From Bacteroidales bacterium (GTDB taxonomy: Bacteria; Bacteroidota; Bacteroidia; Bacteroidales; F082): a stretch of DNA of 64,000 nucleotides. The stretch is taken from positions 50,054 to 114,053 of the forward strand of contig JAFZKP010000050.1 in the NCBI GenBank assembly GCA_017553625.1, read 5' to 3'. The notes under the pieces are model-generated. The model saw nothing but the letters and a program-made list of their open reading frames with translations. It was not told the origin of the DNA and made no database searches. Position numbers and translations under genes: made by a program. This document shows, in pieces, positions 1 through 64,000 of this stretch; within the stretch, counting starts at the first letter, position 1; every line of letters begins with the position of its first letter.

Positions 1-275
1 AGTTCCACGCTATCGAAGTCATGGCTTGCCCAGGCGGTTGCGTCGGTGGAGCTGGTCAGCCATATCACCATGGCAACAGTGAAATCATCAAGAAACGTAC
101 AGAGGCTATCTATCGTGAAGACCTCGGCAAACCGATCCGTAAGTCACACGAGAATCCTTCAATCAAGAAGATTTACGCTGAGTACTTTGGTGAACCATGC
201 GGCCACAAGTCACATGAACTGCTGCATACACACTATTTCGACAAGTCAGAACATGTTGAGATTAGCGAAAAATAA
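1..275 (+). CDS. hydA: [FeFe] hydrogenase catalytic subunit, C-terminal end (partial)
   Basis: The gene enters from the left edge; its frame begins at base 3 and ends at a TAA. The visible 91 residues include the hydrogenase H-cluster motif MACPGGCVGGAGQP, whose cysteine is a known ligand of the catalytic iron cluster. It is followed by the small-subunit-like tail typical of the family (RKSHENPSIKKIY, then GHKSHELLHTHY). The enzyme reduces protons or oxidises hydrogen in the cytoplasm. A NuoE-like subunit follows 27 bases later, which fits a multisubunit NAD-linked, possibly electron-bifurcating hydrogenase. The flavoprotein subunit is expected upstream, outside the window. Only the C-terminus is seen, so the N-terminal iron-sulfur domains cannot be checked. 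Confidence 0.87.
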   Translation, partial: FHAIEVMACPGGCVGGAGQPYHHGNSEIIKKRTEAIYREDLGKPIRKSHENPSIKKIYAEYFGEPCGHKSHELLHTHYFDKSEHVEISEK

Positions 276-302
276 TTGTTGGAAAATTAAAAATTGAATA
301 TT

Positions 303-782
303 ATGGCAGTTATTAAATTATCAGAAGATAAAATCAAATTCATCAAGGACGTTTGCAAATCGTTCCGTAATGATGGTGGCGAAGTTATCAACGTGCTTCA
401 CAAGGTTCAGGGTGAGTACGGCTACCTCTCAGCAGAAGTTCAGGAACTTGTCGCTAAGGAGTTAAACATCCCTGTATCAAGAGTTTACGGTATCGTTTCA
501 TTCTATTCGTTCTTCACCATGACTCCAAAGGGCAAACACCCGATTTCAGTTTGCTTGGGTACAGCCTGCTACGTGCGTGGTGCTGAGAAGGTTTTGGATG
601 AGTTGAAACGTCAGCTCGGCGTTGAAGTTGGTGGCACAACACCTGACGGAAAGTTCTCATTGAACTGCCTCCGTTGCGTTGGCGCTTGCGGTCTTGCTCC
701 AGTCGCTATGATTGGTGACAAGGTCTATGGCCGTTTGACACCGGACAAAGTCAAAGAAGTTTTGGCTGAATATAACGATTAA
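303..782 (+). CDS. NuoE/HydC-like [2Fe-2S] subunit of a hydrogenase or NADH dehydrogenase
   Basis: A 159-residue thioredoxin-fold ferredoxin of the NuoE (24 kDa) family. The four cluster ligands are visible as C84-x4-C89 (CLGTAC) and C125-x3-C129 (CVGAC). The N-terminal helical part contains the family motif RVYGIVSFYSFF. It would pass electrons between the NADH-binding flavoprotein and the hydrogenase subunit whose end lies just upstream. I chose the ATG at 303; an in-frame TTG at 294 would add three residues and is less likely. A hydrogenase partner fits the context better than complex I, because no other Nuo gene is present. The operon appears to end here, since two hairpins follow. Confidence 0.87.
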   Translation: MAVIKLSEDKIKFIKDVCKSFRNDGGEVINVLHKVQGEYGYLSAEVQELVAKELNIPVSRVYGIVSFYSFFTMTPKGKHPISVCLGTACYVRGAEKVLDELKRQLGVEVGGTTPDGKFSLNCLRCVGACGLAPVAMIGDKVYGRLTPDKVKEVLAEYND

Positions 783-788
783 TTTTGG

Positions 789-813
789 TAGGGGCGAATC
801 ATCATTCGCCCTA
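789..813 (+). repeat. Short palindrome, GGGGCGAAT variant
   Basis: Eight-base arms GGGCGAAT (792-799) and ATTCGCCC (804-811) around CATC, flanked by TA..TA. It lies right after the NuoE-like stop codon. It resembles the GTAGAGACG palindromes elsewhere in the window but has a different core, so family membership is tentative. Confidence 0.6.
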
Positions 814-833
814 TACCTTATTAATTAATATAT

Positions 834-870
834 GTAGAGACGTGCCATGGCGCGTCTCTACGTGTTTTTT
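834..870 (+). terminator. GTAGAGACG palindrome acting as likely terminator
   Basis: Perfect 9-base arms GTAGAGACG (834-842) and CGTCTCTAC (853-861) enclose TGCCATGGCG and are followed by a T-run at about 865-871. This is the cleanest intergenic copy of the dispersed palindrome family. Its position after the hydrogenase operon suggests that it ends transcription; that role is inferred. Confidence 0.6.
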
Positions 871-925
871 TATATGGTGTTCGGTGAATAAATCGGCTAT
901 TCGCCGAAAAATTTTCGGTGATTGG

Positions 926-956
926 GTTGATTATTTGCCGAAAATATTTATTTTTG
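926..956 (+). promoter_or_regulatory. Bacteroidetes-type promoter of the Fic gene
   Basis: TTG at 927-929, a 19-base spacer, then TATTTTTG at 949-956, matching the Bacteroidetes -33/-7 consensus. The Fic ATG is at 973. Just upstream lies an AT-rich palindrome CCGAAAA-A-TTTTCGG (904-918), a possible operator; nothing further supports that role. Confidence 0.65.
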
Positions 957-972
957 CAAAAAATTTGAAATT

Positions 973-2058
973 ATGTATTTGCATGAATATGACAATTGGT
1001 GGAATTTCACATTCGACACATCGGCGGTGATGAACAGGCTGGCTGCAGTGAGAGCGTTGCAGGGGAGGTTACTTGGAGAGTTGTCATCTATAGGTTTTTC
1101 GTTACAAAATGAAGCCCAGTTGGCAAATATCTCTTTGGAGATTGTAAAATCTTCTGAGATAGAGGGGGAGATGCTGAATTTGGAGCAAGTGAGATCGTCT
1201 GTGGCACGGCGGCTTGGCATACCTACGGTGGGTGTTGTAAGTACATCCAGATATGTTGACGGAGTTGTTGAGATGATGCTTGATGCGACGCATAATTATA
1301 CCGCTCTTTTGACGGATGAAAGACTGTTCGGATGGCATAATGTGTTGTTCCCAACTGGGATGAGTGGACTTTATTCGATAGATGTCGCGAAATACCGCAC
1401 TCATGTTATGCAAGTCGTTTCTGGTCCGATAGGTTTTGAGACAGTTCATTATCAGGCGGTTGAACCTGAAAGAGTGCCTGAAGAAATGGCTCGTTTTATA
1501 AAATGGTTTAACGAAGATAATTCTAACGACCCGATATTGAAGGCTGCGATAGCGCATTTCTGGTTTGTTACAATACACCCGTTTGACGATGGGAACGGCA
1601 GAATTGCCAGGGCTTTGACGGAGATGCTGCTTTCAAGAGCTGATGAGACATCAAAACGTTTTTATAGCATGTCGAATCAGATACAGATCGACAAGAATCG
1701 ATATTATGATGTTTTGGAAAAGACGCAAAAAGGTGAAGGCGATATAACCGAATGGCTGTTATGGTTCTTGGATTGTCTTGAAAATTCTATAAAATCCACG
1801 AGTGAGACGTTGTCTTCAGTTCTTCGGAAAGCGCGATTTTGGGAGTCAAATTCTGAAATGAAGTTCAACGAACGCCAGAAGAAACTGATAAACATGCTTT
1901 TTGACGGCTTTTTTGGTAAGCTCAACACGAGCAAATGGGCAAAAATCGCGAAATGCTCGACCGACACGGCTTTGAATGATATAAACGATTTGATAAACAA
2001 AGGAGTGCTAAAGAAAAATGTAGAGGGAGGAAGAAGTACGAATTATGAATTGGTGTGA
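973..2058 (+). CDS. Fic domain AMP-transferase with winged-helix C-terminus
   Basis: A 361-residue protein. The Fic active-site motif HPFDDGNGRIAR starts at H202; this family transfers AMP (or another nucleotide group) to hydroxyl side chains of proteins. An N-terminal inhibitory motif S-x3-E-G is visible at S60-E64-G65, typical of Fic proteins that hold themselves inactive. The N-terminal part resembles the DUF4172 domain. The C-terminal ~75 residues look like a winged helix-turn-helix (SKWAKIAKCSTDTALNDIND), as often found in Bacteroidetes Fic proteins, and may bind DNA. No antitoxin gene is adjacent. It has its own promoter and sits at the left edge of an accessory stretch. The target is unknown. 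Confidence 0.9.
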   Translation: MYLHEYDNWWNFTFDTSAVMNRLAAVRALQGRLLGELSSIGFSLQNEAQLANISLEIVKSSEIEGEMLNLEQVRSSVARRLGIPTVGVVSTSRYVDGVVEMMLDATHNYTALLTDERLFGWHNVLFPTGMSGLYSIDVAKYRTHVMQVVSGPIGFETVHYQAVEPERVPEEMARFIKWFNEDNSNDPILKAAIAHFWFVTIHPFDDGNGRIARALTEMLLSRADETSKRFYSMSNQIQIDKNRYYDVLEKTQKGEGDITEWLLWFLDCLENSIKSTSETLSSVLRKARFWESNSEMKFNERQKKLINMLFDGFFGKLNTSKWAKIAKCSTDTALNDINDLINKGVLKKNVEGGRSTNYELV

Positions 2059-2082
2059 TTTGTGAAAAACTTATATATTTTC

Positions 2083-2127
2083 GCAATATCGTTGCGGATA
2101 TTTTAAGAAAATCCGCAATCATATTGC
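2083..2127 (+). terminator. Stem-loop after the Fic gene
   Basis: Nested arms GCAATAT (2083-2089) with ATATTGC (2121-2127), and TTGCGGAT (2092-2099) with ATCCGCAA (2111-2118). No clear T-run follows, so a terminator role is only probable. Confidence 0.45.
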
Positions 2128-2414
2128 AGATGTTTAATTGTTTTGAATCATAGAATATTTGATATAACAATACATCCGAAACGACTATTTCGGAAATGAC
2201 GGTTTCGGAACAGACTTTAACTCAATTTTTTATTCCCCTATAAAAATGTTGTTTTATGCCAATTATTCCCCAATAAAAGTGTATGTATATAAGGCTAAGT
2301 CATTAAGAATCAGTTATAATGACTGTTTTTAATTACAATAAGTTTTTCAAGGCATTCGCTGATTATATTTCAAGCTTTTTGTGAAAAATAGTGAAATTAT
2401 AATGAAATATTTAT

Positions 2415-2422
2415 TATCTTTG
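2415..2422 (+). promoter_or_regulatory. -7 element (TATCTTTG) for the DUF1016 gene
   Basis: Matches TAnnTTTG. It lies 50 bases before the ATG at 2472 and is followed by a long AT-rich leader. No matching -33 element is seen. Confidence 0.45.
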
Positions 2423-2471
2423 CAACCAAGAACATAATTCATTATTTATAAAATCTTTAAAAAAAAATGTT

Positions 2472-3503
2472 ATGAAATCTGATCAAAAAATTTTAGAAAA
2501 AATTGATTTAAATGAAAATCACGTTTACAATTCGGTGAGAGGTTTTGTTGTTGAGGCAAGGCAGCAGATTTACAAATCGGTTAATGAGGCTATGGTTTTG
2601 GCTTATTGGAACATTGGCAAAACCATCTACGAGGCTTGTGGGGAATCGGATCGTGCGGCATACGGTCAGCGCATTTTGAATTATATTTCGGAGAATATGA
2701 CGAAAGAGTTCGGAAGTGGTTTTACAGTTCGTAATCTTCGGAATATGAGGCAGTTTTATTTGGCGTTTCCAAAACGGCACGCACTGCGTGCCGAATTGAG
2801 TTGGACACATTATCGGCTTCTGATAAGTGTTTCAAATGAAGATGCCAGGAACTTTTATGCCAATGAAGCTGTAAAATCCGGATGGTCGTCGCGACAACTG
2901 GAACGACAGATAAATACCATGTATTATCAGCGGATTCTTGCAAGCAGAGACAAGGAAAGTGTAGAGGAAGAAATTCAGAAAACTGAGCCGAAACCAGAAT
3001 ATGAGCACATCATAAAAGACCCGTATGTCCTTGAGTTTCTTGATTTACCGAAGAACGAACATTTTTATGAATCTGATATGGAGCAGGCGTTGATTGACCA
3101 TTTGCAGAAGTTTATGATGGAGATGGGAAGGGGCTTCTCATTCGTGGCACGACAGCAGCATTTTAACGTAGATGGCAGACATTTTTACATCGACTTGGTT
3201 TTTTACAATTACATTTTGAAATGTTTCGTACTTGTTGACTTAAAGACAGGCGATCTGACGCACCAAGATTTGGGGCAAATGCAGATGTATGTTAACTATT
3301 ACACTCGCGAAATGATGAACGAAGGCGATAATCCTCCGATTGGATTGCTATTGTGTGCGACAAAAAGTGACACTTTGGTGCGGATGACATTGCCTGAAGA
3401 CAACAAACAGATTTATGCTGCGAAATACATGCCGTATATGCCGACAGAGGAGGAGTTGCGCCGTGAGTTAAATCTGGATGGTTTTAAGAAATTGAGTCTG
3501 TAA
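2472..3503 (+). CDS. DUF1016 family (YhcG-like) PDDEXK nuclease
   Basis: A 343-residue protein with the two-part architecture of this family. The N-terminal helical domain (about residues 15-160) contains MVLAYWNIGK and RNLRNMRQFYLAFP. The C-terminal nuclease domain (about 185-330) has the core D241 (FYIDLVFYN) and D256-x-K258 (LVDLKTG), with E204 a possible further acidic residue. The family is a predicted PD-(D/E)XK nuclease commonly found near restriction-modification and mobile genes; its exact role is not settled. Here it stands alone, with its own promoter, between a Fic protein and a structured RNA. There is no adjacent HsdM or HsdS subunit. Confidence 0.88.
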   Translation: MKSDQKILEKIDLNENHVYNSVRGFVVEARQQIYKSVNEAMVLAYWNIGKTIYEACGESDRAAYGQRILNYISENMTKEFGSGFTVRNLRNMRQFYLAFPKRHALRAELSWTHYRLLISVSNEDARNFYANEAVKSGWSSRQLERQINTMYYQRILASRDKESVEEEIQKTEPKPEYEHIIKDPYVLEFLDLPKNEHFYESDMEQALIDHLQKFMMEMGRGFSFVARQQHFNVDGRHFYIDLVFYNYILKCFVLVDLKTGDLTHQDLGQMQMYVNYYTREMMNEGDNPPIGLLLCATKSDTLVRMTLPEDNKQIYAAKYMPYMPTEEELRRELNLDGFKKLSL

Positions 3504-3550
3504 AATGAAAAAACTCCAAACTTCACACTCCAAACTTCAAACTTTTTGCG

Positions 3551-3558
3551 TATCTTTG
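3551..3558 (+). promoter_or_regulatory. -7 element (TATCTTTG) of the structured RNA
   Basis: Matches TAnnTTTG about 50 bases before the first base-paired segment of the RNA at 3611-3781. It predicts a transcript start near 3565. No good -33 element is visible. Confidence 0.5.
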
Positions 3559-3610
3559 CAGAAATTTAAACGACATATTATGTAGAAAAACGAAACATTG
3601 ACATATAAAT

Positions 3611-3781
3611 AGCGGTTCGAAGCTATTCTTGATACCCAAATTTCCACATTGTCCTATATTGGACACATCCTCAAGAATAAGTTCTCGAAATGCCGTATTC
3701 GTACGGCGTGGATAGACTTGTTAGAGGATGCGGGCGTGGAAACCCGGGGTATCGAGCAAGATTTACTTCCACGCCTTTTTT
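3611..3781 (+). ncRNA. Structured RNA with two exclusive folds, upstream of an XRE gene
   Basis: Pairing read by eye gives a long interrupted rod. P1 pairs 3628-3637 with 3747-3756 (10 pairs). P2 pairs 3641-3647 with 3736-3742 (7). A side hairpin pairs 3650-3654 with 3661-3665. P4 pairs 3666-3672 with 3724-3730 (7), and P5 pairs 3676-3682 with 3716-3722 (7). The tip is a 6-pair stem 3692-3697/3702-3707 closed by a TTCG tetraloop. The 3' strand of P2 can instead pair with 3767-3775 to form a terminator before a T-run. The shape could be a 6S-like RNA or an attenuating leader for the regulator gene 27 bases downstream. I do not recognise a named family. Confidence 0.65.
3733..3781 (+). terminator. 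Terminator hairpin that competes with the RNA rod
   Basis: GGCGTGGAA (3733-3741) pairs perfectly with TTCCACGCC (3767-3775), followed by six T (3776-3781). The left arm overlaps the 3' strand of rod helix P2 and the loop contains the 3' strand of P1, so rod and terminator cannot both form. Confidence 0.7.
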
Positions 3782-3807
3782 ATGTTATGTCTTGATATGG
3801 CAACATT

Positions 3808-4137
3808 ATGGAAACTCAGAACAAACTTCACATCGGGCACATGGTGAAATCCGTTTTCGACATGAGCGGGATGAGCGTGGCGGAGTTTGCGCGGAGGATT
3901 CATTGTGAAAGAACCAACGTTTATAAAATCTTTAACCGCCAAAGCATTGATGTTGAAATACTTGTGAAAATTTCTGAAGCATTGGAACATAATTTTCTTG
4001 AAGACGTGATGAAACATTATGGCTTGCAAGCAAAATATAGTACAAATCTGAGTTTTAATATAACTTTGGATGATTTAACTGAAGAGAATGTCGATAGTTT
4101 ATCTAAATTATTAGCGTCTTTTAGAAATACTAATTAA
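3808..4137 (+). CDS. Small XRE-type helix-turn-helix regulator
   Basis: A 109-residue protein. Residues about 8-65 form a Cro/C1-type helix-turn-helix (KSVFDMSGMSVAEFARR, then ERTNVYKIFNRQSIDVEIL). It is followed by a short acidic tail with no recognisable domain (ITLDDLTEENVDSLSKLLASF). Similar small regulators are common in Bacteroidetes. It begins 27 bases after the T-run of the structured RNA, so its mRNA may be the read-through product of that RNA or may start separately. Its target is unknown. The terminator palindrome and the rod upstream are candidates for control of its own expression. Confidence 0.8.
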   Translation: METQNKLHIGHMVKSVFDMSGMSVAEFARRIHCERTNVYKIFNRQSIDVEILVKISEALEHNFLEDVMKHYGLQAKYSTNLSFNITLDDLTEENVDSLSKLLASFRNTN

Positions 4138-4141
4138 TCAT

Positions 4142-4190
4142 GTGAATAATATTCACTGATTTGTGATTTATTGTCACGCATATTTTTTTT
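4142..4190 (+). terminator. Two small hairpins and a T-run
   Basis: GTGAAT/ATTCAC (4142-4147 with 4151-4156) and GTGA/TCAC (4163-4166 with 4174-4177), then eight T at 4183-4190. A likely end of the XRE transcript. Confidence 0.5.
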
Positions 4191-4273
4191 AATCTGTAAT
4201 CATTTTCAATAATTTCGCACTTTCTAAACCAAGATCTGCGAAGGTGTAAGAGCAGAGTAAAATCATTAAAGAA

Positions 4274-4957
4274 ATGCTAACATTTATTATTATTTTAGTC
4301 GCGTTATTCGTATTGTGGAGAACGACACATTACAATGATTCTCCTTATGTCAAAGAGCGTATAAAAGGACGTACCGATGACCAGATTGCTGTAATTCGTT
4401 ATTTTTGTAACAAGCCTGGTTTTTTATGGAAAAAACCTATGTCTGATCAAGAGTATGATGATATGGTGCTGGCAATCTTACAAAAAAATGATTATCGCCA
4501 AAAAGCATTAAATAAAATCGGATTAGATGAAAGTCAAGTGAATGAAATTGAACCAGTACATTTTGAAGGATTTCAGTTCGATAAATATTCGTTTTCAAAA
4601 AAGGGTGAAGATAAAAAGTGGCGTTCTTCAAAATATCAAATCACATGGCTGTTCTTTTCATCAACTCAGGTTTTTCTTTATCAAAACACATTCAATCTTG
4701 ATGAAGATGGGAAAAAGGAACAGACTGAGGAGTATTTTTACAAGGATATTACTAATTTTTCAACTTCAACGGATACCGTGGAGACACCAGAATATGATGA
4801 TGAACAAAAAAAGACAATTCTTGTTAATGTTGATACCAATCGCTTTGCTCTAACGGTACCAGGTGATAAGTTTTATTGTTCAATGGAACAAAACGATTAC
4901 ACAGAAGCGGCAATACAAGGAATGAAAGCTATGCTTCGTGACAAGAAAAACTCATAA
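4274..4957 (+). CDS. Unrecognised protein with N-terminal membrane anchor
   Basis: A 227-residue protein I do not recognise. Residues 1-15 (MLTFIIILVALFVLW) form one membrane segment, and the rest is polar and probably cytoplasmic. The soluble part has an acidic/lysine-rich middle and a beta-rich C-terminal half (WRSSKYQITWLFFSSTQVFLY) that could be a small PH-like or GRAM-like fold; that is a guess. It is the first gene of a four-gene cassette with the SPFH-SHOCT protein 21 bases downstream. No function is assigned. Confidence 0.6.
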   Translation: MLTFIIILVALFVLWRTTHYNDSPYVKERIKGRTDDQIAVIRYFCNKPGFLWKKPMSDQEYDDMVLAILQKNDYRQKALNKIGLDESQVNEIEPVHFEGFQFDKYSFSKKGEDKKWRSSKYQITWLFFSSTQVFLYQNTFNLDEDGKKEQTEEYFYKDITNFSTSTDTVETPEYDDEQKKTILVNVDTNRFALTVPGDKFYCSMEQNDYTEAAIQGMKAMLRDKKNS

Positions 4958-4978
4958 TTAAAGATTTAAAAGCAAAAT

Positions 4979-6043
4979 ATGGGCTTATTCACTTGGAAAA
5001 ACGAAAATGAATCTGCTTATGTTGGTGGCAGAAAACATTGGGTTGATGTAATTAAAAACTCTGGTGACGGAAACCTGCTGATATGGCGGCAGCCAGAAGA
5101 AGACTTTAATACAAATTCGACTCTTATTGTAATGCCGGGAGAACAGGCAATATTTATCAACCAAGGTAATATTGAACAGGTATTCACTTCGGGTACTTAC
5201 AAGCTTTCGACCGAAAACTATCCATTCATTTCACGTTTACGGAATCTGTTTTCTGGCGGCATAAGTACATTTAATAGTGTTGTCTATTTTGTTCGCGAAG
5301 CGGACAGTAAGGAAATCGAATGGGGAACTATGCAACCCATTCGATATGGAGACCCAATGCTTGGTCCGGTGAACATCAAAGCAGGAGGAGCTTATAAAGT
5401 TCAAATTGCAAATCCGCAAAAGTTCTTAACAAAACTTATTGGCAACAACGTTGATTTTGAGACCCAATCGGGATTGAACCAATATTTTGCTAACGAGTTC
5501 TCTATGCACATTGCAGATGCAATAAACAAAACCCTTCAGAACCTGCAAGCACAAAACTACAAAGAGGTATTCCATTATGTAGGCAATCTTGTGGATTTTG
5601 CAAAATCTGTCGAACCACAAATACAGTCTATTTTTGATGATTATGGATTGAGACTTAAGGTTTTTTCTATATCGAGATGCAAAGACGAATATGAAGATCC
5701 CGGAGTCGAGAAGATGATGACCGACAAAAAACGTATGCAATACCTTGGCTCAGGTTGGGCTGCGCAACAACAAGTAGATATCATGAAGAATCTGTCTACA
5801 AATGAAGGAACAGGCGGAATCGCAGCAGCCGGAGCAAGTCTTGGTATGGGACTTGGCATGGGTGGCGTATTTGGCGGTATGGCACAACAAATGTTTGCAC
5901 AAAGCCCTATGCAAAATCAAGCGCCTCCGACAGACAATCCAATCATGGCAAAATTAAAACAACTTAAGGAAATGCTTGATATGGGTCTTATATCGCAAGC
6001 TGACTTTGATCAAAAGAAAGAAGAACTTCTAAAACAGATGTAA
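4979..6043 (+). CDS. SPFH-domain protein with C-terminal SHOCT motif
   Basis: A 354-residue protein. Residues about 30-230 resemble the SPFH (band 7) domain of the family often labelled virion core protein-like, with the typical opening NSTLIVMPGEQAIFINQGNI. A Gly/Met/Gln-rich linker (about 275-310) follows. The last 35 residues match the SHOCT motif (LKQLKEMLDMGLISQADFD), a short helical segment usually attached to oligomerising or membrane-associated proteins. SPFH proteins form membrane-bound oligomers. This one has no membrane segment of its own; its neighbours on both sides do, which suggests that together they form a membrane assembly. The role is unknown. Confidence 0.75.
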   Translation: MGLFTWKNENESAYVGGRKHWVDVIKNSGDGNLLIWRQPEEDFNTNSTLIVMPGEQAIFINQGNIEQVFTSGTYKLSTENYPFISRLRNLFSGGISTFNSVVYFVREADSKEIEWGTMQPIRYGDPMLGPVNIKAGGAYKVQIANPQKFLTKLIGNNVDFETQSGLNQYFANEFSMHIADAINKTLQNLQAQNYKEVFHYVGNLVDFAKSVEPQIQSIFDDYGLRLKVFSISRCKDEYEDPGVEKMMTDKKRMQYLGSGWAAQQQVDIMKNLSTNEGTGGIAAAGASLGMGLGMGGVFGGMAQQMFAQSPMQNQAPPTDNPIMAKLKQLKEMLDMGLISQADFDQKKEELLKQM

Positions 6044-6044
6044 A

Positions 6045-6725
6045 ATGAGCACAAAGTCAAAAACACTTTTCTTGGTTTTGGATTCCTTGTTCCTAATTGT
6101 ATTCAATGTTTGCTTCTTTTTGCTGACCAACCAGGAAGATCGAACAACGACAACATGGATTAATTACGGCTGCATTCATGCCGCATATATACTATTTCTA
6201 TTGACGCCATTGCTATATCCAAAGAATGTAGCTAAAGATACTGCCATGCCAGTGTATTCCTTAACATTTGGTTTCTGGTGGTTTGAATTAGTATTGTCTG
6301 TCATATTAATGATTGTTGGCATCCAGATAAAATACAATGTAATTATTCAGGTAATATGTTGGGTGGTCGTACTTATTCGATTGATCATCTTGTCTCTTGT
6401 TAACATCAATACTTCTGAAAAACAGCAGCGACACCAACAAGAATTGTTTTATGTTAAAACGGCCGAAGGGTTGCTTCGTACGAAGTTGGATGGCATCACA
6501 GACAAACAAGAATACCGCCAACTTGAACAGGTGTATGATTATGTGCGGACCTCTCCTGTTAAATCAAATGCTTCAGCACAAGTTTTGGAATCGCAAATAC
6601 TGCAAAAGATTAATTCTTTGGTTTTGGAAGGCGACGCATCGACAATATCAACCTTGTGCAAAGACATTTTGTATCTTGCACAACAAAGAAACCAAACCCT
6701 ATTAATTAATAATTCATCACTATGA
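6045..6725 (+). CDS. Four-helix membrane protein with cytoplasmic tail, unknown function
   Basis: A 226-residue protein. Four hydrophobic segments are visible at about residues 8-28, 41-60, 72-92 and 98-118, followed by a helical soluble tail of about 105 residues rich in Gln, Glu and Lys (KQQRHQQELFY, then LDGITDKQEYRQLEQ). It starts one base after the SPFH stop codon and overlaps the next gene by four bases (ATGA), so translation of the cassette is probably coupled. I do not recognise a family. A helper that places the SPFH protein at the membrane is plausible but unproven. Confidence 0.6.
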   Translation: MSTKSKTLFLVLDSLFLIVFNVCFFLLTNQEDRTTTTWINYGCIHAAYILFLLTPLLYPKNVAKDTAMPVYSLTFGFWWFELVLSVILMIVGIQIKYNVIIQVICWVVVLIRLIILSLVNINTSEKQQRHQQELFYVKTAEGLLRTKLDGITDKQEYRQLEQVYDYVRTSPVKSNASAQVLESQILQKINSLVLEGDASTISTLCKDILYLAQQRNQTLLINNSSL

Positions 6726-7318
6726 CAAAAATTCTCGAATTGGAATGCCCTGGATGTGGGCGCCCTTTATCAACGGATATGAAGGAATGTCCTGCTTGCC
6801 ATCGTCCTGTAGTCATTTCTTCCTTAAACAATGTTGATGCCTTATCAATGCTGGAAATTAACAAGTATGCAAGTGCTTATCAGAAAGCCTTGGCTACCGA
6901 TCCTGCGAACAATAAAATCAATGGAGCGTTGGCAATGTGTTTTCTGAAACTAAAGCTTTATGATAAAGCAATTGCGGCGTTTGATAAAGCTATTGTTGAT
7001 AATTTCGACAATTCGGAAACGTACTTTTGGGCTGCTGTTGCAATGCTAAAAGGAAGAAAGGCATTTGTGTGTCAACGATCTGAAATCGACAAAGCAGAAG
7101 AGTTTATAAATGCTGCAATAATGATTGAACCCAAGGGTATATATTATTACTATTGGGCTTATCTGCGTTACGATTATTACAATCGCAAATTCTTAAGGGT
7201 TCAACCTGATTATAAAACTCTTGTTGCAGAAGCCTGTCAGAACAATGTCTCAAATGGAGATATAAATCAATTGTTCACTGTTTTGGGTGTGGAACAGCCA
7301 GAGGCAATTCGTTTATGA
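6722..7318 (+). CDS. Zinc-ribbon protein with TPR-like repeats
   Basis: A 198-residue protein. It starts with a zinc ribbon (CPGCGRPL, then CPACHRPV, within residues 9-29). Tetratricopeptide-like helical pairs follow at about residues 45-150 (LATDPANNKINGALAMCFLK, then LYDKAIAAFDKAI). The C-terminal part is rich in Tyr. Such proteins usually mediate protein-protein contacts. It is the last gene of the cassette and a good hairpin follows. No partner other than the neighbouring SPFH and membrane proteins is visible. Confidence 0.7.
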   Translation: MTKILELECPGCGRPLSTDMKECPACHRPVVISSLNNVDALSMLEINKYASAYQKALATDPANNKINGALAMCFLKLKLYDKAIAAFDKAIVDNFDNSETYFWAAVAMLKGRKAFVCQRSEIDKAEEFINAAIMIEPKGIYYYYWAYLRYDYYNRKFLRVQPDYKTLVAEACQNNVSNGDINQLFTVLGVEQPEAIRL

Positions 7319-7372
7319 ATTTTGCATTTATTTAGAAAAGATTGGAATGGAATTAACCACCCAAGCCAATAA

Positions 7373-7416
7373 TCCAATATGGAAAACTCAACAAAAAACC
7401 ATATTGGAATATTGTT
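7373..7416 (+). terminator. Terminator of the SPFH cassette
   Basis: Arms TCCAATATGG (7373-7382) and CCATATTGGA (7399-7408) pair perfectly, and a T-rich stretch follows at 7411-7419. It lies about 55 bases after the zinc-ribbon gene. Confidence 0.6.
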
Positions 7417-7440
7417 TTTGTGTTTAAAACATTTTCAAAC

Positions 7441-7457
7441 GGTCGCAATTTGCGACC
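7441..7457. promoter_or_regulatory. Perfect 17-base palindrome downstream of the ORF6N gene
   Basis: GGTCGCAA-T-TTGCGACC. A close relative, AGGTCACAA-T-TTGTGACCT, lies inside the ORF6N gene at 7829-7847. It could be a protein-binding site; its role is unknown. Confidence 0.45.
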
Positions 7458-7514
7458 AGTTATTGTCTTTATATTGTAATCTTCTCCAAAATCATCTTCA
7501 CCATCCACTCTTCA

Positions 7515-8096
7515 TTAATTTGCGTCACTGCAAAACATCTCTTTCCTGCATCTTTTACAGAAGAACCGATAGAGTAGGCTGTTGATATGTTCGATTTTCT
7601 TGTCGTTCTCATTGAGATGCACATCAGTTTGAATCAAGTGCTGCTTGATATTGTCGATTTCAACAAAAAGTTTGGCGTTTTTATGCATGAATTGCCTCAT
7701 TGCGACGAAAGCATCGATGATTTTGATGCTTGTTTGAACTGCGGTTTCGCTTTTAAGTACTGAAGCTAACATGGAAACGCCTTGCTCAGTGAAGGCATAA
7801 GAAAGATACCTGTTGCCACCTTTCTTTGAGGTCACAATTTGTGACCTTGAAGAATCATAATATTGCTGCTCTTCTTTTGTAAGTTGAAACCTATATCTCT
7901 CAGGAAAACGCTCAATGTTACGCTTTACTGCTTGGTTGAGAGCTTTCGTCTCGACTTTGTAAATCTCTGCTAAGTCCCTGTCAATCATGACCTGAACTCC
8001 TCTAATTGTGAAAATTCTGTCTTCAATTTCCTGAAGTGTGTCTAATTTATTGATGTTTGTCGCCACTATGGCATTTGAAATATTTAAAGATTCCAT
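7515..8096 (-). CDS. ORF6N domain DNA-binding protein
   Basis: A 193-residue protein. The ORF6N domain (about residues 20-110) is clear from RGVQVMIDRDLAEIYKVETK, then NIERFPERYRFQLTKEE and YAFTEQGVSMLASVLKS. The domain is known from phage and bacterial proteins related to KilA-N and is thought to bind DNA. The C-terminal 60 residues are helical and may form a coiled coil. I set the start at the ATG at 8096; an in-frame upstream ATG (8153) lies upstream of the -7 element and would add an unrelated hydrophobic stretch. The gene carries a palindrome at 7829-7847 that recurs in its 3' flank. Such genes are frequent in Bacteroidetes accessory regions. Confidence 0.85.
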   Translation of the reverse strand: MESLNISNAIVATNINKLDTLQEIEDRIFTIRGVQVMIDRDLAEIYKVETKALNQAVKRNIERFPERYRFQLTKEEQQYYDSSRSQIVTSKKGGNRYLSYAFTEQGVSMLASVLKSETAVQTSIKIIDAFVAMRQFMHKNAKLFVEIDNIKQHLIQTDVHLNENDKKIEHINSLLYRFFCKRCRKEMFCSDAN

Positions 8097-8125
8097 AAAC
8101 AATGAATTTTTAGAAATTGACACTG

Positions 8126-8133
8126 CAAAGATA
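8126..8133 (-). promoter_or_regulatory. -7 element of the ORF6N gene
   Basis: TATCTTTG on the minus strand, 30 bases before the chosen ATG. This placement supports the shorter start at 8096. Confidence 0.5.
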
Positions 8134-8136
8134 AAT

Positions 8137-8175
8137 AAAAAACTTGAAGTCACAGATTATGACTTCAAGTTTTTT
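8137..8175 (-). terminator. Terminator after the osmC-like gene
   Basis: Sixteen-base arms (8137-8152 with 8160-8175) around a seven-base loop. On the minus strand a U-rich end follows. It separates the OsmC operon from the ORF6N promoter. Confidence 0.75.
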
Positions 8176-8195
8176 TAGAAAAAATTCAGACAAGC

Positions 8196-8600
8196 CTAAA
8201 ACCTCATCTCCAAATTTACCTTCACATCCGGATGCAGCGATTTTCCAACTGGGCAGGTGTCAGCAGCTCTTTTGAGCATTGCTTTCTGCGCATCGGTGTA
8301 GTCGTTTTTAGGGAAAGTGATAACGATGTCGATTTGTCCGATACAGCGTGGGTCGGAAGCCATCGTTTTTGTTATCTCGTAGGTGGCACCGTCGATGTTG
8401 AAGCCTTTGGTCTGGGCAGTGATTCCCATGATGGTCATCATGCAGCCTGCCAAAGCGGCACAAGCTAAATCAGTAGGGGAGAACGCCTCACCCTTGCCGT
8501 GGTTGTCGGTCGGAGCGTCGGTGATGATGGTGTTTCCTGACTGCAAATGCGTCATCTCGTTGCGCAAATTGCCTTTGTATGTTCCTTTTATTGTTGTCAT
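8196..8600 (-). CDS. OsmC family peroxiredoxin
   Basis: A 134-residue protein of OsmC/Ohr length. The two redox cysteines of the family are visible: C53 in ALAGCMMTIMG and C116 in AADTCPVGKSLHP. Family members reduce organic or fatty-acid hydroperoxides with thiols in the cytoplasm. It follows the C10 protease gene by five bases on the same strand and is probably co-transcribed with it, which is an unexpected pairing. A strong terminator lies downstream. Confidence 0.88.
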   Translation of the reverse strand: MTTIKGTYKGNLRNEMTHLQSGNTIITDAPTDNHGKGEAFSPTDLACAALAGCMMTIMGITAQTKGFNIDGATYEITKTMASDPRCIGQIDIVITFPKNDYTDAQKAMLKRAADTCPVGKSLHPDVKVNLEMRF

Positions 8601-8605
8601 AATTG

Positions 8606-10627
8606 TTACTTTTTCAAATTTATTTTTTCAGTCTTGATACCTGCTTCTGTCTCAACCATCACCATGTAAATTCCTGATTCATAACTGCTTAAATCGATGA
8701 CAGCGTTGCCGTTGGCGGTTGTTTCCACAATCTTCTGACCGAGAACGTTCATTACAGTAATGGTCATCGTTCCGTTGCCTTCTATTCTTAAAATGCCGTC
8801 GGTAGGGTTAGGGTAGAGGCGGAGGTCGTTTAAGGCTTCCTTATCATCGACAGCGTCTTCGCAACGGTTATCGTATGTCAGGAAATTGCCGTCCTGAAGC
8901 TCGTCGGAGGTGTAGAGAACCTCGTCGTTGGCGTTCTTTATCACGAATGAGCACTCGAAGTCGGTGTCGTATTCTTCTGTGTTGTGATACCAACCGTGAT
9001 TCCAGTAGAAGTTGAGGTTTTGGCTCAACAACGGCATCACGATGGTCTGCTCCGAGCCTTCGTCCATTGTCACCACAGCGATGATGGTGTTGTTTTCGTC
9101 TGTCACGCTGATGGCAGCGCCTTTCCAGCCGTCGCCGCCTTCGTCAGCGAGCTCGAAAACTATGTCGCACTTGTCGCCGACAAGGATGTTGGCATATGCT
9201 TTGCGGTTGTAACCATAGCTGTTCTCGGCGATAACCGAATAATGATAAAGACCATCTTCAAGATCAGCGTCAACGATGTCCATTCTCTGTCCTTTCACGC
9301 CTTCTGACTGGAAAATCATTTCCCCGTTACGATAGACATAGACGGTGAAGTCGCCGAGAGGCTCGCCGTTAAGGCTGTTCTCAGGGTTGGTCCAGTTGAT
9401 GGTGACGCTTGTCATGTCATCATTTTCAACGATTTCAAAGTCGGTGATGTTTTCCGGACGCAGGAAATATTCCTGTGATGCCGGTTGGATATGCCCGATG
9501 AATCCATTGCCGTCGTTGAATGCATATTTTGTGGTGTTGAGTGCGCCGATAGGGCACCATGCGTCGTCGCGGCCGCTCCATCCCCAGTTGAAGTGGAAAT
9601 AGTCGTTCTCGTCGTAGCCGTCGCACACGAAGGCGTGACCGCCTGCACCGTTGTCGTCGGAACCGCTGTAATACAAAGGCATTCCCTCGTCGAGACCGCC
9701 GTCCTTCAACATCTGAATCCATTGCTCGTTGGTGTAGAAGTTAAATCCCCAGAAACTCAAAGTCTCGATGTCATCGCAAGTATAGCCGAAATAGGTCTGA
9801 AGAGCGACAGGCACTGCGTATGAATATGCGCCGCTGCCATGACCGCTGTACTGCATCTCGACAGAAATACCAAGGTGATGCAGGAATTGCGCGATATAGA
9901 AATAGTCGTTCTCCGTGCTTGTGGAATCGAGCGAATTTGGCATCAGCTCGAAGTGGTATTCGGTCTCGCCGAAATTGGCTGATTGTGTTGGGTATCCTTC
10001 AGGATTATAAGAATATGAGCCTGTGCCATGTTCCGGATAGTTCCAGTATTTCATCACCTGTCCCATTGCGGTGGCGACGCAGCCCGCATACACGTGACCG
10101 CCGTTGCCTTCCTCGTCCTCAGGGCACTGGCTGTTCCATGGGAAGTTCTGGTTCCAGATTGTCTGGCAGAGAGGACCAACCACACTGCGTGATTTTCTCT
10201 CCTTATTAATAAAGCCAGTCTCGGCAACAGATTCCCATTCGGCTTTGATGTCTGCAGTGGCTTCGATGTTGTTGTCTCTAATGTATTGGATCTCATGGCT
10301 GAAGCTGTTCAAAGTGAACTCAAAACCGTCGGCGATGTCGTTAGGGTTGAAGCTTCCAGTTGTCGAATAAGCCAGAATAGGCTTCACGCGGTCGTCACCG
10401 GCGATGATGACAAAACCGTTGCCGTCAGACACGTTAAACGCGTAATAATCAACGGCTTCACGTGTCGCTGAGGTGTAAACCAATTGAATATCAGTCTTTT
10501 GTGAGCCTGTGGCAGAACTCATGAAACGCTGACCAAGTTGCTGTGCGCGCTGAGCGTCGACAGGACCTGCAAAGATTTCGCCTATCGTCAAGGCAAAAAC
10601 TGCAATGAATAATAGAGTTTTTTTCAT
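8606..10627 (-). CDS. Secreted C10 (streptopain-like) cysteine protease with T9SS tail
   Basis: A 673-residue protein. It has a signal peptide (about 1-20), then a Spi-like inhibitory propeptide (about 21-140; FVIIAGDDRVKPILAYS). The C10 catalytic domain has C183 (YAGCVATAMGQVMKYWNYP) and H331 (GGHAFVCDGYDENDYFHFNW). A fibronectin-like segment follows (about 390-475), and the C-terminus is a T9SS sorting domain (RLYPNPTDGILRIEG, ending ESGIYMVMVETE). It should be exported through the outer membrane, activated by propeptide removal, and degrade external proteins. It has its own -7 element (10669-10676, minus strand). OsmC follows directly. Confidence 0.92.
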   Translation of the reverse strand: MKKTLLFIAVFALTIGEIFAGPVDAQRAQQLGQRFMSSATGSQKTDIQLVYTSATREAVDYYAFNVSDGNGFVIIAGDDRVKPILAYSTTGSFNPNDIADGFEFTLNSFSHEIQYIRDNNIEATADIKAEWESVAETGFINKERKSRSVVGPLCQTIWNQNFPWNSQCPEDEEGNGGHVYAGCVATAMGQVMKYWNYPEHGTGSYSYNPEGYPTQSANFGETEYHFELMPNSLDSTSTENDYFYIAQFLHHLGISVEMQYSGHGSGAYSYAVPVALQTYFGYTCDDIETLSFWGFNFYTNEQWIQMLKDGGLDEGMPLYYSGSDDNGAGGHAFVCDGYDENDYFHFNWGWSGRDDAWCPIGALNTTKYAFNDGNGFIGHIQPASQEYFLRPENITDFEIVENDDMTSVTINWTNPENSLNGEPLGDFTVYVYRNGEMIFQSEGVKGQRMDIVDADLEDGLYHYSVIAENSYGYNRKAYANILVGDKCDIVFELADEGGDGWKGAAISVTDENNTIIAVVTMDEGSEQTIVMPLLSQNLNFYWNHGWYHNTEEYDTDFECSFVIKNANDEVLYTSDELQDGNFLTYDNRCEDAVDDKEALNDLRLYPNPTDGILRIEGNGTMTITVMNVLGQKIVETTANGNAVIDLSSYESGIYMVMVETEAGIKTEKINLKK

Positions 10628-10668
10628 TTTATTTGAATTAAATTGTTAATCACTGATTTTTAGACTTG

Positions 10669-10676
10669 CAAAGATA
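10669..10676 (-). promoter_or_regulatory. -7 element of the C10 protease gene
   Basis: TATCTTTG on the minus strand, about 42 bases before the ATG at 10627. A matching -33 element is not seen. Confidence 0.45.
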
Positions 10677-10698
10677 ACATTTTTTTATAAAAGTTTTT

Positions 10699-11445
10699 CT
10701 AATATGTGAAAATATCTTTTCTGATGTGTTTCATGATACTGCTGCATTCTTCGGCATTGTCGTAGAAGAAAATCCAGAGCGTGAGGTTTTTGTCGTCGAC
10801 GGCTGTCACGTAGCCTTCCTGACCATGCTTTCGGGCATCTTGAATTATTGAGACATCTGTTTTTACGATGGAGTCTTTGTGTTCCAATCCGTTGTTGCTC
10901 AATAAATCAGCCACGGCTTGAAGGATTCGGTTTATGGCGGTAGTGTCGCGGAATTCCACGCCGAAATCAAGGCCGTCTGTAAGATCGATGTTCTCGTTGA
11001 TGGCAAACGACGCTTTTTCGACTTCGCCTTCGGAGGCGAGAAGCGAGTTCATGGTCTCGTTGAGCTGGGTGACGATAGCATTCGCAAAGAACATAATCTC
11101 ATCATTATCAAGATATTCCTTCTGGAATACGTCTTCGTCAACGCTGAGGGATGTGTTCCATTCCATACCCATCTCTACGGCATAGTTGGCATCATGCTCC
11201 ATCACAGCGAACTCTTTTTGAAGCCAGTTCCAGTTCTCGTTGTCGTTTGCCTGAATCATCACTGCGTTGATTGCGTGCTCTTCGATCATGAAGTCGCACA
11301 GATAAGCCACTGTCAGATTGTTGTTACCGGCATACTGACAGTAGAGCTCAAGCGCTGCATTTGTCTGATTGTCAGCGTGTTCGCGCAAACAGGCACTAAG
11401 CAGTAACGCGATGATTAGCAGGCTCGTTGATATTGCTTTTTTCAT
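10699..11445 (-). CDS. Unrecognised lipoprotein in the ECF sigma operon
   Basis: A 248-residue protein that begins with a lipoprotein signal (LLLSAC, lipidated C19). The mature part is acidic with mixed helix and strand, and I recognise no domain. It lies three bases after the anti-sigma-like gene and is the third gene of the sigma operon. A lipoprotein at this place could sense or transmit an envelope signal; that is inferred from position only. Confidence 0.6.
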   Translation of the reverse strand: MKKAISTSLLIIALLLSACLREHADNQTNAALELYCQYAGNNNLTVAYLCDFMIEEHAINAVMIQANDNENWNWLQKEFAVMEHDANYAVEMGMEWNTSLSVDEDVFQKEYLDNDEIMFFANAIVTQLNETMNSLLASEGEVEKASFAINENIDLTDGLDFGVEFRDTTAINRILQAVADLLSNNGLEHKDSIVKTDVSIIQDARKHGQEGYVTAVDDKNLTLWIFFYDNAEECSSIMKHIRKDIFTY

Positions 11446-11448
11446 TTT

Positions 11449-11793
11449 TTATTGATTTATTATGTTTTTTGCCGAACTGATGATGTCATGTGCCGAGCAG
11501 CCCGAGTTGCATAGGAACTTTACTGTCTGTCCTTCGATGTTAACTTCTTGAGCCACAGGAAGTTTTGTCTTGACGTTTCGTATATTCCATCCAAAGACAA
11601 TCATCCCGATAAGGAGACATGCTGCTGCGGAGTATGGTATCCATATCAGCTTTCTGTGCTGGCGGTTTTGAGCGCGGCGTGCCATCGCCATTATCATCTC
11701 GTCACTCGGGACGCTGTTTTCTGTGTCCTGCAGGGCTTGTTGGCGCTTTTGCCATTGTTTATCGAAATCGTTATTCATATTATCGTTTTTCAT
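11449..11793 (-). CDS. Probable anti-sigma factor, one membrane segment
   Basis: A 114-residue protein. The N-terminal ~45 residues are soluble and charged (FDKQWQKRQQALQDTE) and would face the cytoplasm. One membrane segment lies at about 49-68 (WIPYSAAACLLIGMIVFGW). A periplasmic tail of about 45 residues holds two cysteines (FLCNSGCSAHD). It overlaps the sigma gene by 14 bases, the usual arrangement for a sigma/anti-sigma pair with coupled translation. It lacks an obvious zinc-type anti-sigma motif, so the assignment rests on topology and context. Confidence 0.65.
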   Translation of the reverse strand: MKNDNMNNDFDKQWQKRQQALQDTENSVPSDEMIMAMARRAQNRQHRKLIWIPYSAAACLLIGMIVFGWNIRNVKTKLPVAQEVNIEGQTVKFLCNSGCSAHDIISSAKNIINQ

Positions 11794-12316
11794 TGTCGTA
11801 CATTTCTTTTAATTGTTTCTTAATTCTTGATATCCGCATTGCCACTGCACCTTCTGTCATATCAGTCATATCTGCTATTTCCTGATAGGTGAAGCCGTCG
11901 AGGTGGGCACGGATGACGATGCTGCTTTTCTCAGGCAAAGTGTCGATGAGCTGCAGCATCTGCTGATAGTTCTCGTCGTGCGTCTCTGATGGCATCGCAT
12001 TCACTTTTTCTTGATTGTCAATTCGTTCCAATATCGGACTGCGGTCATCTTTGCGCCTGAGCATCAGCATGGTGTTGGTGGCAACGCGGTAAATCCAGGT
12101 CTTCTCGGAACTTCTGCCCTCGAAGGTGTCGAAGTATCGCCACAAGTTGTAAATCACCTCCTGCATGCAGTCCTCTACTTTCCATGCGCGGCCGAGGCTG
12201 TAGTCGGAGCAGACATGCCAAATCAAAGCCTTGTTACGCAGCAGCATCGCGTTGAAGGCGTTTTCCGTTTCTTTTCGGGTAACGGACTTTTTTCTGAAAA
12301 GATTCAGCATCGGCAT
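11780..12316 (-). CDS. ECF-type RNA polymerase sigma factor
   Basis: A 178-residue protein. Region 2 is visible at about residues 20-95 (VEDCMQEVIYNLWRYFDTF, then SEKTWIYRVATNTMLMLRRK). Region 4 lies at about 110-175 (TLPEKSSIVIRAHLDGFTYQ, then MTEGAVAMRISRIKKQLKEM). I chose the ATG at 12316 because the -7 element on this strand (12347-12340) makes a longer start impossible for that transcript; 12310 is an alternative. The gene heads an operon with an anti-sigma-like protein and a lipoprotein. It faces an operon of T9SS-exported proteins across a mirror-image promoter, which suggests that this factor controls itself and that operon. Confidence 0.9.
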   Translation of the reverse strand: MPMLNLFRKKSVTRKETENAFNAMLLRNKALIWHVCSDYSLGRAWKVEDCMQEVIYNLWRYFDTFEGRSSEKTWIYRVATNTMLMLRRKDDRSPILERIDNQEKVNAMPSETHDENYQQMLQLIDTLPEKSSIVIRAHLDGFTYQEIADMTDMTEGAVAMRISRIKKQLKEMYDNEKR

Positions 12317-12324
12317 GTCTGATA

Positions 12325-12404
12325 TTTTCTTGTTAGGTGCAAAAATAATCATAAAAATAACTTTAGTGTTATGATTTTTGTTAAATTTGCACCTAACAAG
12401 AAAA
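12325..12404. promoter_or_regulatory. Mirror-image divergent promoter of the ECF operon and the secreted-protein operon
   Basis: A 19-base perfect inverted repeat (12325-12343 and 12386-12404) flanks a central ATAAC-N6-GTTAT palindrome (12357-12372). Reading outward, each strand shows GTTAT, 13 bases, TTTGCACC and then CTAACAAGAAAA up to the start codon. Each strand also carries a -7-like TAnnTTTG (12382-12389 on plus, 12347-12340 on minus). The usual -33 TTTG is absent. The shared GTTAT is therefore a candidate upstream element for an alternative sigma factor, most simply the ECF factor encoded here. Confidence 0.75.
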
Positions 12405-12410
12405 AATACT

Positions 12411-14432
12411 ATGAAAAAATACTTGTTAACTTTGTCGGTTTTGTGTCTCGCACTCATGGCGAGAAGCGGCAATGTCTTTATTTTTGAACAGTTCGACAAT
12501 TCATATCTGCCTGCAGGCTGGTCTGTCGTCGGCTCCCAGGCCGATTATTGGCAGTTGACGGAGACGAGTCATGCGGGAGGCTCTCCGTATGAAGTCGAGT
12601 TTTATTGCAATGTCAATGGCACCTGGAGATTGACAACAGATGGAGTGGACCTCACCGGCGTGGAAAGCGTAAATTTCTCGTTTAAGCATTATTATGATAT
12701 GGCGATGGGCGCCAGTCTGACGGTTGGAATCGCCACAAAGTCAGGCAATGAATGGCATAGCGGATGGTCCCAGACTTACAACTCAGGAGGGCAGTATCAG
12801 GTGAATGCTACGATTGCGACGGAAGATATGGGTAAGCCGAATGTGAGGTTCTGTATCTATTTCACAAACTCTAATGATATGAATTTCAGCTATATATATG
12901 TCGACGACATTTCGGCTTTTATAGAGCAAGATCTTGACTTGGATTTACAGGAAATCAATGTGGAAGAGGTGCAGGCTAATAGGGTTTTTGATGTCGGCAT
13001 GCGCCTTTTTAACACCGGCAACTATGATGTCACTTCAGTGGAGTGTTCTTATCAATTCGATGATAATCAAGTTGTTACACAAACATTTAATGAGAGTATT
13101 CCTAGCGGAACGTTTAAAAACCTCACTTTCGATGTGCCGGCAAATATCATCCCCGACGATTACAGTCTGACTATTAATATAAATAAGGTGAATGGCGTCG
13201 TTGACGATAATACCACAAATAATACAATGACAAAAAAGGTGTCGGTGGCATGTATACCAGCGTCCAGAAAGCCATTGTTTGAGCATTTTTCTGCTTCGTC
13301 ATGTGGCACTTGCCCGGTATTGAGCGAAGCGATGGATGCTTTCTGCAACAACAATCCAGGGACGTTCACTTACGTGAAATATATGATGAACTGGCCGCCA
13401 CCGGGTGACCCGTATTACACCCAAGAAGGTAACATTAGAAAGACGTATTATGATGTAAATCAGATACCTTGGCTGTTTATGGATAGCTACGACTGTGGCG
13501 TCAATGCTCCGTCGCAGGCACTCTTTAATGAACATCTTAACGAATCAGCGACCATGGAGATCGGCGGCTCGTTCTATACCGATGGCTCTATGATTCACAT
13601 CAATGCTGAGATTATGCCATATGCAAGCTTGGATGACGTGAGAGTATATGTGTCTGTAAATGAAAAGATTACGCATAACAACGCGACGACAAACGGAGAG
13701 ACGTCGTTCCACCATGTGATGATGAAGATGCTGCCTGGCGGACAAGGTGCGACGATGTCACTTAAAGCCGGTCATCTGGAACGCTTGACGTTCGATTACG
13801 ATATGTCAAGCACACATGTTGAGGAGATGGACGACCTTGAGGTGGCTGTGTGGATTCAGAGGCATGAGACGAAAAGAGTGTACAACAGCGGCTTCCTGTT
13901 TGAGACCGAAAACCACCCGTATCATCCTGAGAATCTGACGGTTGAGAAGACAGGCAACACCATTCAAGCCAGCTGGGAGGCACCTTCGTTGGTCACACCG
14001 ACGGGCTATAACATCTGGCTGAATGAAGATTTGATAGCGGAGAATTTCAATGGTACAAACTATAATTTCAACGGCACCGACGGAGATTATTACTGCGTAC
14101 AAGTGCAAGCGGTGTATCCGAATAATATAGTGTCGGTGAAAGCCGTGGCAACCACCAACGAGTATTGGACAACAGGAGAGTTGGATTGTGAGATGTTGTC
14201 GGTTTACCCGAATCCTGCAGATGGTGTATTACATGTAGAGACGTTTCCTGAAACGTCTCTTGCAACGTGTCAAATGTCAATTATGAATATTCATGGTAAA
14301 TTGTTTAAAACATGTGTCTTAAATAATAATCAGATATACGTTGGCGATTTGCCGAATGGTGTGTATTTCATTGAAATAAAAGAGAATAACGACGCTCGCA
14401 AGATTGCGCGAGTCATCATAAATCATAAATAA
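12411..14432 (+). CDS. Secreted Omp28-like protein with T9SS tail
   Basis: A 673-residue protein from the ATG at 12411; upstream in-frame codons lie within the promoter. It has a signal peptide (about 1-19), then a beta-sandwich of the MAM/jelly-roll kind (about 22-170) ending IYVDDISAF. A beta domain follows, then an Omp28-like region starting near RKPLFEHFSASSCGTCP, which holds a CxxC pair. A fibronectin-like segment (about 505-580) and a T9SS tail (SVYPNPADGVLHV) complete it. A GTAGAGACG palindrome sits inside the tail coding sequence and adds VETFPETS. It is first in an operon with two subtilases and is read from the mirror promoter. Its function is probably extracellular; no catalytic site was recognised. 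Confidence 0.82.
   Translation: MKKYLLTLSVLCLALMARSGNVFIFEQFDNSYLPAGWSVVGSQADYWQLTETSHAGGSPYEVEFYCNVNGTWRLTTDGVDLTGVESVNFSFKHYYDMAMGASLTVGIATKSGNEWHSGWSQTYNSGGQYQVNATIATEDMGKPNVRFCIYFTNSNDMNFSYIYVDDISAFIEQDLDLDLQEINVEEVQANRVFDVGMRLFNTGNYDVTSVECSYQFDDNQVVTQTFNESIPSGTFKNLTFDVPANIIPDDYSLTININKVNGVVDDNTTNNTMTKKVSVACIPASRKPLFEHFSASSCGTCPVLSEAMDAFCNNNPGTFTYVKYMMNWPPPGDPYYTQEGNIRKTYYDVNQIPWLFMDSYDCGVNAPSQALFNEHLNESATMEIGGSFYTDGSMIHINAEIMPYASLDDVRVYVSVNEKITHNNATTNGETSFHHVMMKMLPGGQGATMSLKAGHLERLTFDYDMSSTHVEEMDDLEVAVWIQRHETKRVYNSGFLFETENHPYHPENLTVEKTGNTIQASWEAPSLVTPTGYNIWLNEDLIAENFNGTNYNFNGTDGDYYCVQVQAVYPNNIVSVKAVATTNEYWTTGELDCEMLSVYPNPADGVLHVETFPETSLATCQMSIMNIHGKLFKTCVLNNNQIYVGDLPNGVYFIEIKENNDARKIARVIINHK
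14235..14260 (+). repeat. GTAGAGACG palindrome inside a T9SS tail
   Basis: Arms GAGACGTTTC (14238-14247) and GAAACGTCTC (14250-14259) with loop CT. It is translated in frame as VETFPETS. Confidence 0.85.
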
Positions 14433-14437
14433 AAGTC

Positions 14438-16144
14438 ATGAAAAAGGTATTTATTGCAATTATTGCTGTTTTACTAAGTTTTACTGGCGTTTCAGCTAAT
14501 CATTCTGACGGCAGAATAAAAATAAACATTGTTTTGAAGTCGCAGTCCGATGTGACGGCGTTGAGTCGTATGGCGGACGCTTTCCCGACAAAGGCGGAGC
14601 GTCGTGATTTTGTGGTTAACACTCTGAAACGTCAGGCGAAAGAGTCGCAATATGATTTGCTGAATTATCTTAACGCATTGGAAACCAATGGAGTGGTGGA
14701 TGAAATAAGACCGTTGTGGATTGTCAATTCTGTGAGCTGCATGGCAGAAGCGATGCTTCTCGATGAGATTGCTCAACGCGATGATGTCTTGGTGGTTTAC
14801 CAATGTGTGGAATTCCGATGCCTCGACGATGACGAGATGATTCCCGTCGAGCGTGGTGACGGCAGGGAAATCGCTGAAAACCTGTTGAAAGTCAATGCGG
14901 ATAAGGTGTGGGAGCTCGGCTACACTGGCGAGGACGTGCTCATTGCGGTCATCGACACTGGCGTGAACCTTGAGCACGCTGATTTGCAGGGACGTCTTTG
15001 GGATGGAGGCGCGGAATACCCTAACCACGGCTACGATTTCTATTCTCACGACAACGACCCTTCCGACGGGCGCGGTCACGGCACCCATGTCGCCGGAACG
15101 ATAGTGGGTACTGGCGCTTCAGGCACTCAGACCGGTGTCGCGCCGGGTGCTAAAATCATGGCGCTGAAGGTGTTTAACGACGACGAGCTGACGGAGACGA
15201 CGATGTGGGTCGAGGCGATGCAGTTCGCGGTGGAGCATGGCGCTGATATCCTGAATATGTCGCTGGGGCAGCCTATGCCTGACGCCGCCGTCAAGCTGAT
15301 GATGCGGCAGGCTTGCGACAACACCTTGGCAGCCGGAGTGGTCGCCGCCGTTTGCGCAGGCAACGTCCGCCAGATGCAGTCAATGATTCCGATACCTTAT
15401 AATATATACTCGCCAGGCGATTGTCCTCCGCCGCATCTGCATGAAGACCAGCTTGTTAACGCGGGCGGGACAAGTTGCGTGGTGTGTGTTGGCGCTGTCG
15501 ACTTCAACGACGCCATCGCCGCATTCTCGTCGGTGGGACCGTCAGTATGGACCGATGTAGCACAGTACAACGACTATCCGTATTCTTCGGGAAGCTCGGC
15601 AAATATCGGTCTCATCCGTCCCGACGTGAGCGCGCCAGGCGTGAACATCAAGTCATTGGATTACAGCAACAACAGTGGCTATTGCCTGAAAAACGGCACC
15701 TCGATGGCGACGCCGTGCGTGGCAGGGACAATGGCGCTGATGCTGTCGAAAGACCATGAGCTGACACCTGCCCAACTTGACGAGATTCTTGAACGCACCG
15801 CCATATCGCTGTCGACGCATAAAAGCAACGATTTCGGTTCAGGCCGCATCGACGCGCTGGCGGCAGTGAACGCCATCGGAGATGATGGAGTCGTTGAAAA
15901 TGAAAAGGATATGGTTTCAATATATCCAAATCCAGCCAAAGATTTCATCACCATCGTAGAGACGTTTCCTGAAACGTCTCCTGAAACGTCTCAAATATCA
16001 TTAATAAACATTGATGGTCAATTCGTTGGAATCCGTGTTCAAAAAAACAATCAAATCTATATCGGCGACCTGCCAAATGGTATCTATCTTATGAAAATAG
16101 AATCATCAGAAGGTGTTTTTTATGAAAAAATCATTAAAGAATAA
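14438..16144 (+). CDS. Subtilisin-like (S8) serine protease with T9SS tail, copy 1
   Basis: A 568-residue protein. It has a signal peptide (about 1-20) and a propeptide (to about 150). The S8 catalytic triad is D173 (VIDTGVNLEH), H214 (GHGTHVAGT) and S422 (NGTSMATP), with oxyanion residue N309 (CAGN). The T9SS tail starts at MVSIYPNPAKDF and is interrupted by a GTAGAGACG palindrome with an extra half copy (ETFPETSPETSQ). It follows the Omp28-like gene by five bases and precedes a second subtilase by two. It should act outside the cell or on its surface. Copy 2 shares the propeptide motif (KAERRDFVV here, RAERRDFVV there), so the pair arose by duplication. Confidence 0.93.
   Translation: MKKVFIAIIAVLLSFTGVSANHSDGRIKINIVLKSQSDVTALSRMADAFPTKAERRDFVVNTLKRQAKESQYDLLNYLNALETNGVVDEIRPLWIVNSVSCMAEAMLLDEIAQRDDVLVVYQCVEFRCLDDDEMIPVERGDGREIAENLLKVNADKVWELGYTGEDVLIAVIDTGVNLEHADLQGRLWDGGAEYPNHGYDFYSHDNDPSDGRGHGTHVAGTIVGTGASGTQTGVAPGAKIMALKVFNDDELTETTMWVEAMQFAVEHGADILNMSLGQPMPDAAVKLMMRQACDNTLAAGVVAAVCAGNVRQMQSMIPIPYNIYSPGDCPPPHLHEDQLVNAGGTSCVVCVGAVDFNDAIAAFSSVGPSVWTDVAQYNDYPYSSGSSANIGLIRPDVSAPGVNIKSLDYSNNSGYCLKNGTSMATPCVAGTMALMLSKDHELTPAQLDEILERTAISLSTHKSNDFGSGRIDALAAVNAIGDDGVVENEKDMVSIYPNPAKDFITIVETFPETSPETSQISLINIDGQFVGIRVQKNNQIYIGDLPNGIYLMKIESSEGVFYEKIIKE
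15956..15992 (+). repeat. GTAGAGACG palindrome with duplicated right arm
   Basis: Arms 15959-15968 and 15971-15980 (GAGACGTTTC, CT, GAAACGTCTC), followed by CT and a second GAAACGTCTC (15983-15992). It is translated in frame within the T9SS tail of the first subtilase. Confidence 0.85.
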
Positions 16145-16146
16145 TT

Positions 16147-17850
16147 ATGAAAAGATATTTTTTGACCTTGGCATTGTTTTTGAGTGCGCTTTTTGCAAAC
16201 GCTCAAATTATTGATAATCAGCTATATGAAGAAATGAGTCGACGCTCAGATGACGAACAGATTGAAGTCATTGCGGTGCTGAAGGCACGATACGACCGCG
16301 ATATTTTGAATCGGAAAGCGGATGCTTTTGCAACGCGCGCGGAACGCAGGGATTTCGTGGTGAAGGAACTGAAGTCATTCGCGGAAGCATCGCAGAAGGA
16401 TTTGACAGAATACATCAACAGTTCAAAAGACATGCGTTTAGGCACTTCACTTTGGATGTCAAATTCCATCGCGTTTTCGGCTACAAAAGAGGCAATCCTG
16501 GTGATTTCGGGGCGAGATGACATAAAGATTATGGGGCTCGACAAAAAACAACATCTCGTCCCTGAAGTCATCTCAAGTGGAGACGCCAGGAACCACGTCA
16601 ACACGCGGGAGATAACGCCAAACATCACGCAGGTCAACGTCGACCGGGTCTGGGAGCTTGGCTACACTGGCGCTGGCATCGTTGTTGCTGTCGTCGATTC
16701 GGGTGTCAACTACGAGCATGCTGACTTGGCCGACCATCTGTGGGATGGGGGCGAGGAGTTCCCGCATCACGGATACGACATCGTCAACGGTGACGACGAC
16801 CCGATGGACGACAAGGGTCACGGCACCCATGTCGCTGGAATCGTCTGTGGCGACGGCACTTCCGGCACGCAGACCGGTGCTGCTCCCGAGGCGACTTTGA
16901 TGTGTGTTAAAAGCACTGCCGCCGATGGCTTTGGAGGCTCCGTCAACATCGCGGGCGGCATGGAATGGGCTGTTGAACACGGCTGCGACATGATAAGCAT
17001 GTCGTTGGGCATGGCGGGCGCTGCTGACACAGATAAGCTCGTGCTTCGACGCACTTGTGTCGCCGTCAACGATGCGGGAATCGTGGCTGCGGTGTGCGCA
17101 GGAAACGAAGGCAACAGCTTCCTTCTGATGGCGTATCCGATTCCCGACAACGTGCGCGTGCCTGCGAGCTGTCCGCCTCCGTATCTCGACCCCGACCAGC
17201 TCGCGAATCCAGGCGAGTTGAGCTGTGTGGTAGCTGTCGGCGCTGTCAATGGCAACGACGAGGCTGCTTCGTTCACGTCGCAGGGACCAGTGACGTGGCA
17301 GGGTATCGACGAGTTCGGTGACTACGCCTACGAGCCGGGTATCGGACTCATCCGTCCTGACGTGTGTGCGCCGGGAGTGGCAATAAAATCCCTTGATTAT
17401 GAAAATGTTAACGGCTATACCAATATGGATGGCACCTCGCAGGCGACACCGCTGGTCGGAGGCATCATCGCACTCATGCTGCAAAAGAATCCCAACCTCA
17501 TGCCTGCCGACATCTGCCGCATCCTTGAGGAGACATCCGTGAAACTGACACCGAACAAGAGCAACATCACCGGTGTTGGTCGTGTCGACGCCCTCGCAGC
17601 CGTCAACGCCGTGGAGCCATACGACGCAATAGTTGAAAATGAAAAGGAAATGGTTTCAATATATCCAAATCCCGCCAAGGATTTCATCACATTTCCTGAA
17701 ACGTCTCAAATATCATTAATGAACATTCATGGTCAATTGATGGATATTCGTGTTTTAAATAATAATCAAATCGATGTCTCTGGTTTGCAATCGGGCATCT
17801 ATCTGATGAAGATTCAAAATAAATTTGTGAAAATTGTTGTCGAAAGGTAA
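16147..17850 (+). CDS. Subtilisin-like (S8) serine protease with T9SS tail, copy 2
   Basis: A 567-residue protein. It has a signal peptide (about 1-19) and a propeptide, then catalytic D184 (VVDSGVNYEH), H225 (GHGTHVAG) and S431 (DGTSQATP), with N320 (CAGN) for the oxyanion hole. The T9SS tail (MVSIYPNPAKDF) holds only the right half of the palindrome (FPETSQ). It is last in the operon read from the mirror promoter. Compared with copy 1 the serine motif has Gln for Met (TSQATP), a change that need not affect activity. It probably works with copy 1 in protein breakdown outside the cell. Confidence 0.93.
   Translation: MKRYFLTLALFLSALFANAQIIDNQLYEEMSRRSDDEQIEVIAVLKARYDRDILNRKADAFATRAERRDFVVKELKSFAEASQKDLTEYINSSKDMRLGTSLWMSNSIAFSATKEAILVISGRDDIKIMGLDKKQHLVPEVISSGDARNHVNTREITPNITQVNVDRVWELGYTGAGIVVAVVDSGVNYEHADLADHLWDGGEEFPHHGYDIVNGDDDPMDDKGHGTHVAGIVCGDGTSGTQTGAAPEATLMCVKSTAADGFGGSVNIAGGMEWAVEHGCDMISMSLGMAGAADTDKLVLRRTCVAVNDAGIVAAVCAGNEGNSFLLMAYPIPDNVRVPASCPPPYLDPDQLANPGELSCVVAVGAVNGNDEAASFTSQGPVTWQGIDEFGDYAYEPGIGLIRPDVCAPGVAIKSLDYENVNGYTNMDGTSQATPLVGGIIALMLQKNPNLMPADICRILEETSVKLTPNKSNITGVGRVDALAAVNAVEPYDAIVENEKEMVSIYPNPAKDFITFPETSQISLMNIHGQLMDIRVLNNNQIDVSGLQSGIYLMKIQNKFVKIVVER
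17692..17707 (+). repeat. Half palindrome in the second subtilase tail
   Basis: TTTCCTGAAACGTCTC is the loop and right arm of the element seen complete in the two preceding genes. The left arm GTAGAGACG is missing. Confidence 0.7.
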
Positions 17851-17865
17851 TTTTACCTATCTTTG
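17837..17865 (+). promoter_or_regulatory. Promoter of the cleaved-adhesin gene
   Basis: TTG at 17837-17839, an 18-base spacer and TATCTTTG at 17858-17865. A small palindrome AGGTAATTTTACCT overlaps the spacer and may help end the upstream transcript. Confidence 0.55.
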
Positions 17866-17899
17866 CACGCTTTTATAAATCAAATTTAAACACATCAAA

Positions 17900-20518
17900 A
17901 TGAGAAAATTGACTCTGCTATCTATGATAGCTCTCTTGTCTTTCGCGTTCTCTGCGAAAGCCCAACAAGGCGTGCAAAATTACGTCTCCGCTTCAGGATA
18001 CGTCATCTTCAACGCACCATTCTGCAACACAGGAACTGACGGCTATGCCTTCGATTTTGAAAACGACTACATCGAAGGGCGTCTCGTGAACTGGACCACA
18101 ATCGATGCCGACGGCGACAGCTACAACTGGAACGTCTCTCCATTAGGCGAGGGCTACGGTCACAACGGCTCCGACGGCGCGGTGTTCTCTTATTCATACA
18201 GCAACTATTCTGGCGCTCTCAGTCCGAACAACTACCTCGTGTCACCGCAGCTTGCAATCACGGCAAACAACCATTATGTGTCGTTTTACGCCTGTGCCCT
18301 CGACGAGTCTTATCCGGCTGACCATTTCGGACTCGCAGTGTCGACAACAGGCACATCGGCGTCTGATTTCACCATGCTTCAGGAATGGACTATGACCTCG
18401 AAACAAGGCGGCTGGCATGAATATAATGTCGATTTGAACGCATACGTTGGACAGAATATTCACATTGCAATCCGTCACTTCAACAGTACCGACAACTTCT
18501 GCCTCGTCGTTGACGATGTCTTTGTAGGTCCTCAGGAAAAAGACCCGCTCACATCATGCAGCATCGCCCTCGATGGCAACGTGGTGGCTACAAACGTCAC
18601 AGGGACACAGTATCTGCTTGACACAGACGGCTTTGCCAACAACTCGTCGCATAACACAACCGTTACTGCGACATATCAGTCGGGCGCCACTTTGACAAAA
18701 TCAACAGATTGGACATTCCGCTCGAGCGACAATTTCCAGGGTTCTCCTTCAGGTCTCCATGCCAACAGCGACGGCAACTCTGTCAACCTCAGCTGGACTC
18801 TCCCGATGATGACTGCGCCATTCTCCGTCGACGAACTTTTGTACGACTTCGCTGACAGCACTTTGTCGGATTTGACTTTAATCGACAACAACCACGACGG
18901 TTTGAACTTCGTCGTTTATCCTTACGGCGGCTACGGCAGCGGCAATTGTCTTAAATCGGTGTCATGGTCGGGTGCTGCTGTAAACCCTGATAATTTCGTG
19001 GTTTTGCCACGCGTTACTGCCTCGGCTAACACAGTGTTCTCATTCATGTTGAGAGATGCTGACATGCCAGGCATCGCACCAGATCCAGAGCATTTCGGCG
19101 TGGCTGTTTCGACATCAGGCAACACCAACGCTTCCGACTTCACTATGGTTCAGGAATGGAACAGCACCGGAACGTACACGGAGTATTCTGTGAACCTCTC
19201 AGCATACGCGGGTCAGCAGATTTACGTGGCGATCCGTCATTTCAACACCACTGGCGAGACATATTATATTTATGTCGACGACATTAAAATCACTGGCGTT
19301 GAGGCAGAAATCACTCGTCCAGCGAAAGGTGCTATGGTTTATGCCAACGGCGAGCTTATTGCGGCGTTGAATCATGGCGAGGCAAGCTTTACTCACATGG
19401 TAAACCGTTATGAGTCAGAGTATTGCATCCGCATCATTCAGGAAGGTGGCAAGGATGACGGCACATATTACGCTTTGGCGGCTCCTCAGTGCGCTACAGC
19501 CGAGATTGAATGCATCGCCCCTTCAAACCTTTCAGCGGAATTTGACGGCGAGAAAGTTGTCATTTCCTGGGAACGCAATTATTTCACAAGCTTTGAGGAA
19601 GACCCGGTGTTTACTTTAATCGACGCTGACGGCGACGGCTCGACCTTTGGCGTATATGCGGCAGGCGGCATGAACCCTGACGGCAGCGTGAACACGGAAG
19701 ACAATCCTGCTCTCGTGTCGTTCTCGTATATCAACGGCTACGGACCTCTTACACCAGACAACTATGCCTTTATGCCGAAAATGAAGATACTCGCAGGCTC
19801 TAAAATCGAGTTCTATGCCACAGGCTATGACCCGAATTATCCAGTTGAGCGTTTCGGCGTCGCCATAGCTGACGGAAACGGCGCTATCACCAATATCGCT
19901 TCTTTCCAAACATCGTATCCATATTCAAAATATTCTGTCGACCTTTCAAATTATGCCGGTCAGGAGATTTTTGTAGGCTTCCGTCATAACACTCAAGAGG
20001 CTGCATACGCTTTGTGCATTGATAATGTGACAGTTAAGAATGTGCTTTGGGTTGGAACGGAAAGCGTCACCGAACGTTATATCATCTATCGTTCAACCGA
20101 TGCAGTGAATTATGAGGCGATTGGACATGCTGATGGCAATTCTGTAAGCTATAATGACAACGAAATCATTTCAGTAAACTATTATTATAAGGTGACTGCC
20201 ATCAACACCGTTTCGGGCGGTCTGACATGCGAGTCTTTGTACGCCTTGACACCAGACAATCACGAATATGTCCATGTCGCGACAGACAACGTGAAGGAAA
20301 GCTTTGATGGAATCAGCATTTATCCTAACCCGACAAACGGCATCGTCAACATCGAAGTTGAAGGCTTGAAAGGTGTTGTCGTGATGAATGCTCTCGGTCA
20401 AAAAGTCTACGAAACCATTGAAAATCAAATTGATTTGTCAAAGTTCGGAAAAGGAATTTTCATGCTAAGAATTGAAACAGAAAACTGTGTCAGCATTCAG
20501 AAAATTATGGTGAGATAA
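17900..20518 (+). CDS. Surface protein with three cleaved-adhesin domains and a T9SS tail
   Basis: An 872-residue protein. A signal peptide (about 1-21) is followed by three beta-sandwich domains of the gingipain/hemagglutinin cleaved-adhesin type, at about residues 50-210, 310-475 and 570-720. Each shows the pattern of a DxDGDG-like turn, a SPNNYLVSP-like strand and a closing VVDDVFVG or YVDDIKI strand. Fibronectin-like linkers separate them (GLHANSDGNSVNLSW, then NLSAEFDGEKVVISW). The C-terminal sorting domain is ISIYPNPTNGIVNIEVEG to the end. In Porphyromonas such domains bind host proteins or haem. No protease domain is present. It has its own promoter and lies just downstream of the subtilases. 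Confidence 0.87.
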   Translation: MRKLTLLSMIALLSFAFSAKAQQGVQNYVSASGYVIFNAPFCNTGTDGYAFDFENDYIEGRLVNWTTIDADGDSYNWNVSPLGEGYGHNGSDGAVFSYSYSNYSGALSPNNYLVSPQLAITANNHYVSFYACALDESYPADHFGLAVSTTGTSASDFTMLQEWTMTSKQGGWHEYNVDLNAYVGQNIHIAIRHFNSTDNFCLVVDDVFVGPQEKDPLTSCSIALDGNVVATNVTGTQYLLDTDGFANNSSHNTTVTATYQSGATLTKSTDWTFRSSDNFQGSPSGLHANSDGNSVNLSWTLPMMTAPFSVDELLYDFADSTLSDLTLIDNNHDGLNFVVYPYGGYGSGNCLKSVSWSGAAVNPDNFVVLPRVTASANTVFSFMLRDADMPGIAPDPEHFGVAVSTSGNTNASDFTMVQEWNSTGTYTEYSVNLSAYAGQQIYVAIRHFNTTGETYYIYVDDIKITGVEAEITRPAKGAMVYANGELIAALNHGEASFTHMVNRYESEYCIRIIQEGGKDDGTYYALAAPQCATAEIECIAPSNLSAEFDGEKVVISWERNYFTSFEEDPVFTLIDADGDGSTFGVYAAGGMNPDGSVNTEDNPALVSFSYINGYGPLTPDNYAFMPKMKILAGSKIEFYATGYDPNYPVERFGVAIADGNGAITNIASFQTSYPYSKYSVDLSNYAGQEIFVGFRHNTQEAAYALCIDNVTVKNVLWVGTESVTERYIIYRSTDAVNYEAIGHADGNSVSYNDNEIISVNYYYKVTAINTVSGGLTCESLYALTPDNHEYVHVATDNVKESFDGISIYPNPTNGIVNIEVEGLKGVVVMNALGQKVYETIENQIDLSKFGKGIFMLRIETENCVSIQKIMVR

Positions 20519-20532
20519 AATTTTTCAAAAAT

Positions 20533-20563
20533 TTTGTTTTTATTGAAATAATCCCTAATTTTG
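20533..20563 (+). promoter_or_regulatory. Consensus Bacteroidetes promoter of the nfnAB-like gene
   Basis: TTTG (20533-20536), exactly 19 bases, then TAATTTTG (20556-20563). It matches the housekeeping -33/-7 consensus and leaves a leader of about 45 bases before the ATG at 20614. Confidence 0.8.
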
Positions 20564-20613
20564 TAGTTCGTTATGAACTCAATTTTAGGGATTTAATTTT
20601 AAATTTTAATATT

Positions 20614-22887
20614 ATGTATCTGATAGTCAATAAGAAAGAATTAGCACAGGACACTTTCATGATGGAAATCGAAGCTCCTCGTCTGTCGAGAGCGGCTCTT
20701 CCGGGACAGTTCCTTATCATTAAAATGACAGAAAAAGCTGAGCGTATCCCGCTCACAATCAGTGACAACGACCCGTGGAACGGTACCGTGACAATTGTTT
20801 TCAAGGCTATCGGAAAATCCACGCAGGAGATGGCGAAATACAACGTCGGTGACACATTCCTCGATGTCGTGGGACCTCTCGGCCGTCCGTCGGAGTTCAT
20901 CCACATGTCATACGAGGAGCGTAAGACCAAGAAATACGTCTTCATCGGCGGCGGCGTGGGTATCGCACCTATCTTCCCGCAGGTGAAATGGCTGTATCAC
21001 AACGGCGTGAAAGCCGACGTCATCATTGGCGCGCGTACGCACAGCCTCCTTGTCTACGAAGATGAGCTTTCCTCAATGTCGAATCTTTACGTCACCACAG
21101 ACGACGGAACATCAGAATATAAAGGTCTCGTCACCGATATGCTGCAGCGTCTTGTCGACCAAGGCAACCACTATGACGAGTGCATCGCAATCGGCCCAAT
21201 GATTATGATGAAGTTCGTGTGCCAGCTTGCGCAGAAACTCAACATCAAATGCACAGTGTCAATGAACGCCTTGATGGTCGACGGTACTGGAATGTGCGGC
21301 GCCTGCCGTATCAGCGTGGGCGGTCAGACCAAGTTCACCTGCGTCGACGGTCCTGAGTTCGATGGTGCTAAGGTCGACTTCGCGGAGGCAATGAAACGCC
21401 AGTCGATGTACAACAACGTGGTTGAGCACAAACAGCTTGAAAACGAAGAGAAGGCTGAAGGCCATAAATGCCATGTCGGCGGCATCCTCGACGAGCCGCG
21501 CGACAAGAAACATCGTGTGAAAATCACGGAGCAGGACCCGTTGGTGCGTGCACATAACTTCGACGAGGTGTGCCTCGGATACACCGCGGAAGAAGCCATC
21601 GTGGAGGCACAGCGCTGCTTGAACTGCGGTCGTCCTCAGTGTGTCACTGGCTGCCCGGTCAACATCAATATCCCGGGATTCGTCAAGAAGGTGGCGGAAG
21701 GCGATTTCCTTGCTGCTGCCCAGATTATCGACGAAGACTCGGCATTGCCGGCAGTGTGCGGCCGTGTGTGTCCGCAGGAGACACAGTGCGAAGGCAAGTG
21801 CGTGATGGGAGTGAAGTTCGAGCCTATCGCCATCGGAAAACTCGAGCGTTTCGTCGGCGACTGGTCGCGTGAGAACAATATCAATCTTGCCAAGCCTATC
21901 AAGAAAAACGGCAAGCGTGTGGCAGTCATCGGCTCAGGCCCATCAGGTCTGACATGCGCCAAGGAGCTTCTTGTACGTGGCTACGACGTCACGGTGTTCG
22001 AGGCGTTGCATGAGTTCGGCGGCGTGTTGGCTTACGGTATCCCTTCGTTCCGTCTGCCGAAAGAGACCGTCGTGCGTCATGAGGTGGAAAACGTGATGCG
22101 TCTCGGCGGCCATTTCTTCAAAGACGTGGTCATAGGTCGTACCGCTTCAATCGAGTCGTTGATGAAAGATGAGCATTTCGACGCTGTGTTCATCGGCTCT
22201 GGCGCTGGTCTTCCTAAGTTTATGAATATCAAGGGTGAGAACCTTTGCGGTGTCGTTTCTGCAAATGAATTCCTGACAAGAAACAACTTGTTGTTCGCTT
22301 ATAAAGAAGGTTACGAGACACCTAATTACATTGGCAAGAAAGTGGCTGTCGTTGGTGGCGGTAACGTCGCTATGGACGCCGCGCGTACTGCCTTGCGTCT
22401 CGGTGCCGACGTGCATGTCGTGTATCGTCGTTCGGAGGCTGAGCTTCCGGCACGTGCCGAAGAGGTGCATCACGCCAAGGAGGAAGGAATCCAGTTCGAC
22501 CTTCTCTGCAATCCTGTCGAGATTCTCGGCAACGAAGAGGGATGGGTCAACGGCATGAAGTGCATCAGAATGGGTCTCGGCGAGCCTGACGCATCAGGTC
22601 GTCGCCGTCCAGTCGAGATTGCTGGCTCAGAGTTCGTCCTCGATGTCGACATGGTTATCATGGCTCTCGGCACTTCACCTAACCCGTTGATTTTCAGAAC
22701 GACACCAGGTTTGAATGCTGACAAGCACGGTTGTATCCTCGCCAACGAGAATGGTCGCACCACACGTTCTGGCGTGTACGCCGGCGGTGATGCCGTGAGC
22801 GGCGCTGCAACCGTCATCCTCGCCATGGGCGCAGGAAAGAAAGCTGCGAAAGCCATCGACGAATATCTTCATAATGATATGATGTAA
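20614..22887 (+). CDS. Fused NfnAB-type NADH-dependent ferredoxin:NADP+ oxidoreductase
   Basis: A 757-residue fusion. Residues 1-280 are the NfnA-like part (ferredoxin-NADP reductase fold, FIGGGVGIAPIFPQVKW) with cysteines for a [2Fe-2S] cluster (GTGMCGACRISVGGQTKFTC). Residues about 300-757 are the NfnB/GltD-like part: two [4Fe-4S] motif regions (CLNCGRPQCVTGCP, then CGRVCPQETQCEGKC), a FAD-binding GSGPSGLTCA and an NADPH-binding GGGNVAMDAARTA. In the Nfn family the two subunits bifurcate electrons between NADPH, NAD and ferredoxin. The fused form is known in Bacteroidetes and is often annotated as a DHOD-B/glutamate synthase hybrid. No large GltB subunit is nearby, which favours the Nfn role. 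It fits with the hydrogenase at the window start. Confidence 0.87.
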   Translation: MYLIVNKKELAQDTFMMEIEAPRLSRAALPGQFLIIKMTEKAERIPLTISDNDPWNGTVTIVFKAIGKSTQEMAKYNVGDTFLDVVGPLGRPSEFIHMSYEERKTKKYVFIGGGVGIAPIFPQVKWLYHNGVKADVIIGARTHSLLVYEDELSSMSNLYVTTDDGTSEYKGLVTDMLQRLVDQGNHYDECIAIGPMIMMKFVCQLAQKLNIKCTVSMNALMVDGTGMCGACRISVGGQTKFTCVDGPEFDGAKVDFAEAMKRQSMYNNVVEHKQLENEEKAEGHKCHVGGILDEPRDKKHRVKITEQDPLVRAHNFDEVCLGYTAEEAIVEAQRCLNCGRPQCVTGCPVNINIPGFVKKVAEGDFLAAAQIIDEDSALPAVCGRVCPQETQCEGKCVMGVKFEPIAIGKLERFVGDWSRENNINLAKPIKKNGKRVAVIGSGPSGLTCAKELLVRGYDVTVFEALHEFGGVLAYGIPSFRLPKETVVRHEVENVMRLGGHFFKDVVIGRTASIESLMKDEHFDAVFIGSGAGLPKFMNIKGENLCGVVSANEFLTRNNLLFAYKEGYETPNYIGKKVAVVGGGNVAMDAARTALRLGADVHVVYRRSEAELPARAEEVHHAKEEGIQFDLLCNPVEILGNEEGWVNGMKCIRMGLGEPDASGRRRPVEIAGSEFVLDVDMVIMALGTSPNPLIFRTTPGLNADKHGCILANENGRTTRSGVYAGGDAVSGAATVILAMGAGKKAAKAIDEYLHNDMM

Positions 22888-22889
22888 TC

Positions 22890-23612
22890 ATGAAAAAGAT
22901 TTTTGTAACTATATTGTTGTCAATATTTTGCGTGTCACTGTATGCGCAAACGATGGATAAAATCGTGCTGAGCGGCAAGCCCGACGGCGATTTTTCCCAG
23001 ACTTTAAATGGTGTTAATATCTATGGTAAAGTGCTCGCCGAACAAAAGACGGGCACTTGGACCGAGACATACGCCAACACAGAACTGCCTCATTTCATCA
23101 TCCAGTTCGATAAGAATAAGAAAAACGGTCTTTATCTGGAATTTGACAGACAAGGAAACATCATCAAAAGAGTCGAATATGTCAACGATAAGATGAACGG
23201 CACGCTTTTCAAGTACAAAAACTCTATTCTTGTTGAACGTATTGGTTATCAAGAAGGTGTAAAAAACGGCGAGTCCGTGATTTACTATGAGAAAGGCACC
23301 ATAATGGAGTCGTCGAACTATAAAAACGACCAGCGTGACGGTGTGACGATTTGGTATGCCAACAGGGACAAGACGCAAGGCGAGATGGTCGCGATGTACA
23401 CTTACAAAGAAGGCATTTTTGACGGTGTTCAGGAGACTTATTTCGAGGATGGTCATGTTAAGACTCATAAAACGTTTACAAACAACGTTCAAAACGGACC
23501 TTCATACGAGTTTTACGAGGATGGCAGCCTGAAAACCGAAGCCAACTACAAAAATGGCGAACAAAAAGGAAAAGTCAAGGAATACCCTCAAGGAAAAAAA
23601 TTCTTGAAATAG
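22890..23612 (+). CDS. Secreted or periplasmic MORN-like (YwqK-type) repeat protein
   Basis: A 240-residue protein with a signal peptide (about 1-19). Short repeats of the MORN_2/YwqK type follow, such as KNGLYLEFDRQGNI, KNGESVIYYEKGTI, RDGVTIWYANRD, FDGVQETYFEDGHV and QNGPSYEFYEDGSL. These form a beta meander and usually mediate contacts; database names such as YwqK antitoxin are misleading. It begins two bases after the NfnAB gene and is probably co-transcribed, although a functional link is not evident. Confidence 0.75.
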   Translation: MKKIFVTILLSIFCVSLYAQTMDKIVLSGKPDGDFSQTLNGVNIYGKVLAEQKTGTWTETYANTELPHFIIQFDKNKKNGLYLEFDRQGNIIKRVEYVNDKMNGTLFKYKNSILVERIGYQEGVKNGESVIYYEKGTIMESSNYKNDQRDGVTIWYANRDKTQGEMVAMYTYKEGIFDGVQETYFEDGHVKTHKTFTNNVQNGPSYEFYEDGSLKTEANYKNGEQKGKVKEYPQGKKFLK

Positions 23613-23620
23613 TTTTCCCC

Positions 23621-23684
23621 GTCATTTCAACTGGAGCGAAGCGAAATGGAGAAATCTCATTAAAAAATGGGATTTCTCTTTTTT
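23621..23684 (+). terminator. Repeat-derived terminator
   Basis: Arms 23649-23660 and 23667-23678 pair over 12 bases with one wobble, followed by six T (23679-23684). The left part (from 23621) is a GTCATT..GGAGCGAAGCGAAATGGAG variant of the GTCATTCC..GAGGAAT repeat also seen at 26988 and 59645. Confidence 0.75.
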
Positions 23685-23718
23685 ATTAAATAAAAATGTA
23701 TCATATAAAAAAATATTG

Positions 23719-23726
23719 TATCTTTG
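23719..23726 (+). promoter_or_regulatory. -7 element of the cobalamin uptake operon
   Basis: TATCTTTG about ten bases before the first conserved base of the riboswitch, so the transcript starts just ahead of the aptamer. Confidence 0.55.
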
Positions 23727-23733
23727 CAACTGA

Positions 23734-23888
23734 TTTCAGGTGCCTGAAGAAGGCTCAATAGGGAATCGGGTGAGAACCCCGGACAGTTCCCGCTGCTGTA
23801 AACTCTTGCAGCGCCTGCAGATGTCACTGTTTATCCCATATAAACGGGAAGACGCTGGCGTAAGGAGTGAGTCAGAAGACCTGCCTAA
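23734..23888 (+). promoter_or_regulatory. Cobalamin riboswitch
   Basis: Conserved elements appear in order: CAGGTGCC (P0/P1 side), AATAGGGAATCGGGTG, GAACCCCGGACAGTTCCCGC, GCTGTAA, a B12-box-like GTCACTG (about 23823), CGGGAAGACG, and the 3' GAGTCAGAAGACCTGCC, whose ACCTG can pair with the opening CAGGT. About 50 bases of expression platform follow before the btuB ATG, with no strong terminator, so control of translation start is likely. It should shut off uptake genes when vitamin B12 is plentiful. Confidence 0.93.
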
Positions 23889-23942
23889 AATCGAAGACAT
23901 TTGAGACTTTCGGGATAAGAGTCGGTCGAAATTCAGAGTAAA

Positions 23943-25844
23943 ATGAAGAAATTGTGTGTATTGCTGTTTCTTTTGGTTTCCTATGCTGTCGTGGCTCAGG
24001 ACACTATCGTTTTGCAGTCTGTCGAGGTCAACGCCACTGCGATTCGCAAGAATCAGGCGGAGGCTGCGATGGAACGCAAGATGGACACCGCTCTGCTGAA
24101 ACGTCTCAACACCATCACCTTGTCGCAGCTGCTCATACAGCACAGCCCCGTCTTCATCAAGACGTACGGTCCGGGCGGGGTGGCGACGGCCTCGTTCAGA
24201 GGCACCACCGCGAGCCACACCCTGGTTCTGTGGAACGGCTTCCAAATCAACGCACCTACACTTGGGCAGGTCGACTTCAGCACTATCCCTGTGTTCATGA
24301 CCGAGCAGGTGGCGCTGAAATGGGGTAGCGGCACGTCGGCGAACAGCGGCGGACTGGGCGGAACGGTCAACATCGAGAACACTCAGCACTTCGGGGAAGG
24401 ACTCATCCTCGACCTGAAACAGACATACGGCAGTTTCAATTCCTTCGGCTCTTACATCACTGCCGGTTATTCATGGGCGAGTCACCTGGTGCGTGTGAAG
24501 GCATACCGTACTTCAAGCGACAACGACTTCGAGTACATCAACCATGCCGACATTGCGCATCAGGTGATGAAGCAAAAAAACGGCGAGTTCGTCGATTACG
24601 GACTCATGCCGGAATATCAGTGGAGATTTCGCAACTCGTTGCTGACCATTGTGTCGTGGAACCAGTGGAGCGACCGTAACTGCCCGCAAATCATGACGAA
24701 CTTGAGCAACAGCGACAGGACTAAGGAATATACCGAAAACGGTTATTCACGAAACTTTATCTCATATAAAACATATTGGGAATCAGGTAAAATTGAGGTA
24801 AAATCAGCTTATTTTTACGAAAAACAGCATTATTATCTGAAGACCTACACCAATATCGGCACACCGGTGAATGATATAAACTCCAAGAACGATGCCAATG
24901 TGTTCCATCAAATCGTCGATTTGAACCAGGATGTTTATAAATCGTGGAAACTCAATGCAAAGGTTCAGTGGGATTATGAGCAGGTCAATTCCAACAACTA
25001 CGACGAATCGCTCAACGCTGACAGACATGTGATGTCGTTTTATGCCGCTTTGACAGGTAAATTATTGAAACCAATGGATTTGCGTTTTACTTTGCGTAAC
25101 GATTTGGTTAATTGGGTGTCAGCAGGATTTTTCCCGACGGCAACGTTGTCATACAGCTGTATATATCTTAAAGGATTGAAAGTCAACGTGGGATATAGTC
25201 ACAACTACAGAAATCCAAGCCTGAACGACTTGTATTGGTATCCTGGAGGAAAGCTTGATTTGAAACCGGAAAAAGGTCGTACGCTTGACGGAAATATAAT
25301 ATATTCAAAGAAATTCGGAAGATTTTCTGTTGAATCTCAGGTGGGTGCGTATTATTCACAAGTTCAGGACTGGATTCAGTGGATTCCTTCGAAATGGAGG
25401 TATTGGGAGCCGGAGAATGTTGCGACAGTGCTTTCCTATGGGGCAGAATTGCATCTTAAGTTGAATTATTTCATCAACGACTGGAACTTCTCGGCGTCGG
25501 GCAACTACGTCTATAGCCGCACCACTGATAATGAGGACGGTTTGCAGCTGATTTACATACCAGTACATCATGCGAATTCATATATTGAAGTGAGATGGAA
25601 GACGTGGAATCTTAACTATACAGTGGAGTATACTGGAAGGCGCAAGACTCAGATGGATAACAATGAGACGCTTGCTGGCAGGCTTAACCCATACACTTTG
25701 CACCATGTGGCTATCTCAAAACAGATTAGAAAATTTAATGTTGAATTTAAGATAAATAACATAACTAATGTTGATTATCAGGCGGTTCTATGGCGACCGA
25801 TGCCTGGAAGAAGTTATGAAATAGGTTTGAATTATAAATTATAA
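23943..25844 (+). CDS. btuB: TonB-dependent outer-membrane cobalamin receptor (BtuB-like)
   Basis: A 633-residue protein with a signal peptide (about 1-18) and a TonB-box-like start (DTIVLQSVEVNATAIR). The plug domain (about 40-150) has PGGVATASFRGTTASHT and GLGGTVNIEN; the remaining residues form a beta barrel ending in YEIGLNYKL. The riboswitch immediately upstream and the BtuG-like lipoprotein four bases downstream make cobalamin the likely substrate. BtuB works with TonB-ExbBD energy from the inner membrane. The first gene after the riboswitch is usually the receptor in Bacteroidetes B12 operons. Confidence 0.92.
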   Translation: MKKLCVLLFLLVSYAVVAQDTIVLQSVEVNATAIRKNQAEAAMERKMDTALLKRLNTITLSQLLIQHSPVFIKTYGPGGVATASFRGTTASHTLVLWNGFQINAPTLGQVDFSTIPVFMTEQVALKWGSGTSANSGGLGGTVNIENTQHFGEGLILDLKQTYGSFNSFGSYITAGYSWASHLVRVKAYRTSSDNDFEYINHADIAHQVMKQKNGEFVDYGLMPEYQWRFRNSLLTIVSWNQWSDRNCPQIMTNLSNSDRTKEYTENGYSRNFISYKTYWESGKIEVKSAYFYEKQHYYLKTYTNIGTPVNDINSKNDANVFHQIVDLNQDVYKSWKLNAKVQWDYEQVNSNNYDESLNADRHVMSFYAALTGKLLKPMDLRFTLRNDLVNWVSAGFFPTATLSYSCIYLKGLKVNVGYSHNYRNPSLNDLYWYPGGKLDLKPEKGRTLDGNIIYSKKFGRFSVESQVGAYYSQVQDWIQWIPSKWRYWEPENVATVLSYGAELHLKLNYFINDWNFSASGNYVYSRTTDNEDGLQLIYIPVHHANSYIEVRWKTWNLNYTVEYTGRRKTQMDNNETLAGRLNPYTLHHVAISKQIRKFNVEFKINNITNVDYQAVLWRPMPGRSYEIGLNYKL

Positions 25845-25847
25845 GTC

Positions 25848-26918
25848 ATGAAAAAGAAATTGTTCTTGTTGCTTTTTACTTTTGCAATAGTGGTCTTTTC
25901 TTGCAAAAAAGATGAACCGGCAAATCCTTATGTGCCGCCGATTAATCCGGTCAAAAGCAGTATGTTCGTTTTAAATGAAGGTACGTTTATGTATGCCAAT
26001 TCGTCACTTTCATATTTTGATATGGAGACAAATACTGTTGAAAATGATATGTTTTTCAGAAAAAATGGAATACCGCTTGGCGATGTCGCGCAGTCGTTGA
26101 CGAAGATTGGCGATGATTTGTATATTGTGGTGAACAACAGTAATTATATTTATAAGGTGGATGCGAAAACCATCGAGTATAAAGCTAAAATTGAAGGATT
26201 TTCATCTCCACGCTACATGCTTCAAATCGACAATGACAAGGCCTACGTGTCGGATTTGGAGTCGCCTGGAGTTTATGTGCTGAATCTTAATACTTTGGAA
26301 AAAAGTTTCATAGAGACTGGAAGCGCAACAGAAGGGATGGTGAAGATTGGTGATGAGGTTTTTGTGGCAAACTGGTCAAATTATTATGTCGCTGGAGCTT
26401 CGAATAATACAATTCAAGTCATTGATTGTGTGAATGATGAATATGTCGGTGAGATTGAAGTTGCACAAGAGCCAAATGAGATTGTTGTTGACAAGTACAA
26501 CCATATCTGGGTTTTGTGCAGTGGCGGTTACATGCCTCCTCAGGATCCAGCCTTGCTGTGTATTGACCCTGAGAGTCGTACTGTTATCAAGCGTTTTGAC
26601 TTTGAAGCCGGTGCTGACATGCCTGATGGCATGTCAATCGATGGGGATGGAGAGAATCTCTATTTCCTGAATGGCGGCTACAACAGCCTTAGCGTGTATA
26701 AGATGAATGTCGACGATGTTCAGCTTCCTGACACTGCGTTCATTGCATCAGAAGGAAGATGGTTTTATAATGTGAAGATTCATCCGCAGAACGGCGACAT
26801 TTACGTCACGGAGGCAAAGCCAACGTCAAACGGCAATCTTTTGCGATACACATCCGACGGAACACTTGTCGGAACTTACGAAGTCGGAATGTTTCCGAGC
26901 TATATGCTTTTCAATTAA
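25848..26918 (+). CDS. btuG: BtuG-like surface cobalamin-binding lipoprotein
   Basis: A 356-residue protein. A lipobox (VVFSC, C19) is followed by repeating strands of a seven-bladed propeller of the YncE/DUF5074 kind, for example GDDLYIVVNNSNYIYKVDAK and PNEIVVDKYNHIWVL. In Bacteroides, BtuG binds cobalamin at the cell surface with very high affinity and caps BtuB. The same gene order under a cobalamin riboswitch supports that role here. The stop codon is followed by a strong terminator. The protein could also be a paralogue with lower affinity; binding residues cannot be judged by eye. Confidence 0.85.
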   Translation: MKKKLFLLLFTFAIVVFSCKKDEPANPYVPPINPVKSSMFVLNEGTFMYANSSLSYFDMETNTVENDMFFRKNGIPLGDVAQSLTKIGDDLYIVVNNSNYIYKVDAKTIEYKAKIEGFSSPRYMLQIDNDKAYVSDLESPGVYVLNLNTLEKSFIETGSATEGMVKIGDEVFVANWSNYYVAGASNNTIQVIDCVNDEYVGEIEVAQEPNEIVVDKYNHIWVLCSGGYMPPQDPALLCIDPESRTVIKRFDFEAGADMPDGMSIDGDGENLYFLNGGYNSLSVYKMNVDDVQLPDTAFIASEGRWFYNVKIHPQNGDIYVTEAKPTSNGNLLRYTSDGTLVGTYEVGMFPSYMLFN

Positions 26919-26936
26919 TATAATCCTAATTTGCTC

Positions 26937-26968
26937 GAGTGCCGCCCCCATCGGGGGCGGCACTCTTT
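26937..26968 (+). terminator. Strong rho-independent terminator of the B12 operon
   Basis: Thirteen-base perfect arms (26937-26949 and 26953-26965) around a three-base loop, followed by TTTATTTTG. Confidence 0.9.
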
Positions 26969-26987
26969 ATTTTGTATTTGTATACTT

Positions 26988-27012
26988 GTCATTCCGACCG
27001 AAGGGAGGAATA
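26988..27012 (+). repeat. GTCATTCC..GGAGGAAT dispersed repeat
   Basis: An imperfect hairpin, GTCATTCCGACCGAAGGGAGGAATA. Related copies lie at 23621 and 59645. Confidence 0.7.
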
Positions 27013-27048
27013 TGTAAACATTTTTTATTAGAGAGTCATTATTTTTTG

Positions 27049-27056
27049 TATTTTTG
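27049..27056 (+). promoter_or_regulatory. -7 element of the sdhCAB operon
   Basis: TATTTTTG about 25 bases before the ATG at 27082. The -33 region is AT-rich without a clear TTTG. Confidence 0.45.
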
Positions 27057-27081
27057 TAGCTTATATTTAAAACATCCTGTA

Positions 27082-27735
27082 ATGCGAAAAAAAGGTCTTT
27101 CCTCAATTACGAAAAAGCTGATAATGGCTGTCACTGGCGGTGCTCTGGTGTTCTTTTTGCTGTTTCACGGCGCGATGAATGTCGTGTCGATTTTCTCGGA
27201 AGACGGTTATCGTTGGATTTGCGAGTTCCTCGGCGCCAACTGGTACGCCATCGTCGGGACGATTGGTCTAGCCGTTCTGGTGGTGCTGCATCTCATCTAT
27301 GCCTTCATCCTGTCATATCAGAATTTCAGGGCTCGCGGACGTCAGCGTTATGCTGTCAACGAGCGTCCTGATGGCGTGTCGTGGGCGGCGAAAAACATGC
27401 TCGCGATAGGCGCATTCATCTTGTTCGGACTGTGTTTCCATCTCTACGACTTCTGGTCGAAGATGCAGCTTGCAGAAATCAACGGCAACGCCCCTGTTGA
27501 CGGCATCGACCAGATAAAATTCATCTTCTCGAGCAACTATTTCTGCATCATGTACCTGTTTTGGCTTGTCGCGATATGGTTTCACCTCTCGCACGGCATC
27601 GCCAGCGTGATGCAGTCGATAGGGTGGAGCAACATGCAATGGCAACGCCGCCTCGAATTCCTCGGCAACTTCTTCGCCATCATTATCGTGGCGATGTTCG
27701 CCTCCGTGGTAATATATTATTGGTTAATTGTTTAA
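27082..27735 (+). CDS. sdhC: Succinate dehydrogenase/fumarate reductase cytochrome b subunit
   Basis: A 217-residue membrane protein from the ATG at 27082; longer in-frame starts run through the promoter. Five hydrophobic segments are visible at about 15-37, 52-74, 100-122, 145-165 and 190-215. Histidines suited to haem ligation occur in FHGAMN, LHLIYAF, FHLYDF and FHLSHG. This is the single-subunit anchor of the epsilon/Bacteroidetes type, which carries two b haems and exchanges electrons with menaquinone. The flavoprotein and iron-sulfur subunits follow. In an anaerobe the complex probably works as fumarate reductase. Confidence 0.9.
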   Translation: MRKKGLSSITKKLIMAVTGGALVFFLLFHGAMNVVSIFSEDGYRWICEFLGANWYAIVGTIGLAVLVVLHLIYAFILSYQNFRARGRQRYAVNERPDGVSWAAKNMLAIGAFILFGLCFHLYDFWSKMQLAEINGNAPVDGIDQIKFIFSSNYFCIMYLFWLVAIWFHLSHGIASVMQSIGWSNMQWQRRLEFLGNFFAIIIVAMFASVVIYYWLIV

Positions 27736-27757
27736 TGAGATTTGATGAATCAAAAAA

Positions 27758-27812
27758 AACTGAACAACTGACTAACTGACTAACTGATTAACTGACTAAC
27801 TGATTAACTGAA
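27758..27812 (+). repeat. Octamer array 1 (AACTGAYT units)
   Basis: About six tandem copies of AACTGACT/AACTGATT between sdhC and sdhA, ending five bases before the sdhA ATG. Confidence 0.85.
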
Positions 27813-27816
27813 CACA

Positions 27817-29751
27817 ATGAAATTAAACTCAAAAATACCATCCGGTCCTTTATCAGAAAAATGGACTAAATATAAATCCGAGCAGAAACTCGTTAATCCT
27901 GCCAACAAACGCAAACTCGACATCATTGTCGTGGGGACGGGCTTGGCTGGCGCTTCCGCCGCCGCCTCTTTCGGTGAGATGGGATTCAACGTCAAGGTGT
28001 TCTGCATACAGGACAGCCCGCGTCGCGCCCACAGCATAGCGGCGCAAGGCGGCATCAACGCGGCGAAAAACTACGCTAACGACGGCGACAGTGTGCAGCG
28101 TCTCTTTGTGGACACCATCAAAGGCGGAGACTACCGTGCGCGTGAGGCTAACGTCTATCGTCTCGCTGAAGTGAGCAATAACATCATCGACCAATGTGTC
28201 GCGCAAGGCGTGCCGTTTGCCCGTGAATACAGCGGACTGCTCGCCAACCGTTCTTTCGGCGGCGCTCAGGTGTCGAGGACGTTTTATGCCAAGGGACAGA
28301 CCGGTCAGCAGCTGCTTCTTGGCGCGTATGGTGCTTTGAGCAAGGAGATAGAGCGTGGCACGGTGAAGATGTACGCCCGTCGTGAGATGATGGACGTCGT
28401 CATCGTTGACGGACGCGCACGAGGAATCATTGTGAGAAACCTCGTCACTGGCGAACTGGAAAGATATTCCGCCCACGCTGTCGTCATCGCTACCGGAGGC
28501 TACGGACGCGTGTTCTTCCTCTCGACAAACGCGATGTCGTCGAACGGCTCTGCAGCATGGCAGTGCTACAAAAAAGGTGCTTTCATGGCGAATCCTTGCT
28601 TCACTCAGATTCACCCGACGTGTATCCCTGTTCACGGCGACTATCAGTCGAAACTGACATTGATGAGCGAGTCGCTGCGTAACGACGGACGTATATGGGT
28701 GCCGAAAGACGCGGAAAAAGCACGGCTTATTCGTGAAGGCAAGATAAAAGCCACAGATATTCCTGAAGATGAACGCGACTACTACCTCGAACGTCGTTAT
28801 CCGGCTTTTGGAAACCTTGTCCCTCGTGACGTGGCATCACGTGCTGCTAAGGAACGTTGTGATGCTGGCTACGGAGTCAACAATACCGGTCGTGCAGTGT
28901 ATCTCGACTTCAAAGAAGCTATCCAACGTCTTGGAAAACAGGCGGTTGAAGAGAAATACGGCAACCTTTTCGAGATGTACGAGCGCATCGTCGACGAGAA
29001 CCCATACGTCACCCCGATGATGATTTATCCTGCCGTGCATTACACCATGGGCGGTCTCTGGGTTGATTACGAGTTGCAGACAACAGTGAAAGGTCTGTTT
29101 GCCGCTGGTGAGGCGAATTTCTCGGACCACGGCGCCAACCGTCTCGGCGCATCTGCACTGATGCAGGGACTTTCCGACGGTTATTTCGTGCTGCCTTACA
29201 CCATGCAGAACTATCTCGCAGACCAAATCAACGTGTCGCATGTCAGTACAGAACTTCCAGAGTTTGAAGAAGCAGAAAAGGCTGTAAAACAGAAGATTAC
29301 AAAGATTCTGTCGATAAACGGCGACGAGACTGTCGACATGATTCACCGTCGTTTGGGACGCATCATGTGGGAGAAAGTCGGGATGTCGCGCACGGAACAA
29401 GGTCTGAAAGAAGCCATCGAAGAGATAAGGCAGCTCCGTGAGGAGTTCTGGCAGCGTGTCAAGGTGCCGAACACTGAAGGCATGAACAACGAGCTTGAAA
29501 AGGCTCTTAGAGTCGCCGATTTCCTCGAGATGGGCGAGCTCATCGCACGTGACGCGCTCATGCGCAACGAGTCGTGCGGCGGTCATTTCCGTGCGGAATA
29601 TCAAACTCCAGACGGCGAGGCACAGCGCGATGACGAACATTACGCCTTCGTCGCCGCATACGAATACCAAGGTGCTGATAATGAACCGCTTCTCCATAAA
29701 GAAGAGCTGAAATTTGAAAACGTAGAATTAAAACAGAGAAATTACAAATGA
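27817..29751 (+). CDS. sdhA: Succinate dehydrogenase/fumarate reductase flavoprotein subunit
   Basis: A 644-residue protein. The N-terminal FAD-binding motif is [30 protein letters not shown] includes the His that carries covalent FAD in this family. Substrate-site motifs are MTQIHPT-like [13 protein letters not shown] and the arginine-rich [36 protein letters not shown] is near the C-terminal FAD contacts. It interconverts succinate and fumarate on the cytoplasmic side. It is separated from sdhC by an octamer array and overlaps sdhB by four bases. Confidence 0.95.
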
Positions 29752-30491
29752 ATATAAAATTAAAAATCTGGCGTCAGCGCAATGCTACTTCAAAGGGCAA
29801 ATTTGTTGAATATCAATTAAATGATGTCCCAGCTGAAGCGTCATTCCTTGAGATGCTTGACATCCTCAACGAGCAACTTGTCTTGAAAGGCGACGACCCT
29901 GTCACTTTCGACCACGACTGCCGCGAGGGCATCTGCGGAGCATGCGGATTATATATCAACGGACATCCTCACGGGAAGTTCAAGAACACCACGACGTGCC
30001 AGCTTCACATGCGCAAGTTCAAGGACGGCGACACCATCACGGTGGAGCCATGGCGTTCCGAGGCGTTCCCGATTATCAAAGATCTGATGGTCGACCGCTC
30101 GGCTCTTGACAAGCTCATCCAGGCTGGCGGTTACATCTCAGTTCACACTGGCGGAGTTCCTGACGCCAACGCCATTCCTGTCAACAAGCACAAGGCGGAT
30201 TTGGCGATGGATGCTGCTGCCTGTATCGGTTGTGGTGCTTGCGTGGCGGCTTGCAAAAACGGCAGCGCCATGCTTTTCGTGGGCGCAAAAGTGTCGCAGT
30301 TCGCACTTCTGCCGCAAGGCGAAATCGAGTCGGAAGACCGCGTCCAGAAGATGGTGGCGCGCATGGATGCTCTCGGATTCGGCAGCTGCTCCAACACTTA
30401 CGCCTGCCAAGCCGAATGCCCGAAAGGAATATCCGTGTCGAATATCGCAAGAATGAACAGACATTTTTTTGCGGCAAAAATCAAAAAATAA
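29748..30491 (+). CDS. sdhB: Succinate dehydrogenase/fumarate reductase iron-sulfur subunit
   Basis: A 247-residue protein. The [2Fe-2S] ligands lie in [15 protein letters not shown] and TTTCQLHM. The C-terminal clusters are ligated by [14 protein letters not shown] and by [14 protein letters not shown]. It carries electrons between FAD and the haem subunit. The start ATG overlaps the sdhA stop (ATGA). It ends the operon; a new -7 element follows at 30503. Confidence 0.95.
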
Positions 30492-30502
30492 TAAAAAAAT
30501 CG

Positions 30503-30510
30503 TATTTTTG
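30503..30510 (+). promoter_or_regulatory. -7 element of the glycosyltransferase gene
   Basis: TATTTTTG, 14 bases before the ATG at 30525, which would give a very short leader. No -33 match is seen. Confidence 0.4.
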
Positions 30511-30524
30511 CAAAAATTGTCCAG

Positions 30525-31643
30525 ATGAAAATAGCGGTAAATACTCGTTTGCTGTTGAAAGACAAGCTCGAAGGCATCGGATGGGTTGCATTTGAGACTC
30601 TCAGCCGTATCGTCAAAGCACATCCCGACGACGAGTTTTACTTCCTCTTCGACCGCAAGCCAGACCCGAAGTTCATTTTTGCCGAAAACGTCAAACCGGT
30701 GGTGCTTTTCCCGCAGGCAAGACATCCGTTTTTGTACATCATTTATTTCGAGATGTCAGTCAGAAGGGCTTTGCGTAAGATAAAACCTGATGTTTTCGTC
30801 TCAACCGACGCTTACCTGAGTCTGCGCTCGAAGACACCGCAAATTGCTGTGTTTCATGACATTAACTTTGAGCATTTTCCACAGGATTTCCCAAAACTGG
30901 CACTCTGGCATTATAAGAAGTTTTTCCCTAAATTTGCAAAAAAAGCTGAAAAAATCATAACGGTTTCGGAGTTTTCAAAAAAGGATATTATTGAAAATTA
31001 CGAGGTTGAACCGGATAAGATTCATGTGGTTTACAATGGTGCCAATGAAGGCTTCAAGCCTATTTCTGAAGAGGAAAAGAAATCGGTTCGGGAAAGCTAT
31101 ACCTCTGGTTGTCAATATTTTATGTTTGTAGGCTCGCTTCATCCGCGAAAGAATCTTGCGCGACTGTTTATGGCATACGATATATTTAAGGAATGCACGG
31201 GCTCGGATGTCAAGTTGCTGATAGTGGGGGAGAAACGTTGGTGGACAGAGCAAATCCAAAAGGCTTACGAGACGATGCGTCATAAAGACGACGTGGTGTT
31301 TGTTGGACATCTGCAAATGGATGAGCTTCAACGTGTTACGGCTGCTGCTCTCGCTTCGGTGTATGTCTCGTATTTCGAGGGCTTCGGCATCCCGATAATT
31401 GAGGCGTACAAATGCGACGTGCCGGTGATTACGTCCGATGTAACGTCGATGCCTGAAGTGGCGGGTGACGCCGCTCTTCTCGTCGACCCGTTCAACACTG
31501 AGTCGATAGCAAGCGCATTGGAGCTGGTGATGGATGAAAATGTCCGTAACTCATTGATAGATAAAGGTCGTATCCGTCGAAACGACTTCTCGTGGGACAA
31601 GACCGCAGAAGGGTGGTGGAACGTCATTAAGTTAATCAGTTAG
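30525..31643 (+). CDS. GT4-family glycosyltransferase
   Basis: A 372-residue GT-B fold enzyme. The C-terminal nucleotide-sugar domain shows FMFVGSLHPRKNLARLF and the E-x7-E motif SYFEGFGIPIIEAYKC, then VPVITSDVTSMPEVAGDAAL. The N-terminal half is the acceptor domain. Donor and acceptor cannot be read from the sequence; cell-surface polysaccharide or glycolipid synthesis is likely. The last codons (L-I-S-stop) are part of octamer array 2, so the array supplies the stop codon. Downstream is purD, with no evident functional link. Confidence 0.85.
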   Translation: MKIAVNTRLLLKDKLEGIGWVAFETLSRIVKAHPDDEFYFLFDRKPDPKFIFAENVKPVVLFPQARHPFLYIIYFEMSVRRALRKIKPDVFVSTDAYLSLRSKTPQIAVFHDINFEHFPQDFPKLALWHYKKFFPKFAKKAEKIITVSEFSKKDIIENYEVEPDKIHVVYNGANEGFKPISEEEKKSVRESYTSGCQYFMFVGSLHPRKNLARLFMAYDIFKECTGSDVKLLIVGEKRWWTEQIQKAYETMRHKDDVVFVGHLQMDELQRVTAAALASVYVSYFEGFGIPIIEAYKCDVPVITSDVTSMPEVAGDAALLVDPFNTESIASALELVMDENVRNSLIDKGRIRRNDFSWDKTAEGWWNVIKLIS

Positions 31644-31688
31644 TCAGTTAGTCAGTTGGTCAGTTAGTCAGTTAACTGAACAACTAAT
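31630..31688 (+). repeat. Octamer array 2 (AGTTARTC units)
   Basis: Five copies of AGTTAATC/AGTTAGTC/AGTTGGTC, the reverse complement of the unit in arrays 1 and 4, then an inverted end AGTTAACTGAACAACTAA. It starts inside the glycosyltransferase gene and supplies its stop codon. Confidence 0.85.
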
Positions 31689-31702
31689 AAAATTTGAATG
31701 AA

Positions 31703-32989
31703 ATGAAAATTTTAGTATTAGGTTCAGGAGGTCGCGAGCACGCTCTCGCATGGAAAATCTCTCAAAGTGAAAGAGTGTCAAAGGTTTACATCGCGCCAGG
31801 TAACGCTGGCACCGCTTCGGTGGGTGAGAATCTTGCAATAAACGTCGTTGATTTCCAGGCTGTTAAAGTTGCTGTGCTGAAAAATCATATTGACCTTGTC
31901 GTCGTAGGTCCAGAGCAGCCTCTCGTTGACGGCATCGTTGATTTCTTTAAAAATGACGCTGAGCTTAAAAACGTCAAAATCATCGGACCTGATAAAAAAG
32001 GCGCTCAGCTTGAAGGCAGCAAGGCTTTTGCAAAGCAGTTTATGGAGAAAAACGGCATCCCGACAGCGAAATGCTTCACCGTCACTGCCGAAAACCTCAA
32101 CGACGGATTGCGTTATCTTGAAACGCTCGATGCTCCTTATGTCCTCAAGGCTGACGGTCTCGCCGCTGGCAAAGGCGTGTTGATACTCAACGATTTGGAT
32201 GAAGCCAAGTCGGAGTTGAAGGAGATGCTTTCAGGAAAGTTCGGCTCTGCTTCCACAAAGGTGGTCATTGAGCAGTTCCTCAAAGGCATCGAGGTTTCGA
32301 TGTTCGTTCTCACTGACGGCGAAAACTATGTTATTCTTCCGGAAGCCAAGGATTACAAGCGTATAGGCGACGGGGACACTGGCTTGAACACTGGCGGAAT
32401 GGGTGCGGTGTCGCCGGTTCCTTTTGTAACTCCTGATTTTGTTGAAAAAGTTGAAAAACGCATCATAAAACCTACTATTCAAGGTCTGAAAAATGAGAAA
32501 ATAGATTATAAAGGTTTCATTTTCTTGGGCTTGATGAACTGTGGCGGTGACCCATACGTCATCGAATACAACGTCCGCATGGGCGACCCGGAGACCGAAG
32601 GCGTGATGACGCGCATCGACTCGGATTTCGCTGAACTTCTTGAAAAATGCGCGGAAGGCAGGCTCAACGAGGCTCATTATCAGGCAAGTCCTGACACTTC
32701 GGTCACAGTTATGCTGGTGTCGGGCGGCTATCCCGAGGCTTACAAGAAAGGGATGAAGATTACTGGTCTTGAAAACGTCTGTCCGTGCTGTATCGTGGCT
32801 CATGCCGGCACGAAACTCGATGGTAATGATATAGTTACGTCGGGCGGTCGTGTCATCGCGGTGACAGCTCACGGCAAAAACATCGAAGAGGCGAGGGAGA
32901 AAGCCTATCATAACGCGAAAATGATTGTGTTTGAAGGCAAAAACTATCGTCATGACATCGGTCTTGATTTAATGAATTACAATGCTTAA
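31703..32989 (+). CDS. purD: Phosphoribosylamine-glycine ligase
   Basis: A 428-residue ATP-grasp enzyme of usual length. The start ATG at 31703 gives MKILVLGSGGREHALAWKIS, the PurD N-terminus. Other signatures are GPEQPLVDGI, LKADGLAAGKGV and NTGGMGAVSPVPF, then NVRMGDPETE. It makes GAR from phosphoribosylamine, glycine and ATP in purine synthesis. The only upstream element is the octamer array. It overlaps the next gene by eight bases. Confidence 0.96.
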   Translation: MKILVLGSGGREHALAWKISQSERVSKVYIAPGNAGTASVGENLAINVVDFQAVKVAVLKNHIDLVVVGPEQPLVDGIVDFFKNDAELKNVKIIGPDKKGAQLEGSKAFAKQFMEKNGIPTAKCFTVTAENLNDGLRYLETLDAPYVLKADGLAAGKGVLILNDLDEAKSELKEMLSGKFGSASTKVVIEQFLKGIEVSMFVLTDGENYVILPEAKDYKRIGDGDTGLNTGGMGAVSPVPFVTPDFVEKVEKRIIKPTIQGLKNEKIDYKGFIFLGLMNCGGDPYVIEYNVRMGDPETEGVMTRIDSDFAELLEKCAEGRLNEAHYQASPDTSVTVMLVSGGYPEAYKKGMKITGLENVCPCCIVAHAGTKLDGNDIVTSGGRVIAVTAHGKNIEEAREKAYHNAKMIVFEGKNYRHDIGLDLMNYNA

Positions 32990-33971
32990 GTTCTTCAGAC
33001 ACAGTTATATAGCACAGCTCGTCGTGATAATTGTCATGGCATTGGCTCTGTGGGTTCCGGTGTTCGTGTATTCACTTAGCGATAACATTACACCCGATCC
33101 TGTGACGCCGATAACCAACCTGATAATAAGCATTTTCGGCTCTTCTCACCTCGGACTGCCAATTTTCACTTTTGTGGTTTTCATCACGAGTGTCTTGTTT
33201 TTTAACTCGATGCTGTCTGTAAATCAGTTGGTTACAAGAAACAGCAGCATCGGTGCCTTCGTTTATGTGCTGTGTGTCTGTTGCGTCCCCGTGCAACAGG
33301 ATTACTGCCAGTTTCTTATCGCAAGTCCGTTTATCATGATGGCGATGCAGACCATCTACCTCATTTATATGGTTGAAAAACCTGAGATGTATCTGATGAA
33401 CGCAGGAATATTCCTGTCAATAGCCTCGATGATATATTTTCCAGCTATAATATTGATTATCTGGGTGTTACTGTCAATGATGATAATGAATATCAGAGGC
33501 TCACGGTATTATTTCATTCCGATAATTGGTTTTATCACACCTTATTTCCTTTTGTTTGTCTACTTTTATTTTTCAAGGACTCTCATTGAGAATATTGAGG
33601 ATTATCAATTGGCTTTCAATGACTTACAGCTGATGAAACTTGATTTGTCGTCGACTGATAAAATCATTTTAGTGGTCGCTTTTGTTCTTTCGCTTTTGTC
33701 AATTTTGAAAATAAGGTCGGGAAATACTGACAATTCCATAAGTACGAGGAAAAAAGTTACTGTTACGATAATGTTGATGGCTTTCAGTCTGATAATGCTT
33801 TTCATGCAAAAGCCTGTTATTAGTAACGGATTGATTTTCCTTGTGTTAGCGGTTTTTGCATCGATGGCGTTGTGTTATGTGAAGAAGACAAAAATCGTTG
33901 ATATTGTCATTATTGTGATAATGGTTGCGGTGTTTGCCAACCAATATTTGCCAATGTTTGGGATTTACTGA
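32982..33971 (+). CDS. DUF6427-like multi-pass membrane protein
   Basis: A 329-residue integral membrane protein with about nine hydrophobic segments (for example 12-31, 44-73, 85-105, 115-130, 143-168, 175-197, 228-243, 260-275 and 282-325). It resembles the DUF6427 family found next to housekeeping genes in Bacteroidetes; I name it from overall pattern, not from a distinct motif. No enzyme or transport motif is visible. It overlaps purD at its start and rnhB by one base at its end, so it is probably translated with them. Confidence 0.65.
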
Positions 33972-34567
33972 TGAATTTGAAGAGGTATTACACGGACAAT
34001 CTCATTGAAGCCGGCTGTGACGAGGCTGGACGCGGCTGCATCGCAGGCCCGGTCGTAGCCGCCTCAGTAATCTTGCCACGTGACATGGACTTCCCTGAGT
34101 TCGATGACTCGAAAAAACTTACGGAAAAACAACGTGAGAGGTTGAGAGTCAAGGTGTTGGAAAACGCTCTCGCGTATGGTGTGGGCATCGTCTCCGCCGA
34201 GGAAATCGACGAGATAAACATCCTCAACGCCTCGTTTCTCGCCATGCACCGCGCCATCGACCAGCTCAAGATTCGTCCGGAACTGCTGCTCATTGATGGC
34301 AACCGTTTCAATAAATATCACGACATAAAGCATCAGTGCATCGTGGGCGGCGACGCTAAATACCAGTCCATCGCGGCAGCGTCGATTCTCGCCAAGACGA
34401 CACGTGACCATATGATGGAAGAACTTGCCAATCAATATCCTGCGTATAATTGGAAGCATAACAAAGGCTATCCGACAATAGAACATAAAAACGCGGTGGC
34501 AGAACACGGAATCACACCATATCACCGCAAGACATTCAACATGTCGATTCAGTTGAAATTATTTTAG
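33971..34567 (+). CDS. rnhB: Ribonuclease HII
   Basis: A 198-residue enzyme. The catalytic D17-E18 pair is in [18 protein letters not shown]; further acidic residues lie in LLLIDGNRF and [12 protein letters not shown]. The RNase HII motif [11 protein letters not shown] is also present. It cuts RNA in RNA-DNA hybrids, including single ribonucleotides misincorporated into DNA. Start and stop codons of the preceding gene overlap (TGATG), which indicates coupled translation. Confidence 0.95.
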
Positions 34568-34618
34568 TTTTTGTAAAACAAACTTTGACCTTTCACGTTC
34601 TATTAAAAAATAATAGTT

Positions 34619-36175
34619 ATGGCAAATACAAAAATTCTTTGGACAGACGATGAGATTGAGCTTCTTAGGCCTCATATTTTGTTTTTGGAACAGAAAGGTT
34701 ATGATGTTGAGACAGCAAACAATGGCAGCGACGCCGTTGAGATGGTTAGGAACGGGCATTTTGACATCGTCTTCCTTGACGAGCAGATGCCTGGCATTTC
34801 GGGCGTTGAGACCCTTGAAAAGATAAAAGCCGAGTTCCCGAATCTCCCTGTGGTGATGATTACCAAGAGCGAGGAGGAGCGTATCATGGAAGACGCCATC
34901 GGCAGCAATATCGCCGATTATCTGATAAAACCAGTCAATCCTAACCAGATTCTGCTTTCGCTGAAGCGCAATCTTGAGAATAAAAAGCTTGTGGAGGAGA
35001 AGTCGACCTCGATGTATCAGCAGGAATTCCGTAAAATTGGAATGGATTTGAACAACAGCCTTGACTATAACGAGTGGGTCGGGGTTTATAAAAACATCAC
35101 GAGATGGGAGCTGGAGCTGCAGAAATCGACGGACGAAGGTATAAAAGAGGTGCTTTTCATGCAGAAAAACGAGGCTAACAACCAGTTTTCGCGCTATGTG
35201 GAGAGAAACTACTGCGACTGGGTGTCGGGCAAGGGCGTTAACAAGCCTACGATGTCACATACCGTGGTGCGTGATAAGATTCTACCGCGTCTGTCAAATG
35301 ACGATAAGCCGTTGTTTTTCATACTGATAGATAACCTCCGCTACGACCAGTGGAAGGCGGTGCAGCCACTAATAGAGTCGTATTTCAGGGTCGTGGATGA
35401 TGACATTTATTACAGCATCCTGCCGACGACAACGCAATATGCGCGCAACTCCATCTTCGCAGGTCTGATGCCGCTTGAGATACGCCGCCATTACCCGAAA
35501 TACTGGACTGATGAGGAGGACGAGGGCACGAAAAACCAGTATGAGGGCGAGCTTTTGGGCGAACAGCTGCGTCGTTATGGCAAAAACATCAAGTATTCAT
35601 ATAATAAGGTGTTGAATCTGGCGGCGGGCAAGAAGCTTCTCGACCAGATGAACAACTTGATGCAGAATAAGTTAAACGTCATTGTTTATAATTTCGTCGA
35701 TATGTTGTCGCATGCGCGCACCGAGATGGATATCATACGTGAACTTGCCGACGACGAGGTGGCTTACCGCTCATTGATGTTGTCGTGGTTTGAGCATTCC
35801 TCGCTGTTCGATATGATGAAATTCATCGCTAACAAGGGCTGCGATATCGTGGTGACTACCGACCATGGCTCTGTCTGGGTGAAGAATCCTGTTAAGATTC
35901 TGGGCGACAAGGCTGTCAATACGAATTTGAGATATAAATATGGTAAATCATTGAAATACAACGCTAAAGAGGTATTTGAAGTGAAAGACCCAGAGAAGAT
36001 TTTCCTGCCTCGTATCAACGTTTCCACTTCTTACGTCTTTGCCCGCAGCAATGATTTCTTCGCATATCCGAATAATTACAACTATTATGTCAATTATTAC
36101 AGGAACACGTTCCAGCATGGCGGCATCTCCATGAATGAAATGTTGATTCCTGTAGCATATCTGAATGCAAAATGA
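34619..36175 (+). CDS. porX: PorX: response regulator with PglZ domain, T9SS regulator
   Basis: A 518-residue protein. The receiver domain (1-120) has the acidic pair D10-D11, phosphoacceptor D54 (FLDEQMPG), Thr/Lys in VVMITKS and IKPVNP. A helical linker follows, then the PglZ phosphatase-like domain (about 210-518; LFFILIDNLRYDQW, then IVVTTDHGS). This architecture is PorX, which with sensor PorY controls T9SS genes in Porphyromonas and is linked there to an ECF sigma factor. PorY is not in the window. The presence of five T9SS cargo genes and an ECF factor nearby makes the assignment coherent. Overlaps tsaE by four bases. Confidence 0.92.
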   Translation: MANTKILWTDDEIELLRPHILFLEQKGYDVETANNGSDAVEMVRNGHFDIVFLDEQMPGISGVETLEKIKAEFPNLPVVMITKSEEERIMEDAIGSNIADYLIKPVNPNQILLSLKRNLENKKLVEEKSTSMYQQEFRKIGMDLNNSLDYNEWVGVYKNITRWELELQKSTDEGIKEVLFMQKNEANNQFSRYVERNYCDWVSGKGVNKPTMSHTVVRDKILPRLSNDDKPLFFILIDNLRYDQWKAVQPLIESYFRVVDDDIYYSILPTTTQYARNSIFAGLMPLEIRRHYPKYWTDEEDEGTKNQYEGELLGEQLRRYGKNIKYSYNKVLNLAAGKKLLDQMNNLMQNKLNVIVYNFVDMLSHARTEMDIIRELADDEVAYRSLMLSWFEHSSLFDMMKFIANKGCDIVVTTDHGSVWVKNPVKILGDKAVNTNLRYKYGKSLKYNAKEVFEVKDPEKIFLPRINVSTSYVFARSNDFFAYPNNYNYYVNYYRNTFQHGGISMNEMLIPVAYLNAK

Positions 36176-36603
36176 TGGAGAAAACTTTCATAATCAACAG
36201 CGTTGGCGAGCTCTCGCAGGTTTCTGAATTATTGATTTCTTGGCGTGATAAATCAAATATTATTGCATTTTATGGTCCAATGGGGGCAGGCAAGACCACT
36301 TTGATAAAGAATCTTTGCCATAAACTCGGAGTGACCGATGAAGTCAATAGCCCGACGTTCGCCCTTGTAAATGAATATCCTACGCCGATAGAAGGTTCGA
36401 TTTTCCACTTCGATTTTTACAGAATCAAGAAGTTGGAAGAGGTCTATGACATCGGCTACGAAGACTATTTTTACAGCGGTCGTCTCTGCCTCTTGGAATG
36501 GCCCGAACTCATCGATCCTTTGATGCCAGACCATTTCATAAAGGTTGAAATCGCATTGGGAGATAACGATAACAGTCGTAGAATTAAATGTACAATTCTG
36601 TAG
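36172..36603 (+). CDS. tsaE: tRNA threonylcarbamoyladenosine protein TsaE
   Basis: A 143-residue P-loop ATPase. Walker A is GPMGAGKTT (about 35-43). The family pattern continues with NSPTFALVNEY, FHFDFYRI and LLEWPE. It helps TsaB-TsaD place t6A on tRNA. The ATG overlaps the porX stop. Its stop codon TAG is supplied by a GTAGAGACG palindrome that starts at 36600, so the C-terminus may have been changed by that insertion. Confidence 0.93.
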   Translation: MMEKTFIINSVGELSQVSELLISWRDKSNIIAFYGPMGAGKTTLIKNLCHKLGVTDEVNSPTFALVNEYPTPIEGSIFHFDFYRIKKLEEVYDIGYEDYFYSGRLCLLEWPELIDPLMPDHFIKVEIALGDNDNSRRIKCTIL

Positions 36604-36624
36604 AGACGGATGAAAATCCGTCTC
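36600..36624 (+). repeat. GTAGAGACG palindrome providing the tsaE stop codon
   Basis: Arms GAGACGGAT (36603-36611) and ATCCGTCTC (36616-36624) around GAAA. The TAG inside GTAGAG ends tsaE. Confidence 0.85.
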
Positions 36625-36642
36625 AATCACGGATAAATAAAA

Positions 36643-37689
36643 ATGGTATTATATAAAAATGATATTGCCGAATTAAAAAATCTCATTTCGTCTCACACCA
36701 AAACGTTTTTGCTGTTGGACGAGAACACTGAAAAGCATTGCCTGAAAGTCTTGGATTTCATTGATTTTCAAAATGTTGTAAAAATAATTATCCCTTCAGG
36801 CGAGCAAAACAAAAACATAGAAACTGTTAAATATATTTGGGCGCAACTTATTGGGAATCTTGCCGATAGGAATGCCTTGCTGATAAATGTCGGCGGTGGC
36901 ATGGTGAGCGACATCGGCGGTTTCGCCGCTTCATGCTATCAGCGCGGAATCGATTTCATCAACATCCCGACCACTCTTCTGGCAATGATTGACGCTGCCA
37001 TTGGTGGCAAGACTGGCATTGATTTTCACGGACTTAAAAATCAAATTGGCGTATTCTCGCAACCTTTGGCTGTCGTGATTCTTCTCGAGTTTTTGGAAAC
37101 TCTTCCTGAGCGAGAACTGCTTTCAGGACTTGCAGAAATCATAAAATATGGTTTCATTGTTGACAAAACTTTTTTGGACGCACAACTTCAAAAAAATCCT
37201 GTAAATCTTGTCAATCCTGTCTTTATCAAAAAAGCAATCGAAGTCAAAAATGAGATTACTTGTCAAGACACGACAGAGCAGGGGAGACGCAAGATACTTA
37301 ATTTCGGGCACACTGTCGGACATGCTCTTGAGACGTATCTTTTTGATACTCGGGATAGTTTAAAACACGGGGAGGGCGTGGCGCTTGGTATGCTTTCCGC
37401 TTTGTTTCTTTCTGAAAAATATTGTGGGCTGAATCATGAAACAACATTATACTATAAGAATATTTATAGGAAAAATTTCAATAGATTCGACTTCGGCAAA
37501 CTGCCAGTTGACGAATTGGTTGAGATAATGCGTCATGACAAGAAAAACACTGACGGCAACATCCGTTTCGTCTTGATTTCTGATTTGGAAAAACCTGTTT
37601 ACGATGTTGTCGTTAAGCCTGAGGATATAGTTGAATCAATAAAATATCTCATTGATTATCTGAATGATGAAAATTATTGGGGCAAATAG
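36643..37689 (+). CDS. aroB: 3-dehydroquinate synthase
   Basis: A 348-residue enzyme. NAD-binding is shown by VGGGMVSDIGGFAASCYQRG. Metal ligands are in the expected places: GLAEIIKYG (Glu), FGHTVGHALE (His) and HGEGVALGM (His). IPTTLLAMIDAAIGGKTG is a family signature. It makes dehydroquinate from DAHP in the shikimate pathway. It overlaps aroA by 26 bases. Confidence 0.95.
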   Translation: MVLYKNDIAELKNLISSHTKTFLLLDENTEKHCLKVLDFIDFQNVVKIIIPSGEQNKNIETVKYIWAQLIGNLADRNALLINVGGGMVSDIGGFAASCYQRGIDFINIPTTLLAMIDAAIGGKTGIDFHGLKNQIGVFSQPLAVVILLEFLETLPERELLSGLAEIIKYGFIVDKTFLDAQLQKNPVNLVNPVFIKKAIEVKNEITCQDTTEQGRRKILNFGHTVGHALETYLFDTRDSLKHGEGVALGMLSALFLSEKYCGLNHETTLYYKNIYRKNFNRFDFGKLPVDELVEIMRHDKKNTDGNIRFVLISDLEKPVYDVVVKPEDIVESIKYLIDYLNDENYWGK

Positions 37690-39010
37690 TGATTTTGATG
37701 TAACTGTCAATCTTGTGGGCAGCAAGAGTGAATCCAACCGCGCCCTGATGATTTCCCATTATGGTGGCTTCACACCCCGAATCAATAATTTGTCCACCTC
37801 CGACGATACCGTTTTATTATCCGAAATCATTAATAACATCGATGTAAAGACGCGATTCATCGCGTCTCATAAATCAAATAATGAGGGGGCAATAATAAAC
37901 TGCCAAAACGCCGGAACCGTCTTCCGCTTCCTTGCCACCGCATTGGCATTTCGTGATGGCGATTTTATTTTAACCGGTTCCGACCGCATGATGCAGCGTC
38001 CTGTCGGCGACCTCGTCGATGCGTTGCGTAAAATTGGTGTGGATATTGAATATGTTGGAAATGAGGGATTTCCGCCATTGAAAATCTGTGGAAGACAATT
38101 TGTAGAGACGGATGAGAATCCGTCTCAAATCAATGTAAATATCTCCCGCAGCTCGCAATTTGCCTCATCGATTTTGTTGGCATTACCAACCATAGAGACG
38201 CGCAATGGCACGTCTCTACATCTGGACGGCAACCTGTCATCCCTACCTTACATCGACATGACCATCGACGTGATGCGTAAATTCGGTGCCGGTGTTCATC
38301 GTGACGGACGTGATGTCTTTGTAAAACATTCTGATTATCAGGATGTTGAATATTGTGTTGAATCCGATTGGACGTGTGCGTCATATTGGTATGAGGCGGT
38401 CGCGTTATCTGACAACGGTCGTGCCCGTTTGCGTAATCTGAGGTTGGATTCCAAACAAGGTGACGCCATCGTCGCCAAATGGTTCGAAAATTTCGGCGTG
38501 AAAACCGTTCAGGACGACAACGATATAATTATCACCCACGTAGAGACGGATGAAAATCCGTCTCATGAAAAAATGGATTTTCATCCGTTTCATAAAAAGA
38601 CGGATTTTCATCCGTCTCTACATTTCGATTTCATCGACAACCCTGACCTGTTTCCGACCATCGCCGCCACCTGTGCCGGGTTGCATGTCGAAGGGCATTT
38701 CACGGGTCTGCGCAACCTCGTGCACAAGGAATCGAATCGGGTGGCGGCGATGATTGACGAATTGTCCAAAATCGGCGTGAAATTTGAAAAAATATCTGAT
38801 GATGAATTGATTGTCACACCCGTAGAGACGTTTCCTGAAACGTCTCTTGAAATCGTTTTCAATCCCCACAACGACCACCGCATCGCGATGTCCCTCGCGC
38901 CTCTCGCAATGAAAATCGGCGCCCTCGAAATCGAGAACGCCGACGTTGTTTCTAAATCATATCCGAATTTCTGGACGGAATTTCAAAAATCATTCCCATC
39001 CTGTTGTTAA
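37664..39010 (+). CDS. aroA: EPSP synthase with six in-frame palindrome insertions
   Basis: A 448-residue enzyme, longer than the usual ~410 for the group. Motifs are intact: GSKSESNRALM, QNAGTVFRFLATALAF, RPVGDLVDALRKIG, LDSKQGD and HNDHRIAMSLAPLA. It joins shikimate-3-phosphate and PEP. Between the motifs lie peptides encoded by GTAGAGACG-type palindromes: VKTRFIASH (about residue 62), VETDENPSQ (147), IETRNGTSL (177), VETDENPSHEKMDFHPFHKK with TDFHPSLH (293-320) and VETFPETSL (387). All keep the frame, and the active-site motifs are undisturbed, so the enzyme is probably functional. The 3' end overlaps the convergent LutA-like gene by 21 bases. Confidence 0.95.
   Translation: MMKIIGANSDFDVTVNLVGSKSESNRALMISHYGGFTPRINNLSTSDDTVLLSEIINNIDVKTRFIASHKSNNEGAIINCQNAGTVFRFLATALAFRDGDFILTGSDRMMQRPVGDLVDALRKIGVDIEYVGNEGFPPLKICGRQFVETDENPSQINVNISRSSQFASSILLALPTIETRNGTSLHLDGNLSSLPYIDMTIDVMRKFGAGVHRDGRDVFVKHSDYQDVEYCVESDWTCASYWYEAVALSDNGRARLRNLRLDSKQGDAIVAKWFENFGVKTVQDDNDIIITHVETDENPSHEKMDFHPFHKKTDFHPSLHFDFIDNPDLFPTIAATCAGLHVEGHFTGLRNLVHKESNRVAAMIDELSKIGVKFEKISDDELIVTPVETFPETSLEIVFNPHNDHRIAMSLAPLAMKIGALEIENADVVSKSYPNFWTEFQKSFPSCC
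37845..37869 (+). repeat. Palindrome in aroA, copy a
   Basis: GTAAAGACGCGAT variant: arms AGACGCGAT (37848-37856) and ATCGCGTCT (37859-37867), loop TC. Read in frame as VKTRFIAS. Confidence 0.8.
38102..38126 (+). repeat. Palindrome in aroA, copy b
   Basis: Arms GAGACGGAT (38105-38113) and ATCCGTCTC (38118-38126), loop GAGA. Read in frame as VETDENPS. Confidence 0.85.
38193..38219 (+). repeat. Palindrome in aroA, copy c
   Basis: Arms TAGAGACG (38193-38200) and CGTCTCTA (38211-38218) around CGCAATGGCA, close to the core of the intergenic copy at 834. Read in frame as IETRNGTSL. Confidence 0.8.
38540..38621 (+). repeat. Cluster of palindromes in aroA, copies d and e with a worn copy between
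   Basis: Copy d: arms 38543-38551 and 38556-38564 (GAGACGGAT/ATCCGTCTC). Copy e: AGACGGAT (38598-38605) and ATCCGTCT (38610-38617), ending CTAC, in reverse orientation. Between them (38566-38592) lies a degenerate relative, ATGGATTTTCATCCGTTTC. The cluster encodes 27 extra residues. Confidence 0.8.
38822..38846 (+). repeat. Palindrome in aroA, copy f
   Basis: Arms GAGACGTTTC (38825-38834) and GAAACGTCTC (38837-38846), loop CT. Same core as the copies in the T9SS tails. Read as VETFPETS. Confidence 0.85.
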
Positions 39011-39715
39011 CACATCAACAATATGTATCACCTCAATAGGCAGTTTCTGCTTCTTGGCGTAGGAATCGAGGTGCATCAGGCATGATATGTCGTTGGTAAT
39101 CAAATATTCAGCACCTGCTTCCATTGCTTCCTTCAGTTTCTTGTCGGCCAATGACGAAGAGATCGCCTCGTGTTGCAATGCGAACATGCCTTTTCCCATG
39201 CCGCAGCAAATCTCAGGATGCTTCATCTCCACAAGTTCCAAGCCGTTGACCTTTGAAAGAAGCTGCCGTCCTTCGTTTTTCAATCCTAATTCCCGCAACG
39301 ACGAACATGAGTCGAGATATGCCGCTTTGTGAGGGAAAACAGCCTCGAAGTAGTCTTTATGTAATTGATTTACAAGGAAATCTGTCAATTCATAAATATT
39401 GCTGATAAGGCGTTTGTGCTCCAGGTGCAGACTTGTGTTGTAGAAAAGCTCTTTGTATCTTGTCTTGATGAATCCCACGCATGACGCGCTGATGCCAACC
39501 ACAGGGCGGTTGTTCGGGAAATCGTGCAGAAACTTCTCGCCGAGGGCTTTCGCGTCCTCGATGTAGCCGCTGTTGAACGCGAACTTGCCGCAGCATGTCT
39601 GCTCAGGGTTATATTCCACCTCCACGCCTGCAGCTTTGAGCAGCTTCAGGGTGTTCATCGCCGTCATCGGATAAAACTGGTCGATGATACAAGATACAAA
39701 GAGGTCTACAGTCAT
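38990..39715 (-). CDS. LutA/GlpC-type cysteine-rich iron-sulfur oxidoreductase subunit
   Basis: A 241-residue protein with the two cysteine-rich (CCG) domains of the LutA family: FVSCIIDQFYP and QTCCGKFAFNSG in the first half, LDSCSSLRE and EICCGMGKGMFA in the second. In lactate utilisation LutA works with LutB and LutC. Neither is adjacent here, so the substrate is uncertain; it may serve another redox reaction. It lies 18 bases from the M3 peptidase gene on the same strand and overlaps the aroA 3' end convergently. Confidence 0.82.
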   Translation of the reverse strand: MTVDLFVSCIIDQFYPMTAMNTLKLLKAAGVEVEYNPEQTCCGKFAFNSGYIEDAKALGEKFLHDFPNNRPVVGISASCVGFIKTRYKELFYNTSLHLEHKRLISNIYELTDFLVNQLHKDYFEAVFPHKAAYLDSCSSLRELGLKNEGRQLLSKVNGLELVEMKHPEICCGMGKGMFALQHEAISSSLADKKLKEAMEAGAEYLITNDISCLMHLDSYAKKQKLPIEVIHIVDVLTTGWE

Positions 39716-39733
39716 GATACTCAGTGTTTTATG

Positions 39734-41845
39734 TTATTTTAAACCATGTCTCTTCAAGAACGGGTCAAGGCTCGGCTCCTGACCGCGGAACTTCTTGTAC
39801 TGAACCATTCCCTCGTCGTTGCCGCATTCCTGCAAGCAGTTGATTCTGAATGATTTGGCAAGAACTGGGTTGAACAAGTCACCAGATTCTTTGAAGTAGT
39901 TGAACGCGTCGCTGTCGAGGACTGCCGCCCAGTAATAGACGTAGTAGCCTGCTGCGTAGCCACCGCCGAAGATGTGACCATAATACGTTGAACGATAACG
40001 TGGTATGATTTCATCGATGAGACCGATGTTGTCCATCACGTCTTTTTCGAACTTGTTCACGTCGATGTCCTTAACTTCCTGAATCTTGTGATATTCCATG
40101 TCGAGGATGGCTGCTGCAAGGAATTCCACTGTCTCGAAGCCTTGGTTGAACAAACCGCTGTTTTCGAGTTTGTTGATTAAAGAATCCGGCATGACCTCGC
40201 CAGTCTGGTAATGTTTTGCATACATCCTGATGACTTCCGGTTCGCCCGCCCAGTTTTCCATCACCTGTGAGGGCAATTCGACGTAGTCGCGAGGCACGTT
40301 GCCGCATGTCCTGGAGTATTTCCCTTCTGAGAAGAAGGCGTGTAGGCTGTGTCCGAACTCATGCCACATGGTCTCTGTCTCGTCCCAGTTGAGCAGGGAA
40401 GGAGTGTCGCCAGATGCCGGTGTGAAGTTCATAACCAATTGAATAAGAGCACTGTGGCGTACTCCTTTGATGTCGTATCCGCCTTCGCGGAATGATGTGC
40501 ACCATGCGCCTGTGCTCTTGCTCGCACGCGGATAATAGTCGAGGTAGAGGAGACCCAATGTCGAGCCGTCATAATCCTTCACCTCGAATGTCTCTACACC
40601 GTCGAAATACACGGGGATGTCGGTTCTCTTTTCAAAAGTGACACCATATAACTTGTTGGCTGCCATGAACATGCCGTTGCGTACGTTGTCTAAAGAAAGA
40701 TATGGTCTGAGGGCGTTTTCGTCGAAGTCGTATTTCTCCTTGCGGAGCTTCTCGGCGTAGTACCACCAGTCCCAAGAGGCGAGTTTGATTCCTGCGCCTT
40801 CTCTGTCGGCGATTGCCTGCATCTCCTTGAGTTCTTCTTTTGCCACTTTGAGAGCTGGCTCATAAAGCCCTTTCAGGAACTCGTCAACGGTAGGGACGTC
40901 CTTTGCCATGTTTTCGGCAAGGATATATGAAGCGTAGTCGGGATAGCCGAGGAGCTGCGCTTTTTGCAGTCTCAGGTTAACCAACTCGTTGACAATCTGT
41001 TTGTTGTCGTTCTCGTTGTCGTTGTTGCCGCGCATGTAATAGCCGCGGTACAGCTTCTCGCGAAGAGCGCGGTTGTCGGCAAACTGCAGGAACGGGATGA
41101 GGCTCGGCTTCGCTGTGGTGAACACATATTTTCCTGGCATTCCGTCAGCTTCAGCTTGCTCCGCCGCCGCCTTGATGTTGGCTTCCGGCAGTCCCGCAAG
41201 GTCTTCCACGTTGTCGACAACCATCTTGAACGCTGCGTTTTCAGCAAGCATGTTCTGGTTGTACTGCAGGTTGAGGAGCGACATCTTGCCGTTAATCTCA
41301 CGCAGTTTTGTCTGTCCTTCCGCGTCGAGACCTGCGCCGCTGCGGATGAAGTCGTTGTAGTACTTCTCAACGACGCGGTTCTGCTGTACGTCGAGGTTCA
41401 TCTCGGCACGGTGGTCGTACACATATTTTATTTTCTCGAAGAGAACAGGATTCATCGCGATGTCGTCGCCGTGGGTCGAGATGAGTGGTGACACCTCTTC
41501 GGCGATTTTCATCATCTCGTCGCTGCTCATACATTCCATCAGGTTGAAAAACACGCCCGCAACCTTGCTGAAAAGCTCGCCAGACTTGTCGTAAGCCCAG
41601 ATGGTGTTCTCAAAAGTTGGAGTCTCGGTGTTGGCACAAATAGCCTCGATTTCGGCTTTCTGCTGCTTCATACCCTCGATGAAGGCGGGCATGTAATGCT
41701 CGTTCTTTATCTTGTCGAAAGCCGGCGCCTCGAAAGGCGTGCCGAAGTCAGAGAAAAATGGGTTGTCATTGCAACTCTCTGTGTTACAAGATGTTAATCC
41801 TATGACGCTCATAGTAATAATGATTAAAAAATGTTTAATTTTCAT
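39734..41845 (-). CDS. M3 family zinc metallopeptidase, lipoprotein form
   Basis: A 703-residue protein of the thimet/Dcp/OpdA family. The zinc motif HEFGH (H495-H499 by count) is in MWHEFGHSLHAFFSEG, and the third ligand is probably in the downstream VELPSQVMENWAGE region. It begins with a lipobox (GLTSC, C20), so it should be anchored in the envelope rather than free in the cytoplasm. Family members cut oligopeptides or dipeptides. It has its own -7 element at 41872-41879 (minus strand) and precedes the LutA-like gene. A helpful partner to the secreted proteases of this window, although that is inference. Confidence 0.92.
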   Translation of the reverse strand: MKIKHFLIIITMSVIGLTSCNTESCNDNPFFSDFGTPFEAPAFDKIKNEHYMPAFIEGMKQQKAEIEAICANTETPTFENTIWAYDKSGELFSKVAGVFFNLMECMSSDEMMKIAEEVSPLISTHGDDIAMNPVLFEKIKYVYDHRAEMNLDVQQNRVVEKYYNDFIRSGAGLDAEGQTKLREINGKMSLLNLQYNQNMLAENAAFKMVVDNVEDLAGLPEANIKAAAEQAEADGMPGKYVFTTAKPSLIPFLQFADNRALREKLYRGYYMRGNNDNENDNKQIVNELVNLRLQKAQLLGYPDYASYILAENMAKDVPTVDEFLKGLYEPALKVAKEELKEMQAIADREGAGIKLASWDWWYYAEKLRKEKYDFDENALRPYLSLDNVRNGMFMAANKLYGVTFEKRTDIPVYFDGVETFEVKDYDGSTLGLLYLDYYPRASKSTGAWCTSFREGGYDIKGVRHSALIQLVMNFTPASGDTPSLLNWDETETMWHEFGHSLHAFFSEGKYSRTCGNVPRDYVELPSQVMENWAGEPEVIRMYAKHYQTGEVMPDSLINKLENSGLFNQGFETVEFLAAAILDMEYHKIQEVKDIDVNKFEKDVMDNIGLIDEIIPRYRSTYYGHIFGGGYAAGYYVYYWAAVLDSDAFNYFKESGDLFNPVLAKSFRINCLQECGNDEGMVQYKKFRGQEPSLDPFLKRHGLK

Positions 41846-41871
41846 TGTGATGTTGAGTTTTGTACAAAATG

Positions 41872-41879
41872 CAAAAATA
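41872..41879 (-). promoter_or_regulatory. -7 element of the M3 peptidase gene
   Basis: TATTTTTG on the minus strand, 27 bases before the ATG at 41845. Confidence 0.45.
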
Positions 41880-41938
41880 TGAAAAAAGTTTTAAGTTTAG
41901 TTGTTGTAATGAACTATTTTAACTAAAAAACATTTTTC

Positions 41939-41969
41939 TTGTTTTTTATTTTAAAATATAATATCTTTG
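41939..41969 (+). promoter_or_regulatory. Promoter of the alpha-glucan cluster
   Basis: TTG (41939-41941), a 20-base spacer and TATCTTTG (41962-41969), 33 bases before the debranching enzyme ATG. Confidence 0.55.
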
Positions 41970-42002
41970 CAGTTCATAATTTGGATAAAAATTTTCTGAA
42001 AA

Positions 42003-44066
42003 ATGGCATATATCTCTTTCGACAAACGGCAATTAGTGAATTTGGAGTTCACGATGAACAAGGAGATTCTGCGCTCCAACCGTTCGGGAGCCTTCTTCAA
42101 CACGACCATAATCGGCTGTAACACAAGGAAATACCATGGCTTGCTGGTGCTGCCTCAACCTCAGCTCGACAATAACAACCACGTGCTACTGTCGTCGTTG
42201 GACGAGACGATTATCGCAAATAAGGAGGAATTTCACCTCGGAGTGCATGAATACCAGGACGGCACTGTGGCACCGCGCGGACACAAGTATTTGCGCGAGT
42301 TCACGGCAGAACCGATACCTAAGCTGAAATACCGTGTCGGCAGCTCCATCCTGACAAAAGAATATATCTTCGAGGAGAAAGAGGCACGAATCCTCATCCG
42401 CTACACCCTCGAGGATGCGATGCAGCCTATCACTCTGCGACTCACGCCTTTCCTCGCTTTCCGTAACGTTCACATGGTTACACATGAAAACTATGTCGCC
42501 AACAGGAAATACACGGCACTGAAAAACGGGGCGGCGTGGCAGATGTACGAGAACTACGACACTCTCTGCCTCCAGATTTCAAAGGCGACAGAATACACCC
42601 ATTGCCCGCTTTGGTATAAGGATGTGTTCTACATCCGTGAGTTCGAGCGCGGCTACGATGCCACAGAAGACCTCTACGTGCCTGGTTTCTTTGAGGTCAC
42701 GATGAAAAAAGGCGAGTGCATCGTGGTGTCGGCGGGCATCGAGGAGCGTAACCCTGCCTTGTTTAAGAAACAGTTTGAGAAACAGATAGAACACCGCATC
42801 CCGCGCGACAGCTTCGAGCATTGTCTGCAGAACTCGGCGGAGCAGTTCATTATAAAAAGCGACAAGGGAACGCGTATGTTCGCGGGCTTCCCGTGGTTCG
42901 GCTCATGCAGCCGTGACACATTCCTCTCGCTGCCGGGCCTCTGCCTCGCTAAAGGCGACGAAAAGACGTTCAAAGAGATGCTGAAATATTTCATCGAGAG
43001 GATGCAAGGAGCGTTCTTCCCGCACAAATATTACCAGAAGAGCCTTTATTACACCGCCGTCGACTCGCCGTTGTGGTTCTTCATGAACCTCCAGAAATAC
43101 GAGTCGATGCTCGGAAAAGAGAGAAAGGCGATTTGGCACGAATACGGCAAAGTCGTCACCACCATCCTCGAGAGCTTCATCAACGGCACGGATTTCAACG
43201 TTAAGGCTCATTACAACGGGCTTCTCTATGCCGGCAATGAAAACCTCGCACTCACATGGATGAACGTGTTCTGTGACGGCAAGCCGTGGACACCGAGAAC
43301 GGGTTATGCAATCGAGGTTAACGCGTTGTGGTATAACGCTTTGAGATATGGCGTGGAACTGCTGAAATCAGCAGACAAGAAGAATCCGCTTCTCGAAAAA
43401 TGGCAGGATTACGCCGAAAGAATCGAGAGCTCGTTTGTGAAGACGTTCTACGACGAGAAAAACTGCATGTTCTATGACTTCGTCAACGAGAACGAGAAAA
43501 ACGAGATGGTGCGCCCAAACATGCTTCTTGCTGGCTCGTTGCGTTATTCTCCAATCAGCGACGAGATGAAGAAACGCATTCTTGATATAACACGTTCTGA
43601 ATTATTGACAATCAGGGGCTTGCGTTCTTTGTCGCCGAGAGACGTGCAGTATCGCGGCGTGACTATCGGCAACCACCGCGAGCGTGAGCAGGCTTATCAC
43701 ATGGGAACGGTATTCCCTTGGCTGATAATGCCTTACACCGATTTATGCGTACGACTTTATGGAAAGACAGCCCTTCCGTATCTTGAGGATTTGTACAACG
43801 GGTTTGAGAGTGCCATCTTCGAGAACGGCATCGGCAGCATTTCTGAAATCTATGACGGCAATCCGCCTCATGAGGCTCGTGGCTGCATCTCGCAGTCGAC
43901 AAGCGTGGCGGCGTTGCTGTACCTGAATCACGTGATTAATTATCTTAAGAATGATGACCCGTTGTATGCGATTCATCATGTCTATGGTAATGATAGCGTT
44001 AACAACAATAAGTCTAACAGTAAAGATGCGATCCGTCGCGTCTCAAACAAAAATACAGAATTATGA
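42003..44066 (+). CDS. Glycogen debranching enzyme (GDE/amylo-1,6-glucosidase type)
   Basis: A 687-residue protein. The N-terminal beta domain (about 15-250) has RSNRSGAFFNTTIIGCNTRKYHGLL. The C-terminal (alpha/alpha)6 domain, related to amylo-alpha-1,6-glucosidase, holds FAGFPWFGSCSRDTFLSLPG with a probable catalytic Asp, and TPRTGYAIEVNALWYNAL. It should remove alpha-1,6 branches of glycogen in the cytoplasm. The C-terminal tail (KDAIRRVSNK) is encoded by a palindrome of the GTAAAGATGCG type. It overlaps the next gene by four bases and heads the alpha-glucan cluster. Confidence 0.9.
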   Translation: MAYISFDKRQLVNLEFTMNKEILRSNRSGAFFNTTIIGCNTRKYHGLLVLPQPQLDNNNHVLLSSLDETIIANKEEFHLGVHEYQDGTVAPRGHKYLREFTAEPIPKLKYRVGSSILTKEYIFEEKEARILIRYTLEDAMQPITLRLTPFLAFRNVHMVTHENYVANRKYTALKNGAAWQMYENYDTLCLQISKATEYTHCPLWYKDVFYIREFERGYDATEDLYVPGFFEVTMKKGECIVVSAGIEERNPALFKKQFEKQIEHRIPRDSFEHCLQNSAEQFIIKSDKGTRMFAGFPWFGSCSRDTFLSLPGLCLAKGDEKTFKEMLKYFIERMQGAFFPHKYYQKSLYYTAVDSPLWFFMNLQKYESMLGKERKAIWHEYGKVVTTILESFINGTDFNVKAHYNGLLYAGNENLALTWMNVFCDGKPWTPRTGYAIEVNALWYNALRYGVELLKSADKKNPLLEKWQDYAERIESSFVKTFYDEKNCMFYDFVNENEKNEMVRPNMLLAGSLRYSPISDEMKKRILDITRSELLTIRGLRSLSPRDVQYRGVTIGNHREREQAYHMGTVFPWLIMPYTDLCVRLYGKTALPYLEDLYNGFESAIFENGIGSISEIYDGNPPHEARGCISQSTSVAALLYLNHVINYLKNDDPLYAIHHVYGNDSVNNNKSNSKDAIRRVSNKNTEL
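44021..44044 (+). repeat. Palindrome in the debranching enzyme 3' end
   Basis: Arms AGATGCGA (44024-44031) and TCGCGTCT (44036-44043), with one G-T wobble. It encodes part of the last ten residues. Confidence 0.7.
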
Positions 44067-45355
44067 GAGTCTTGATGTTTGGTTGGGAGTTTCCGCCTCA
44101 TATCACGGGTGGTCTCGGTACGGCTTGTTTCGGCATGACGAAAGGTCTCGCCAAGAACGGTGTCGACGTGCTTTTCGTTGTTCCTAAGGCTCACGGCGAT
44201 GAGGACCAGACAAATGTGCGTCTGCTTAACGCCAGTGACGTCACCGTCGACATCGACCATGAGACGGAGCGAAGTTATTGGGACAGAGTGCAATACATGG
44301 AAATCGGCTCCAATATCATCCCGTATGTGGGTCCGGAGCAGTATGAACTGATGGTCGAGGAGCAGCGTCATGCGACACGAGGCTTCCGCAGCTCGGTGTT
44401 CGCACCGAGATATGAGTTTTCTGGCAAATACGGCGCCAACCTCATGGAGGAGGTGGCACGTTACGCCCTGATAGGCTCGTCGCTCGCCACGAAATACGAC
44501 TTCGATGTCATCCACGCGCACGACTGGTTGACGTATTCGGCAGGCATCGCCGCCAAGGAGACGACAGGCAAGCCGCTGGTGGTGCACATGCACGCCACAG
44601 AGTTCGACCGCTCGGGCGAGAACATCAACACTGACGTGTACGCCATCGAGAGACGCGGCATGGAGGCAGCCGACCTTGTGATTACCGTGAGCGACTGGAC
44701 ACGCAACATCGTCATCGAGAAATACGGCATCAACCCGGACAAGGTGATAACAGTACACAATGCAGTGGAGCCGAGCGACAAGTCTCTAGACGAATACGAG
44801 CGCAGCGGACTGAAAAACAAGGTGGTGACATTCCTCGGTCGTATCACCTACCAGAAAGGTCCCGAGTATTTCGTGGAGGCGGCATTCAAGATTCTGCAAG
44901 TCGACCCGAGCATCCATTTTGTGATGGCTGGCACAGGAGATTTGCTGCAGAAGATGATAAAACGTGTTGCTCAACTCAAAATCGGCTCCAACTTCCATTT
45001 CACCGGATTCTTGAAAGGCAACGACGTTGACCAGATGTTTGCAATGACAGATGTGTTCGTAATGCCTTCAATATCAGAACCTTTCGGCATTGTACCGCTT
45101 GAGGCGATGCGCCTGAAGGTGCCGGTAGTCATCTCGAAGCAGTCAGGCGTTTCTGAAGTGGTGGAGCACGCCCTGAAAGTCGATTTCTGGGACATCAACG
45201 GTCTCGCCGACGCCATCTACGGCATCTGTAAATACAAAGCAGTGAATGAAATTTTCCGTAAGGAAGGAAAAGAAGAAGTCGATAATCTGAAGTGGGAATA
45301 CGCCGCAAAGAAAATCAAAGCGGTATACGAACGCGCAATGACTCTACGAAACTAA
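44063..45355 (+). CDS. GT4/GT5-like glycosyltransferase of the alpha-glucan cluster
   Basis: A 430-residue GT-B enzyme. The N-terminus resembles glycogen synthases (FGWEFPPHITGGLGTACFGM). DVIHAHDWLTYSAG and TFLGRITYQKGPEYFVEAA follow, then the E-x7-E motif SEPFGIVPLEAMR. It probably extends an alpha-glucan from a nucleotide sugar; the acceptor could also be a different glycan. The debranching gene overlaps upstream by four bases and a GH57 gene follows, a trio that I know from other Bacteroidetes. Confidence 0.85.
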   Translation: MRVLMFGWEFPPHITGGLGTACFGMTKGLAKNGVDVLFVVPKAHGDEDQTNVRLLNASDVTVDIDHETERSYWDRVQYMEIGSNIIPYVGPEQYELMVEEQRHATRGFRSSVFAPRYEFSGKYGANLMEEVARYALIGSSLATKYDFDVIHAHDWLTYSAGIAAKETTGKPLVVHMHATEFDRSGENINTDVYAIERRGMEAADLVITVSDWTRNIVIEKYGINPDKVITVHNAVEPSDKSLDEYERSGLKNKVVTFLGRITYQKGPEYFVEAAFKILQVDPSIHFVMAGTGDLLQKMIKRVAQLKIGSNFHFTGFLKGNDVDQMFAMTDVFVMPSISEPFGIVPLEAMRLKVPVVISKQSGVSEVVEHALKVDFWDINGLADAIYGICKYKAVNEIFRKEGKEEVDNLKWEYAAKKIKAVYERAMTLRN

Positions 45356-45367
45356 AAAATAAGAACT

Positions 45368-45392
45368 GTAAAGATGCGATTCATCGCATCTC
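45368..45392 (+). repeat. Intergenic palindrome, GTAAAGATGCG variant
   Basis: Arms AGATGCGAT (45372-45380) and ATCGCATCT (45383-45391), loop TC, between the glycosyltransferase and GH57 genes. Confidence 0.8.
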
Positions 45393-45423
45393 ATTGAAAA
45401 TGAATAAATAAAAATTAGATATT

Positions 45424-46554
45424 ATGAGAAATTTATGTTTTTATTTCCAGGTGCATCAGCCGTACAGGCTCCGCACGTATCGTTTCTTCGATATAGGGAA
45501 ACGTCATTTCTACTATGACGACTACAACAACCGCATCACCATGCAGCGCGTGGCTGAGCGCTGCTATCTTCCTATGAACCAGTTGATGCTCAAGAAGATA
45601 GAAGAGCTTGGGAACAAGATGAAGTTCGCAATTTCGTTCTCAGGACCGGCAATAGAGCAGATGGAGGTGTATGCGCCATATGCTTTGGAAAGCTTCAAGA
45701 AACTTGTGGCGACAGGTAATGTGGAGGTGTTGGCCGAGACTTACTCTCATTCGGTGGCATCATTGATGAATAAAGACGCTTTCAAGATGGAAGTCGCCGA
45801 CCATAAACGACTTATGAAAGAGATTTTCAATGTCAGACCTAAGACTTTCCATAACACAGAGCTCATTTATTCCAACGAAATCGGTGCTGACGTTGCTGAA
45901 ATGGGTTTCGACCTCATCTTGACTGAAGGCGCAAAGCACGTCTTGGGTTGGAAGAGTCCTAACTATCTGTATGTCAACGCGATAAATCCAAAGCTAAAGG
46001 TGATGCTCCGTAACTGGAAGATTAGCGACGAGATTACGTTGAGGTTCAGTCACCAGAGTTACACTGTCGATGACTTCGTGAACTGGCTCAACTCGCTTCC
46101 AGAAGAGGAGGAGCTGGTGAACATTTTCATTGATTATGAGACGTTTGGCGAGGCTTTGGACGCTTCGACGGGCATCTTCGACTTTATGAGATATTTGCCT
46201 GATGCTGTTTTGAGAAAAACTGATTTCCAGTTGGTTACACCGCATCAGATTGTCGACAAGCTGCAGCCTACTGGAGTGTTCGATGCCCCGATTCCGCTCT
46301 CGTGCCAGGATGAAGAACGCGACCTCTCCAACTGGATGGGCAACGACATGCAGGACGATGCTCTCGCAACTTTATATGGATGCTTCAAGAAGGTGAAAGC
46401 TTCTAAGGATGAGGAACTTATGCGTGACTGGCGCGCATTGCAGGCAGCAGAGAATTTCTCGGCGATGTGCACCAAACATCAGGGAGGCACTCCGTACGAC
46501 TATTACATTAATTATATGAACATTTTAACTGATTTTATTAACAGAATGAAATAA
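45424..46554 (+). CDS. GH57 family glycoside hydrolase
   Basis: A 376-residue protein. The N-terminal FYFQVHQPYRLRTYRFFDIG and ETYSHSVASLM are GH57 motifs. TFHNTELIYSN carries the likely nucleophile Glu, and IDYETFGEALD the likely acid Asp. GH57 includes alpha-amylases, 4-alpha-glucanotransferases and branching enzymes; the exact activity cannot be fixed from sequence. It has no signal peptide, so it acts in the cytoplasm with its neighbours in glycogen metabolism. Octamer array 3 follows directly. Confidence 0.88.
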   Translation: MRNLCFYFQVHQPYRLRTYRFFDIGKRHFYYDDYNNRITMQRVAERCYLPMNQLMLKKIEELGNKMKFAISFSGPAIEQMEVYAPYALESFKKLVATGNVEVLAETYSHSVASLMNKDAFKMEVADHKRLMKEIFNVRPKTFHNTELIYSNEIGADVAEMGFDLILTEGAKHVLGWKSPNYLYVNAINPKLKVMLRNWKISDEITLRFSHQSYTVDDFVNWLNSLPEEEELVNIFIDYETFGEALDASTGIFDFMRYLPDAVLRKTDFQLVTPHQIVDKLQPTGVFDAPIPLSCQDEERDLSNWMGNDMQDDALATLYGCFKKVKASKDEELMRDWRALQAAENFSAMCTKHQGGTPYDYYINYMNILTDFINRMK

Positions 46555-46644
46555 AGTTAATCAGTTGTTCAGTTAATCAGTTGTTCAGTTTATTCTGGCT
46601 AATTGGTTAACTGATTAACTGACTAACTGATTAACTGACTAACT
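46555..46644 (+). repeat. Octamer array 3, inverted halves
   Basis: The left half has AGTTAATC/AGTTGTTC units and the right half TTAACTGA/CTAACTGA units. The halves are complementary: about 25 bases pair with two mismatches across a loop of about 26. It runs to two bases before the synthase-phosphorylase ATG. Confidence 0.85.
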
Positions 46645-46646
46645 TT

Positions 46647-49600
46647 ATGAAAAAGAAAACGGATTATTTATTTGAAACGAGTTGGGAAGTTTGTAACATG
46701 GTGGGCGGTATCTACACCGTCATTTCCACAAAAGCTGAGGAGCTGAAGCAACTGCTTGATGATCATTATATTACGATTGGTCCAGACATCGTGAAAGAGG
46801 CTCATGAGACCATGTATTTCATCGAAGACCCGTCGCTTTTTGCCGAGTGGCGTGAGAAGGTGGCGGAGCAGCTGGGCGTGAAGGTGCGCGTAGGACGCTG
46901 GAAGATTTCGGCTAAGCCGATTGCTATCCTAATCGACTACACTTCGATGTATTCCATTAAGAATGAGATACTTGGACATCTCTGGGAGCGTTATCAACTC
47001 GACTCTATTCAAGGTCAGTGGGACTATATAGAGCCTGTCGTTTTTGGTTACGCAGCCGGAAAAGTCATTGAGAGTTTTGTGGAGTGGAATGTCGGTCCTG
47101 ACGACAGCGTCGTGGCGCAGTTCCATGAGTGGATGACGGGGGCAGGAGTGTTGTACATCAAAGAGCATTGCCCATATATATCAACGGTTTTCACCACGCA
47201 CGCGACGTATCTGGGACGTGCCATCAGCGGCAACGGACTACCGCTGTACAGTCAGCTCGGCTCGTACAACTGGCAGAACATGGCAAGCCGTTTCAACATC
47301 GTGTCGCAGCAGTCGATGGAGATGAAATCAGCGCAGAACGCCGACGTCTTCACCACTGTGAGCGAGATAACGGCGCAGGAATGTGAGCAGTTTTTGTTGA
47401 GAAAACCAGATTTCATCACTATAAACGGAATAAATTCGGATTTCAATAAAAATTGTAGAGACGTACGGCCGTACGTCTCAACGTCCAGAGAAAAAATATT
47501 CCATATCATCGATGCCCTTTGCGGAAAAGAGGTCTCACGCGATTCGATGTTTATTATCAACAGCGGACGCTATGAATTCCATAACAAAGGTATCGATTTG
47601 TATATCAAGATGTTAGCGAAGCTAAATCACGATGAGAACCTGAAACGTGACATCGTGGCGGTGATTGCTGTCCCTGGAAATATCGCGGGTCCTTCGAAAG
47701 ATTTGCAGCATCGTCTCAATAAAGATGTCGAGTTCGTAGGTCACACTGACTTCCCATGTACGCATCATGTCCATGATTATCAATGGGATATGGTTCTCAA
47801 CGCCTTGCGCGAAAACGGCTTGCAGAATAATGAGGGCGACCGCGTGAAAGTGATGTTCGTTCCTGCTTATCTCAACGGCAACGATGGCATTTTCAACATA
47901 AAATACAATGAATTCCTGTATGCTTTCGACCTCTCGGTGTTCCCTTCTTATTATGAGCCATGGGGTTACACTCCGCTTGAAAGCATCGCGCACGGCATCC
48001 CGACAGTCACAATGGATATATCAGGATTCGGAAGATATATCTTGAGCGAAAATATTGACAATGAAGCTGTTACAGTGATTCATCGCGAAGAGGAGAACAG
48101 CGACACTGTTGTCAACAAGATGGCGGAAGTCGTTGAAAAAATGTCAGCTCATACAGAAAAAGAGAATAAACAGATTTCTGAAAAGGCGATTGAGATTGCA
48201 TCAAAATTAGTTTGGAAAGAATTGATTGTCAATTATTTAAATGCCTACGACCTTGCCATCAGAAAATCAGGAGGAAAAGAGTATATTAAACAGAGCAAAA
48301 AATATTCAGAAGTGTTAAGAAATTTTGACTATAAGAAACAAGATGCCCCTACGTGGAAGAAAATTTTGATTGAGCCGGTGTACTCGGATGGGATGAAGAA
48401 ACTACAGGAGCTCGCCAACAACCTTTGGTGGTGCTGGAACGATGATGCCATCGAGTTGTTCGAAAGCATTGACCCTGTTGCATTTGAGCGTCTTGAACAG
48501 AACCCGATAGCTCTTATTAAGAGCCTTACCAAGTTCCAGATTGAGAGCCTTGAACAGGATGCGAATTTTGTCGAGAAACTGAATAAAGTTTACGACAAGT
48601 TCAAGAAATATATGTCGGTGAAGCCGGAAAACGACAATAAAATCGCGTATTTCAGCATGGAATACGGTTTGTTGAAGTCGCTGAAGATTTATTCAGGCGG
48701 TCTCGGCATCCTTGCAGGTGACTACCTAAAACAGGCTTCCGATTCTAATGCTAACTTATTGGCTATCGGTCTGTTATATCGTTACGGCTATTTCAATCAG
48801 GAGCTTTCGGTGTGGGGCGACCAGCTTTCGCAATATCTGCCACAGAAGTTCTCGCTGCTGCCATTGGAGCCTGTTCGTGACGAAGAAGGCAACTGGGTGA
48901 CAATCAGCATCGCTTTCCCTGGCAGGAGCGTGTTCGCGAAAGCGTGGAAAGTCAACGTGGGAAGAATAAGTCTGTATCTGCTTGACACTGACATCGAGCA
49001 AAACTCGCCTGAAGACAGAGCCATCACAGGACAGCTTTACGGTGGCGACAGTGAGATGCGTATCAAACAAGAATTGTTCCTCGGCGTGGGAGGTATCAGA
49101 ATGCTTAACGCATTGAATATCAAACCAACAATATTCCATTGCAACGAAGGACATGCCGCGTTCTGCGGTCTTGAGCGACTTAGCCACTACGTCACGAAGC
49201 ATAATCTTGACTTCGACGTGGCAAAGGAGCTTGTGAAGACTTCAACGTTGTTTACAACGCACACGCCGGTTCCGGCAGGTCACGACGCTTTTGAGGAGAA
49301 CCTAATGAGGACATATCTGTCGCAATTCCCAGGCAGAGTCAACATTTCGTGGGAAGACTTCATGAATCTCGGACGCATGCGTCACAACGATCCGAACGAG
49401 AAGTTCTCGATGAGCGTCTTGGCAGTGAACCTCAGCCAGGAAGTCAATGGAGTGAGCCGCATCCACGGAAGAGTCAGTAGAGAGATGTTCCAGCAGATGT
49501 GGCCTGGCTATTTCGCCGAAGAAAACCACATCGGATACGTCACCAACGGCGTTCATCTCCCGACATGGGCAGACAAGAACTGGCAACGCTTATATAATAA

Positions 49601-50879
49601 GGTGTTGGGCGAGGATTATCTTGCAAACCAGTCAGACCCGACAGTCTGGGAAAAGATTCAAAACGTTCCTGCAAAAGACTTCTGGGACATTCGTAAGGAA
49701 TTGAAACACAATTTGATAGAGTTTATCAAGGTAAAGCTCGCCGATGACATGCGTCGTCGTTCTGAGAGCCCGAAACTCATCATTGAGACTATCGAAAAAC
49801 TCAACGAAAACGCCTTGATTATAGGCTTTGCGAGACGTTTTGCAACTTATAAACGCGCACATCTGCTGTTCAGAAATCTTGAACGTTTGGCAGAGCTCGT
49901 TAACGATCCGAATCGTCCTGTAATCTTCCTCTTTGCAGGAAAAGCACACCCTAACGACAAGGCAGGTCAGGATTTGATTAAGAATATCATTGAAGTTGGA
50001 AGAAGAAAAGAGTTTATCGGTAAAGTGGTGTTTATCAACAACTACGACATGGAAATCGGAAAGCTTCTTACTTCGAGTGTCGATATCTGGATGAACACGC
50101 CGACACGTCCGTTGGAGGCTTCTGGAACATCGGGAGAGAAGGCCGCTATGAACGGCACGCTCAATTTCTCGGTCCTCGACGGCTGGTGGGCGGAGGGTTA
50201 TCGTCCGAAGGCAGGCTGGGCAATCAAAGAGGAACGCACCTACGACGACCAGCGCTATCAGGACGAGCTTGACGCTGAGACGATTTACAACACCTTCGAG
50301 AATGAGATTATCCCGTTGTATTTCAACAGAGACAAGGACGGTGTGCCGTGTGAATGGATACAGTGCATGAAGAACGACATGATGCAGATTGCGCCGTTCT
50401 ACACGATGAAACGCATGCTCGACGACTATTTCGCGCAGTATTACAACAGGCTCATTGAGCGAACCAACTGGATGCGCGCCAACAGATACGCCAAGGCGTT
50501 TGAAATCGTCGACTGGAAGCGCAACGTGGAGGCGAACTGGGACAAAATAGAGGTGGAATCCATCAAAGTGCCTGACCCAGATGTGCGTCCGCTGACGTTC
50601 GGCGACGTGTTTATAGCTGAAATCACGCTTAGGACACCTGGTCTACAGAAGGGCGACGTTGGCGTTGAATTGATGATTGCTGACAAGACTAACGACGTGA
50701 TAGACAAGCTGTTACGTGTCGAGACATTGAAGCTGGTCGATTCTGGCGAAGGCTGGTCGAGATATTACATCAGCATGCCGATAACATACGCAGGAATATT
50801 CAACTACACATTCAGAATCTTCCCGACGAACGAGATGCTGCCGAACCGACAGGATCTGCCGTTGGTTAAATGGATTTAA
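46647..50879 (+). CDS. Fused glycogen synthase (GT3) and alpha-glucan phosphorylase (GT35)
   Basis: A 1410-residue protein. Residues 1-560 are a GT3 (eukaryote-like) glycogen synthase: SWEVCNMVGGIYTVISTKA, AQFHEWMTGAG, TTHATYLGRA and YEPWGYTPLESIAHG. Residues about 570-1410 are a short-type alpha-glucan phosphorylase: YFSMEYGLLKSLKIYSGGLG, NEGHAAFCGLERL, and EASGTSGEKAAMNGTLN, which holds the presumed PLP lysine. The synthase adds glucose to glycogen; the phosphorylase releases glucose-1-phosphate. Fusions of this kind are known in Bacteroidetes. A palindrome at 47455 inserts CRDVRPYVS in the synthase part. The next gene starts two bases after the stop. Confidence 0.92.
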   Translation: MKKKTDYLFETSWEVCNMVGGIYTVISTKAEELKQLLDDHYITIGPDIVKEAHETMYFIEDPSLFAEWREKVAEQLGVKVRVGRWKISAKPIAILIDYTSMYSIKNEILGHLWERYQLDSIQGQWDYIEPVVFGYAAGKVIESFVEWNVGPDDSVVAQFHEWMTGAGVLYIKEHCPYISTVFTTHATYLGRAISGNGLPLYSQLGSYNWQNMASRFNIVSQQSMEMKSAQNADVFTTVSEITAQECEQFLLRKPDFITINGINSDFNKNCRDVRPYVSTSREKIFHIIDALCGKEVSRDSMFIINSGRYEFHNKGIDLYIKMLAKLNHDENLKRDIVAVIAVPGNIAGPSKDLQHRLNKDVEFVGHTDFPCTHHVHDYQWDMVLNALRENGLQNNEGDRVKVMFVPAYLNGNDGIFNIKYNEFLYAFDLSVFPSYYEPWGYTPLESIAHGIPTVTMDISGFGRYILSENIDNEAVTVIHREEENSDTVVNKMAEVVEKMSAHTEKENKQISEKAIEIASKLVWKELIVNYLNAYDLAIRKSGGKEYIKQSKKYSEVLRNFDYKKQDAPTWKKILIEPVYSDGMKKLQELANNLWWCWNDDAIELFESIDPVAFERLEQNPIALIKSLTKFQIESLEQDANFVEKLNKVYDKFKKYMSVKPENDNKIAYFSMEYGLLKSLKIYSGGLGILAGDYLKQASDSNANLLAIGLLYRYGYFNQELSVWGDQLSQYLPQKFSLLPLEPVRDEEGNWVTISIAFPGRSVFAKAWKVNVGRISLYLLDTDIEQNSPEDRAITGQLYGGDSEMRIKQELFLGVGGIRMLNALNIKPTIFHCNEGHAAFCGLERLSHYVTKHNLDFDVAKELVKTSTLFTTHTPVPAGHDAFEENLMRTYLSQFPGRVNISWEDFMNLGRMRHNDPNEKFSMSVLAVNLSQEVNGVSRIHGRVSREMFQQMWPGYFAEENHIGYVTNGVHLPTWADKNWQRLYNKVLGEDYLANQSDPTVWEKIQNVPAKDFWDIRKELKHNLIEFIKVKLADDMRRRSESPKLIIETIEKLNENALIIGFARRFATYKRAHLLFRNLERLAELVNDPNRPVIFLFAGKAHPNDKAGQDLIKNIIEVGRRKEFIGKVVFINNYDMEIGKLLTSSVDIWMNTPTRPLEASGTSGEKAAMNGTLNFSVLDGWWAEGYRPKAGWAIKEERTYDDQRYQDELDAETIYNTFENEIIPLYFNRDKDGVPCEWIQCMKNDMMQIAPFYTMKRMLDDYFAQYYNRLIERTNWMRANRYAKAFEIVDWKRNVEANWDKIEVESIKVPDPDVRPLTFGDVFIAEITLRTPGLQKGDVGVELMIADKTNDVIDKLLRVETLKLVDSGEGWSRYYISMPITYAGIFNYTFRIFPTNEMLPNRQDLPLVKWI
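47455..47482 (+). repeat. Perfect 22-base palindrome within the glycogen synthase domain
   Basis: GAGACGTACGG (47458-47468) meets CCGTACGTCTC (47469-47479) with no loop. It is read in a different phase from the aroA copies (CRDVRPYVS). Confidence 0.85.
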
Positions 50880-50881
50880 TT

Positions 50882-51448
50882 ATGAAAAAGATAGTGTATA
50901 TTCATGGTTTCGGAGGCTCGCCGTTCACACAGACGGTTGGCTTCCTGAACATGTATTATCCTGATTATGAATGGTGTGCGCTTGAGGTTGACCATCATGC
51001 GGCGGCTTCCATCAAGAAGATAAACGATTTTGCGAAGGAAAACGACGTTTTTGCGATGATGGGGACATCATTGGGCGGTTTTTATGTGCTTTGTAGCGAT
51101 TTCACCGGTCCGAAGTTGGTGATAAACCCAGTCATCGAGCCGATGAAGTCTTTGAAAAGCAGTGTCGGCACTGTGCAATACCATGCGAGGAGAAGCGATG
51201 GCGCTACCTCGTTCAAGTTCACGATGCAGGATTTGTTTGAGTTCAAGAAATTCAAATTCACTGTAAATGAGAATGTTACGTGTCATCATTGCGAGCACGA
51301 CGAGCTTTTGGGCGATGACATAAAGCGCGACTACGCCAAGATTTTCAAGAACCGCAAGATGTGCCCGAAGAAGACGTTGCCGTCGCATATCATCAGCGAG
51401 AGCTACGTGAAACATGAGGTCGGGGAGTGGCTGCTAACGATTAATTAA
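50882..51448 (+). CDS. YqiA/YcfP-like alpha/beta-hydrolase (esterase)
   Basis: A 188-residue protein from the ATG at 50882; an ATG at 50870 would overlap the upstream gene. The N-terminus KIVYIHGFGGSPFTQTVGF and nucleophile motif GTSLGGFY (S63) match the YqiA family of small esterases. HHCEHDELLG may carry the Asp, and SHIISES the His. Its substrate is unknown. The 3' end overlaps the convergent exonuclease gene by eight bases. Confidence 0.82.
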   Translation: MKKIVYIHGFGGSPFTQTVGFLNMYYPDYEWCALEVDHHAAASIKKINDFAKENDVFAMMGTSLGGFYVLCSDFTGPKLVINPVIEPMKSLKSSVGTVQYHARRSDGATSFKFTMQDLFEFKKFKFTVNENVTCHHCEHDELLGDDIKRDYAKIFKNRKMCPKKTLPSHIISESYVKHEVGEWLLTIN

Positions 51449-52001
51449 ACACCTCCATCGCAATCATCGCGCACGCCTCCGCGTCGGCTAATGCGTTGTG
51501 ATGCTTTTTCTTTTTGTCAAAGTCGTAACCGCACTCGGCGGCAATAGTCTGTAATTTGTGGTTTTCCAAGTCGGGGAAGACGATTTCAGAAGCACGTTTG
51601 GTGTCGTAAATCTTAAAGCGTTTGCGACCCATTTTGTAATACTCAAACAGGGAGTTCAGGCAACGCTTTTCGAACTCGTAGCCGTGCGCCACAAACGGCA
51701 ACCCCTTGATTTTCTTCTCTATCTGATTCCACACCTGTGGGAAAATCGGGGCGTCGTCGGTGTCTTTCTTCTTTAATCCGTGAATCTTGGTGGTGTAGAA
51801 ATCGTAATAGTTCGGCACAGGCTTCACGAGGCTGTAGAACTCCTCCACAATCTCGCGGTCACGCACGATGACGATGCCGACGCTGCACACGCTGGTGGTC
51901 TCGCCGTTGGCGGCCTCGAAGTCGATGGCGGCGAAGTCGGGGAGGTCGGGCAAGATGTTGTCGTCAGCCTTTGATTTCGCAGTAGTAGATGTCGATGCCA
52001 T
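51441..52001 (-). CDS. DEDDh 3'-5' exonuclease (DNA polymerase III epsilon-like)
   Basis: A 186-residue protein. Exo I is D27-x-E29 (AAIDFEAANG) and Exo III is HHNALADAEA. Exo II reads FVAHGYEFEKR where the family usually has AHNxxFD, so the metal-binding Asp is replaced by Glu and Asn by Gly. It may still bind metal; activity could be altered. I used the ATG at 52001; an ATG at 52022 would add seven residues and increase overlap with the upstream gene. Such small exonucleases act in DNA repair or RNA trimming. Confidence 0.82.
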   Translation of the reverse strand: MASTSTTAKSKADDNILPDLPDFAAIDFEAANGETTSVCSVGIVIVRDREIVEEFYSLVKPVPNYYDFYTTKIHGLKKKDTDDAPIFPQVWNQIEKKIKGLPFVAHGYEFEKRCLNSLFEYYKMGRKRFKIYDTKRASEIVFPDLENHKLQTIAAECGYDFDKKKKHHNALADAEACAMIAMEVFN

Positions 52002-52275
52002 CGTCTTCAAACATTGCTTCACTGAGACAGTACTGGCCAGGACGGTCGTCCTCCTGGAAAAGATACACTGAAGCCTTGTGGAATGTCAAAGGCTGCTGAT
52101 TGTCAGAGAGCTGCTGCACCTTTTCGTATGACAGACCTTCAATCTTGCAGAGCCTCATCATCGCCGCAAGGTCGAGGTCGAGGTTCAAGAACATGTCCTT
52201 TTTACCTTCTTTCCACGCAATGCTGATGATTCCCGTGGTGTAAAGCTCGAAATCCTTTATTTCAATTTTTTTCAT
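51964..52275 (-). CDS. Small unrecognised protein upstream of the exonuclease
   Basis: A 103-residue, acidic, soluble protein I do not recognise (FELYTTGIISIAWKEGKKD, then FQEDDRPGQYCLSEAMFEDD). Its 3' end overlaps the exonuclease start by about 38 bases, and the two are likely co-translated. A palindrome and octamer array 4 lie upstream, and the MATE gene is further upstream on the same strand. Confidence 0.55.
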   Translation of the reverse strand: MKKIEIKDFELYTTGIISIAWKEGKKDMFLNLDLDLAAMMRLCKIEGLSYEKVQQLSDNQQPLTFHKASVYLFQEDDRPGQYCLSEAMFEDDGIDIYYCEIKG

Positions 52276-52289
52276 GGTTTTACTTATAT

Positions 52290-52316
52290 TGGAGATGCGA
52301 TGAATCGCATCTTTAC
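52290..52316 (-). repeat. Intergenic palindrome, reverse GTAAAGATGCG variant
   Basis: Arms AGATGCGAT (52293-52301) and ATCGCATCT (52304-52312), loop GA, ending TTAC. It is the reverse complement of the copy at 45368. Confidence 0.8.
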
Positions 52317-52327
52317 ATTGCTCATAT

Positions 52328-52388
52328 AACTGATTAACTGATTAACTGATTAACTGATTAACTGACTAACTGACTAACTGATTAACTA
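52328..52388 (+). repeat. Octamer array 4 (AACTGAYT units)
   Basis: Seven or so tandem AACTGATT/AACTGACT units ending AACTA. Its right edge supplies the stop codon (TAG on the minus strand) of the MATE gene. Confidence 0.85.
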
Positions 52389-53714
52389 TATTTTAAGTTT
52401 GTGCCAATTGGCGTATTTGATGTAAAGTATTGATACTATTGCGAGTAGGCCGCCATAGATGTATTCGCACGTCCAGACCCATTCCACGTGGGTGGTGATA
52501 TTCGTGAGCATCCAGATATAGGCGATGTACAGCAGAAGTATGCCGAACTCGAGCCATAACGCGGCGTTGGTCTTGCCTGTTCCTGATACCGCCTCGAATG
52601 ACACCGCTCCAAGTGCCTGGAAGATGATAGCTCCACAAATCACGAAGATTGAGGGGATGGCGGCGTTGGCGAGTGTCATGTCGTCGGTGTAGATGCTCAT
52701 CACTGCGGTGGGGAAGAAGACACAAATCAGAATCAGCGGGATGCAGCACAGTATGCAGTTGAAGATGATTTTGAACAGCGTCGCCATCACCTCGTCGGCG
52801 TGTCCCGCCCCGATGATGCGGCTCGTCAAGGTGTTGGAGGTGGCGAGGAAACCGAAGACAGGTATGAACAGAATCATGTAGACGCTGCGTGCGATTGACG
52901 AGATCCCGATGGCTTCTTCGCCCATTTTTTCCACAAGGATGAAGAAGATGAACCATGTGGTGAACGAGAACAGCTTCTGGAACATGGTCGGGGTGGCGAT
53001 GCGCACGATATTGCCCGCCAGCTCCTTGTCATACCCGTGCGGCTTGAAAAGCTCATACTCGCTTTTGCCCAATTTGATATAGGTGTAGACGAGGAAGAAC
53101 GTCGTCGCGGTGACCTCGGCTATCAGTGAAGCTAATGCCGCGCCGCCGATGCCCATTTCAGGGAAACCGAACTTGCCGAAGATAAGGCAGTAGTCGAGGA
53201 TGATGTTGACAGCCGCCATGATGACGGTGGAAAACGTGATGACTTTTGTGTTGGAAAGCCCCGTGTACAAGGAGCGGAAGAGGTAGTTGAAGCACACGAA
53301 AACGATGCCGAACTGGCGGAATCCGATGTATTCCATCGCACCGGTGTAGATGCCGTCAGACTCGATGATGAAATCGAGGAGCGAGCCTGAGAAAATCCTC
53401 ATTATCGCGAACAAAAGCAGTCCGAAGATTAGAATCGATGCAGCGCCGTGCTGGAAGATGCTCCCGATTTTGTTGTATTCTTTGGCGCCGAAACGTCGCG
53501 CGATGATTATCTGGATGCCGATAGCCAAGCCCATCGCCATGGTGGTGAACACGAAATAATACATTCCCGCCATCATCGAGGAGCCGAGCGCGACGACGCC
53601 CAGATGCCCCAGAAACGCCGTGTCTGTGAACGTGATAAGCGTCTGCGCCAGGTTGCCGATCATGATAGGAACCGCAATGCGCCAAATCTCTTTTGTAGAA
53701 ATACTTGTCTTCAT
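52386..53714 (-). CDS. MATE family multidrug/cation efflux transporter
   Basis: A 442-residue integral membrane protein with about 12 hydrophobic segments in two bundles. MATE signatures are visible: IAVPIMIGNLAQTLITFTD at the start and AMGLAIGIQIIIARRFGA, then FGFLATSNTLTSRIIGAG in the second half. It should export drugs or other organic cations in exchange for Na+ or H+. The last codon and stop come from the edge of octamer array 4. It has a -7 element at 53725-53732 on the minus strand. Confidence 0.93.
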   Translation of the reverse strand: MKTSISTKEIWRIAVPIMIGNLAQTLITFTDTAFLGHLGVVALGSSMMAGMYYFVFTTMAMGLAIGIQIIIARRFGAKEYNKIGSIFQHGAASILIFGLLLFAIMRIFSGSLLDFIIESDGIYTGAMEYIGFRQFGIVFVCFNYLFRSLYTGLSNTKVITFSTVIMAAVNIILDYCLIFGKFGFPEMGIGGAALASLIAEVTATTFFLVYTYIKLGKSEYELFKPHGYDKELAGNIVRIATPTMFQKLFSFTTWFIFFILVEKMGEEAIGISSIARSVYMILFIPVFGFLATSNTLTSRIIGAGHADEVMATLFKIIFNCILCCIPLILICVFFPTAVMSIYTDDMTLANAAIPSIFVICGAIIFQALGAVSFEAVSGTGKTNAALWLEFGILLLYIAYIWMLTNITTHVEWVWTCEYIYGGLLAIVSILYIKYANWHKLKI

Positions 53715-53724
53715 AAAAACGTTG

Positions 53725-53732
53725 CAAAATTA
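53725..53732 (-). promoter_or_regulatory. -7 element of the MATE gene
   Basis: TAATTTTG on the minus strand, ten bases before the ATG at 53714, implying an almost leaderless mRNA. Weak support. Confidence 0.35.
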
Positions 53733-53766
53733 CAAAATATTATGATGCTATCTCCGTTAAAAATAT

Positions 53767-53774
53767 TATATTTG
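53767..53774 (+). promoter_or_regulatory. -7 element of the HEAT-repeat gene
   Basis: TATATTTG, about 78 bases before the ATG at 53852. No clear -33 element. Confidence 0.4.
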
Positions 53775-53851
53775 TAATTTGAAAAATTCTGTCGCCGGGA
53801 CGGGTTTTTATTATGTAAATTATTGAAAATAAAAGATTTAATAAAATTGTT

Positions 53852-55411
53852 ATGAAAATATTGAAAAATGTTGCCGTGGTTTTCGCATTAATGTTGATGT
53901 CGTCGTTTTGTTTAAATGCACAGAATATTGACAATTCAAGATGCCGTGATGAAGATTGTGTGCTGGAGATTCTGAGAAGGCTCGATACAAATGACGAGGC
54001 GGTGATTGCAGAGACTGAAAAAAAATTGGAAAAACTTGCCGAAGAAGCTTGTTATTATGATGTTTATGAAATTAAAAACGCTCTGAAAAATTCGATATTT
54101 GCTTTCGTTGAAAAATTTGAGGATTGCAAAAGCAACGCGTTTCTTGTTTCTCTTTTGTCAAAACTGTATTATGCAAATGAGAGCAATGAGATTATGAAAC
54201 TTGTTGAAAATGAGAAGCTTGCTGATGCTGCGATAAGAGCTGTCGCAAATATTCCGGGCACGAATGACATTATTAAAAAATATATCGTCAAGCATCATGA
54301 TGATTTGAGATACAAGGCGGCGCTGGCGTATGCCGTTGGAAAACTCAATATCCAAAGCATGGAAGATGAGCTCATTTCCTGGCTCAAAGACGCTGATGAC
54401 GAGACAAAAATTGAGATTTACAACGCGCTTTTGGTGGTCGGAAGCAATGAAAAGACGGCTACGATAGTTGAAAAAGGCGCGAAAAAACTGTATAAAAACA
54501 AGATTGCTGACAATAAAATCGCGGGAATGAAGCTTTTATCGGCAACTAAAAGTGAAAAATGTCTGCCGTATCTTTATAAAGCATTGAAAAACAATGATAA
54601 ACGTGTGAGAGTGGCTGCTTTTGACATCATGAAACCGTATGCAAATCAGAAGGTTTGCGCGAAAGCGGTGAAGATTTGCAAGAAAGGCGATGCTCTCGTT
54701 GACGTTCTGAACTGGCTCGGCGAGATAAAGAACGATTCGCAGATGGAGTTTGTCATCAAGCAGCTTTCTTCTGAAAATCCAAAGGTCGTAAAGGCTGCCA
54801 TTAAAGCCGTTTTCAACATTGACAACGCCCAAGGGATTGAAGCGGTCAAGCCGATGTTTGGCGGTGAATATCAAGAGGTTATCAAAGATGCCATGATGTC
54901 TTACGAAGGCAATTACGCAGGCGTTTTAAACGACGTTGCAAGAGGCGGCGACCAACAGAAACTTGCGGTGCTTCAAATATTGGAAAAACGTCCTGTGGTG
55001 GCGCTGAATTTACGGGTGAAAGAGTTTCTTAACTCTGGTAATCAAGAGGTTAGAGATGAGGCGTATAAAATACTCAAAGACGTGGTCGTCGTGGCTGATG
55101 CCGGTTTTTTAAGCGGTCTTTTGGAAAACTGCGCCGACAAATATGTTGAAGATGTGCAGCTTGCAATAAAAAACGCGATGGCAAACGCTATTGAAGAGAG
55201 AAAAGACACTTTCGCATCGACACTGAAGCATGTGAAACCTGCAATAATGCCTCGTTTTTACAAGGTTTTCGCGTATTTTGGAACGGAGCTCACGGTGAAC
55301 AAGCTGATTGAGGCGTATGAATCCGGGGATTATAAAAATGAGGCAAAAGAGGCGCTTCTGATTGTTGAAGATGAGAAATTCGCCCAACAAATAAAAGATG
55401 TTTTAAAATAA
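53852..55411 (+). CDS. Exported HEAT-repeat protein
   Basis: A 519-residue protein with a signal peptide (about 1-23, ending LNAQ). Helical HEAT-type repeats fill the rest, for example DLRYKAALAYAVGKLNIQ, KSEKCLPYLYKALKNNDKR and NPKVVKAAIKAVFNID. It is probably periplasmic and binds other proteins. No enzyme motif is visible. It is followed 14 bases later by the TlpA-like gene and then the GH3 gene, and the three are likely one operon. Confidence 0.75.
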   Translation: MKILKNVAVVFALMLMSSFCLNAQNIDNSRCRDEDCVLEILRRLDTNDEAVIAETEKKLEKLAEEACYYDVYEIKNALKNSIFAFVEKFEDCKSNAFLVSLLSKLYYANESNEIMKLVENEKLADAAIRAVANIPGTNDIIKKYIVKHHDDLRYKAALAYAVGKLNIQSMEDELISWLKDADDETKIEIYNALLVVGSNEKTATIVEKGAKKLYKNKIADNKIAGMKLLSATKSEKCLPYLYKALKNNDKRVRVAAFDIMKPYANQKVCAKAVKICKKGDALVDVLNWLGEIKNDSQMEFVIKQLSSENPKVVKAAIKAVFNIDNAQGIEAVKPMFGGEYQEVIKDAMMSYEGNYAGVLNDVARGGDQQKLAVLQILEKRPVVALNLRVKEFLNSGNQEVRDEAYKILKDVVVVADAGFLSGLLENCADKYVEDVQLAIKNAMANAIEERKDTFASTLKHVKPAIMPRFYKVFAYFGTELTVNKLIEAYESGDYKNEAKEALLIVEDEKFAQQIKDVLK

Positions 55412-55425
55412 TCTGAAAAATTCTG

Positions 55426-56244
55426 ATGAAAGCTTGTAAGTCGCTGATAATCATTGTGCTGATGCTTGTCTTTTCTCCCATGAGGGGACAAACTTACGAT
55501 CCTTTTCTTGACAAAATCGACTTCAGCGACACCACTTTGATTGAAAGCGATTTCATGATAAAAGCCTTGACGGATTATCTGACGCAGGAACAGGAAAAAG
55601 ACTTGGAGCCGAGAGCCCAGATGTACAATCTGATATTGGCTTCTGACAATATTTTGAGCCGCAGCGTGACTTCATTTGCGATGTATAAGTTTGTGTATCA
55701 ATATCTTATATATGGTTTTTCTGAGCTCGGCGCAAATTTGGTTGTCGATTATATGATGCGCCTACCTTATTTTGAGTTTGTCAATGCCAGTGAAGAGCAG
55801 CGAGATGAGATTATGGCGTTGGCAGCGAAGTTTGAACGAGTTAAAATTGGTTCGAAAGCTCCTGAGATTCAAAATGTTACGGTTTTTGATAAGAACCTTG
55901 ACCTTTATGAAATTGACGCGGAATATGTTGTGCTGTTTTTCTGGTCGTATTCTTGTCCGCATTGCCGCGAACTGATTAAGGAACTGGCAAGGTTTTCAAA
56001 GAAAAACAAAAATGTTGAGATTGTAACTGTTTGTGTGTCAACTGATTTGAAAAATGTGAAACGTCTTTTGAAGAAATATCGTCTCGACAGGCATTATAAC
56101 ATTTGCGACGGAAGCGGATGGTATACGCCGATTGTCGATACATACGCTGTCGATGAGACACCAGCTATGTTTTTACTTGATAAAGATAAGATTATTTTGG
56201 CAAAACCTTTTGATATAGAAGAACTTATAAAAGAAATGGAGTGA
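55426..56244 (+). CDS. Exported thioredoxin-like (TlpA/redoxin) protein
   Basis: A 272-residue protein with a signal peptide (about 1-22). An N-terminal helical region (to about 135) precedes a thioredoxin fold with the CPHC active-site pair C177/C180 (FFWSYSCPHCREL). The cis-Pro segment is AVDETPAMFLL. It should work in the periplasm as a thiol-disulfide oxidoreductase. Its stop codon overlaps the start of the GH3 gene (TGATG), which indicates coupled translation. Confidence 0.85.
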   Translation: MKACKSLIIIVLMLVFSPMRGQTYDPFLDKIDFSDTTLIESDFMIKALTDYLTQEQEKDLEPRAQMYNLILASDNILSRSVTSFAMYKFVYQYLIYGFSELGANLVVDYMMRLPYFEFVNASEEQRDEIMALAAKFERVKIGSKAPEIQNVTVFDKNLDLYEIDAEYVVLFFWSYSCPHCRELIKELARFSKKNKNVEIVTVCVSTDLKNVKRLLKKYRLDRHYNICDGSGWYTPIVDTYAVDETPAMFLLDKDKIILAKPFDIEELIKEME

Positions 56245-59123
56245 TGAAGAAACTGTTTTTACCGATAATATTTCTGTTTTTATGTTTTGTTGCCAAAGCC
56301 CAGTCGGATGAGGACCGTTGGGTCGACTCTGTTTATAACACGCTGACTGTTGAACAGCGCGTAGGGCAGCTTATTAACGTGCGGGCGAATCTGCCGAATA
56401 AGCCGTATTTTGCTGAGATCCAAGAGCTTATCAAAAAATACAATATCGGTGGAGTGACGTTTTTCCGCACTGATGCCGAGCCTTTGTTGAAGCAGGTTAA
56501 CGAATGGCAGTCGATGGCGCAAACCCCGTTGATGGTCGGCATTGACGGAGAGTGGGGGCTTGGGATGAGACTCAACGACGGGATTTCGTATCCGTTTCAG
56601 ATGACGCTCGGAGCCATTCAGAATCAATCGCTTATTGGCGAGATGGGGGCTCAGATTGCGGAGCAGTGCCGTCGTATTGGCATCAACGTCGACTTCGCGC
56701 CTGACGTTGACGTGAACAACGAGCCGACGAATCCTGTCATAGGGATGCGCAGTTTCGGCTCCGACCCGAAAGCTGTTGCAGAGCGCGGACTTCAGTACGC
56801 TATGGGACTTCAGAACAACGGTGTGTTGCCGACAATCAAGCACTTCCCGGGGCATGGAGACACGAAGACCGATTCACACGAGACACTTCCTAAAGTCACT
56901 AAAAAGCTCAAGGATTTAAAGAAAATAGAACTGTATCCTTTTGATTATCTGATAAATAAAGGTGTAGCGGGGGCGATGGTAGGACATCTTTACATGCCAG
57001 CATTGGAACCGCAGAAAAACCTCTCGTCGTCGATTTCAAAGAATGTGGTTACGGGTCTTTTGAAGAAGGAAATGGGTTTCGACGGTCTCATTTTCAGCGA
57101 CGCGATGGAGATGAAGGGCGCATATCAGGGTGTTCATCCTGATAACGTCGGTTTGTATGCGATATTGGCGGGCGTTGATGTGGTTTTGATGCCTATAAAC
57201 CCAGAAATGACCATCTTATACATTGTAAATCAGATGGATAGAGAAGATGTTGCAAATAGAGTGGAGGAGAGTTGCAAGAAAGTTTTGAGATATAAATACC
57301 GTCTTGGAATTGCAAAATATAAACCGCAATCGGAATTGTTAGTAGATAATGATTTGCATCAGGCAAAGTATTATAATTTGAGACAAAGGCTTTATAATGA
57401 AGCAGTTACGATGCTAAGAAACGACAGGGACGCGCTCCCGCTCGACAAATCGCAAAAAATAGCTGTGGTGACTTTCGGAAAGAAGGACAATGTTGTTGAG
57501 AAACTCAAAAAAGAAGGTTATGACGCGAGCAGCTATTTGATTGCAGAGAGTTGCAACAATGCTGAAAGACAGCGGATTCTCAATGAATTGAAGAATTGCA
57601 AGCAGGTTGTTGTCAATATCCAAAACACCTCGATTTATGCAACAAAAGACTTCGGCATTACGAATTATGTTGTTGATTTTGTGAAGGATATTAGCAAGGA
57701 CAACAAAATCATTTTCAATCTTTTCGCATGTCCGTACGCTTTGAACAAGTTCTCATTCAAGAAGACTCCTTCAGCTGTCATAATAGGCTACGAAGACAAG
57801 GAAAATGCAATAAATGCTGTAGTTGACGTGATGGTAGGCAAGCTTAATCCTGTAGGAAAACTGCCTGTCACGATTAACAAAAAATACAAGGTTGGCGACG
57901 GCTTGGGTTTTGAAGACATGCTTACACCTGAGACGCTTCCTGTTTCGTTGATAGACAATGAATTCACCCGTAAAGTCGACTCCATTGCCCTGAATGGTAT
58001 AGAAATCGAGGCGTTTCCCGGTTGCCAGATCCTTGCCATGAAAGACGGCAAGATTATTTACGAGAAATGTTTCGGGCATTTCACATACGACTGCGGGCAT
58101 GAGGTCCAGAGCCATGATGTTTATGACATCGCCTCGCTGACTAAGGTTTTTGCCACCACTTTCGCAATCATGAAGCTTTACGACGACGGCAAAATCAGTC
58201 TCGAGAACACTCTCGGAGATTTTTTTCCATACCTAAGAAACACTGATAAAGCCGAAATCAAACTGATTGAAATCATGACGCATCAGGCGGGTTTCACGCC
58301 TTGGGTCCCGATATATCAAACCTTGTTGGTTGACGGCAAGCCTGACCCGGAGTTTTTCAGAAAAAGCATTGACGAGGAGCATACCGTGCGCGTGGCGAAG
58401 GACATGTATATCTCGAAAGACTTCAATTTCGATGTCTTTGACTATGTGACGGCCTTGAAACTGGGCGATAAGAAATACACTTACAGCGATTTGGGCTTTT
58501 ATTTCCTTCCGAAAATTGTGGAAATGGTGACGAATATGCCGTTTGAGAAATATCTCGAGGACAACTTCTACAAGCCGCTTAATCTGAATCATATTTTCTA
58601 TAAGCCGTTGAAACACATCGCAATAGAGAATATCGCCCCGACCGAGAACGACAATTATTTCAGGATGCAGCTTCTTCGCGGCGACGTGCACGACCAGGCC
58701 GCTGCATTGTTTGGCGGTGTCGCTGGCCATGCCGGACTTTTCGCTAATGCCCGTGACCTTGCCGTAATGATGCAACTGCTTCTGAATGAAGGATATGCGA
58801 ACAACAGGCAGTTTTTGTCGTCATATACGATAAAGAAATTCACCTCGGCGCCGTTTAAAGACAATATGAACCGTCGCGGAATAGGTTTCGACAAGCCAGA
58901 AGTTGACCCTTCAGTGCCTTATTACACGCCGGCGAAACAATCGTCGATGAAGAGCTTCGGACACACTGGGTTTACCGGCACTTTTGTGTGGGCAGACCCT
59001 GATAATCAATTGATTGTGATTTTCCTGTCGAACAGGGTTTATCCGGATTCTTCGAATAATAAGCTGTCGAAACTCGACATCAGGACGCACATACACGAAT
59101 ATTTTTACAAGGCCGTTATGTAG
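56244..59123 (+). CDS. Fused GH3 beta-N-acetylhexosaminidase and beta-lactamase-type serine hydrolase
   Basis: A 959-residue protein with a signal peptide (about 1-20). The GH3 part (about 30-560) has the NagZ-type motif KHFPGHGDTKTDSH with the catalytic His/Asp pair, and nucleophile D286 (LIFSDAMEM). The C-terminal part (about 575-950) is a beta-lactamase/esterase fold with S631-x-x-K634 (SLTK), YSD at Y747 and HTGFTG. Such fusions in Bacteroidetes probably cut peptidoglycan fragments. I used the ATG at 56244 overlapping the upstream stop; GTG at 56241 is possible. The TAG stop is part of a palindrome. Confidence 0.9.
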   Translation: MKKLFLPIIFLFLCFVAKAQSDEDRWVDSVYNTLTVEQRVGQLINVRANLPNKPYFAEIQELIKKYNIGGVTFFRTDAEPLLKQVNEWQSMAQTPLMVGIDGEWGLGMRLNDGISYPFQMTLGAIQNQSLIGEMGAQIAEQCRRIGINVDFAPDVDVNNEPTNPVIGMRSFGSDPKAVAERGLQYAMGLQNNGVLPTIKHFPGHGDTKTDSHETLPKVTKKLKDLKKIELYPFDYLINKGVAGAMVGHLYMPALEPQKNLSSSISKNVVTGLLKKEMGFDGLIFSDAMEMKGAYQGVHPDNVGLYAILAGVDVVLMPINPEMTILYIVNQMDREDVANRVEESCKKVLRYKYRLGIAKYKPQSELLVDNDLHQAKYYNLRQRLYNEAVTMLRNDRDALPLDKSQKIAVVTFGKKDNVVEKLKKEGYDASSYLIAESCNNAERQRILNELKNCKQVVVNIQNTSIYATKDFGITNYVVDFVKDISKDNKIIFNLFACPYALNKFSFKKTPSAVIIGYEDKENAINAVVDVMVGKLNPVGKLPVTINKKYKVGDGLGFEDMLTPETLPVSLIDNEFTRKVDSIALNGIEIEAFPGCQILAMKDGKIIYEKCFGHFTYDCGHEVQSHDVYDIASLTKVFATTFAIMKLYDDGKISLENTLGDFFPYLRNTDKAEIKLIEIMTHQAGFTPWVPIYQTLLVDGKPDPEFFRKSIDEEHTVRVAKDMYISKDFNFDVFDYVTALKLGDKKYTYSDLGFYFLPKIVEMVTNMPFEKYLEDNFYKPLNLNHIFYKPLKHIAIENIAPTENDNYFRMQLLRGDVHDQAAALFGGVAGHAGLFANARDLAVMMQLLLNEGYANNRQFLSSYTIKKFTSAPFKDNMNRRGIGFDKPEVDPSVPYYTPAKQSSMKSFGHTGFTGTFVWADPDNQLIVIFLSNRVYPDSSNNKLSKLDIRTHIHEYFYKAVM

Positions 59124-59147
59124 GGATAAGGCATGCCTTATCTCTAC
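59120..59147 (+). repeat. Palindrome providing the GH3 stop codon
   Basis: Arms GTAGGGATAAGGC (59120-59132) and GCCTTATCTCTAC (59135-59147), one wobble, loop AT. The TAG ends the GH3 fusion gene. Confidence 0.8.
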
Positions 59148-59180
59148 GGAATGTAATAAAAATGAATGATGAAGATTTTT

Positions 59181-59211
59181 GTTGGGAATAACGTTTTTAT
59201 GTATAATTTTG
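59181..59211 (+). promoter_or_regulatory. Promoter of the murL-murD2 pair
   Basis: TTG at 59182-59184, a 19-base spacer, TAATTTTG at 59204-59211. It matches the Bacteroidetes consensus and leaves a leader of about 12-18 bases. Confidence 0.65.
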
Positions 59212-59229
59212 TAAATCATTAGAGATAAT

Positions 59230-60585
59230 ATGTCAAATCAAGCGAAATATGATTCTTTGAGGGAAAAATTTGAGTTTTTCTGTTATGATGGATTCCATTA
59301 TTCGGTGGAAAACGGGAATTTTATTGCAAAATTTGACTTTGTCGTAAATGATATTGAATTTCACCCTTGTTTTGAAATCCCTTCGCGTTCATTTTATAAA
59401 TGGAATGAAATCCCGAAGCCGTTGCTTGATAATCTCGTATTCCACATCGGAATGATAGAATTGATAAGCTATTGGAAAATCACATGTCCTAAGAAGGTGA
59501 TTGTCAAGCCTTTTGCTTTGGATGATGAACAGATTAGATGGTGGAAGAAGCTGTATTTCAACGGCATGGGCGAGTTTTTCTATGTCAATGGAATTACGTC
59601 GAATATCAACGATTTCATGACTGTTGAGTGCGCGAACGACGCTCGTCATTCCGAGCGAAGCGAGGAATCTCGTTTTCTTACCGAAAAAACATTGATTCCT
59701 GTCGGCGGCGGCAAGGATTCCGTTGTCACTCTTGAACTTTTGAAGAACCGGATTCCAGCCATCCCGTTGATTGTCAATCCGAGAGGTGCGACAAGAGAAT
59801 GTGTCGCAGCTGCGGGATATGAAGAGAATCAGGTTGCGGTGGTGAAACGCACTCTCGACCCGACGATGCTGAAAATGAACGCTGAAGGTTATCTCAACGG
59901 CCACACTCCGTTCTCTGCGCTGCTGGCATTTTACACAATTCTGATAGGATTCGCGACGAAATCGAAATACATCGCGTTGTCTAACGAGTCGTCGGCAAAC
60001 GAGCCAACGGTCCCTGATACCGAGATAAACCATCAGTATAGCAAGTCGGTGGCGTTTGAAAACGATTTCAGACATTACGTGTCAAGATATATTGACACTG
60101 ATATTCAATACTTTAGCTTTTTGAGACCTTTGAATGAGCTTCAAATCGCGAAGCTTTTCAGTCGCGCCAAAGCCTACAAAAAAGTGTTCAAGAGCTGCAA
60201 CGCCGGTTCAAAAACCGATTCTTGGTGCGGAAAATGCCCGAAATGCCTCTTCACGTGGATGGCGCTGTCGCCTTTTGTTTCAAGAGCTGAACTGACAGAC
60301 ATTTTTGGCAAAGACTTGTTGAAAGACAACAACTTGCGCCAGATTCTCGACCAACTTGACGGCTTCGTTGACGTCAAGCCGTTTGAATGCGTCGGAACGG
60401 TGGGCGAGGTGCGCGCATGCGTCAACAACATCTTGCAGACAGATGAAGATTTGAAGGGAACAATTCTCGAAAACATTGAAAAGACTGGTGATTTGACGGT
60501 ATCAGACTATATCTCGCAGTTCGATGATGGCAACAACCTGCCGGAATTGTTCAAAAACATCTTGAAGGAGGGGCTGAATGGTTAA
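59230..60585 (+). CDS. murL: Probable UDP-MurNAc-L-Ala-L-Glu epimerase (MurL-like)
   Basis: A 451-residue protein. A PP-loop-like ATP site G159GGKDS164 (IPVGGGKDSVVTLELL) and a cysteine motif SWCGKCPKCLFTWMAL are visible. MurL uses ATP, releasing AMP and PPi, to invert L-Glu to D-Glu on the sugar-peptide; the PP-loop chemistry fits. The gene overlaps a MurD-type ligase by eight bases, the same pairing as murL-murD2 in Xanthomonas. Residues 138-150 (ARHSERSEESRFL) come from a repeat inserted in frame nine residues before the loop. I identify MurL from pattern and context; other PP-loop enzymes are not excluded. Confidence 0.72.
   Translation: MSNQAKYDSLREKFEFFCYDGFHYSVENGNFIAKFDFVVNDIEFHPCFEIPSRSFYKWNEIPKPLLDNLVFHIGMIELISYWKITCPKKVIVKPFALDDEQIRWWKKLYFNGMGEFFYVNGITSNINDFMTVECANDARHSERSEESRFLTEKTLIPVGGGKDSVVTLELLKNRIPAIPLIVNPRGATRECVAAAGYEENQVAVVKRTLDPTMLKMNAEGYLNGHTPFSALLAFYTILIGFATKSKYIALSNESSANEPTVPDTEINHQYSKSVAFENDFRHYVSRYIDTDIQYFSFLRPLNELQIAKLFSRAKAYKKVFKSCNAGSKTDSWCGKCPKCLFTWMALSPFVSRAELTDIFGKDLLKDNNLRQILDQLDGFVDVKPFECVGTVGEVRACVNNILQTDEDLKGTILENIEKTGDLTVSDYISQFDDGNNLPELFKNILKEGLNG
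59645..59672 (+). repeat. GTCATTCC..GAGGAAT repeat inside the murL-like gene
   Basis: GTCATTCCGAGCGAAGCGAGG followed by AATCTCG, an imperfect hairpin, read in frame to give RHSERSEESR. Relatives lie at 23621 and 26988. Confidence 0.85.
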
Positions 60586-61870
60586 AATCAACACCATATT
60601 CAAACGTCTTCGTGGCAAACGCATCCTGATTTTGGGTTTCGGACGCGAAGGACGCTCGTCGCTGGCGTTTATACAGAAATTACTGCCTCACGCTGATGTT
60701 GGCGTCGCCGATAAAAATGAGTCGACCTTTAAAGACCTGTACGCCACGAATATGACAAATCCGATTGCCACTTATTCCGGCGAGAATTATTTCGATGCCA
60801 TCAACAACTACGATATCGTTATTAAAACTCCTGGTATCTCGTTGAAAGACAGGGATGTAGACCTTTCAAAGATTACTTCGCAGACGGATTTGTTTCTTGA
60901 AGAGTTTCATAATCAGATAATCGGCGTGACCGGAACCAAGGGCAAAAGCACCACGTCAACGCTGATTTATCATCTTCTGAAAGAGTCAGGGAGAGACGCC
61001 ATTTTAGCTGGAAATATTGGACTTCCCGTTTTTGACATCATTGAAGACATCAATGAGAAATCGATAATCGTGTTTGAGCTGTCGGCGCATCAGCTGCAGT
61101 TCATCCATCGCAGCCCTCACATCGGAATCCTGCTTAACGTTTTTGAAGAGCATCTCGATCATTTTGGTACTTTTGATGCATATCGCAATGCTAAGATGAA
61201 CATTATCAGGTACATGGGTGAAAAAGACTGGGCTGTCACCATCGACGAGTTTAGCTATTTCGCCTCCGAGATGATGATTCACACCATAAACTATCAGTAT
61301 TATGATTTTGATGTCGATTGGGATAGGATTCCGCTGAAAGGTGAGCATAACAAATTGAATATCAAGGCGGCTTTGTGCTCGATTCAGGCTTTCGGCGTGC
61401 CAGTTGATGAGGTTTTGCCTTATTTGAAAACTTTCAAGCCGTTGGAGCATCGTCAGGAGCTTGTCGGCACATTCCGTGGCGTGACGTTTTACAATGATAG
61501 TATTTCCACTATCCCGCAGGCGGCGGTAGCGGCCTTGCAGACCATTAAAAATGTGCGGTTTTTGCTTCTCGGCGGCTACGACAGGGAGATTGACTACACT
61601 CCACTTGTCGATTATCTTTTAAAAAACCCCGTTGCTCATATTTTGTTTACCGGCAAGGCAGGGGAACGAATGCTTTCTATGCTTGAAGCCAATGATTATC
61701 AAGGAGATGTGAATAGATATAAAGACCTCGCCGAAGCCTTTGAGATAATCAGGAAGAAAGCAAAAACGGGTGACACATGCCTGCTGTCTCCAGCGGCTGC
61801 CAGTTATGACCAATACAAGAATTTTGAGGAACGCGGTCGCGTTTTCAAAGAGTTCGCAAGGCTTTTTTAA
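60578..61870 (+). CDS. murD2: MurD-type ligase, probably MurD2 (uses L-Glu)
   Basis: A 430-residue Mur ligase. The N-terminal Rossmann part has LILGFGREGRSSLAF; the ATP loop is GVTGTKGKSTT (116-126). FELSAHQLQ, LNVFEEHLDHFGT and NDSISTIPQAAVAAL follow. MurD ligases normally add D-Glu to UDP-MurNAc-L-Ala. The overlap with a MurL-like gene suggests the MurD2 subtype, which adds L-Glu that MurL then inverts. Motif reading alone does not separate MurD2 from MurD. The 3' end overlaps the convergent lipoprotein gene by 26 bases. Confidence 0.85.
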   Translation: MVKINTIFKRLRGKRILILGFGREGRSSLAFIQKLLPHADVGVADKNESTFKDLYATNMTNPIATYSGENYFDAINNYDIVIKTPGISLKDRDVDLSKITSQTDLFLEEFHNQIIGVTGTKGKSTTSTLIYHLLKESGRDAILAGNIGLPVFDIIEDINEKSIIVFELSAHQLQFIHRSPHIGILLNVFEEHLDHFGTFDAYRNAKMNIIRYMGEKDWAVTIDEFSYFASEMMIHTINYQYYDFDVDWDRIPLKGEHNKLNIKAALCSIQAFGVPVDEVLPYLKTFKPLEHRQELVGTFRGVTFYNDSISTIPQAAVAALQTIKNVRFLLLGGYDREIDYTPLVDYLLKNPVAHILFTGKAGERMLSMLEANDYQGDVNRYKDLAEAFEIIRKKAKTGDTCLLSPAAASYDQYKNFEERGRVFKEFARLF

Positions 61871-62585
61871 TAGGCTTGGCGTTTTCTTCGTCAAGTTTTG
61901 CGTAGAAAAGGAATGTCTCTTGCCACTCGTTGCCAGACGGATACCTGCCGCAGATGATGTTCATGTCCGAGTTATGTCTGTAAATCAACGCGTCAGTGGA
62001 GTCGGAGATGTTTGGATTGTAAACCTTGATGGTATCGGTGAGAATGAAATTGTTGTTGAGGTAGTTATTCAAGAGATTGTCAAGGTTTTTCCTGATATAG
62101 ACGTCTGCCTCGACGTATCTGCCGCTTTCGAAGAAAAAGTCCATCTCGCCGCAAGCGTATGAATAGCCCTCGTTGCCGCTGTAAACATAAACCAAGTAGC
62201 CTTCGGCGTTATAACCAGCGTTGTAAGGTGTGCCGAACTGTGATTTTATCTCTTTTGGCGAGCATCCGAAATCCAATGACGGCTCTTTGAACAGGTCCAC
62301 ATTGACGTCTACGGTCTTGTTTTCATAGCTGTTGCTGAGCGTTATCTTGGCTTGCCCGACGTTTTTTCCGTAGATTGTTCCCGCGTTAAGAATGCTTACG
62401 ACATTGTTGTTTGAGGAAGAGTATGCTATATCATATTCCGATGTGGCATTGACCTGACGAGTCTCCCTGAGGACTATTGACAAAGGGTCTGAATCATTGT
62501 AATTCAATGATTTGGATTTGTCTTTCTTGCAGCCTGACATGGTGATTATCAATGTCATCATTATAAAAATGAATGTCTTTCTCAT
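61845..62585 (-). CDS. Unrecognised lipoprotein, possible Ig-like fold
   Basis: A 246-residue protein with a lipobox (ITMSGC, C19). Residues about 35-100 resemble a bacterial Ig-like (BIG2) domain (YDIAYSSSNNNVVSI, then GTIYGKNVGQAKITLS). The C-terminal part is unknown. It has its own -7 element (62605-62612, minus strand) and converges on murD2. Function unknown; surface or periplasmic placement is likely. Confidence 0.6.
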   Translation of the reverse strand: MRKTFIFIMMTLIITMSGCKKDKSKSLNYNDSDPLSIVLRETRQVNATSEYDIAYSSSNNNVVSILNAGTIYGKNVGQAKITLSNSYENKTVDVNVDLFKEPSLDFGCSPKEIKSQFGTPYNAGYNAEGYLVYVYSGNEGYSYACGEMDFFFESGRYVEADVYIRKNLDNLLNNYLNNNFILTDTIKVYNPNISDSTDALIYRHNSDMNIICGRYPSGNEWQETFLFYAKLDEENAKPIKKALRTL

Positions 62586-62604
62586 AGTTTTAAAATTTAT
62601 GATG

Positions 62605-62612
62605 CAAAAATA
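62605..62612 (-). promoter_or_regulatory. -7 element of the lipoprotein gene
   Basis: TATTTTTG on the minus strand, 20 bases before the ATG at 62585. Confidence 0.45.
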
Positions 62613-62645
62613 TAAAATTCTTTCGGATTTTTCAATAAAAAAATA

Positions 62646-62653
62646 TAAATTTG
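62646..62653 (+). promoter_or_regulatory. -7 element of gcvP
   Basis: TAAATTTG, 39 bases before the gcvP ATG. No glycine riboswitch is seen in the short leader. Confidence 0.45.
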
Positions 62654-62691
62654 CACGTTTTGAAATTAATAACTAATCAAAATATAACTGT

Positions 62692-64000
62692 ATGATTAAC
62701 AATAACTTCATTAAACGTCACAATGGCCCGACAGAAGCAGATGTTGAGAAAATGCTTCAAGTCATTGGCGTGAAATCGACCGAACAGCTCGTCGATGAGA
62801 TTATTTCTCCGGATATTCGTCTGAAAGAAGACCTGAAAATCGGTCGCGGAATGAACGAATACGAATGTATCAGCCATCTCAAGGCTCTCGGCGCAAAGAA
62901 TAAACAGTTCCGCAGCTACATCGGAATGGGTTACTACAACGTGATTACTCCTGGCGTCATCACACGTAACATCCTTGAAAATCCAGGTTGGTACACATCA
63001 TATACTCCTTATCAGGCTGAGGTTTCACAGGGTCGTCTCGAGGCTTTGCTCAACTTCCAGACTGTTATCAGCGACATGACAGCAATGCCTTTGGCAAACG
63101 CTTCGTTGCTCGACGAGGCTACAGCAGCAGCTGAGACAATGCTCATGTTCTATCACGAGCGTACACGTGCTCAGGTGAAAGCCGATGTCAAGAAGATTTT
63201 TGTGGCTAACGACATGTTCCCGCAGACTATTGAAGTCATCAAGACAAGAGCTCATTTCCTTGGAATTGAAGTCGTTGTTGACGATATCAAGAACTTCAGC
63301 GCAGGTGAGGAATACTTTGGCGTCATCGTCCAGAATCCTAACCAGTTCGGTGAAGTCATCGACTACCGCGAATCAGTGAAGGTATGGAAAGAAAAAGGCA
63401 TGCAGGTTGGCGTCGCAGCCGACTTGATGAGCCTTGCTCTCATCACACCTCCAGGTGAGTGGGGTGCTGACGTGGTGTTTGGCAGCAACCAGCGTTTCGG
63501 TCTCCCGATGGGCTTCGGCGGTCCACACGCAGGCTACTTCGCAACAACAGAAGCTTACAAACGTTCGATGCCAGGTCGTATCATCGGTATCTCAAAAGAC
63601 GCCCTCGGCAATCCTGCATATCGTCTCGCACTGCAGACACGTGAGCAGCATATCAAACGAGAAAAAGCAACTTCAAACATCTGCACAGCTCAGGCCTTAT
63701 TAGCCATCATGTCAGGATTCTACGCAATCTATCACGGACAGGATGGAATAAAGGAAATCGCACATCATATCAACTGCCTCGCCGGAAAACTCGCAAAAGA
63801 GTTGGAGAAATACGGCGTGAAACAGCTTAACAAATACTTCTTCGACACATTGTTGTTCGAACTTCCGGAAGGCGCTTGCACATGCAAAGTGAAGGAAGCC
63901 GCTGAGAAACACTGCATGAACTTCCGTATCATCGACAAGCAGCACTTCGGCATCAGCATCGATGAGACAACATGCCGCGAAGACCTCGACGAAATCGGAA
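62692..64000 (+). CDS. gcvP: Glycine dehydrogenase (P protein of glycine cleavage), N-terminal part
   Basis: The frame is open from the ATG at 62692 to the window end (436 residues; the full protein should be near 950). N-terminal motifs are clear: FIKRHNGPTEADVEKML, YTPYQAEVSQGRLEALLNF, MPLANASLLDEATAAAE and GLPMGFGGPHAGYFAT. The P protein decarboxylates glycine with PLP and loads the aminomethyl group on the H protein. The PLP lysine lies in the missing half. GcvT and GcvH are not adjacent upstream; the neighbours are unrelated. Confidence 0.94.
   Translation, partial: MINNNFIKRHNGPTEADVEKMLQVIGVKSTEQLVDEIISPDIRLKEDLKIGRGMNEYECISHLKALGAKNKQFRSYIGMGYYNVITPGVITRNILENPGWYTSYTPYQAEVSQGRLEALLNFQTVISDMTAMPLANASLLDEATAAAETMLMFYHERTRAQVKADVKKIFVANDMFPQTIEVIKTRAHFLGIEVVVDDIKNFSAGEEYFGVIVQNPNQFGEVIDYRESVKVWKEKGMQVGVAADLMSLALITPPGEWGADVVFGSNQRFGLPMGFGGPHAGYFATTEAYKRSMPGRIIGISKDALGNPAYRLALQTREQHIKREKATSNICTAQALLAIMSGFYAIYHGQDGIKEIAHHINCLAGKLAKELEKYGVKQLNKYFFDTLLFELPEGACTCKVKEAAEKHCMNFRIIDKQHFGISIDETTCREDLDEIG

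Follow-up and report, generated by a model that had tools for sequence, protein, structure and literature searches.

In-frame palindromes of a Bacteroidales aroA gene belong to a genus-wide family with a likely source in RAYT-like enzymes

How does an essential housekeeping gene come to hold six palindromes within its reading frame? The question is posed by aroA, the EPSP synthase gene, in a 64-kb stretch of DNA (the window) from the draft genome of a Bacteroidales bacterium (52 contigs, 86.7% complete). Here we describe the palindromes and what they do to the protein, trace them to a family that neighbours RAYT-like genes, and weigh how different members of that family come to occupy the same codons.

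Six palindromes in one reading frame of aroA

The gene carries six in-frame palindromes of the form GTA-GAGACG-N10-CGTCTC, in either orientation, and one worn copy (Table 1). All of them had been listed in an initial annotation of the window and are present, a few bases or less from the places given there; its claim that every palindrome keeps the frame holds for six of six, which share the reading frame GTA GAG ACG ... TCT. The window has nine exact matches to GAGACG-N4-20-CGTCTC, where shuffles give a mean of 0.05 and at most 1; five of the nine lie within 36603-38846, four of these five inside aroA. Two further aroA palindromes have one arm mismatch each.

Table 1. Family palindromes and their aroA host, in window coordinates
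Feature	Position	Strand	Description
aroA	37664-39010	+	EPSP synthase gene, PF00275 match; host of the insertions
Site A	37844-37868	+	GTA-tagged palindrome; core CGATTCATCG, shared with the pair adjoining this genome's RAYT-like gene G000:C21; codes V61-KTRFIAS
Site B	38102-38126	+	core GATGAGAATC, one base off a core adjoining own RAYT-like gene G000:C34; nearest relative has TTTCCTGAAA; codes V147-ETDENPS
Site C	38192-38219	-	ATA...CTAC, right-hand tag; core CGCAATGGCA (YGCCATGGCR family); codes I177-ETRNGTSLH
Site D left	38540-38564	+	core GATGAAAATC, identical to a core beside own RAYT-like gene G000:C34; codes V293-ETDENPS
Worn copy within site D	about 38571-38594		inverted pair
Site D right	38597-38621	-	inverted partner of 38540-38564; CTAC tag on right; codes K312-TDFHPSLH
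Site E	38822-38846	+	core TTTCCTGAAA; codes V387-ETFPETS
Family member	36600-36624	+	core GATGAAAATC; GTAG tag supplies the TAG stop of the upstream tsaE-like gene 36172-36603
Family member	47455-47479	+	in glycogen synthase/phosphorylase-like gene, second frame (GT AGA GAC); core TACGGCCGTA here, GTCAGCGGCA in relative
Family member, in frame	14235-14259	+	core TTTCCTGAAA; inside 684-aa gene
Family member, in frame	15956-15980	+	core TTTCCTGAAA; S8 protease gene with Por_Secre_tail domain
Family member	834-861		one end GTAG, the other CTAC; core TGCCATGGCG; not in a called gene

Such crowding is as unusual as had been claimed. Within its 1.35 kb, aroA has 6 elements, whereas the remaining 317.6 kb of sampled coding DNA from the same genome has 15; about 0.06 would be expected in aroA (Poisson probability about 1e-10, by our own arithmetic), an estimate that is conservative because most of the sampled stretches were chosen for holding elements. 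The encoded protein has 448 residues where the 15 closest other sequences have a median of 406, and so is about 40 residues longer than usual, again as annotated. The nearest AroA relatives found come from Bacteroidales assemblies, mostly ruminant.

The AlphaFold model of the protein (mean pLDDT 87.8) superposes on Escherichia coli AroA (1g6s) over 397 residues. Termini aside, the ten-residue blocks with pLDDT below 85 lie at or adjoining the five sites, and the model is an ordinary EPSP synthase fold, its internal low-confidence segments being those encoded by palindromes. By DSSP on this model, coil makes up all or most of sites B, D and E. Site C is coil at its start, with its final four residues forming part of a strand; site A extends past a helix end, at pLDDT below 50. 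All 34 columns that do not vary among 26 AroA proteins lie outside the elements, in keeping with the annotated sparing of catalytic motifs.

Measured against the nearest relative, L016, the 361 codons outside the elements give a dN/dS of 0.24 and the 66 codons inside them 1.2; aroA is intact, with purifying selection acting outside the elements. An assembly artefact or a pseudogene is therefore highly improbable: the genome is indeed a fragmented draft, but the pattern recurs in other assemblies, the frame is intact and the invariant residues are kept. No second aroA was found in the 86.7% complete assembly, where the sole other match is the antisense of the palindromic part of aroA itself. 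Nor were relatives seen at sites B and C with the same residues and no palindromic DNA; alleles without the palindrome also lack the residues (L019 and L062 at site B; L061, L062, L063 and others at site C). The suggestion that the peptides are harmless surface loops gains support from their placement in the model and from the two dN/dS values, short of proof, and the peptides are probably tolerated passengers.

A palindrome family and its RAYT-like neighbours

The exact pattern is present in 112 copies in the 2.47-Mb draft genome, with 0 in a reversed control. Copies occur in all 60 genomes searched across the genus, the source genome included, and in 57 of 296 genomes of a phylum sample. A sister pattern with GTAGGGACA arms was found in 20 of 30 genus genomes, some single matches perhaps arising by chance. 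Small dispersed repeats of cyanobacteria are a close known system, alike in sequence: a 30-nt query with GTAGAGACG arms matched 23 plasmid records, mostly from cyanobacteria and Persicobacter (Nostoc, Anabaena, Planktothrix, Calothrix and Persicobacter among them).

Members carry a GTAG tag. In 114 kb, both strands, GTAG at one end of a short palindrome was detected 25 times, against 2-5 times in five shuffles; GATG (19 against 4-17) and GAAG (13 against 3-9) were slightly above their shuffles, and CTAG, GTTG and GTGG were not above theirs. Many GTAG-tagged elements have CTAC at the other end.

In a 346-kb sample of this genome, largely chosen around elements, density was 0.785 per kb outside and 0.066 per kb inside called genes, with 21 of 42 sampled copies inside. 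The 39 in-gene copies found in blocks of five genomes (the G039 block has none) fall in two frames, with 31 and 8 copies, and never in the one where the TAG of the tag would be a stop; a few of the 39 may be chance matches (for example, G060_C21 25579). Other element-bearing genes encode AnmK, RibD, a U32 peptidase, GH97, a glycogen synthase-like protein, a helicase and a radical SAM protein, and aroA is an extreme case of this wider intragenic pattern. Separately, a VETFPETS element lies 42-57 codons from the C-terminal end in three proteins (12378-14432, 14438-16144 and L122:2710-4287); two VETFPETS-bearing proteins were searched, and both have Por_Secre_tail at the element position.

The likely source of the palindromes is a group of RAYT-like (TnpA-REP) enzymes, which would also catalyse their movement. 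The relevant genes are matches to NCBIfam NF047646 (REP_Tyr_transpos) under its cut-off of 80 bits; the two such proteins of this genome score 44.1 and 37.7 bits.

First, these two genes adjoin the core families of three aroA sites: the C21 gene, with a CGATTCATCG pair on one side, that of site A, and the C34 gene, with GATGCAAATC/GATGAAAATC elements on both sides, those of sites B and D.

Second, GTAG or GTGG palindromes lie beside or inside 20 of 20 RAYT-like loci in a first set, chosen partly because elements were known there. In a second, rank-ordered set, a GTAG palindrome lies inside or at most 250 bp from 18 of 20 loci, and 16 of 20 have one with GTAGAGAC; such palindromes occur in 2-15% of random 1.1-kb stretches from seven blocks. 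The second set comprises near-full-length NF047646 matches outside the first, from 61.3 down to 35.9 bits, and excludes shorter ones over the same range as well as five, just below the cut-off, that score 72.9-79.5 bits.

Third, 17 core labels require 16 changes, the minimum possible, when mapped on a tree of 37 RAYT-like proteins; 500 shuffles gave a mean of 29.4 and a lowest value of 26. The tree draws on 37 of the 40 loci (L276, a fragment, was dropped, as were L294 and L302, which have no palindrome); it has several long branches joining one another, and support is weak for 12 of its 34 internal branches. Enzyme clades, as far as these sequences indicate, keep their own palindrome core between largely shared arms.

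Elements also occur inside the enzyme genes: 27 lie within stop-to-stop RAYT open reading frames, 22 of them between the HUH and Y motifs with the frame kept; some of the other five are possibly ahead of the start codon. No elements were seen inside the two RAYT-like genes of the source genome. The motifs of RAYT subclass 2.4 are NH[IFV]H, WQ and YIxNNP; among 39 RAYT-like open reading frames here, 38 have [ND]H[IFVL]H, 38 have WQ and 32 have Y[IV]xNN[PV], and only 8 have YIxNNP; the C21 protein has HHVH, without an exact WQ or YIxNN.

Not every core has an enzyme at hand. RAYT-like genes for the site C core occur in relatives (L265, L271, L284 and L285), and none was found in this genome, whose assembly is incomplete; none of the 40 loci examined goes with the site E core. 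Against this source, two genomes with many copies gave no NF047646 match at E 0.001: G052, 99% complete with 34 forward copies, and G046, 90% complete with 40. A match over the cut-off, which neither protein of the source genome reaches, occurs in only 12 of the 60 genus genomes.

Y1_Tnp (PF01797) was considered as the mobiliser and rejected. The match of this genome is IS200-like (NF033573, 53.7 bits, cut-off 55) and lies beside a different palindrome; 0 of 13 Y1 loci have a GTAGAGACG palindrome nearby, and the number of Y1_Tnp genes shows no significant correlation with element density (Spearman 0.20, p 0.12). The proteins above the NF047646 cut-off look like another group: among the ten top-match loci, five have a GTAG palindrome (inside in one, 58-202 bp away in four), and three yielded no motif-bearing open reading frame in our search. 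As a separate observation, an IS200-like transposase gene (L116:747-1199, in G000:C13) is directly followed by another GTAG palindrome, GTAGCGTGCCTCCGGCACGC.

Different cores at the same codon positions

Across 19 AroA sequences, the same loops hold palindromes of different cores. Site B, by manual reading, is filled in 13 of the 19 (L056 is worn and L022 is not counted), with cores that include GATGAGAATC, TTTCCTGAAA, CACGGTCGTG, TGCCATGGCG and a GGGACAGAC form. Under a strict scan, 13 of 32 aroA genes together contain 19 elements (mean in codon shuffles 1.2, maximum 4), and 20 of 31 orthologues of a second gene contain 39 (mean 1.5, maximum 5). This gene, L123:6936-8135, encodes a 399-aa protein with no Pfam match and three elements; the protein has a weak likeness to sulfoquinovose isomerase, and matches to it occur in 44 of the 60 genus genomes. 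At its residues 44-46, a strict element begins in 19 of 31 orthologues, under nine core labels.

The hot spot proposed in the initial annotation can thus be kept in the sense of particular codon sites common to species, the same loops holding different palindromes in relatives. What that reading had missed is the genome-wide family linked to RAYT-like genes, of which aroA is one host, and the changing content of the sites.

Our preferred account, to which as a whole we assign a probability of about 0.72, is that the aroA palindromes would be non-autonomous REP elements spread through the genus by RAYT-like HUH enzymes, with each enzyme lineage having its own core and the arms being largely shared. 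Elements landing in frame within tolerant loops would survive, and a filled site would persist and be refilled over time from other families, its position staying while its core changes.

Core labels, set by hand here as for the enzyme tree, were placed on the gene tree for two sites of the second gene. They require 12 changes at the residue 44 site (19 sequences), against 13.6 in shuffles, and 11 changes at the other site, against 9.75; position therefore appears inherited and core content without significant inheritance, with a weak tree signal for the core possible at residue 44, where 35 of 300 shuffles were equally low.

The same change of content is seen between close genomes. The source genome (G000) and G060 share 26 sites at which both hold a GAGACG-type element; by manual reading, 16 have the same core and 10 a different one, 7 of the 10 lying in genes. 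Both flanks were found in the other set for 25 of 51 G000 elements and 32 of 81 G060 elements. The 26 exclude aroA site D right, which is ambiguous, C1b 156356, where different elements lie in a long unaligned interval, and sites with no element or another kind of repeat in one genome. Block identity to the nearest relative is 79-97%, mostly near 90, and lower flank identity tends, by eye, to accompany differing cores, so some exchanges may be old or may have arrived with recombined gene segments.

Could each species simply have gained its own element at tolerant loops, making exchange at a retained site unnecessary? Some site B elements sit at the identical codon. Others lie a few codons off (L020, L061, L024 and L057), and some of the same gaps are filled by unrelated repeats, as independent insertion would have it. 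We nonetheless consider this rather unlikely: in the second gene, residue 44 is the starting point for 17 of the 19 elements and residues 45 and 46 for the remaining two, all in one frame, and at C9:7164 and C18:16937 the close genomes differ at the exact position with equal length.

Other repeats were encountered along the way. At the aroA site A loop, L017, L018, L023, L024 and L057 have TCTTATCCT-like units, encoding SYP residues, instead of a palindrome. A different repeat, built of partly inverted AACTGATT/AACTGACT-like units, occurs in the window at 46542-46698 and 52260-52435 and at C4 8875, 42353 and 77770; at sites of this type G060 has a GTAG palindrome (three) or a shorter version (two). 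Close genomes also differ in whether they carry an inverted element with GTCATTTCGACCGAAG...GGAGAAATCTC, at least several tens of bases long (G060 C21 about 105280; the G052/G039 and G005/G046 blocks).

Ectopic gene conversion or template switching between arm-sharing copies, with no transposase, is a more serious contender, although we still think it less likely than not. It would draw on the near-invariant arms of the elements, on composite and tandem copies (L016 site B and L020 site E) and on the presence of the site core elsewhere in the same genome in G003 and G007. Yet the arms held in common are only about 9 bp long, and in G048 the exact pattern revealed no further copy of the site core in the genome. 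Moreover, GGGACG-armed elements occupy codons that hold GAGACG elements in others (in the second gene, L225 at two sites; in aroA, L024 at site C and L054 at site D), which speaks for replacement of whole elements and not conversion of cores only.

Selection on a hairpin, as RNA or DNA, with cores drifting by compensatory mutation, would also change cores in place. Among 17 distinct 22-base elements at the second gene site (the shorter L234 element being excluded and the identical L241 and L248 elements entered once), the outer arms are near-invariant and the core covaries: 97.9% of pair cells are kept, and covariation is 0.655 against 0.162 in shuffles. RNA hairpins of the elements are predicted to be stable (z -3.5 to -10.5), and the fold of 38534-38630, the site D region, reaches -50.1 kcal/mol. 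Against such a function, the cores at one site are families that recur genome-wide and track RAYT clades; worn versions are one or two bases off, with no chain from family to family met in an unsystematic look; and orthologues without any element exist, with dN/dS inside elements in aroA at the value given above. We regard it as very unlikely.

Under refilling of persistent sites by RAYT-borne elements, exchange would proceed by excision and re-insertion rather than by other copying, as we infer from these comparisons. Evidence for a GTAG already present in the target is mixed: it is suggested by site C, a helicase gene and C4:40183 in their empty forms, and a pre-existing GTAG/CTAC was not supported at G060 C5:20099; of the clean empty sites, one agrees with it and another does not.

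Relation to known systems and meaning

The observations are most simply explained by a RAYT/REP system like those of subclass 2.4, with many enzyme-core pairs in parallel. That subclass (Bertels group 4), which has 'double foot' REPs, is described as abundant in Cyanobacteria and Bacteroidetes (PMC6006769). Like the system described there, ours has a Y1 HUH gene with REPs beside it, and its REPs also lie within the enzyme gene with the frame kept (PMC6006769). The differences are that frame-keeping insertion is described there for the enzyme's own gene, whereas here it involves host genes, fixed codons and several enzyme families (PMC6006769), and that V replaces P of the YIxNNP motif in many of our proteins.

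The GTAG REP superfamily of Di Nocera 2013 (PMC3733652) has in common with our family the GTAG tag, a short stem, genic copies, use of the TAG as a stop and association with RAYTs. The recB genes of two Xanthomonas species, reported there to hold different REPs at about the same site, are a precedent for site sharing (PMC3733652). In its listing, GTAG repeats are given for Proteobacteria, Cyanobacteria, Chloroflexi and PVC, and only CGTC repeats for Bacteroidetes; its account of intragenic REPs has at most two insertion sites per gene, although clusters coding 43-82 residues are reported (PMC3733652). Rickettsia palindromic elements (RPE) likewise lie in frame within functional protein genes, but the intragenic repeats given for R. 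conorii are CGTC-tagged or the longer RPE-1, with no GTAG, which is the tag here (PMC3733652).

GTAG REPs, their RAYTs, in-frame genic REPs, TAG stops and coevolution of enzyme and REP are thus already in print (PMC3733652, PMC6006769, PMC8266576, PMC2817692). In the open-access literature we found no published account of five filled sites in one essential gene, or of persistent exchange of enzyme-specific elements at fixed codons; intragenic REPs are known, and exchange at fixed codons looks new.

We tentatively raise a stronger proposal, which we think doubtful as it stands: that essential proteins of this genus hold reusable docks, fixed codons at which core-specific RAYTs would swap in-frame peptide cassettes over evolutionary time with the gene unbroken. 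If true, such docks would amount to coded single-strand cassette exchange inside housekeeping genes.

For those who annotate genomes or model proteins, peptides of this kind met in housekeeping proteins are not to be taken for functional domains. An essential enzyme here tolerates six added stretches, which thereby mark the loops that are free to vary. One genus offers a natural record of 17 enzyme-linked hairpin cores, several of which recur at the same gene sites, so that the spread of REPs, whether by RAYT transposition or by recombination, is open to test by comparison of strains.
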